NCBI GenBank assembly: GCA_002692055.1
Contig: NZJW01000008.1
Span: 7,997 to 41,558 of the forward strand
From: Candidatus Pelagibacter sp.
Lineage (GTDB): Bacteria > Pseudomonadota > Alphaproteobacteria > Pelagibacterales > Pelagibacteraceae
Direction of reading: 5' to 3'
Length of the DNA stretch: 33,562 nt
A program made the position numbers and the translations under genes. Under the pieces are notes generated by a model. That model had not been told where the DNA came from, made no database searches, and saw only the letters and a program-made list of their open reading frames with translations. Position 1 is the stretch's first letter; every line of letters starts with the position of its first letter. Shown here in pieces: positions 1 through 33,562 of this stretch.

Positions 1-2
1 AT

Positions 3-3000
3 ATGGAATTATCGTTTACTGATAAAAAAAAAATCAGAAAAAGTTTTGGTAAGTTAGAAAATATCGTTAACATTCCAGACTTAATTGAAGTACAGAAAAA
101 GTCATACGATAATTTTTTACAATTTAATCAAAATAATAAATCTGGGTTGGATAAAGTATTTAAAGAAGTTTTCCCAATAGAAGATTTTGCTGGACTGGCT
201 ACGATTGAATATGTGAGTTACAGATTTGAAAAAGAGAAATATGATGTTGAAGAATGTAAACAAAGAGGCCTTACTTACTCTGCTCCTTTAAAAGCAACAT
301 TAAGATTGGTTTCGTATGATGTCGATGAAGAAGCGCAGACAAAGCAAATTTTATCTGCAAAAGAACAAGAAGTATATATGGGCGACCTTCCACTCATGAC
401 TCCAAGAGGCACTTTTGTCGTAAACGGTATAGAGAGAGTAGTAGTTAATCAAATGCACAGAAGTCCAGGAATCTTTTTAGATCACGATAAAGGAAAAGGC
501 CATTCTAGTGGTAAACTTTTGTTTAACTGCAGAGTTATACCTTACCGAGGATCATGGTTAGATTTCGAGTATGATATAAAAGATATTTTATATTTTAGGA
601 TTGATAGAAAAAAGAAGATTCCGTCAACAACCCTATTAATGGCTCTAGGATATTCACGTGATGAAATTTTAAATTTATTCCATGAAAAAATAAAATTTGA
701 TTTTATAGATAAGCAAAAATTAAAAACAAAATTTATTCCTCAGAGATATAAGAATCATAAATTAAAAAAAGATTTAATCAATGCTGATAATAATAAAAAA
801 ATTTTAAAAGAAGGAACAAAGGTAAACATACCAATTGCAATGAAGTTACAAAAAGAAGGTTTAAAAAATATTTTTATGTCATTGGAAGAAATTAGTGGAC
901 GGTTTTTTGCTGATGATATTTTTAACGAGAAAACTGGAGAGGTATATTTCGAATCTGGAGATGAAATAACTGAAGAGTCGCTAGAAAAACTAAGTATTTT
1001 AAATATTAAAACTTTTTATGTTTCAGAAATTGATGGTTTAAATATTGGTTCTTATTTAAGAAATACTTTAATTGTTGATAAGAACAATACAACAAACGAG
1101 TCAATCATGGATATTTATAGATTGTTAAGACCAGGGGAGCCGCCCACTTTAGAAACATCAACAAATCTTTTTAATAACCTTTTTTTTAACAAGACTCGAT
1201 ACGATCTTTCAGATGTTGGCAGAGTTAAATTGAATTCGAGATTAGCAATAGACTGTGATGCTAGTATTACAACACTTAGAAAAGAAGATATTCTTAAAAT
1301 AGTTGAAACAATGTTAAAATTGAAGGATGGCAAAGAAGAAGTCGATGATATCGATCATTTAGGGAATAGAAGAGTAAGATCTGTAGGAGAATTAGTTGAG
1401 AATCAATTCAGAATTGGGCTTGTTAGAATGGAAAGGGCTATTAGAGAAAAGATGTCATCTGTTGAAATTGATACAGTAATGCCTCAAGATCTTATAAACT
1501 CAAAACCTATTGCAGCATCATTAAAAGAATTTTACGGTACTTCACAGTTGTCTCAATTTATGGATCAAACAAATCCACTTTCAGAAATTACTCATAAAAG
1601 AAGAGTTTCAGCATTAGGACCTGGTGGCTTAACTCGAGAAAGAGCTGGGTTTGAAGTTCGAGATGTGCACCCAACCCATTACGGACGTATATGCCCCATT
1701 GAGACGCCTGAGGGACCAAATATTGGTTTGATAAATAGTCTAGCGACTTATTCAAGGGTTAATAAATACGGATTTATAGAGAGTCCTTATCGAACAGTAA
1801 AAAATGCCAAGGTCACAAAAGAAATACATTATCTCTCTGCAATGGAGGAGGGTAGATATACCATTGCTCAAGCTAATTCGTTATTAAAAGATGATGGTTC
1901 ATTTAAAGATGAACTAGTCTCATGTAGAAGGAATTTGGGGTTTGAGCTTTCTAAACCAGAAAACATTGATTTCATGGACGTTTCTCCAAAACAAGTTGTG
2001 TCTGTGGCATCCGCTTTAATACCATTTTTAGAAAATGATGATGCCAATAGAGCATTAATGGGTTCAAACATGATGAGACAGGCTGTTCCATTAATTAAAA
2101 ATGAATCACCCCTAGTAGGTACAGGGATTGAAAAAGATGTAGCGTTAGATTCTGGAGCAACAATTGTTGCTAAAAGAGATGGTGTAGTAGAAAAAATCGA
2201 TGGCAAAAGAATTGTGGTTAAAGCAACTTCAGAAAAAGATTTAACAAAATCAGGAGTGGATATTTATAGTTTATTAAAATTCCAAAGATCAAACCAAAAT
2301 ACATGTATTAACCAAAGACCATTAGTTAAAGTTGGAGATCTAATAAAAAGAGGAGACGTTATTGCGGACGGACCATCTACTCAATTAGGTGAGCTTGCTC
2401 TTGGACAAAATGTAACGGTGGCATTCATGCCATGGCTGGGGTACAATTTTGAAGATTCTATACTTATTTCAGAAAGATGTGTATCTGATGACGTATTTAC
2501 ATCCATTCATATTGAAGAATATGAAGTTATGGCAAGAGATACAAAACTTGGTCCAGAGGAAATTACCAGGGATATTCCAAACACAAGTGAGGAGGCTTTA
2601 AGAAACCTAGACGAGTCTGGAATTGTGTATGTCGGGGCAGAAGTTAAACCTGGTGACATTTTAGTTGGTAAATTAACTCCTAAAGGTGACACAAAAGTTT
2701 CTTCAGAAGAAAAATTATTAAGATCAATTTTTGGAGAGAAAGCTACTGATGTTCGAGATACCTCTTTAAAAATGCCATCTGGTACTGGTGGAACAATAGT
2801 AGAAGTTAGGGTTTTTAATAGACATGGTATCGAGAAGGATGAAAGGGCGTTATCTATTGAAAAATCCGAAATAGAATCTGTTATGTCTGATAAACAAGCT
2901 GAGGAAAGTATTTTAGAATTAAATATAAAAATTAGAGCGCAACAAATTCTAACTAAAACAGCTTTATCTGAAGATTACAAAATTTACTTAAAAGGCACCA

Positions 3001-4079
3001 AACTTGATGATGAAAAAATTAAGAATCTAACGTTAAATGATATTTTTAAGTTAAAATTAGATGAAAATAAATCTAATGATGATCTTATTGCTTTAAAAGA
3101 ACAGTATAACGAAGCCAAAAAAGACATTCAGTCTAGGTTCGAAGATAAAGTTGATAAAATTGAAAGAGGTGACGAATTGCTGCCTGGTGTTATGAAGATG
3201 GTCAAAGTATTCATTGCAATGAAAAGGAAGTTGCAACCAGGTGATAAAATGGCGGGAAGACATGGTAATAAAGGAGTGATAAGCAGAATTGTACCTGTAG
3301 AGGACATGCCATATATGGAAAATGGTAAACCTGTCGATGTTTGTCTAAATCCTCTTGGAGTTCCTAGTAGAATGAATGTGGGTCAAATACTTGAAACTCA
3401 CTTAGGCTGGGCATGTTCAGAATTAGGAGAAAAAGTTAACAAATTATTTAATGAATATACGTCAAAACAAAAAACTTTAGAACAGGTGACGAGTTCATTA
3501 GGAAAAATTTATAATAAAGATGAAATTGATAAGGAAATTAAAAAATTAAAAGAGGACGAAATTAAAGATTTACTAAAAAATTTGTCAAAAGGTGTTCCAA
3601 TAGCAACACCAGTTTTTGATGGTGCAAGTGTTGAGGATGTTACTAATATGCTTAAATTTGCAGAGCTTCCTGAAAGTGGACAAACAAAACTTTATGATGG
3701 AAGAACAGGTGAAAAATTTGATAGAGAAATAACCGTAGGTATAATTTATATGTTAAAGTTGTATCATATGGTTGATGATAAAATTCATGCCAGATCAACG
3801 GGACCATATAGCTTGGTCACTCAACAACCCTTAGGTGGTAAAGCTCAGTTTGGAGGACAAAGGTTCGGTGAAATGGAAGTCTGGGCTTTAGAAGCTTATG
3901 GTGCAGCTTATACTTTACAAGAAATTTTAACTGTTAAGTCCGATGATGTTGCAGGAAGAACAAAAGTTTATGAAACAATTGTTAAAGGTGACGATGATTT
4001 CGAATCTGGTATACCTGAATCTTTCAATGTTTTAGTCAAAGAAATAAGATCTTTAGGTCTAAATTTGGAGTTAAATTAA
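3..4079 (+). CDS. rpoB: DNA-directed RNA polymerase subunit beta
   Basis: 1358 aa ORF; conserved rifampicin region [58 protein letters not shown]; followed directly by rpoC. Confidence 0.99.
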
Positions 4080-7000
4080 TGAGTAAAGAATTAACAAATC
4101 TATTTTCCAAAAAGGTAAATAAGCAAGATTTTTCTAAAATTAAGATTTCAGTAGCTAGCCCAGAAAAAATTAAATCATGGTCTTTTGGTGAAATAAAGAA
4201 ACCTGAGACTATAAATTATAGAACATTTAAACCAGAAAAAGACGGACTATTCTGTGCAAGAATTTTTGGACCGGTCAAAGACTACGAGTGCTTGTGTGGA
4301 AAATATAAAGGTATGAAATTTAGGGGGATTATTTGTGAAAAATGCGGAACTGAGATTACCAAATCTAATGTTAGAAGAGAAAGAATGGGTCATATTGAAC
4401 TTGCAACGCCAGTTTCACACATTTGGTTTTTAAAGTCTTTACCTAGTAGGATCGCATTATGTCTAGATTTAAAACTTAAGGATTTAGAAAAGGTTTTATA
4501 TTATGAAAATTTTATTGTTATAGAACCAGGTCTAACCAAATTGGAAAAAAATCAAATAATAACTGAAGATGAGTTTCTTAAAGCACAGGATGAATATGGT
4601 GAGGATCAATTTTCCGCAGGTATAGGTGCTGCAGCTATCAGAGAATGCCTTACTAGTATAGACGTTGAAACTCAAAGAGACAAACTCAAAGAAGATATAA
4701 AATCAATAAATTCAAAAGTTATTTTAGAAAAAACAATTAAAAGATTAAAATTAATGGAGTCATTTGCAACATCTGGAAATAAACCTGAATGGATGGTTTT
4801 AACTACTCTGCCAGTAATTCCGCCCGAATTAAGACCTTTAGTACCCCTTGATGGTGGAAGATTTGCAACATCAGATCTTAATGATTTATATCGTAGAGTA
4901 ATAAATAGAAATAATCGTTTAGGTCGATTAATGGATTTACGCGCTCCTGATATAATTGTTAGAAATGAAAAAAGAATGCTTCAAGAATCTGTAGATGCGT
5001 TATTTGATAATGGCAGAAGAGGTAGGGTAATAACTGGAACCGGTAAAAGACCTTTGAAATCCTTAGCCGAAATGCTCAAAGGAAAGCAGGGAAGATTCAG
5101 ACAAAACTTACTAGGCAAAAGAGTAGATTACTCAGGTAGATCAGTAATTGTTGCTGGCCCTGAACTAAAATTACACCAATGTGGTTTACCAAAAAAAATG
5201 GCACTTGAGTTATTTAAGCCATTTGTATACGCTCGTTTAGACAAATTAGGTTATGCCACAACAATTAAACAGGCTAAAAAAATTGTTGAAAAAGAAAAAC
5301 AGGAAGTTTGGGATATATTAGATCACGTTATTAGACAACACCCAGTACTGTTAAACAGAGCTCCCACACTTCACAGGTTAGGCGTTCAAGCATTTGAACC
5401 AATTTTAACTGAGGGAAAAGCAATACAACTTCACCCACTGGTTTGCGCCGCTTTTAATGCTGACTTTGACGGCGATCAAATGGCTGTTCATGTTCCGCTA
5501 AGTATTGAAGCCCAATTAGAAGCTAGGGTTTTAATGATGTCTACAAATAATATTTTGCATCCTGCGAACGGGAAACCAATTATAGTTCCATCACAGGATA
5601 TGATTTTAGGAATTTATTATTTGTCCCAAGAGCCCATTGGTAACAAAGATGATAAGCCTCAGGGTTATTTTTTAGATAACGATCAAATTATGCTAGCTCT
5701 AGAAAATGATAATATAAATATACATACAAAAATAGTTTCAAGGTTTGAAACCAAAGATGAAAATGATAACAAAGTATTTTCAAAGTATACTAGTACTGCT
5801 GGTAGATTTTTATTAGCGAATATCCTTCCGAAAAACAAAAATATAAAATTTGATTTAGTAAATAGAGTATTATCAAAAAAACAAATTTCAGAAGTAATAG
5901 ATGTAGTTTTTAGATTTTGTGGTCAAAAAGAAACAGTAGTTTTTTGTGATAAAATTATGTCCTTAGGTTTTAAAAATGCCTTTAAAGCAGGAATTTCTTT
6001 TGGAAAAGATGACTTAATTATTCCGGACAGTAAAGAAAAGATTATTGGTGATGCAAAGAAAATGGTTGAGGAATACGAGAACCAATACGCCGAAGGATTA
6101 ATTACCAGAGGTGAAAAATATAACAAGGTAATTGATCAGTGGTCTAAATGTACAGATAAAATTGCATCTGAAATGATGGAAATTATATCTAGCCCACAAA
6201 AAGACAAAGACGGAAGAGTAAAATCTAATTCAGTATTTATGATGGCTGACTCAGGAGCCAGAGGTTCTCCTGCACAAATGAAACAATTAGCTGGCATGAG
6301 AGGCTTGATGGCTAAACCATCTGGAGAAATAATAGAGACACCAATAATTTCAAATTTTAAAGAAGGTTTAACTATTTTAGAATATTTTACCTCTACACAT
6401 GGTGCTAGAAAAGGCCTAGCTGATACAGCTTTAAAAACTGCAAACTCCGGTTATTTAACACGAAGATTATGTGATGTTTCACAAGATGTTATAGTTACCA
6501 AGAAAAATTGCGATTGTGGATCAAATAAATCCATTACCATCTCTGAAATAATAGAGGGTGGAAATGTGGTTGTAAGTTTAGCAGAGAGAGCTTTAGGAAG
6601 ATATTCTGCTGAGGATATAAAAAATGCATTAACGGGAGAAATTATTGTTAAAAAAAATCAGATGATAGACGAGTTTAAGTGTGACGATTTAGAAGCTGCC
6701 GGAGTAAAATCTTGCAAAGTTTATTCTGTTATGACCTGTGAAAGTAAGCAAGGTGTATGTTCGAGATCATATGGAAGAGATCTAGCGAGAGGTATGCCAG
6801 TTTCTGTGGGAGAATGCGTTGGAATGATTGCTGCTCAGTCAATTGGTGAACCCGGAACACAATTAACAATGAGAACTTTCCACGTTGGAGGCACAGCCCA
6901 AATAAAAGATGACTCATCTATTGCCGCGCCAGACACAGGTATTTTAAAAATTTCAAATAAAAATCTTGTAGAGGACTCAAGTAAAAATCTAATAATAATG

Positions 7001-8263
7001 GGAAGAAATATTGAACTAACACTTGAAAAAGATGGTGTAGTTATTGCATCCTTTAAAGTCCCATATGGTTCAAAATTATATGCTAAACCAGATGATCAGA
7101 TTAAAAAAGGACAGAAAATCTGTGACTGGGATCCTTACACAGTTCCGGTAATTGCAGAGACTTCTGGTATTGCAAACTACGTCGATTTAGTTGATGCAGT
7201 ATCAATTGCTGACAAAACTGATGAGGCAACTGGAATTTCATCGAAGATAGTCTTAGACTGGAGATCACAGTCAAAGAATTTAGATTTAAAACCAAGAATA
7301 ACTTTAAGAGATAGCAAAGATGAAGTAGTTTTAAAAGCTGATGGAAATGAAGCTAGATATTATTTATCACCAGAGACAATTTTATCAGTAGCTGATGGCG
7401 ATAAAGTAAACGCAGGCGATGTGTTAGCAAGACTACCTAAAGCAACCTCTAAAACAAAAGATATAACAGGCGGTTTACCAAGAGTTGCTGAATTGTTTGA
7501 AGCAAGAAAACCTAAGGATGGAGCAATAATTGCTGAAAATGATGGTGAAATAATTTTTGGCAAAGAAATTAGGGGTAAACAAAAAATTACCATTAAAGGA
7601 AAAGATGGATTAGAATCTAATTATCTAATTCCAAAAGGTAAACAAATTAACTATAACCCTGGAGAAAAGATTTCCAAAGGTGAATACTTGTTAGATGGTA
7701 GTCCCGCAACGCATGACATTTTAAGAATACTTGGTATAGAATCATTAACAGATTATTTTGTTAATGAAGTTCAAGATGTTTATCGCCTTCAAGGTGTTGT
7801 GATAAATGACAAGCATATTGAAGTTATTTTAAGACAAATGTTAAGAAAGTTAGAAGTAAAAAATCCAGGAGACAGCGAAATGCTTAGTGGTGAAATAGTA
7901 GATAAAATTGATGCTAAAATAATCAATGAAAAATTAAAATCTGAAGGTAAAAAAGAAATTGAATTTGACCCTGTTATGCTTGGGATTACAAAAGCTTCTC
8001 TACAAACAAAATCTTTTATTTCAGCTGCATCATTTCAAGAGACCACAAGGGTACTTACTGATGCATCATTAAAAGGTAAGTCAGATGATTTAATGGGTCT
8101 TAAGGAAAATGTTATTGTAGGAAGGTTAATTCCTGCCGGAAGTGGACAAAGTAGACAGAAATACAATAAAATTGCCAAAGATAGAGACCTTGAGCTTGAA
8201 AACAAGATGGCATCAGAGACAATTAGTTCTGAAGCTGAAGAACAGCCTGTAGAGGCTCAATAA
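4079..8263 (+). CDS. rpoC: DNA-directed RNA polymerase subunit beta'
   Basis: Catalytic [13 protein letters not shown]-terminal zinc finger CLCGKYK...CEKCG; 1-nt overlap (TAATG) with rpoB. Confidence 0.99.
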
Positions 8264-8309
8264 AGCAGAAAAATTTAGTAAATTTTAAGTGAATTCGCTA
8301 AGTGATATG

Positions 8310-8337
8310 TTGACGTTCATCAAATAATCAGTATTAA
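8310..8337 (+). promoter_or_regulatory. candidate sigma70 promoter for the rpsL-rpsG-fusA (and downstream) operon
   Basis: TTGACG (8310-8315), 16-bp spacer, TATTAA (8332-8337), inside the 167-bp rpoC-rpsL gap. Confidence 0.6.
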
Positions 8338-8360
8338 TAGCCCACTTTTTAAGGTAGCAC

Positions 8361-8401
8361 GTAAGGCTAATGTTGGCTTTAAACTACTACCAACAACTTA
8401 C
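8361..8401 (+). promoter_or_regulatory. candidate structured 5' leader hairpin upstream of rpsL
   Basis: Nested complementarity GTAAG(8361-8365)/CTTAC(8397-8401) and TGTTGG(8371-8376)/CCAACA(8390-8395); 13-nt apical loop, asymmetric internal loop (5 nt/1 nt). Confidence 0.4.
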
Positions 8402-8430
8402 CAAAACCTATTCTTAAAAAGATTATAATT

Positions 8431-8802
8431 ATGCCAACTATAAACCAGTTGTTAAAAAAAAAGCGAGTTAAACAGTTAGTAAGGAACAAAGTTCCTGCTC
8501 TGCAAGCATGTGCATTAAAAAGAGGAGTATGTACTAGAGTTTATACAACTACTCCAAAAAAACCAAATTCGGCTTTGAGAAAGGTTGCCCGAGTAAGACT
8601 CTCAAATGGCTTTGAGGTTACAGCATATATTCCTGGAGAAGGACATAATTTGCAAGAACACTCAGTGGTAATGATTAGAGGTGGTAGAGTTAAAGATCTA
8701 CCAGGCGTAAGATATCATGTTGTAAGAGGCTTATTAGATACTCAAGGTGTATCAAATAGGAAACAACAAAGATCAAAATATGGAGCAAAGAGGCCTAAGT
8801 AA
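8431..8802 (+). CDS. rpsL: 30S ribosomal protein S12
   Basis: [11 protein letters not shown]...[19 protein letters not shown]...[17 protein letters not shown]. Confidence 0.99.
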
Positions 8803-9272
8803 TGTCAAGAAGAAGACGACAAGCTAAAAGACAAGTAACAGACGATCCAATATATGGGTTAAAATCGGTTTCAAAATTTATTAATGCATTAATGATCGGT
8901 GGTAAAAAAACTACCGCTGAAAAAATATTTTACAATTCTTTCACTTTAATAAAAGATAAAGCAAAAGAGGATCCGGTTAAAGTTTTTAGTGAAGCAATTA
9001 AGAACGTAAGACCTAACTTAGAAGTTAAATCAAGAAGAGTCGGTGGCGCTACTTATCAAGTTCCCGTAGAAGTAAAATCTGATCGTGGCCAAGCATTAGC
9101 AATTAGATGGTTATTGAGTGCTGCAAAAAAAAGAGGCGATAAAACCATGCAAGAAAGATTAATGAAAGAATTCGTTGACGCCTCAACCAATAAAGGTTCA
9201 GCAATAAAAAAAAGAGAGGATACACATAAAATGGCAGAGTCTAACAAAGCTTTTGCACATTTTAGGTGGTAA
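8802..9272 (+). CDS. rpsG: 30S ribosomal protein S7
   Basis: [10 protein letters not shown]...[24 protein letters not shown]; 1-nt overlap with rpsL. Confidence 0.99.
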
Positions 9273-9277
9273 AAAAA

Positions 9278-11356
9278 ATGACTAAAGTTTTTTCAAAAGA
9301 TAAATATAGAAACATAGGTATCATGGCTCACATAGATGCAGGAAAAACAACAACTACAGAACGAGTTCTTTATTATACAGGTAAGTCTCATAAGATAGGT
9401 GAAGTACATGATGGCGCCGCTACTATGGATTGGATGGAGCAAGAACAGGAAAGGGGAATTACAATTACCTCTGCAGCCACTACTTGTTTTTGGAAAGATC
9501 ATAGAATAAACATTATAGATACTCCTGGACACGTAGATTTCACTATTGAGGTTGAAAGATCTTTAAAGGTATTAGATGGAGCCGTTGCTGTTTTTGACGG
9601 TGTTGCAGGTGTCGAGCCCCAATCAGAAACGGTTTGGAGACAGGCAGATAAGTACAAGGTTCCAAGGATGTGCTTTGTAAATAAATTAGATAGAACAGGA
9701 GCAGATTTTTATCGCTGTGTTGATATGATAAAGGAGCGTTTAGGAGCAACTCCTTTAGTTTTACAAATTCCAATTGGAGCCGAAGCAGAACTTAAAGGTG
9801 TAGTTGATTTAGTAAAAATGAAAGGCCTTGTTTGGGAAGCTGAAGATCTTGGTGCAAAATTTAATGAAGTAGAAATTCCAGTAGATTTGAAGGAGAAAGC
9901 TGAAAAATATAGAAAAGATCTCATTGAAACAGCTGTGGAACAAGACGAAAAATTAATGGAAGCTTATCTGGATGGCAAAGAAATAAGTGAGGATGATCTT
10001 AAAAGATGCATTAGACAAGGTACCTTAAATTTTAGTTTTGTTCCAGTTTTGACTGGTTCGGCCTTTAAAAACAAAGGGGTACAGCCTTTATTAGACGCGG
10101 TAGTTAATTATCTTCCGAGTCCACTAGATCTTAAAGAAATCAAAGGTACTGAACCTGGCACAGATCAAGAGCTAATAAGAAAATTTGATGATAGCGAACC
10201 ATTTTCTGCATTAGCTTTCAAGGTTGCAAACGACCCGTTTGTCGGAACTATTACCTTTATAAGAATATATTCTGGAAAACTAATTTCTGGTACTGGAGTG
10301 TTAAATTCTACCGCAGACAAAGAAGAGAGAATTGGAAGAATGCTTTTAATGCATGCCAATGATAGAGAGGATATAAAAGAGGCAAGCACAGGAGATATTG
10401 TTGCATTAGCAGGTTTAAAACATACAATTACAGGCCATACATTATGCAACAAAAATGATCCAATTATTTTGGAACCAATGGAATTTCCTGATCCTGTGAT
10501 TGAAATTGCAGTGGAACCAAAAACTAAGGGTGACCAAGAAAAAATGGGCGAGGCATTACAGAGGTTAGCGAAAGAAGACCCTTCGTTTAGAGTTACATCT
10601 GACAACGAGTCTGGCCAAACGATTATTAAAGGTATGGGTGAATTACACTTAGACATTATTGTTGATCGCATGAAAAGAGAATTTAAAGTTGACGCAAATA
10701 TTGGAGCACCTCAAGTTGCTTATAGAGAAACAATTGAGAGATCAGCACAAGTTGATTATATACACAAAAAACAATCCGGTGGTTCCGGTCAATTTGCAAG
10801 GGTAAAAATAACAGTTGAGCCTCAAGAGCCAGGTAAAGGTAGAGAGATTGAGAGTTTAATTAAAGGCGGGGCAATACCAAAAGAATTTATCCCAGGTGTT
10901 GAAAAGGGCATAGAAGGAGTTGCAGATTCAGGAATTTTAGCAGGATTCCCTGTTATCGATTATAAAGTTCAAATAATAGATGGCTTACATCATGACGTAG
11001 ATTCAAGTGTTCTAGCTTTTGAAATTGCAGCAAGAGCTTGTTTTAAAGAAGCTTGTCAAAAAGGCGGCTTAAAACTTCTCGAACCAATTATGAAAGTAGA
11101 AGTGGTCACTCCAGAGGATTATATGGGTGATGTAATTGGTGATCTCAATAGCAGACGTGGGCAAGTTGGTTCAACTGACAAAAGAGGAAATGCAACAGTA
11201 ATTAATGCTAACGTTCCTTTAGCAAATATGTTTGGCTATGTTAACAATTTAAGATCAATGTCACAAGGAAGAGCACAATATACGATGCAATTTTCTCACT
11301 ATGAAAAAGTACCACAAAATGTTCAAGATGAAGTAACAAAAAAATTAGCAGGATAA
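9278..11356 (+). CDS. fusA: elongation factor G
   Basis: [38 protein letters not shown]. The ORF track starts at a GTG (9266) inside rpsG; the ATG at 9278 after AGGTGG is the better start. Confidence 0.98.
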
Positions 11357-11359
11357 TAA

Positions 11360-11668
11360 ATGGATCAACAGAGTATTAGAATTAGATTACAGGCATACGA
11401 TCATAAGATACTTGATCAGTCCACGGAAGAAATTGTAAATACTGCAAAACGGACTGGCGCGCAAATAAAAGGCCCAATTCCCCTTCCTACAAAAAAAGAA
11501 ATTTACACAGTATTACGTTCACCACATATTGATAAAAAAAGTAGGGAACAGTTCGAAACAAGAACACATAAAAGATTAATTGATATAATGGAACCAACCC
11601 CAGCTACAATTGAGGCATTAATGAAATTAGATTTAGCTGCAGGTGTTGATGTGGAGATTAAAATATAA
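11360..11668 (+). CDS. rpsJ: 30S ribosomal protein S10
   Basis: [17 protein letters not shown]...[29 protein letters not shown]. Confidence 0.99.
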
Positions 11669-11670
11669 GT

Positions 11671-12447
11671 ATGAGCATTGGTTTGATTGGAAAAAAACTT
11701 GGTATGACACAAAGATTTTTTGAAAACGGAGAGTCTTTGCCAGTTACAATTTTAAAAATAGAAAAGGCCAAAGTTGTCGATATTATAAACAAAGATAAAA
11801 GAGGTTATACAGCAATCTTAATTGGTTATGGACATGTTAAAAATTCAAAATTAACAAAACAAATGAAAGGTTTTTATTCAAAAAAATCACAAGAACCTAA
11901 AAAAATTTTAAAGGAGTTTAGAACTGTTAATATTGAGGATTATAAACCAGGTACCGAAATTAATTTAGAAGTCTTAAAAGATAAAAAATATGTTGATGTC
12001 AGAGCGAAAACAATTGGTAAGGGATTTGCTGGATCAATGAAAAGGCACAATTTTAGCGGTATGAGAGCCTCTCACGGTGTATCCATTTCTCATAGAGCGC
12101 ACGGCTCAACTGGTCAATGTCAAGATCCTGGAAAAGTATTCAAAGGTAAAAAAATGGCAGGTCACATGGGAGCTAAATTTAGAACAACTTTAGGATTAGA
12201 AGTGGTTGAAACAGATTTAGAAAACAGCTTACTATACTTAAAAGGAGCAATACCAGGCAGCAAAAACTCCTTTGTAGAAATTCAAGAGGCTGTAAAGAAA
12301 AAAAATAAGTCTACAATTCATGACAGGATCAAAAAATATAAAGCATCACTAGATGAAATGAAATCAGTAAAAAAAGAAAAAAAGAAGAAAGGTAAAGACG
12401 AATCTCAAAAAATTGACAAATCGTCTTCTACAATGGAGAAAAAATAA
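11671..12447 (+). CDS. rplC: 50S ribosomal protein L3 with Lys-rich C-terminal extension
   Basis: [13 protein letters not shown]...[33 protein letters not shown]; charged tail after about residue 207. Confidence 0.98.
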
Positions 12448-13076
12448 TGAAAATCGATGAAATCAGTATAGATGGCAAAAGTGTAGGTACTGTCGATGCG
12501 TCAGATAAGGTTTTTAAAGTAAAGCCTAGGAAAGATATAATTCAACAAGTTGTAGATTGGCAACAGAATAAAACCTTTAAAAAGACTGGTCATACCAAAA
12601 GCAGAGGTGAAGTAAAAGGCTCAAGAAAAAAAATAGTTCAACAAAAAGGTTCAGGTGGTGCAAGACATGGTAATATTACAGCACCAATTTTTGTTGGCGG
12701 GGGTATTGCTCATGGTCCAAGACACAGAGGGAACATTGCTATAAAAAAACTTAATAAAAAAGTTAGAAAACTTGGCTTGGTTCACGCTTTATCCGCAAAA
12801 GCTAGTCAAAAACAATTAGCAATTTTATTTGAGCCAAAAATTACAACTTTAAAAACAAAAAATTTCAGAAATTTTTTAAAAAATATTAAATCTAAAAGCG
12901 CACTATTTATTCATCATAAAAATGCAGCAAAAGAATTTTTAAGAAGTATAAAAAATATACCAAATTCCAAAAGGTTAGAGGACGTTGGGACAAACGTTTA
13001 TGATTTGTTAAAATATGAAAAGATACTTTTTACAAAAGAGTCTTTTAAAGCTATTGAAGAAAGGCTGGAAAAATAA
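12447..13076 (+). CDS. rplD: 50S ribosomal protein L4
   Basis: Conserved L4 block TGHTKSRGEVKGSRKKIVQQKGSGGARHGNITAPIFVGGGIAHGPRHR; position between rplC and rplW. Confidence 0.98.
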   Translation: MKIDEISIDGKSVGTVDASDKVFKVKPRKDIIQQVVDWQQNKTFKKTGHTKSRGEVKGSRKKIVQQKGSGGARHGNITAPIFVGGGIAHGPRHRGNIAIKKLNKKVRKLGLVHALSAKASQKQLAILFEPKITTLKTKNFRNFLKNIKSKSALFIHHKNAAKEFLRSIKNIPNSKRLEDVGTNVYDLLKYEKILFTKESFKAIEERLEK

Positions 13077-13372
13077 TGAAAAATAATAACGTACATTTTG
13101 ACATTATTTTATCCCCAATTGTTACTGAAAAATCTACAAACTTAAATGTTTTAAATAAACTCACTTTTAAAGTATCTAAAAATGCCACGAAATTTAATAT
13201 TAAGAAGAGTATTGAAAAACTTTACAAAGTTGAAGTAATAAAAATTAATACAATCTTGTCAAAACCAAAAACTAAAATTGTAAAAGGAAAGCTAGGAAAG
13301 AAAACTGGGTATAAAAAAGCAATAGTAACACTTAAAGAGGGTCAAACTATTGATATGACTTCAGGAGTTTAA
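13076..13372 (+). CDS. rplW: 50S ribosomal protein L23
   Basis: ILSPIVTEKSTNLN...NKLTFKVSKNATKFNIKKSIEKLYKVEVIKINT. Confidence 0.97.
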   Translation: MKNNNVHFDIILSPIVTEKSTNLNVLNKLTFKVSKNATKFNIKKSIEKLYKVEVIKINTILSKPKTKIVKGKLGKKTGYKKAIVTLKEGQTIDMTSGV

Positions 13373-13373
13373 A

Positions 13374-14204
13374 ATGGCTTTAAAAAAATTTAAACCTTAT
13401 ACAAAATCAAGAAGGTCAACAATTTTAGTTGATAGGAGTGATTTGTGGAAAGGTAAACCCGAAAAAAGTTTAACAAAATTTAGAAAAAGATCTGTGGGTA
13501 GAAATAATCAAGGTAGAATTACAACTAGACACAAAATGGCTGGACATAAAAAAAAATATAGACTGATTGATTTTAAAAGATCAAAATTAAATCTCCTAGG
13601 TGAAGTAAAAAGGTTTGAGTATGATCCTTATAGAAGTGCCAATATAATGCTAGTTGAGTATGAGGATAAAACATTGAGTTATGTTTTAGGTGTCGAGGGC
13701 TTAAAAATAGGTGACAAAATAATTTCAAGCGACAAAAATGAAATACAAAAAGGTTTTGCAATGTTATTGAAAAATATTCCTGCTGGAACGTTAATTCATA
13801 ATATTGAGTTAACACCAGGTAAAGGTGGTATACTTACTAGATCGGCTGGCTCCTCCGCATCAGTGATGGGTCAAGATGATGACTATACATTAATTAAATT
13901 AGGATCTGGCGAAACTAGAAAAATACTATCAAAGTGCAGAGCTACTATTGGTCAAGTATCAAATGTAGATAATAAAAATCAAAAAATTGGTAAAGCAGGG
14001 AGAAACAGATGGTTAGGTAAAAGACCGACAGTAAGAGGTGTTGTAATGAATCCTGTTGATCATCCACATGGTGGCGGTGAAGGAAAAACATCAGGGGGAA
14101 GAAATCCTGTATCACCGTGGGGACAAGGAACTAGAGGTCTAAAAACAAGAAATAATAAAAAAACTGACCAATTTATTATTTCTAGAAAGAAAAAAAGGCG
14201 ATAA
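13374..14204 (+). CDS. rplB: 50S ribosomal protein L2
   Basis: KKYRLIDFKR...GVVMNPVDHPHGGGEGKTSGGRNPVSPWG. Confidence 0.99.
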   Translation: MALKKFKPYTKSRRSTILVDRSDLWKGKPEKSLTKFRKRSVGRNNQGRITTRHKMAGHKKKYRLIDFKRSKLNLLGEVKRFEYDPYRSANIMLVEYEDKTLSYVLGVEGLKIGDKIISSDKNEIQKGFAMLLKNIPAGTLIHNIELTPGKGGILTRSAGSSASVMGQDDDYTLIKLGSGETRKILSKCRATIGQVSNVDNKNQKIGKAGRNRWLGKRPTVRGVVMNPVDHPHGGGEGKTSGGRNPVSPWGQGTRGLKTRNNKKTDQFIISRKKKRR

Positions 14205-14207
14205 GTT

Positions 14208-14516
14208 ATGGCAAGATCAGTTTGGAAAGGACCTTTCGTGCACCCGAGTTTGCTTAAGAAAGTTGAAAAAGGTGGGGATGCTTTGAAAAGACCGATAAAA
14301 ACTTGGTCAAGAGGTTCTACTATAGTACCTGAGTTTGTTGGATTAAAATTTGAAATACATAATGGCAAAAAATTTATTCCCATCACTATCTCAGATGAGA
14401 TGGTTGGCCATAAATTGGGAGAATTTGTGCCAACAAGACAGTTTACTGGACACACTCCTTCAGATAAAAAGGCTGGTGCTTCAGCAACTGCTGCTGCAAA
14501 AAAGGGCAATAAGTAA
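14208..14516 (+). CDS. rpsS: 30S ribosomal protein S19
   Basis: [16 protein letters not shown]...[29 protein letters not shown]. Confidence 0.99.
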
Positions 14517-14909
14517 ATGGTAAAAAAAACAAAAAAAGAAACTAAAGATTTATCTGTTGTAAAAGCTATATATAAAAACCTCAGATCCAGTCCTAGAAAA
14601 GTAAATGATATCCTAAGGTCTATTAGAGGAAAGAAAGCAGATATTGCATTGAGAGATTTACAATTTTCTGAAAAAAGAGTTTCAAAGGAAATCTCAAAAA
14701 CTATTAAATCTGCAGTATCAAACGCTGAAAACAACAATCAACTAGATATAGACAATTTATTTATAAAAGAGGCATATGTTGGAAAAGGTATGGTGATGAA
14801 AAGATATAGACCTAGAGCAAGAGGTAGAGCAGGAGAAATTAAGAAACCTTTTTCAAATTTGACAATTATTGTGAGTGAAAAGAAACAAATTAATAGTAAG
14901 AGAGTTTAA
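14517..14909 (+). CDS. rplV: 50S ribosomal protein L22
   Basis: [27 protein letters not shown]...[24 protein letters not shown]. Confidence 0.98.
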
Positions 14910-14911
14910 CT

Positions 14912-15589
14912 ATGGGACAAAAAGTTAATCCAATCGGCATAAGACTAAAAATCAATAGAACTTGGGATTCTGTTTGGTTCGCAAAAAAACAGAGCTATGG
15001 AACATATTTAATTGAAGATTTTAAAATTAGAAAATACATAAATAGTACTATTAGAAATTCAGGTGTATCCAAAATTTTAATAGAAAGACCTTCAAAAAAA
15101 TGCGTAGTAACAATTTATACATCTCGACCAGGATTTGTTATTGGTAAAAAAGGGTCTGATATAGAAAAAATTAAATTGAATATTTCAAAAATTACTAAAG
15201 ACGATGTCAGTGTAAATATTAAAGAAATTAGAAAACCTGAGTTAGATTCTTTTTTAGTTGCAGAAAATATAGCACAACAATTAGAAAAAAGAGTTGCATA
15301 TAGAAAAGCAATGAAAAGAGCAATGTCTTCGGCATTAAGACTTGGGTCAAAAGGAATTAAAGTTACTGTAAGTGGTAGATTAGGAGGAAATGAGATTGCA
15401 CGAACTGAATGGTTAAGAGAAGGCAGTATACCATTGCACACTTTAAGAGCTGACGTAGACTATGCTGAAGCTGAAGCATCAACAACTTACGGAATAATTG
15501 GCGTCAAGGTATGGATATATAAAGGCGTTGTATTTCAAAAAGATTTACAAAAAAAGATTGAAGCAGAAAAAAAAGAGGAAGCAAACTAA
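14912..15589 (+). CDS. rpsC: 30S ribosomal protein S3
   Basis: [25 protein letters not shown] motif [27 protein letters not shown]. Confidence 0.99.
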
Positions 15590-16005
15590 TGTTACAACCT
15601 GCAAGAACAAAGTTCAGAAAAGCTCATAAGGGAAGAATAAAAGGAAAAGCTACAAGGGGCGCATCCTTAAACTTTGGCTCTCATGGTCTTCAAGCTATAG
15701 AACCAGAAAGAATAACTTCAAGGCAAATAGAAGCTGCAAGAGTTGCTTTAACAAGGCATATGCAAAGAAAAGGAAGAGTGTGGTTAAGAATATTCCCAAA
15801 TATACCGGTATCTAAAAAGCCAATAGAAGTACGAATGGGAAAGGGTAAAGGCTCACCTGAATTTTGGGTCTGTAGAGTAAAGCCAGGACGTATAATTTTC
15901 GAAATCGATGGAGTAAATGATTCTGTAGCAAAAGAGTCATTTGATAGGGCTGCTTCGAAGCTTCCTATAAAGACTAAAATAATTAAACGGAATACGAATA
16001 TATAG
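15589..16005 (+). CDS. rplP: 50S ribosomal protein L16
   Basis: [19 protein letters not shown]...[25 protein letters not shown]. Confidence 0.99.
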
Positions 16006-16006
16006 A

Positions 16007-16201
16007 ATGAAAACTTCTGAATTAAAAAAACTATCAGTCACTCAGCTTGAGAAAGAGTTAACAAATTTTAAAAAAGAAAAGTTTAATCTAAGATTTCAAA
16101 AAGTTAATTCTCAAGTTCAAAATACCACTAGAGTACGAACAGTGAGAAGATCAATTGCAAAGATTTTAACGTTCTTAAATCAGAAAAAGAAAGATAATTA
16201 A
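16007..16201 (+). CDS. rpmC: 50S ribosomal protein L29
   Basis: 64 aa; LSVTQLEKELTNFKKEKFNLRFQKVNSQVQNTTRVRTVRRSIAKI. Confidence 0.96.
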   Translation: MKTSELKKLSVTQLEKELTNFKKEKFNLRFQKVNSQVQNTTRVRTVRRSIAKILTFLNQKKKDN

Positions 16202-16431
16202 TGACAAAAAGAGTTTTAACAGGAAAAATAGTGAGTTCAAAAAATAAGAACACTGTTGTCATCCAAGTAGAGAGAAAATTCAGGCATCCGGTATTAAAAA
16301 AAGTTCTTAAACGCTCAAAAAAATATCATGCTCATTATGAAACTGGAGATTTCAAAGTAGGTGATCGGATAAGGATAATTGAAAGCAAACCAATTTCTAA
16401 ATTAAAAAAATGGAAGGTTTTAATTAATTAA
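16201..16431 (+). CDS. rpsQ: 30S ribosomal protein S17
   Basis: [42 protein letters not shown]...[18 protein letters not shown]. Confidence 0.98.
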
Positions 16432-16432
16432 T

Positions 16433-16801
16433 ATGATACAGGTTCAAACCGAAATGGAAGTCGCTGACAACACTGGAGCAAAAAGAATTGAGTGTATAAA
16501 GGTTCTCGGTGGTTCTAAAAGAAGATATGCCAGCGTCGGTGATATTGTTGTTGTTAGTATAAAAGATGCTATGCCCAAAGGAAAAGTAAAGAAAGGCGAT
16601 GTACATAAAGCTGTAATAGTGAGAACAAAAAAACAAATTCAAAGAAATGATGGGTCATCTATAAAATTTGACAAAAATGCTGCTGTTTTAATAACGGCAA
16701 ATGGAGAACCTATAGGTACGAGAATATTTGGTCCAGTTACTAGAGAACTTAGAGATAAAAGGCATATGAAAATTATTTCCCTTGCTCCGGAGGTCTTGTA
16801 A
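16433..16801 (+). CDS. rplN: 50S ribosomal protein L14
   Basis: [57 protein letters not shown]. Confidence 0.99.
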
Positions 16802-17157
16802 TGAAAACTAAATTAAAGAAAGGACAAACTGTTAAATTAATAGTTGGTGTCGATAAGGGGAAAACTGGTGAAATTATAAAGTTATTTCCAAAAGAATATA
16901 GCGCTTTAATTAAAGGAATAAACGTTAAAAAAAAACATCAAAAGCCAACCAAAGAGCAAAAAGGTGGTATCGTTAATATTGAGAAACCTGTTCATTTATC
17001 AAATTTAAAAGTGATGAATGAAAATAAAAGCTCAAAAGTTAACAAAAAAACAGAAATTAAAAGTTTAAAAAATAAAAATAAAGTTGAACAAAAAATTAGT
17101 AAAAAAAATACTAATGTGAAAAAAAATATTAAAAAAACTAAAAGTAAAAAAAAGTAG
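16801..17157 (+). CDS. rplX: 50S ribosomal protein L24 with atypical Lys/Asn-rich C-terminus
   Basis: N-terminal KOW region KLKKGQTVKLIVGVDKGKTGEIIKLFP...GINVKKKHQKPTKEQKGGIVNIEKPVHLSNLKVMN, then a low-complexity tail. Confidence 0.95.
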   Translation: MKTKLKKGQTVKLIVGVDKGKTGEIIKLFPKEYSALIKGINVKKKHQKPTKEQKGGIVNIEKPVHLSNLKVMNENKSSKVNKKTEIKSLKNKNKVEQKISKKNTNVKKNIKKTKSKKK

Positions 17158-17166
17158 CTAAATAAA

Positions 17167-17721
17167 ATGGAACCAAGATTGAAAACAATATATAAATCTG
17201 AAATTTTACCGGATTTGAAAAATAGTCTCGGGGTAAAAAATACTATGCAAGTTCCTAAGATTGAGAAAATTGTCATCAATATGGGCTTGGGTCTTGATGC
17301 AAATGATAATAAATTATTAAAAATTATAGAGGTAGATTTAGCCAACATAACGGGTCAGAAACCAGTTATAACAAAATCCAAAAAAGCAATTTCTAATTTC
17401 AAGACAAGAGCTGATATACCCCTTGGACTAAAAGTCACTTTAAGAAAAAACAACATGTATTTTTTTCTTGATAGGTTAATTAATATTGCCTTACCTAGAA
17501 TAAAAGATTTTAGAGGTTTAAATCCTAAAAGTTTTGACGAAAATGCCAATTATAGTTTTGGCATTAAAGAACATGTGATTTTTCCAGAAGTAAACTTTGA
17601 TAAGGTAGAAAAGGTTAGGGGTATGGATATTACAGTAGTAACATCGACGTATGATAAGTCGCAAGCCAAAGTATTATTAGATAAATTTAATTTTCCATTT
17701 ATCAAGAAAGGAGCAAATTAA
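17167..17721 (+). CDS. rplE: 50S ribosomal protein L5
   Basis: [14 protein letters not shown]...[33 protein letters not shown]...[10 protein letters not shown]. Confidence 0.98.
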
Positions 17722-18026
17722 TGGCAAAAATATCTGCAGTTGAAAAAAATAAAAAAAGGATAAAATTAGCAAAGAAATTTGAAACAAAGAGAAGAAAATT
17801 AAAAAAAATTGTTATGGATAAAAAAATAAATTTAAATGAGAGATTTGAAGCTGCGCTTAAATTATCTAAATTACCAAAAAATTCAGCTAAAAATAGAATA
17901 AGAAATAGATGTGAAATAACAGGTAGACCACATGGTTACTATCGTAAACTAAAAATGTCTAGAATTGCATTGAGGGAACTTGCTTCAATGGGAAAAATTC
18001 CAGGCATGACTAAATCAAGTTGGTAA
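17721..18026 (+). CDS. rpsN: 30S ribosomal protein S14 (form without the zinc-ribbon Cys set)
   Basis: 101 aa; [41 protein letters not shown]. Confidence 0.98.
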
Positions 18027-18037
18027 GGAGATAGATT

Positions 18038-18439
18038 ATGACAATTAGCGATCCAATTGGAGACATGTTTGCAAGAATTCGAAATGCTCAACAAAGAAGT
18101 CATCCTTATGTTTTAATTCCAGCTTCAAAATTTAAAAAATTTGTATTAGACGCTTTGCAAAGAGAAGGTTTTATCGTAGGTTATGAAATTATCAAAGACC
18201 AAAGCGGAACATTTGATGAATTAAAGGTTGCTTTAAAGTATGTCCATGGCAACCCTGTTATAAACGAAATCAATAGAGTATCTAAACCCGGCAGAAGGAT
18301 ATATACAAGATTTGATAGTTTACCAAGAGTTTTAAATGGTTTGGGAGTAGCAATTATTTCTACGTCATTTGGAATTTTAACTGACAATGAAGCAAGAGAA
18401 AAAAAAGTTGGAGGAGAAATTATTTGTAATATTTCTTAA
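18038..18439 (+). CDS. rpsH: 30S ribosomal protein S8
   Basis: DPIGDMFARIRNAQ...SKPGRRIYTRFDSLPRVLNGLGVAIISTSFGILTDNEAR. Confidence 0.98.
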   Translation: MTISDPIGDMFARIRNAQQRSHPYVLIPASKFKKFVLDALQREGFIVGYEIIKDQSGTFDELKVALKYVHGNPVINEINRVSKPGRRIYTRFDSLPRVLNGLGVAIISTSFGILTDNEAREKKVGGEIICNIS

Positions 18440-18445
18440 AAAAAT

Positions 18446-18982
18446 ATGTCAAAAATTGGAAAGAAAAATATCTTAGTACCAAACGATGTCAAAGTCGAGA
18501 TTATTGATAATAAAATTAATCTTGAAGGACCGAAAGGTAAAAAGTCAATTGAAATTAACAAAGAATACCTTAACGTAACTTTCTCTGATGGGAAAATTTC
18601 TGTCACCCCAAAAGACCCTAAAAATCAAAACAAAATTATTTGGGGCCTACAAAGAAGCTTAATTAACAATGCAGTAATTGGAGTTGGCAAAGGTTATACC
18701 GAAACATTAAAGCTTAATGGAGTTGGTTTTAGAGCAAATCTAAAAGATAAACAGTTACAATTACAATTAGGATTTAGTCATGATATTTTTTACAATATTT
18801 CAGAAGGAATATCTATTAAAGTAGACAAGCAAACTACCATAGTAATTAGTGGAGTTGACAAAGAATTGGTTGGAAAAACTGTTGCAGATATCAAATTTTA
18901 TAAACCTGTTGAACCATATAAGCAAAAAGGCATAACTTCTGAGGGTCAATTTATTTTAAAAAAAGAGGGTAAAAAGAAATAA
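18446..18982 (+). CDS. rplF: 50S ribosomal protein L6
   Basis: MSKIGKKNILVP...LKLNGVGFRANLK...GVDKELVGKTVADIKFYKPVEPYKQKGI. Confidence 0.97.
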   Translation: MSKIGKKNILVPNDVKVEIIDNKINLEGPKGKKSIEINKEYLNVTFSDGKISVTPKDPKNQNKIIWGLQRSLINNAVIGVGKGYTETLKLNGVGFRANLKDKQLQLQLGFSHDIFYNISEGISIKVDKQTTIVISGVDKELVGKTVADIKFYKPVEPYKQKGITSEGQFILKKEGKKK

Positions 18983-19323
18983 TGACTTTAAGTGATTTAA
19001 AAAGAAAAAAAAGAGTAAGATTTAAGATAAAAAGGGTTAATAAAGGCAGACCTCGATTAACTGTTTTTCGATCAGCAAAAAATATTTATGCTCAAGTAAT
19101 CGATGATAATAAGAGAGTTACTCTAGCAAGTGCTTCATCTATTGAAAAAAATATTGAAAGAAAATCTAAAAAAGAACTATCAGAACTAGTGGGAAATTTA
19201 ATAGCAGAGAGGTCTATTAAAAATGGTTGCAAAGAAGTTTATTTTGATAGGGGCAAATATAAATATCACGGCAGAGTTAAACAGTTAGCAGAGAGTGCAA
19301 AAAAGGGAGGATTGAAGTTTTAA
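18982..19323 (+). CDS. rplR: 50S ribosomal protein L18
   Basis: GRPRLTVFRSAKNIYAQVIDDNKRVTLASAS...FDRGKYKYHGRVKQLAESAKKGGLKF. Confidence 0.98.
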   Translation: MTLSDLKRKKRVRFKIKRVNKGRPRLTVFRSAKNIYAQVIDDNKRVTLASASSIEKNIERKSKKELSELVGNLIAERSIKNGCKEVYFDRGKYKYHGRVKQLAESAKKGGLKF

Positions 19324-19326
19324 ATC

Positions 19327-19824
19327 ATGAGTCAAATAAGTGAATTTAAAGAAAAGTTAGTAGCCATAAATAGAATTACTAAAGTTGTAAAAGGTGGAAG
19401 AAGATTTGGTTTTGCAGCACTAGTAATTACTGGAAATCAAAAGGGCCAAGTAGGTTTTGGCCAAGGTAAAGCAAAGCAGGTTCCAGATGCAATTAGAAAA
19501 GCTTCTGAAGCTGCAAAAAAATCTTTAGTAAAAGTGCCTTTAAGAGAAGGTAGAACCTTACATCACGATGTACGGGGTAAGAATGGTGCAGGCAAGGTTT
19601 TGTTGCGTAGTGCTCCTGCAGGAACGGGCATAATTGCTGGAGGTCCTGTAAGAGCAATTTGCGAAATGTCAGGTATCCAAGACGTTGTAGGAAAATCTAT
19701 TGGTTCTTCAAACCCATACAATTTGGTTAGAGCTTCTTTCGATGCATTAATGAAACAAAAATCACCAAAAGAGATATCATTAATAAGAGGAAAAAAAATT
19801 AAAGAAATAGTTTCTAGAAGGTAA
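19327..19824 (+). CDS. rpsE: 30S ribosomal protein S5
   Basis: [40 protein letters not shown]...[25 protein letters not shown]. Confidence 0.99.
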
Positions 19825-19826
19825 TT

Positions 19827-20282
19827 ATGGTTGAACTGAATAATCTTAATAAAAAAATACATAAAGCAAAAAAAAGAGTTGGCCGTGGAATTGGTTCTGG
19901 TTTAGGCAAAACATCTGGCAGAGGAGCTAAAGGACAAAAATCAAGATCAGGCGTCTCAATAAAAGCTTACGAAGGTGGACAAATGCCTTTATATAGAAGA
20001 CTTCCAAAAAGAGGATTTAACTCCTTATATAAGAAAGAAAAAAATGTTGCAATTAATTTACATAATATCAGCAAATTAATAGTCACAAAAAAACTAGATT
20101 CATCTAAGTTAATTGATTTAAGGAAATTTTTACTAAAGCCAAAAACACCAAAAAAACTTAAAGTGAAAGTTCTAGGAACCGGAGACTTTAAAATAAAAGT
20201 TAGTATAATGGCAGACAAATTTAGCAAATCTGCACAAGCCAAAATAGAAAAGGCTGGCGGTACAGTAGAAATAATTAAATAA
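19827..20282 (+). CDS. rplO: 50S ribosomal protein L15
   Basis: [28 protein letters not shown]...[17 protein letters not shown]. Confidence 0.98.
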
Positions 20283-20288
20283 CAGAAA

Positions 20289-21605
20289 ATGTCAGGTTTA
20301 GCTCAGAATTCTGAAGGTGGTTTCGGTGCTTTTTCAAAAGCAGATGATTTAAAAAAAAGAATATTATATACCTTATTTATTTTAGTTATTTATCGATTTG
20401 GTACATATATTCCTTTGCCAGGAATTGATCCAACTTCACTAAAAGAGATAGTTGGAGGTAATCAAAGAAGTTTACTAGGTATGTTTAATGTATTTGCTGG
20501 CGGAGCAGTACAAAGAATGGCAATTTTTGCGTTAGGTATTATGCCATACATATCCTCATCAATTATCATTCAACTATTAACAGGTGTTACAGAGTATTTT
20601 AAAAATTTAAAAAGCCAAGGTGAAACTGGAAGACAAAAAATAACACAGTACACACGGTATGGAACTGTTATTCTCGCATTAATCCAAGGTTACGGTGTTG
20701 CAGTAAGTCTTGAAAATTCACAAGGGATTGTACAAGATCCAGGATTTTATTTTAGGTTTGTGACAACCGTATCTTTATTAACTGGAACAGTTTTGCTTAT
20801 GTGGCTTGGTGAGCAAATTACAGCTAGGGGTATTGGTAATGGTATATCACTAATTATATTTTCTGGAATTGTTGCAGAAATACCTGGAGCTTTAGCATCT
20901 ACATTTGAGCTTGGAAGAACTGGAGCTATATCTAGTGGTATCATTATTATGATTTTATTAATTCTGTTGTTAGCAATATACTTTATTGTTTTTGTTGAAA
21001 GAGCACAAAGAAGAGTCTTAATACAGTATCCCAAAAGACAGCAAGGAAATAAAATGTATGGAGGTGAATCATCATATTTACCGCTTAAAGTAAATACTGC
21101 TGGGGTAATTCCTGCAATATTTGCATCAGCACTCCTTTTATTACCAATCACTCTATCTAACTTTTCGTCTTCTTCTGAAAGTTCTATTTTGCTAACTATT
21201 ACCTCTATGCTCGGACAAGGAAAACCTCTTTACATGATATTTTATGCAGCAGGAATTGTATTTTTTTCTTTTTTTTATACATCAATTGTTTTTAATCCAA
21301 ATGAAACAGCTGAAAATCTAAAAAAATATGGAGGATTTGTACCAGGTATTAGGCCGGGAGAGAGAACTGCAATTTTTATAGAAACTCTTTTAACTAAACT
21401 AACAGTAATCGGTTCTGCGTATTTAGTTCTTATTTGTCTTTTGCCTGAGTTTTTAATTGCAAACTACCCTATCCCTTTTTATTTAGGCGGTACAGCCTTG
21501 CTAATTGTTGTTGTTGTAGGAATGGACACAATTACACAGATACAAACAAGATTAATGAGCGTTCAATATGAGTCATTAATAAAAAAAACTAAGTTTAGTA
21601 AGTAA
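20289..21605 (+). CDS. secY: preprotein translocase subunit SecY
   Basis: 438 aa polytopic; YRFGTYIPLPGID; ALGIMPYISSSIIIQLL; QYPKRQQGNKMYGGESSYLPLKVNTAGVIPAIFASALL; GIRPGERTA. Confidence 0.99.
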   Translation: MSGLAQNSEGGFGAFSKADDLKKRILYTLFILVIYRFGTYIPLPGIDPTSLKEIVGGNQRSLLGMFNVFAGGAVQRMAIFALGIMPYISSSIIIQLLTGVTEYFKNLKSQGETGRQKITQYTRYGTVILALIQGYGVAVSLENSQGIVQDPGFYFRFVTTVSLLTGTVLLMWLGEQITARGIGNGISLIIFSGIVAEIPGALASTFELGRTGAISSGIIIMILLILLLAIYFIVFVERAQRRVLIQYPKRQQGNKMYGGESSYLPLKVNTAGVIPAIFASALLLLPITLSNFSSSSESSILLTITSMLGQGKPLYMIFYAAGIVFFSFFYTSIVFNPNETAENLKKYGGFVPGIRPGERTAIFIETLLTKLTVIGSAYLVLICLLPEFLIANYPIPFYLGGTALLIVVVVGMDTITQIQTRLMSVQYESLIKKTKFSK

Positions 21606-21612
21606 AAGTTGT

Positions 21613-22269
21613 ATGAATCTAATTATTTTTGGCCCACCAGGTGCTGGTAAAGGCACCCAATCTTCTTTTTTAGTTGAAAGTAAAAAAATGTTTCAATTAT
21701 CTACTGGAGATTTACTAAGAGAAGAATTAAAAAGTAAATCAAAGTTATCAGAAAAATTAAAAATAATAATGGATTCCGGTAAGTTAGTATCAAATGATAT
21801 AATAAATAATTTAATTGAAAAAAAAATAGCAAACCCATTGATTAATAATAATATTATTTTTGATGGCTTCCCAAGAAATATAGACCAGGCAAAATCTTTA
21901 GATAAAATGCTTTCAAAATATCAGCAAAAAATTTCTTTGGTATTAAATTTAAAAGTAGATAATTTTATTTTAGTAAAAAGAATTTCTGGTCGAGTTTCTT
22001 GTTCAGTTTGCAAAAAACCATTTAACAAGTTTTTTGATCCACCTGGAGATCCCTCTGAATGCACTACAAAAGCTTGTATAAATAGAGAATTAATTAAAAG
22101 ATCAGACGATAATGAAAGCACTGTAAGTAGCAGATTAAAAACATATGAAGAATCTACCTTACCTTTATTAAAATACTACGATTCTCTAAATGTAGTCCGT
22201 AACGTCGATGCAATGAAGTCTATAAACCAGGTAACTAAACAAATTATAGATATAATAAACGACATATAA
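21613..22269 (+). CDS. adk: adenylate kinase
   Basis: IIFGPPGAGKGTQSSFL; FDGFPRNIDQA; Cys-containing LID; follows secY. Confidence 0.98.
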   Translation: MNLIIFGPPGAGKGTQSSFLVESKKMFQLSTGDLLREELKSKSKLSEKLKIIMDSGKLVSNDIINNLIEKKIANPLINNNIIFDGFPRNIDQAKSLDKMLSKYQQKISLVLNLKVDNFILVKRISGRVSCSVCKKPFNKFFDPPGDPSECTTKACINRELIKRSDDNESTVSSRLKTYEESTLPLLKYYDSLNVVRNVDAMKSINQVTKQIIDIINDI

Positions 22270-22271
22270 AG

Positions 22272-22299
22272 TTGACTTTGTAACCTTGATTACTATAAT
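22272..22299 (+). promoter_or_regulatory. strong candidate sigma70 promoter for rpsM-rpsK-rpoA-rplQ
   Basis: TTGACT (22272-22277), 16-bp spacer, TATAAT (22294-22299), beginning 3 nt after the adk stop codon. Confidence 0.75.
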
Positions 22300-22328
22300 C
22301 CAATTTTTTTAAAAATAGGCAATTTTCT

Positions 22329-22712
22329 ATGGCTCGTATTTCTGGTGTTAATCTCCCACTTAATAAACAAGTGGTCATTGCTTTACAATATATTTACGGT
22401 ATCGGTGATCGTTATGCTTCTAAAATTTGTAAAGATCTTAAAATAGAAAGATCAAAAAGAGTAAACAACTTAACTGATGATGAAGTCTTAAAAATTAGAG
22501 AATTTATAGATGAAAAATATACCGTTGAAGGTGATCTCAGAAGAGAAATTTCATTAAATATCAAACGACTTAGAGACTTGGGAACATACAGAGGATCAAG
22601 GCATAGAAAAAAATTACCTGTAAGAGGACAAAGAACATCTTCTAACGCGAGGACAAGAAAAGGAAAAGCTGTAGCAATTGCAGGTAAAAAGTTAACAATG
22701 GCAAAGAAATAA
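22329..22712 (+). CDS. rpsM: 30S ribosomal protein S13
   Basis: [34 protein letters not shown]...[32 protein letters not shown]. Confidence 0.99.
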
Positions 22713-23119
22713 TGAGCAAAGAAGAAATTAAAAAAAAAAGTAAATTTAAAAGCAAGAAGAAGGAAAAAAAAATTGTTACCTCCGGTAAAGCATTCGTTAA
22801 TGCTACTTTTAATAACACAATAATTTCCATCACTGATAAAAACGGTAACGTGCTATCATGGTCTTCAGCGGGATCGAAAGGTTTTAAGGGATCACGAAAA
22901 TCAACACCTTATGCAGCACAAATTGCTGCGGATGATGCTGCTGCCAAAGCTTCAGAATATGGATTGAAAACCTTAGATGTTGAAGTAAAAGGTCCAGGTT
23001 CAGGTCGAGAAACTGCCCTTCGTGCATTACAGGCAAAAGGTTTTAAAATTATATCAATAAAAGATACAAGCCCTATGCCTCATAATGGCTGTAGGCCACC
23101 AAAAAAAAGAAGAGTTTAA
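22712..23119 (+). CDS. rpsK: 30S ribosomal protein S11
   Basis: [47 protein letters not shown]...[15 protein letters not shown]. Confidence 0.99.
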
Positions 23120-23141
23120 TAATTAATCAAAGGAGTAAACA

Positions 23142-24158
23142 TTGTTAGAAAAAAATTGGAAAGAACTAGTAAAACCATCGAAACTTAATGTAGAGACTAA
23201 TGACGATAAAAGTTATGCCAAGATTACTGTAGAACCGTTAGAAAAAGGTTTTGCTTTAACTCTTGGTAATGCTCTTCGAAGAATTTTGTTATCATCAATT
23301 CAAGGTACTGCAGTCACAGCAATTCAAATTGATGGTGTACTTCACGAATTTTCATCTATTAATGGAATAAGAGAAGATGTTACAGATATTGTTTTAAATA
23401 TTAAAGCCTTATCTTTAAAGTTAAAAAATCCTGGTCCAAAAAAATTAATTTTAGACTCCCAAGGTCCTGGGGAAATTAAGGCTAAAAATTTAAATGATAG
23501 TGCTGATATTGAAATATTAAATCCAGAGCAAACAATTTGCAATCTTGATGATAATACTAAAGTGTATATGGAATTAACGGTAAACACCGGTAAGGGTTAC
23601 GTACCTGCTGAAAAAAATCGTGGAAAAGATTCACCTTTAGGGTTAATTCCTGTTGACTCAGTCTATAGTCCAGTCAAAAGAGTTTCCTATAATATTTCAG
23701 AAACAAGAGAGGGCCTATCAATTGATTATGATAAACTTACCATGGAGATTGAAACCAATGGATCAGTTGAAGCAGAAGATTGTTTGGCCTACGCTGCAAG
23801 AATTTTACAAGACCAGCTTGGCATGTTTATTAATTTTGAAGAACCTAAGGAGGTTGTAACTCAACAAGCAAAATCTGAACCAGAGTTCAATAAAAATTTA
23901 CTTAGACGTGTTGATGAGCTTGAGTTATCAGTTAGATCAATGAATTGTTTAAAAAATGATAACATAATTTATATTGGAGATTTAGTTCAAAAAACAGAGG
24001 GTGAAATGTTAAGAACTCCAAATTTTGGAAGAAAATCTTTAAATGAGATAAAAGAAGTTCTTTCAGGAATGTCTTTATACCTTGGTATAGAAATACCAAA
24101 TTGGCCACCTGATAACATTGCTGAATTGTCGAAAAAGTTAGAGGATGAATATAAATAA
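23142..24158 (+). CDS. rpoA: DNA-directed RNA polymerase subunit alpha (TTG start)
   Basis: [53 protein letters not shown]; alpha-[23 protein letters not shown] at 23142 preceded by AAAGGAG. Confidence 0.97.
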
Positions 24159-24160
24159 TA

Positions 24161-24610
24161 ATGAGACACAAGTTTGCTAATAGAAAATTAAACAGAACAG
24201 CCGAGCATAGAAAAGCATTAATTAAAAATATGCTGAATGCATTAATAAAACATGAACAAATCGAAACAACATTACCAAAAGCAAAAGAGTTAAAAATTGC
24301 AATTGATAAGATTATTACATTAAGCAAAAAAAACAATTTATCTTCAAAGAGAATATTAATTTCTAAATTACAAGATCAAAAGATTGTAAAAAAACTTACT
24401 ACAACTCTTATTAAAAGATATGAAAAAAGAAACGGCGGTTATTCAAGAGTAGTTCGATCAGGTTATCGATATGGAGATAATGCTCCAAAAGCTTATATAG
24501 AGTTAGTCGATAAAGATTTTAATGCAAAGGGACAAGATTCAGGACCTACGCAAAAGAAAACTGAGACCAAAGATAAAGAAAAATCAGATATTAAAAAAGA
24601 TAAAAAGTAA
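24161..24610 (+). CDS. rplQ: 50S ribosomal protein L17
   Basis: MRHKFANRKLNRTAEHRKALIKNMLNALIKHEQIETTLPKAKEL; charged C-terminal extension. Confidence 0.98.
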   Translation: MRHKFANRKLNRTAEHRKALIKNMLNALIKHEQIETTLPKAKELKIAIDKIITLSKKNNLSSKRILISKLQDQKIVKKLTTTLIKRYEKRNGGYSRVVRSGYRYGDNAPKAYIELVDKDFNAKGQDSGPTQKKTETKDKEKSDIKKDKK

Positions 24611-24981
24611 TGAAGGTATATTTGTTAATTGCTTTATTTGGAGCAATTGGCAGCGTTAGTAGATATAGTTTTATTAAATTTACACCTAATATTTTATTTT
24701 TAAATTTTCCCATAGGCACTTTGCTTGTAAATTTAATTGGGTCATTTTTAATAGGACTTATTTCAGCTATCTTTGAAAAGAATTTTATATCAGAAGAAAT
24801 CAGAACCTATGTTGTCTTTGGATTTTTAGGTGGTTTTACAACTTTCTCAGCTTTTACTTATGAATTCTTCAATTTTCTTAAAAATTCAGATTATTTAAAT
24901 GCATGTCTATATCTGTTATTTTCTGTTTTTTTGAGTTTGGTATTATTTACTATTGGATATAAGTTATTTAAAATTTTTTAA
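24610..24981 (+). CDS. crcB: CrcB/Fluc-family fluoride channel
   Basis: 123 aa, multiple hydrophobic helices; GAIGSVSRY, GTLLVNLIGSFLIG, GFLGGFTTFSAFTYE. Confidence 0.92.
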   Translation: MKVYLLIALFGAIGSVSRYSFIKFTPNILFLNFPIGTLLVNLIGSFLIGLISAIFEKNFISEEIRTYVVFGFLGGFTTFSAFTYEFFNFLKNSDYLNACLYLLFSVFLSLVLFTIGYKLFKIF

Positions 24982-25844
24982 TGTCTAAAATTACAAGTCT
25001 CTACAAAATTGATAAAAATTTTTCCGATACAAGGTTAGATCGTTTTATAAAAATGGAAGTTTCAAAAATTCCACAATCTTTGATAGAAAAATATATAAGA
25101 AAGAAAAAAATATTAGTTAATAAAAAAAAAATAAAAAGTTCTTATAAATTAATAACTGACGATATAGTTGAAATATATTTTAAACCAAATATTGAAAATA
25201 CTATAAAGTTAAAAAAGATTACAGACAATTTTAATGATTTAAAGATTTTAAGTAAAAAAATTATCTTTGAATGTGAGGATTATATAATTCTAAATAAACC
25301 AGCTGGTATTTCATCACAAGGAGGTTTGAAAGTAAAAAAAAATCTTATAGATATTTTAAATTCAAAAAATCAAAAATTTTATATGGTTCATCGTCTCGAT
25401 AGCGATACTGTTGGATTAATGATTTTTGCAAAAAATAGAGAATTTGCAAAAAAGTTTTCAAACTTATTCCAAACGCATCAAATTAAAAAAAAATACTATG
25501 CAATTATTAATGGATGTATTAATAAAAATAAAGGAGAAATTATTTCTAAAGAATTTAAAAATGGAAAAAATACTATTTCTAAAACTTTATTTGAAGTCAA
25601 ATCTAAATCAAAAAGATACTCACTTCTTGATATAGAATTATTAACAGGTAGGAAACATCAAATTCGAAAACAATTTTTTGACTTAAAATATCCTATTGTC
25701 GGTGATTATAAATATGGTGACAAAATAAATACAATTAATCTTTGTTTATGTAGTTATTTTTTAGAGTTTAAATATAAAGGTGAAATAAAAAGATATAAGA
25801 TTTCTATACCTAAATTTATGCAAAATTTTTTTTATAATTCTTAA
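24981..25844 (+). CDS. RluC/RluD-family ribosomal large-subunit pseudouridine synthase
   Basis: N-terminal S4-like domain (TRLDRFIKMEVSKIPQSLIEKYIRKKKILVN); ILNKPAGISSQGG; catalytic HRLDSDTVGLMIFAK; GRKHQIRKQF. Confidence 0.9.
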   Translation: MSKITSLYKIDKNFSDTRLDRFIKMEVSKIPQSLIEKYIRKKKILVNKKKIKSSYKLITDDIVEIYFKPNIENTIKLKKITDNFNDLKILSKKIIFECEDYIILNKPAGISSQGGLKVKKNLIDILNSKNQKFYMVHRLDSDTVGLMIFAKNREFAKKFSNLFQTHQIKKKYYAIINGCINKNKGEIISKEFKNGKNTISKTLFEVKSKSKRYSLLDIELLTGRKHQIRKQFFDLKYPIVGDYKYGDKINTINLCLCSYFLEFKYKGEIKRYKISIPKFMQNFFYNS

Positions 25845-26436
25845 TTATTTTTTCGTCTAAATTTTTTAGATCAGACAAATTTATAAAATCAGTCATATTT
25901 GCTATTCCTTTGTCACGAATTCCACAAGGAATGATACCTGAATAATTTTCTTTGTTAACATTTACATTTAATGAAAATCCATGAAAAGCAATCCACTTTT
26001 TTACACGAATACCTATAGCTGATATTTTATCAATTTTTTGATATTTGTTTTTTACCCAAATTCCAATATTTTTTTCATCGTTAAAAGAAATAATGCCATA
26101 ATCTTTCAAAATATCCATGATGAATCGTTCTATTTTTCTAACAAACTTTTTAATATTTTTATCCTTAATTGTTTGAACAAAATAAACTATTTTTTGACCC
26201 TCTCCATGGAATGTCCACTGTCCGCCTCGGGACGACTTAAAGTAAGGAAATTTTTTAACATCCAATAAGTCATCATTTTGAGCTGAAGTTCCACCAGTAT
26301 ATAAATTAGGATGTTCCAATATCCACAGCAGATCCTTTTCACTATGATTAAGAATTTTCTCTACTCTATCTTCTAAGAATTTGATTGCCGTTTGATATTC
26401 TACAGGTTTTTTACTGATTTTTATTTCTACATTCAT
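25816..26436 (-). CDS. lipB: octanoyltransferase (lipoate biosynthesis)
   Basis: SSRGGQWTFHGEGQKIVYFVQ; SAIGIRVKKWIAFHGFSLNVN; GIIPCGIRDKGIANM. Confidence 0.92.
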   Translation of the reverse strand: MNVEIKISKKPVEYQTAIKFLEDRVEKILNHSEKDLLWILEHPNLYTGGTSAQNDDLLDVKKFPYFKSSRGGQWTFHGEGQKIVYFVQTIKDKNIKKFVRKIERFIMDILKDYGIISFNDEKNIGIWVKNKYQKIDKISAIGIRVKKWIAFHGFSLNVNVNKENYSGIIPCGIRDKGIANMTDFINLSDLKNLDEKIIKNYKKNFA

Positions 26437-26466
26437 TATAAAAGGTTGTTAAAAGAGTTAAATATT

Positions 26467-27846
26467 ATGTCAAGCAAACAAGTAATTATGAAAAAAAAAA
26501 CCTTTGAGATAACCAAAGATTTAATAGATAATTTTGAAACACTTATTAATCACAAAAAAATTATAGAAATAAACAATTATATTTTTTCATTACATCCCGC
26601 CAATGCTGCGGAACTTTTGTCAAATATTTCAGAGAATTCAAGGCTAAAACTATTCTCTCTTGAGAAACTGAAGATAAAAGCTGATATCATTATTGAATTA
26701 AATAACGCTCTTCAAAAAGATATATTAAATATTTTATCTATCGATGAAATTGTAAAAATAGTTAATGGATTAGAGTTTGATAACGTTTTACAAATTTTTT
26801 CAAATTTAAATGAATCGAAAAAAACAAAAGTTTATAAAAAAATTCCATTTCAAGATAAACAGCTAATTGAAAAGGTTTTAAATACATATCCAGAAGACTC
26901 CGCGGCAAGATTGATGCAAATTGAATATTGTTCAGTATCTCCAAGTTGGACTGTAGGAGAAACAATAGATTATTTAAGAGAAAATGAAGATTTACCAAAA
27001 GAATTTTTACAAATTTTTATTGTTGATCATGATGGTAAATTAATTGGTTCTGTTGCTTCTTCTCGCGTTTTAAGAAATCCAAGAAATATACAAATGAACA
27101 ATATAATGAATGAGGACCCAGTTTTGATTAATGGCGATTTAGATAAAGAGGAGGTGGGAAACTTATTTGAACAGTATAACTTATTATCTGCCGGAGTTGT
27201 AGATAATGAAAATAAATTAATCGGCATGATTACCGCTGATGATATCTTAACAGTTGTTAAAGAGGAGGCTGAGGAGGATACATTAAAGTTAGCTGGTGTA
27301 CAGGATGAGGAAATTACTGATAATGCTATCAAGGTCACAAAAAAAAGATTTATTTGGTTATTAATAAATTTATTTACTGCAGTGATTGCCTCAAGAGTAA
27401 TTGGTTTATTTGATGAGAACATAGAAAAAGTTGTAGCATTAGCTGTATTAATGCCAATTGTAGCATCAATGGGAGGAAACGCAGCTACTCAAACATTAGC
27501 TATTACAATTAGATTGTTAGCAACAAAAGAATTAAATTCAGATAATTTATTCAAAATTATAAATAAAGAATTTTATGTAGGTTTTTTAAACGGTTTAATA
27601 TTTTCAACTATTACCGCTTTTTTTATATTTTTTTGGTTTTATGATTATAAACTTTCAATTTTAATAGGTATATCAATGGTTATTAATATGGTTTTTGCAA
27701 GTTTATCAGGAATAGTTATTCCAGTATTACTTGAAAAATATAAAATCGACCCTGCTATAGCATCAACAGTTTTTGTTACATCAATCACTGATATAATTGG
27801 CTTCCTATCATTTTTAGGTTTAGCTAGTTTTATTTTGATTATTTAA
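26467..27846 (+). CDS. mgtE: magnesium transporter MgtE
   Basis: N-domain, CBS pair (IVDHDGKLIGSVASSRVLRNP...VVDNENKLIGMITADDIL), C-terminal TM domain with LMPIVASMGGNAATQTLAITIRLLA. The ORF track extends upstream to 26392, but ATG at 26467 (MSSKQV) is the likelier start. Confidence 0.93.
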   Translation: MSSKQVIMKKKTFEITKDLIDNFETLINHKKIIEINNYIFSLHPANAAELLSNISENSRLKLFSLEKLKIKADIIIELNNALQKDILNILSIDEIVKIVNGLEFDNVLQIFSNLNESKKTKVYKKIPFQDKQLIEKVLNTYPEDSAARLMQIEYCSVSPSWTVGETIDYLRENEDLPKEFLQIFIVDHDGKLIGSVASSRVLRNPRNIQMNNIMNEDPVLINGDLDKEEVGNLFEQYNLLSAGVVDNENKLIGMITADDILTVVKEEAEEDTLKLAGVQDEEITDNAIKVTKKRFIWLLINLFTAVIASRVIGLFDENIEKVVALAVLMPIVASMGGNAATQTLAITIRLLATKELNSDNLFKIINKEFYVGFLNGLIFSTITAFFIFFWFYDYKLSILIGISMVINMVFASLSGIVIPVLLEKYKIDPAIASTVFVTSITDIIGFLSFLGLASFILII

Positions 27847-28646
27847 ATATTGTCTATCAATCGTATATTTTTTATATAGAAAGCAATAAAAAATCTCGAA
27901 TACTTAGTTTTTTTTTTTTCAATTTCAAAATTTTTTATATTTATATTTTTAACGTAATCAAAATTTATTTTGCTATCTTTAAGATATTTTTTTACTATTT
28001 TAATTTTATCATTTAATGGTTTTTTTTTTAAAATATTTTTCTTTATAAAGTTAATAATTCTAGCAGCTTTAAGCAAATCTTTTTTCGCCAATAATTTATT
28101 TCTTGAAGATAAAGCCAATCCGTTTTTATCCCTTATTATTTTGCATTTAATTATCTTTGTATTAATTTTATTTAAATGAAAATAATCTTCAATAATTTTT
28201 AATTGTTGAAAATCTTTTTCACCCAGATACATTTTATTTGCAGGAATTATATCAGATAATTTTTCTATTACTTTTAATACACCGTTGAAGTGCCCCTTTC
28301 TGTATTTATGTTCCATTATGCTCTTAATTTTTGGATATTTTTTCATTTTCATTTTCCAAGAATAAACTTCTTTAAATGAGGGTAGGAATAGGTAATCTAC
28401 TTTCAATTTTTTACAAATTTTAATGTCATCATTAAGTCTTCTGGGATAATTAATTAAATCATTTTTATTAGTAAACTGTTTAGGATTTATAAATATACTC
28501 ACAAAAGTGATATTATTTTGTTTTATTGATTTCTTTATGAGTGATTCATGACCTTTATGCAAGGAGCCCATTGTTGGAACAAAACCAGTTCTTCTAATAC
28601 TGTTGAAAAGCGAGTTTATTTCTTTAGATTTTTTTATAATTCTCAT
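27843..28646 (-). CDS. panC: pantothenate synthetase (pantoate-beta-alanine ligase)
   Basis: GFVPTMGSLHKGHESLIKKS; SIFINPKQF; MYLGEKDFQQLKII; RDKNGLALSSRNKLL. Confidence 0.95.
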   Translation of the reverse strand: MRIIKKSKEINSLFNSIRRTGFVPTMGSLHKGHESLIKKSIKQNNITFVSIFINPKQFTNKNDLINYPRRLNDDIKICKKLKVDYLFLPSFKEVYSWKMKMKKYPKIKSIMEHKYRKGHFNGVLKVIEKLSDIIPANKMYLGEKDFQQLKIIEDYFHLNKINTKIIKCKIIRDKNGLALSSRNKLLAKKDLLKAARIINFIKKNILKKKPLNDKIKIVKKYLKDSKINFDYVKNINIKNFEIEKKKTKYSRFFIAFYIKNIRLIDNI

Positions 28647-28662
28647 TTAAAATTTAGTTATT

Positions 28663-29457
28663 ATGATTAAACAAGCAGTTATACCACTTGCAGGTCTAGG
28701 CACAAGAATGCTTCCATTAACTAAAGCATTGCCAAAGGAACTTTGGCCGCTTGGCAATAAATCAATATTGGAATATATATTAGATGAATGTTTTGATGCA
28801 GGCATTACAGAGGTTATTTTTGTGATTTCAAAAAATAAAGAAGTTATAAAAAAGTATTTTTTAAGAGATAAACAACTTGAAAAAGCCGTTAAAAATAAAT
28901 CAAATATATTAAAGACATTATTAAATTTAGACAAAGTTTCCAAAAAAATTAAATTTGTTTATCAGGATAAACCGAAGGGTTTGGGGCATGCTGTATTATG
29001 TGCTCAAAAATTGTTAAAATCTAAATATTTTTTATTACTCTTACCAGATGATGTTATAAAAGGAAGTAATTGCTCAAAAGAACTTATTGCAATCAATAAA
29101 AAAAAAAATTCCTCAGTAATAGCTTTGAGAAAAGTCAAAAAAAATGATGTTAAGCGATATGGCATCGTTGGATTCGCAAATAAACACAAATTAAAAATAA
29201 ATAAGATGATTGAAAAACCATCAATAAAACTTGCGCCATCAAAGTTTGCTATTATTGGAAGATATTTATTGAATAAATCAATTTTTAAATTATTAAAAAA
29301 ACAAAAAACTGGAAAACTAGGTGAAATTCAAATTACTGATGCAATAAACAATATGATCGTTGATGAAAATTTCTATGGTTGTAAGTTTAAAGGAAAATAT
29401 TTGGATTGCGGTACAACAAAGGGATATATAAAATCATTTATAGAAATGAATAAATAA
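28663..29457 (+). CDS. galU: UTP-glucose-1-phosphate uridylyltransferase-like nucleotidyltransferase
   Basis: IPLAGLGTRMLPLTKALPKEL; GLGHAVLCAQ; LLLLPDDV; MIEKPSIKLAPSKFAIIGRYLL; GEIQITDAI; adjacent to ugd. Confidence 0.88.
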   Translation: MIKQAVIPLAGLGTRMLPLTKALPKELWPLGNKSILEYILDECFDAGITEVIFVISKNKEVIKKYFLRDKQLEKAVKNKSNILKTLLNLDKVSKKIKFVYQDKPKGLGHAVLCAQKLLKSKYFLLLLPDDVIKGSNCSKELIAINKKKNSSVIALRKVKKNDVKRYGIVGFANKHKLKINKMIEKPSIKLAPSKFAIIGRYLLNKSIFKLLKKQKTGKLGEIQITDAINNMIVDENFYGCKFKGKYLDCGTTKGYIKSFIEMNK

Positions 29458-30764
29458 TGAATATTTGTTTTATTGGAACAGGTTATGTCGGTTTAGTATC
29501 CGGAGTTCTTTTTTCTGACTTTGGTAACAACGTTATATGCGTTGATAATGATAAAAAAAAAATTGAAAATTTAAAAAAAGGAATAATTCCTATATTTGAG
29601 CCTACATTAGATGAGCTTGTAAAAAGAAATTATAAATCAAAAAGACTTCACTTTACAACAGACATACATAAAGCAATTAAAGACTCTGATATTGTGTTTA
29701 TTGCAGTTGGAACACCCTCGGCTAAAGATGGCGTTTCAGCGGATTTAAAAAATGTTTACGCTGTAGCAAAAGTTATAGCTCAAAATATTAATAAATATAA
29801 AATTATTGTTATCAAGTCTACCGTACCGGTTTGTACCGGCGATGAAGTTGAAAAAATTATAAAAAAAAAAAACTCTATCTCTAAATTTGATGTTGTATCT
29901 AATCCAGAGTTCTTAAGAGAGGGTGAGGCTATCAGAGATTTTAGATATCCAGATAGAGTTGTTGTTGGATCAAATAATTTAAAAAAAATAAGACCAGCAT
30001 TAGAAAAAATTTACGAACCAATAATAAAGAAGGGTGCCAAATTTTTAACAACTACCAGAAGAAGCTCAGAGTTAATAAAGTATGCTGCAAATGCATTTTT
30101 AGCTACTAAAATTACTTTTATCAATGAAATCGCAAACTTGTGCGAACAAGTTGGATCCAATGTTGACGACATTGCATCAGGCATAGGTACAGATGCCAGA
30201 ATAGGTTCAAGATTTTTAAGAGCAGGCCCAGCTTATGGAGGCTCATGCTTCCCCAAAGACACTAAAGCTTTAACTATGATTGGTAATAAGTTTAAAACAG
30301 AAATGTCTGTTGTTACATCTGTGATAAAAAGTAATGAAAAAAGGAAATCATTATTAGCTGATAAGATTTTAAAAATTTTAGGTAATCCTAAGAATAAAAA
30401 AGTTGGATTTTTAGGTGTTACTTTCAAAGCAAACACTGATGATATGAGAGATACCCAATGCCTGAAAATATTTCCTAAACTTTTAAAGAAAGGTGTTAAA
30501 ATTTCTTACTATGATCCTTCTGGTGAAAAAAAAGAGTTGAAAAGGTTATCTTGTAAAAAAAATTCTAATGAAATTTTGACAAACAGTGACCTTGTTGTCA
30601 TACATACAGAATGGGATGAATTTAGATCGTTAAATTTTAGCAAAATCAAATCTAAGAAACTGAAAATTTTTGACATGAGAAATCTATACCAACCTAATAG
30701 TTTTTCAAATAAAAATATTGTCTACTATTCAATTGGAAGGCCATTTTATGAAAAAAAAGCTTGA
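29457..30764 (+). CDS. ugd: UDP-glucose 6-dehydrogenase
   Basis: MNICFIGTGYVGLVSGVLFSDFGNNVICVD; KSTVPVCTGDEV; NPEFLREGEAIRDF; GPAYGGSCFPKDTKAL. Confidence 0.96.
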   Translation: MNICFIGTGYVGLVSGVLFSDFGNNVICVDNDKKKIENLKKGIIPIFEPTLDELVKRNYKSKRLHFTTDIHKAIKDSDIVFIAVGTPSAKDGVSADLKNVYAVAKVIAQNINKYKIIVIKSTVPVCTGDEVEKIIKKKNSISKFDVVSNPEFLREGEAIRDFRYPDRVVVGSNNLKKIRPALEKIYEPIIKKGAKFLTTTRRSSELIKYAANAFLATKITFINEIANLCEQVGSNVDDIASGIGTDARIGSRFLRAGPAYGGSCFPKDTKALTMIGNKFKTEMSVVTSVIKSNEKRKSLLADKILKILGNPKNKKVGFLGVTFKANTDDMRDTQCLKIFPKLLKKGVKISYYDPSGEKKELKRLSCKKNSNEILTNSDLVVIHTEWDEFRSLNFSKIKSKKLKIFDMRNLYQPNSFSNKNIVYYSIGRPFYEKKA

Positions 30765-31050
30765 TATAATTGAAAAAATCAAACAAGAAAAAATATTAAA
30801 AAAACCACATTTGTACAAATTAATTCTTTTAAACGATGATTTTACAACTATGGAATTTGTTGTTAAAATTTTAATTATGTTTTTAAATAAAAATAAAATT
30901 CAAGCAATATCATTGATGATGAAAATTCACATTGAAGACTCTGCTGTTTGCGGTTTATTTACATTAGACATTGCCAAAACTATTAAAACAAAAATAAACA
31001 ACTACTCTAATATAAACCAACAACCTCTCAAATGTATTATTAGAATATAA
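30748..31050 (+). CDS. clpS: ATP-dependent Clp protease adaptor ClpS
   Basis: HLYKLILLNDDFTTMEFVVKILIMF...AVCGLFTLDIAKT; upstream of clpA; ATG at 30748 with GGAAGG 7 nt upstream (the track's TTG at 30718 is less likely). Confidence 0.92.
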   Translation: MKKKLDIIEKIKQEKILKKPHLYKLILLNDDFTTMEFVVKILIMFLNKNKIQAISLMMKIHIEDSAVCGLFTLDIAKTIKTKINNYSNINQQPLKCIIRI

Positions 31051-33341
31051 TGGCAACTTTTACAAAATCCTTAGAAAAGTCAATTTCAAATGCTTTTGCT
31101 TTAGCATCAGAAAAGAGTCATCAATATGTTACACTTGAACATTTACTATTTTCATTAATGGACGAAGAGGATGCTGTTAATGTAATGAAAGCATGCAGCG
31201 TAGACATAGGATTATTAAGGGAAAATTTAGAACATTATATTGATAATGAACTTGACAATATTGTAAATTCTGAAAAATTGAATGACCCTCAGCCCACAGC
31301 TGGGTTTCAAAGAGTGATACAGAGATCAATTGTTCATGTGCAATCTTCAGGTAAATCAGAAGTAACTGGAGCAAATATTTTAGTATCTCTTTTTGCTGAA
31401 AGAGAAAGTCATGCAACTTTTTTTTTACAAGAACAAGAAGTTACAAGATATGACGTAGTTAATTTTATATCACACGGTATTTCAAAAATTGAGAATTTTA
31501 CTTATACTGAAAACCTCGAACACGGACAAAAAACAAACACAAAAGCAAATGAAAAAACAGCACTTGATAACTTTTGTATTAATTTAAATTATAAAGCCTC
31601 CTGCAATAAAATAGATACTTTGATTGGCAGAGATGAAGAAGTTAATCGCATGGCCCAAATTTTATGCAGAAGAACAAAAAATAATCCTCTGTTAGTAGGT
31701 GACCCCGGCGTAGGCAAAACAGCTATTGTAGAGGGATTGGCTAAAAGAGTATTTAAAAACTGTGTTCCTGAACCACTAAAACACTGTACAATTTTTTCAC
31801 TAGATTTGGGCTCTTTGCTTGCTGGCACCAGGTATAGAGGTGACTTTGAAGAAAGATTAAAAACAATCATAAAAGAAATTGAAAAAAATGAAAATTATAT
31901 TTTATTTATAGATGAAATTCATACATTAGTTGGAGCTGGCACAACCACTGGCAATTCGATGGATGCTGCTAATATGCTAAAGCCGGCCCTACAATCAGGA
32001 AAAATTAAGTGCATTGGTTCAACAACTTTTACAGAATATCGTTCTAATTTTGAAAAAGATAGGGCTTTGCAAAGAAGATTTCAGAAAATAGATGTTTCAG
32101 AACCCTCAATTGAAGAAACTTACAAAATAATGTTTGGCTTAAGAGATAAATATGAGGAGTATCATAAAGTAAAATATAGTGACGCAGCTATTAGGACTTC
32201 TGTTGATCTTTCTTCTAAATATATTGGTAACAAACGACTTCCAGATAAATCTATAGATATTTTAGATGAATTAGGAGCTTACGAAAATTTAAAACTAAAA
32301 AAAGATAAAAAAGAAATTCTAGACGAAAATGATGTTGAAAAAATCGTTGCTAAAATAACCAAGATCCCTGAAAAAAGTATTACTGTAAATGATAGATATT
32401 ATTTAAAAGATTTAGATAAAAATCTAAAAAGACTAATTTACGGCCAAAATCATGCTGTAGATGCGTTATGTTCATCAATTAAACTATCGAGATCGGGTTT
32501 AAGAAATCCAGAAAAAACTATTGGGAATTATCTATTTAATGGTCCAACAGGAGTTGGTAAAACAGAGTTGGCAAAACAATTATCAAAGATACTGGGGGTT
32601 GAACTTGTAAGGTTTGACATGTCAGAATTTACCGAAAAACACACAATTTCAAAACTGATAGGTTCGCCTCCAGGTTATGTAGGTTTTGATCAAGGAGGTC
32701 AGTTATCCGAGTCAATTGAAAAAAATCCATATTGTGTTTTATTAATTGATGAAATTGAAAAAGCTCATCCAGATATTTTTAACATTCTTCTTCAAATTAT
32801 GGACTATGGAAAACTAAAAGATCAAAATGGCAAGGATATTGATTTTAGAAATGTGATTTTAATACTAACTAGTAATATTGGTGCCATTGAACTTGAAAAA
32901 GATCAAATAGGCTTTGTAAATAAAAAAAATGATAAAGTGGACCAAGAAACTATAAATAAAGTTTTTAGTCCTGAATTTAGAAATCGTTTAGACTCAATCA
33001 TTAGCTTTAATCGATTAGATAAATCTATAATTAAACAAATTGTAACTAAATTTATATTAGAATTAGAAACTCAATTGAACGCAAGAGACGTGGTCATAGA
33101 ACTTTCAAATCAAGCAAGCGATCTAATATGTAAAAAAGGTTATTCCGCAACAATGGGTGCTAGACCTATCTCACGATATATCGATGAAAATATTAAAAAA
33201 ATACTTGCTAATGAAATTATTCACGGCAAGCTTGTAGACGGGGGTCACGTAGCAGTTGATGTTGTTGATGATAAAATAATTTTTAACTATAAAAAAATAT
33301 CAAAATCAGAAAAGCCTGAAAAAGTTTTAGGTAAACATTAA
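31050..33341 (+). CDS. clpA: ATP-dependent Clp protease ATP-binding subunit ClpA
   Basis: Clp N-domain YVTLEHLLFSLM; Walker A motifs GDPGVGKTAIVEGLA and GPTGVGKTELAKQL; ELEKDQIGF; GARPISRYI. Confidence 0.97.
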   Translation: MATFTKSLEKSISNAFALASEKSHQYVTLEHLLFSLMDEEDAVNVMKACSVDIGLLRENLEHYIDNELDNIVNSEKLNDPQPTAGFQRVIQRSIVHVQSSGKSEVTGANILVSLFAERESHATFFLQEQEVTRYDVVNFISHGISKIENFTYTENLEHGQKTNTKANEKTALDNFCINLNYKASCNKIDTLIGRDEEVNRMAQILCRRTKNNPLLVGDPGVGKTAIVEGLAKRVFKNCVPEPLKHCTIFSLDLGSLLAGTRYRGDFEERLKTIIKEIEKNENYILFIDEIHTLVGAGTTTGNSMDAANMLKPALQSGKIKCIGSTTFTEYRSNFEKDRALQRRFQKIDVSEPSIEETYKIMFGLRDKYEEYHKVKYSDAAIRTSVDLSSKYIGNKRLPDKSIDILDELGAYENLKLKKDKKEILDENDVEKIVAKITKIPEKSITVNDRYYLKDLDKNLKRLIYGQNHAVDALCSSIKLSRSGLRNPEKTIGNYLFNGPTGVGKTELAKQLSKILGVELVRFDMSEFTEKHTISKLIGSPPGYVGFDQGGQLSESIEKNPYCVLLIDEIEKAHPDIFNILLQIMDYGKLKDQNGKDIDFRNVILILTSNIGAIELEKDQIGFVNKKNDKVDQETINKVFSPEFRNRLDSIISFNRLDKSIIKQIVTKFILELETQLNARDVVIELSNQASDLICKKGYSATMGARPISRYIDENIKKILANEIIHGKLVDGGHVAVDVVDDKIIFNYKKISKSEKPEKVLGKH

Positions 33342-33562
33342 ATTTCAAAAATAGTTTCCAATTCTACTGCTGCATTTAAAGGCAAGGAGTTTGCTCCGAT
33401 AACTGCTCTTGCATGCATTCCTTTTTCACCTAATACATTAATGATTAAGTCCGATGCGGTATTAAGTAATTTTGGGTGTTCTCTGAAATTATTAGTACAA
33501 TTATAATATCCAGTAATTTTAATACACCTCTTAACTAAATTCAAATTTCCTACTGCTTTTTG
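33338..33562 (-). CDS. Rid-family (YjgF/YER057c/UK114-like) protein, 5' end outside the window
   Basis: Reading frame runs off the window edge (QKAVGNLNLVKRCIKITGYYNC...ASDLIINVLGEKGMHARAVIGANSLPLNAAVELETIFEI); the track's start is an internal Leu TTG codon. Confidence 0.85.
   Translation of the reverse strand, partial: QKAVGNLNLVKRCIKITGYYNCTNNFREHPKLLNTASDLIINVLGEKGMHARAVIGANSLPLNAAVELETIFEI

Follow-up and report, generated by a model that had tools for sequence, protein, structure and literature searches.

A hairpin conserved in the rpsL leader of SAR11 bacteria and its apparent place in a wider alphaproteobacterial leader family

The rpoC-rpsL gap and its promoter

The DNA analysed here (33,562 nucleotides, hereafter the window) is a genome fragment of a SAR11 bacterium (Pelagibacterales) related to HIMB114, with whose rpsL the rpsL of the window shares 98 % identity. 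In SAR11 bacteria, which reach very high abundance in the ocean, few regulators are known. According to the open reading frames, rpoC (4079-8263) is followed by a gap of 167 nt (8264-8430) and then, on the plus strand, by rpsL (8431-8802), which encodes S12 and heads a fused ribosomal-protein cluster. An earlier note on this DNA had singled out the gap within a segment where genes usually abut or overlap. The ORFs confirm its coordinates and bear out the tight packing: rpsL and rpsG share 1 nt (8802), and two small genes occupy the stretch 16005-16433. fusA and rpsJ lie 3 nt apart, without tuf between them (window 11356-11360). The window's own assembly (G000) yielded no 23S rRNA, so we regard it as incomplete.

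The gap was also said to carry a promoter, and this description is exact: a -35 element TTGACG (8310-8315) is separated by a 16-nt spacer from a -10 element TATTAA (8332-8337), the whole spanning 8310-8337 on the plus strand. The pattern is common to the order, since TTGANN-N16-TANTNN occurs in 120 of 128 Pelagibacterales leaders, compared with 4 % of shuffled leaders. It is usually followed by a G+C-rich stretch, which in the window (TAGCCCAC) comes directly after the -10 element. A simple sigma-70 scan of the window did not report this promoter because the final T is missing from the -10 element. From the promoter position, transcription is predicted to start near 8344 (zone 8341-8346, plus strand, about 7 nt past the -10 element), just 5' of the first paired base, which would give a leader of about 85-90 nt. 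The gap would serve the rpsL-rpsG-fusA-S10-spc cluster as its promoter and 5' untranslated leader, a reading that we grade jointly with the complete explanation given below and regard as evenly poised.

A conserved hairpin and a competing state in SAR11

Folding of the single window sequence is not significant, and it is the comparison of leaders that decides. The minimum free energy (MFE) of the window leader is -15.7 kcal/mol, against -13.1 ± 2.9 kcal/mol for shuffled sequences (z -0.91), and 36 of 200 shuffles fold as well as the leader itself.

In the alignment of SAR11 gaps, a common layout runs from stem A through an internal loop of 2-3 nt, an invariant G, stem B (U...A) and A-A-C to the 3' strand of stem A, and this hairpin was found in every SAR11 genus sampled. 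In the window, on the plus strand, stem A is formed by GGUAG (8353-8357) and CUACC (8387-8391), both strands being identified by covariation, and the GG of the 5' strand is common to a further helix, P1. Stem B pairs UAAGGC (8362-8367) with GCUUUA (8376-8381) and contains covarying pairs. It is opened by an invariant G-U (8361-8362; 134 of 134 rows of the class-wide set below), with G8361 opposite the invariant C8384, and is followed by the internal-loop motif A-(A/G)-A-C, which reads AAAC in the window (8381-8384) and occupies invariant or near-invariant columns of alignments A1-A3. The layout that defines the family (stem A, internal loop, G-U...A-R-A-C and stem B, upstream of rpsL) is thus present at 8353-8391.

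The pairing of this hairpin is well maintained among SAR11 leaders, with 98.2 % of cells paired compared with 89.9 % after shuffling and at most 56 % when the partner strand is slid. Its covariation is 0.383, against 0.223 for shuffled data (0 of 500 shuffles), and stem A shows U-A/A-U and A-U/G-C exchanges. The stem cells of 102 SAR11 sequences comprise 992 Watson-Crick, 94 G-U and 4 A-C combinations, and the ratio of G-U to A-C points to the rpsL-sense strand as the RNA. A model built from SAR11 (R1), whose training data contain the copy in the window, gave one strong match on the window's genome, at window 8351-8393 with 54.2 bits, the next best having an E-value of 0.59. Comparison of the leaders shows in this way a predicted sense-strand RNA hairpin that is conserved across SAR11.

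The earlier note had placed a different structure in the foreground, a nested hairpin in which GTAAG (8361-8365) pairs with CTTAC (8397-8401) around TGTTGG (8371-8376) and CCAACA (8390-8395), and had listed GGTAG/CTACC (8353-8357/8387-8391) second, as a mutually exclusive pairing able to form a switch. All of these coordinates are exact, and the relative standing of the two is reversed. Covariation across rpoC-rpsL gaps, which the note had proposed as a check, appears in GGTAG/CTACC and the inner hairpin but not in the nested hairpin, which has no compensatory support and whose outer stem is lost in L087, which belongs to the same genus as the window, and also in the genus g12. It is the pairing listed second that is kept throughout SAR11 and has counterparts elsewhere in the Alphaproteobacteria. 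The nested hairpin spans 8361-8401 on the plus strand (GUAAG/CUUAC with UGUUGG/CCAACA); it is part of the MFE fold and represents the window's local form of a competing state. That two mutually exclusive pairings exist and could form a switch is supported by the comparison of 5' and distal arms in SAR11, and the suggested structured leader for a ribosomal-protein cluster by the conserved promoter together with the covarying hairpin.

In the competing state (state 2), the 5' arm (8345-8365) pairs with a distal arm (8397-8421, plus strand; assigned from duplex energies), whose 3' end lies 9 nt before the rpsL AUG. In the window this state consists of P1, whose 5' strand (CUUUUUAAGG, 8345-8354, plus strand) pairs with 8412-8421, of UAG (8355-8357) with CUA (8408-8410), and of the nested hairpin as its upper part. 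P1 is taken from the MFE fold and from the comparison of own with cross pairing. The duplex of 5' arm and distal arm averages -15.2 kcal/mol within a leader, -11.0 kcal/mol between genera and -8.7 kcal/mol with shuffled sequences, and own pairing exceeds cross pairing in each of the 12 genera. The same count was obtained for P1 with stem A included, and the comparison was uninformative when the 5' strand ended before stem A. For the upper arm alone, own pairing wins in 7 of 12 genera, which is weaker evidence. The two energies in the window are close (-15.7 for the competing state vs -15.0 for the conserved hairpin plus P1), and in most other SAR11 genera the competing state is the minimum of the naked RNA. 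The lower part of P1 is able to form in both states. Since the 5' arm pairs alternatively with the distal arm, we describe the leader as bistable, and the comparison shows, more weakly than for the hairpin, that two mutually exclusive states would exist in the SAR11 leader. We make this claim for SAR11 only, because in leaders from outside SAR11 own pairing of the distal arm did not clearly exceed cross pairing.

The hairpin in other Alphaproteobacteria and known leader families

The same layout is visible by eye before rpsL in other Alphaproteobacteria. Within the 350 nt preceding rpsL, a pattern scan reached p<=0.05 for 21 of the 39 alphaproteobacteria and for none of the 21 other bacteria. 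An independent pattern scan took in another 133 alphaproteobacterial genomes, in most cases a single one from each family. Scores of 10 or more were found in 32 of them, compared with 1.7 expected from shuffles, and p<=0.05 was reached by 46 forward, 3 reverse-complement and 9 reversed sequences.

A second model, R2, was made from 27 of these alphaproteobacterial leaders, none of them from SAR11; the seed sequences had been picked by the pairing scan, which biases R2's own pairing statistics. R2 matched 63 of 289 whole alphaproteobacterial genomes at E<=0.1, E-values from these models being rough. Fifty matches were inspected, of which 47 lay just upstream of rpsL, 1 upstream of rpsJ and 2 elsewhere (E>=0.03). 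Among 41 matches outside the seed set, covariation was 0.489 vs 0.206 after shuffling (0 of 500), in a test that leans toward R2's structure because R2 itself had selected and aligned the matches. Across the class, a set of 134 rows, likewise positioned by the pairing rule, had 97.7 % of cells paired compared with 78.3 % when shuffled, and the closing G-C pair was present in 134 of 134 rows, as was the U-A pair with which stem B begins. These comparisons show what is, as judged from pairing and position, the same predicted hairpin in front of rpsL in many more Alphaproteobacteria. In the genome G537 (L389, 1501-1539), a strong R2 match lies upstream of rpsJ, and the hairpin is missing from the rpsL gap; a relocation of the leader within the str-S10 region may have taken place there.

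The window is connected to the wider family by a chain, because R2 does not score the window itself: it gave no significant match there. It did match the sister family of Pelagibacterales (E about 1e-3) and, weakly, three SAR11 genera (L164, E 0.09; L161, 0.5; L163, 1.2), in which R1 marks identical coordinates (E 1e-3, 0.013 and 3e-7). Through the sister family and these three genera, homology of the window hairpin to the alphaproteobacterial family is likely, though not proven. R1, being too narrow, found nothing upstream of rpsL in other Alphaproteobacteria, and a merged model of SAR11 and non-SAR11 leaders was dropped after automatic alignment had placed stem A in two registers. On this comparative evidence, the window leader would seem to be a member of a leader family that occurs across Alphaproteobacteria and had not been recognised before.

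Known families were compared as well, as the earlier note had advised before anything here was called new. The closest is RF01823, whose motif Meyer et al. 2009 (PMC2704228) detected in Candidatus P. ubique and in marine metagenomes only. In Pelagibacter genomes it scores 96.3, 94.1, 93.5 and 84.6 bits, in the rpoC-rpsL gap and on the rpsL strand. The window leader has the same location, between rpoC and rpsL, and scores 21.9 bits (E 0.12-0.26) on the minus strand, below the gathering cut-off of 37 bits, so membership was rejected. This sub-threshold match (window 8279-8404) is probably a chance one, helped by palindromic stems, since the Pelagibacter copies lie on the rpsL strand and the G-U/A-C counts favour the sense strand. 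Among the genomes tested, the RF01823 model matched Pelagibacter-type copies only, missing other SAR11 genera and the other Alphaproteobacteria tested, and in 14 other leader regions (12 from further alphaproteobacteria and two from the sister family) no Rfam family reached its cut-off. The two structures are alike in a stem B hairpin followed by A-A-A-C, and P1 of RF01823 appears to use the distal-arm pairing. RF01823 is reported as a three-stem junction. Of its stems, the window folds contain P2 (stem B) and a P1, and no P3 was seen in them. We read RF01823 as a derived Pelagibacter form of the wider family. Rfam spells it 'rspL' and types it as an sRNA gene, though it lies on the mRNA strand within the rpsL leader.

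Other described systems resemble the leader in part. Naville and Gautheret 2010 (PMC2965389) predicted attenuators in rpsL leaders of other lineages, likewise structured and with alternative folds; these are terminators, whereas none was found in 8200-8500 of the window, and the same study reported neither a globally conserved element of rpsL leaders nor any sequence shared with the Pelagibacter motif. Eckert and Weinberg 2020 (PMC7247131) presented 20 ribosomal leaders of the same general kind, namely conserved RNA upstream of ribosomal-protein genes; the main text names no rpsL (S12), S7 or S10 leader, and among its alphaproteobacterial entries are L2 and L17. In another alphaproteobacterium, Rhodobacter sphaeroides, an RNA derived from the rpsL 5' UTR has been described (PMC7866481), an example of a transcript from this region. 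We therefore call the ribosomal leader a known kind of element and the wider alphaproteobacterial rpsL hairpin new within the open-licence literature.

Possible mechanism and alternative explanations

We consider feedback by a ribosomal protein on translation to be the likeliest mechanism, the bound protein being a candidate. A ribosomal protein of the cluster, when in excess, would bind the conserved hairpin and read its invariant internal loop. Pairing beside the start codon would then limit 30S loading, with either state as a possible off state. S12 translation would fall, and the genes behind would follow by translational coupling because they abut or overlap. A simple scheme in which a protein binds the hairpin and represses does not predict the preference of the naked RNA for the competing state in most SAR11 genera. 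The complete explanation, which combines promoter, conserved hairpin, bistability in SAR11 and ribosomal-protein feedback, could in our judgement as easily fail as hold. The leader probably helps to set the amount of translation machinery made.

S7, the regulator of the str operon in E. coli (PMC10931766), would be the first guess for the ligand, because of that role and because its usual rpsL-rpsG site is impossible here, the genes overlapping. The E. coli repressor site likewise would serve feedback on the same operon; it lies between rpsL and rpsG, whereas in the window the RNA precedes rpsL. An E. coli-type site was rejected for the window, as the 1-nt overlap at 8802 leaves no structured intercistronic region. 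R1 and R2 gave no convincing match in a 16S region from the same genus, so rRNA mimicry, as sought in that region, offers no hint of the ligand.

The same leader could control translation through another ligand, such as L4, S10, S12 or an elongation factor, a possibility raised by the G537 hairpin before rpsJ, the first gene of the S10 group, in a genome whose rpsL gap lacks it; with S7 known to regulate the E. coli str operon (PMC10931766) and the intercistronic site impossible in the window, we think this rather unlikely. A leader that binds no regulatory protein is also unlikely, and somewhat more so. It would be a structural or stability element, or a ribosome standby site on an mRNA without a Shine-Dalgarno sequence; the hairpin would shield the 5' end, and the AU-rich sequence at the start would stay accessible. 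Such a role would suit a leader with no known ligand, the ability of lower P1 to form in both states, and the persistence of a 5'-UTR-derived RNA in Rhodobacter (PMC7866481), but the invariant G-U...A-R-A-C loop in very divergent leaders resembles a recognition site, and the matches are almost confined to rpsL.

Transcription attenuation would assign the two mutually exclusive folds to a terminator and an antiterminator, in keeping with the attenuators predicted upstream of rpsL in other lineages (PMC2965389). The distal arm is, however, followed by AUUAUAAUU and the start codon with no U-run, and no intrinsic-terminator-like site was found in 8200-8500; attenuation by an intrinsic terminator was rejected, and we hold attenuation to be very improbable. 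That the gap is a promoter only, with leader pairing a by-product of AT-rich sequence, would agree with the non-significant folding of the single sequence. It is contradicted by the covariation, the strand asymmetry and the genome-wide specificity and location of the matches, and its probability is close to nil.

Ribosomal-protein feedback, extended to the class, leads to a broader and more tentative proposal, which we would not back at even chances: a single ancestral rpsL leader would control the translation cluster across Alphaproteobacteria via a candidate protein that reads the G-U...A-R-A-C loop, and the SAR11 form would be a strand-exchange switch over the fused str-S10-spc cluster. If this is true, the 5' arm in SAR11 chooses between a protein-binding hairpin and the arm beside the start codon, and a single switch ahead of some two dozen genes for translation would give these bacteria an important point of control. 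A class-wide hairpin would unify the published rpsL-leader findings (PMC2965389, PMC2704228) and would offer laboratory-tractable alphaproteobacteria for ligand discovery.

A further observation concerns the same upstream regions. In 16 of 133 alphaproteobacteria (L229-L361), the 300 nt immediately preceding rpsL contain the anti-Shine-Dalgarno-like heptamer TCCTCTG, against 2.5 expected, and its reverse complement occurs in 1.
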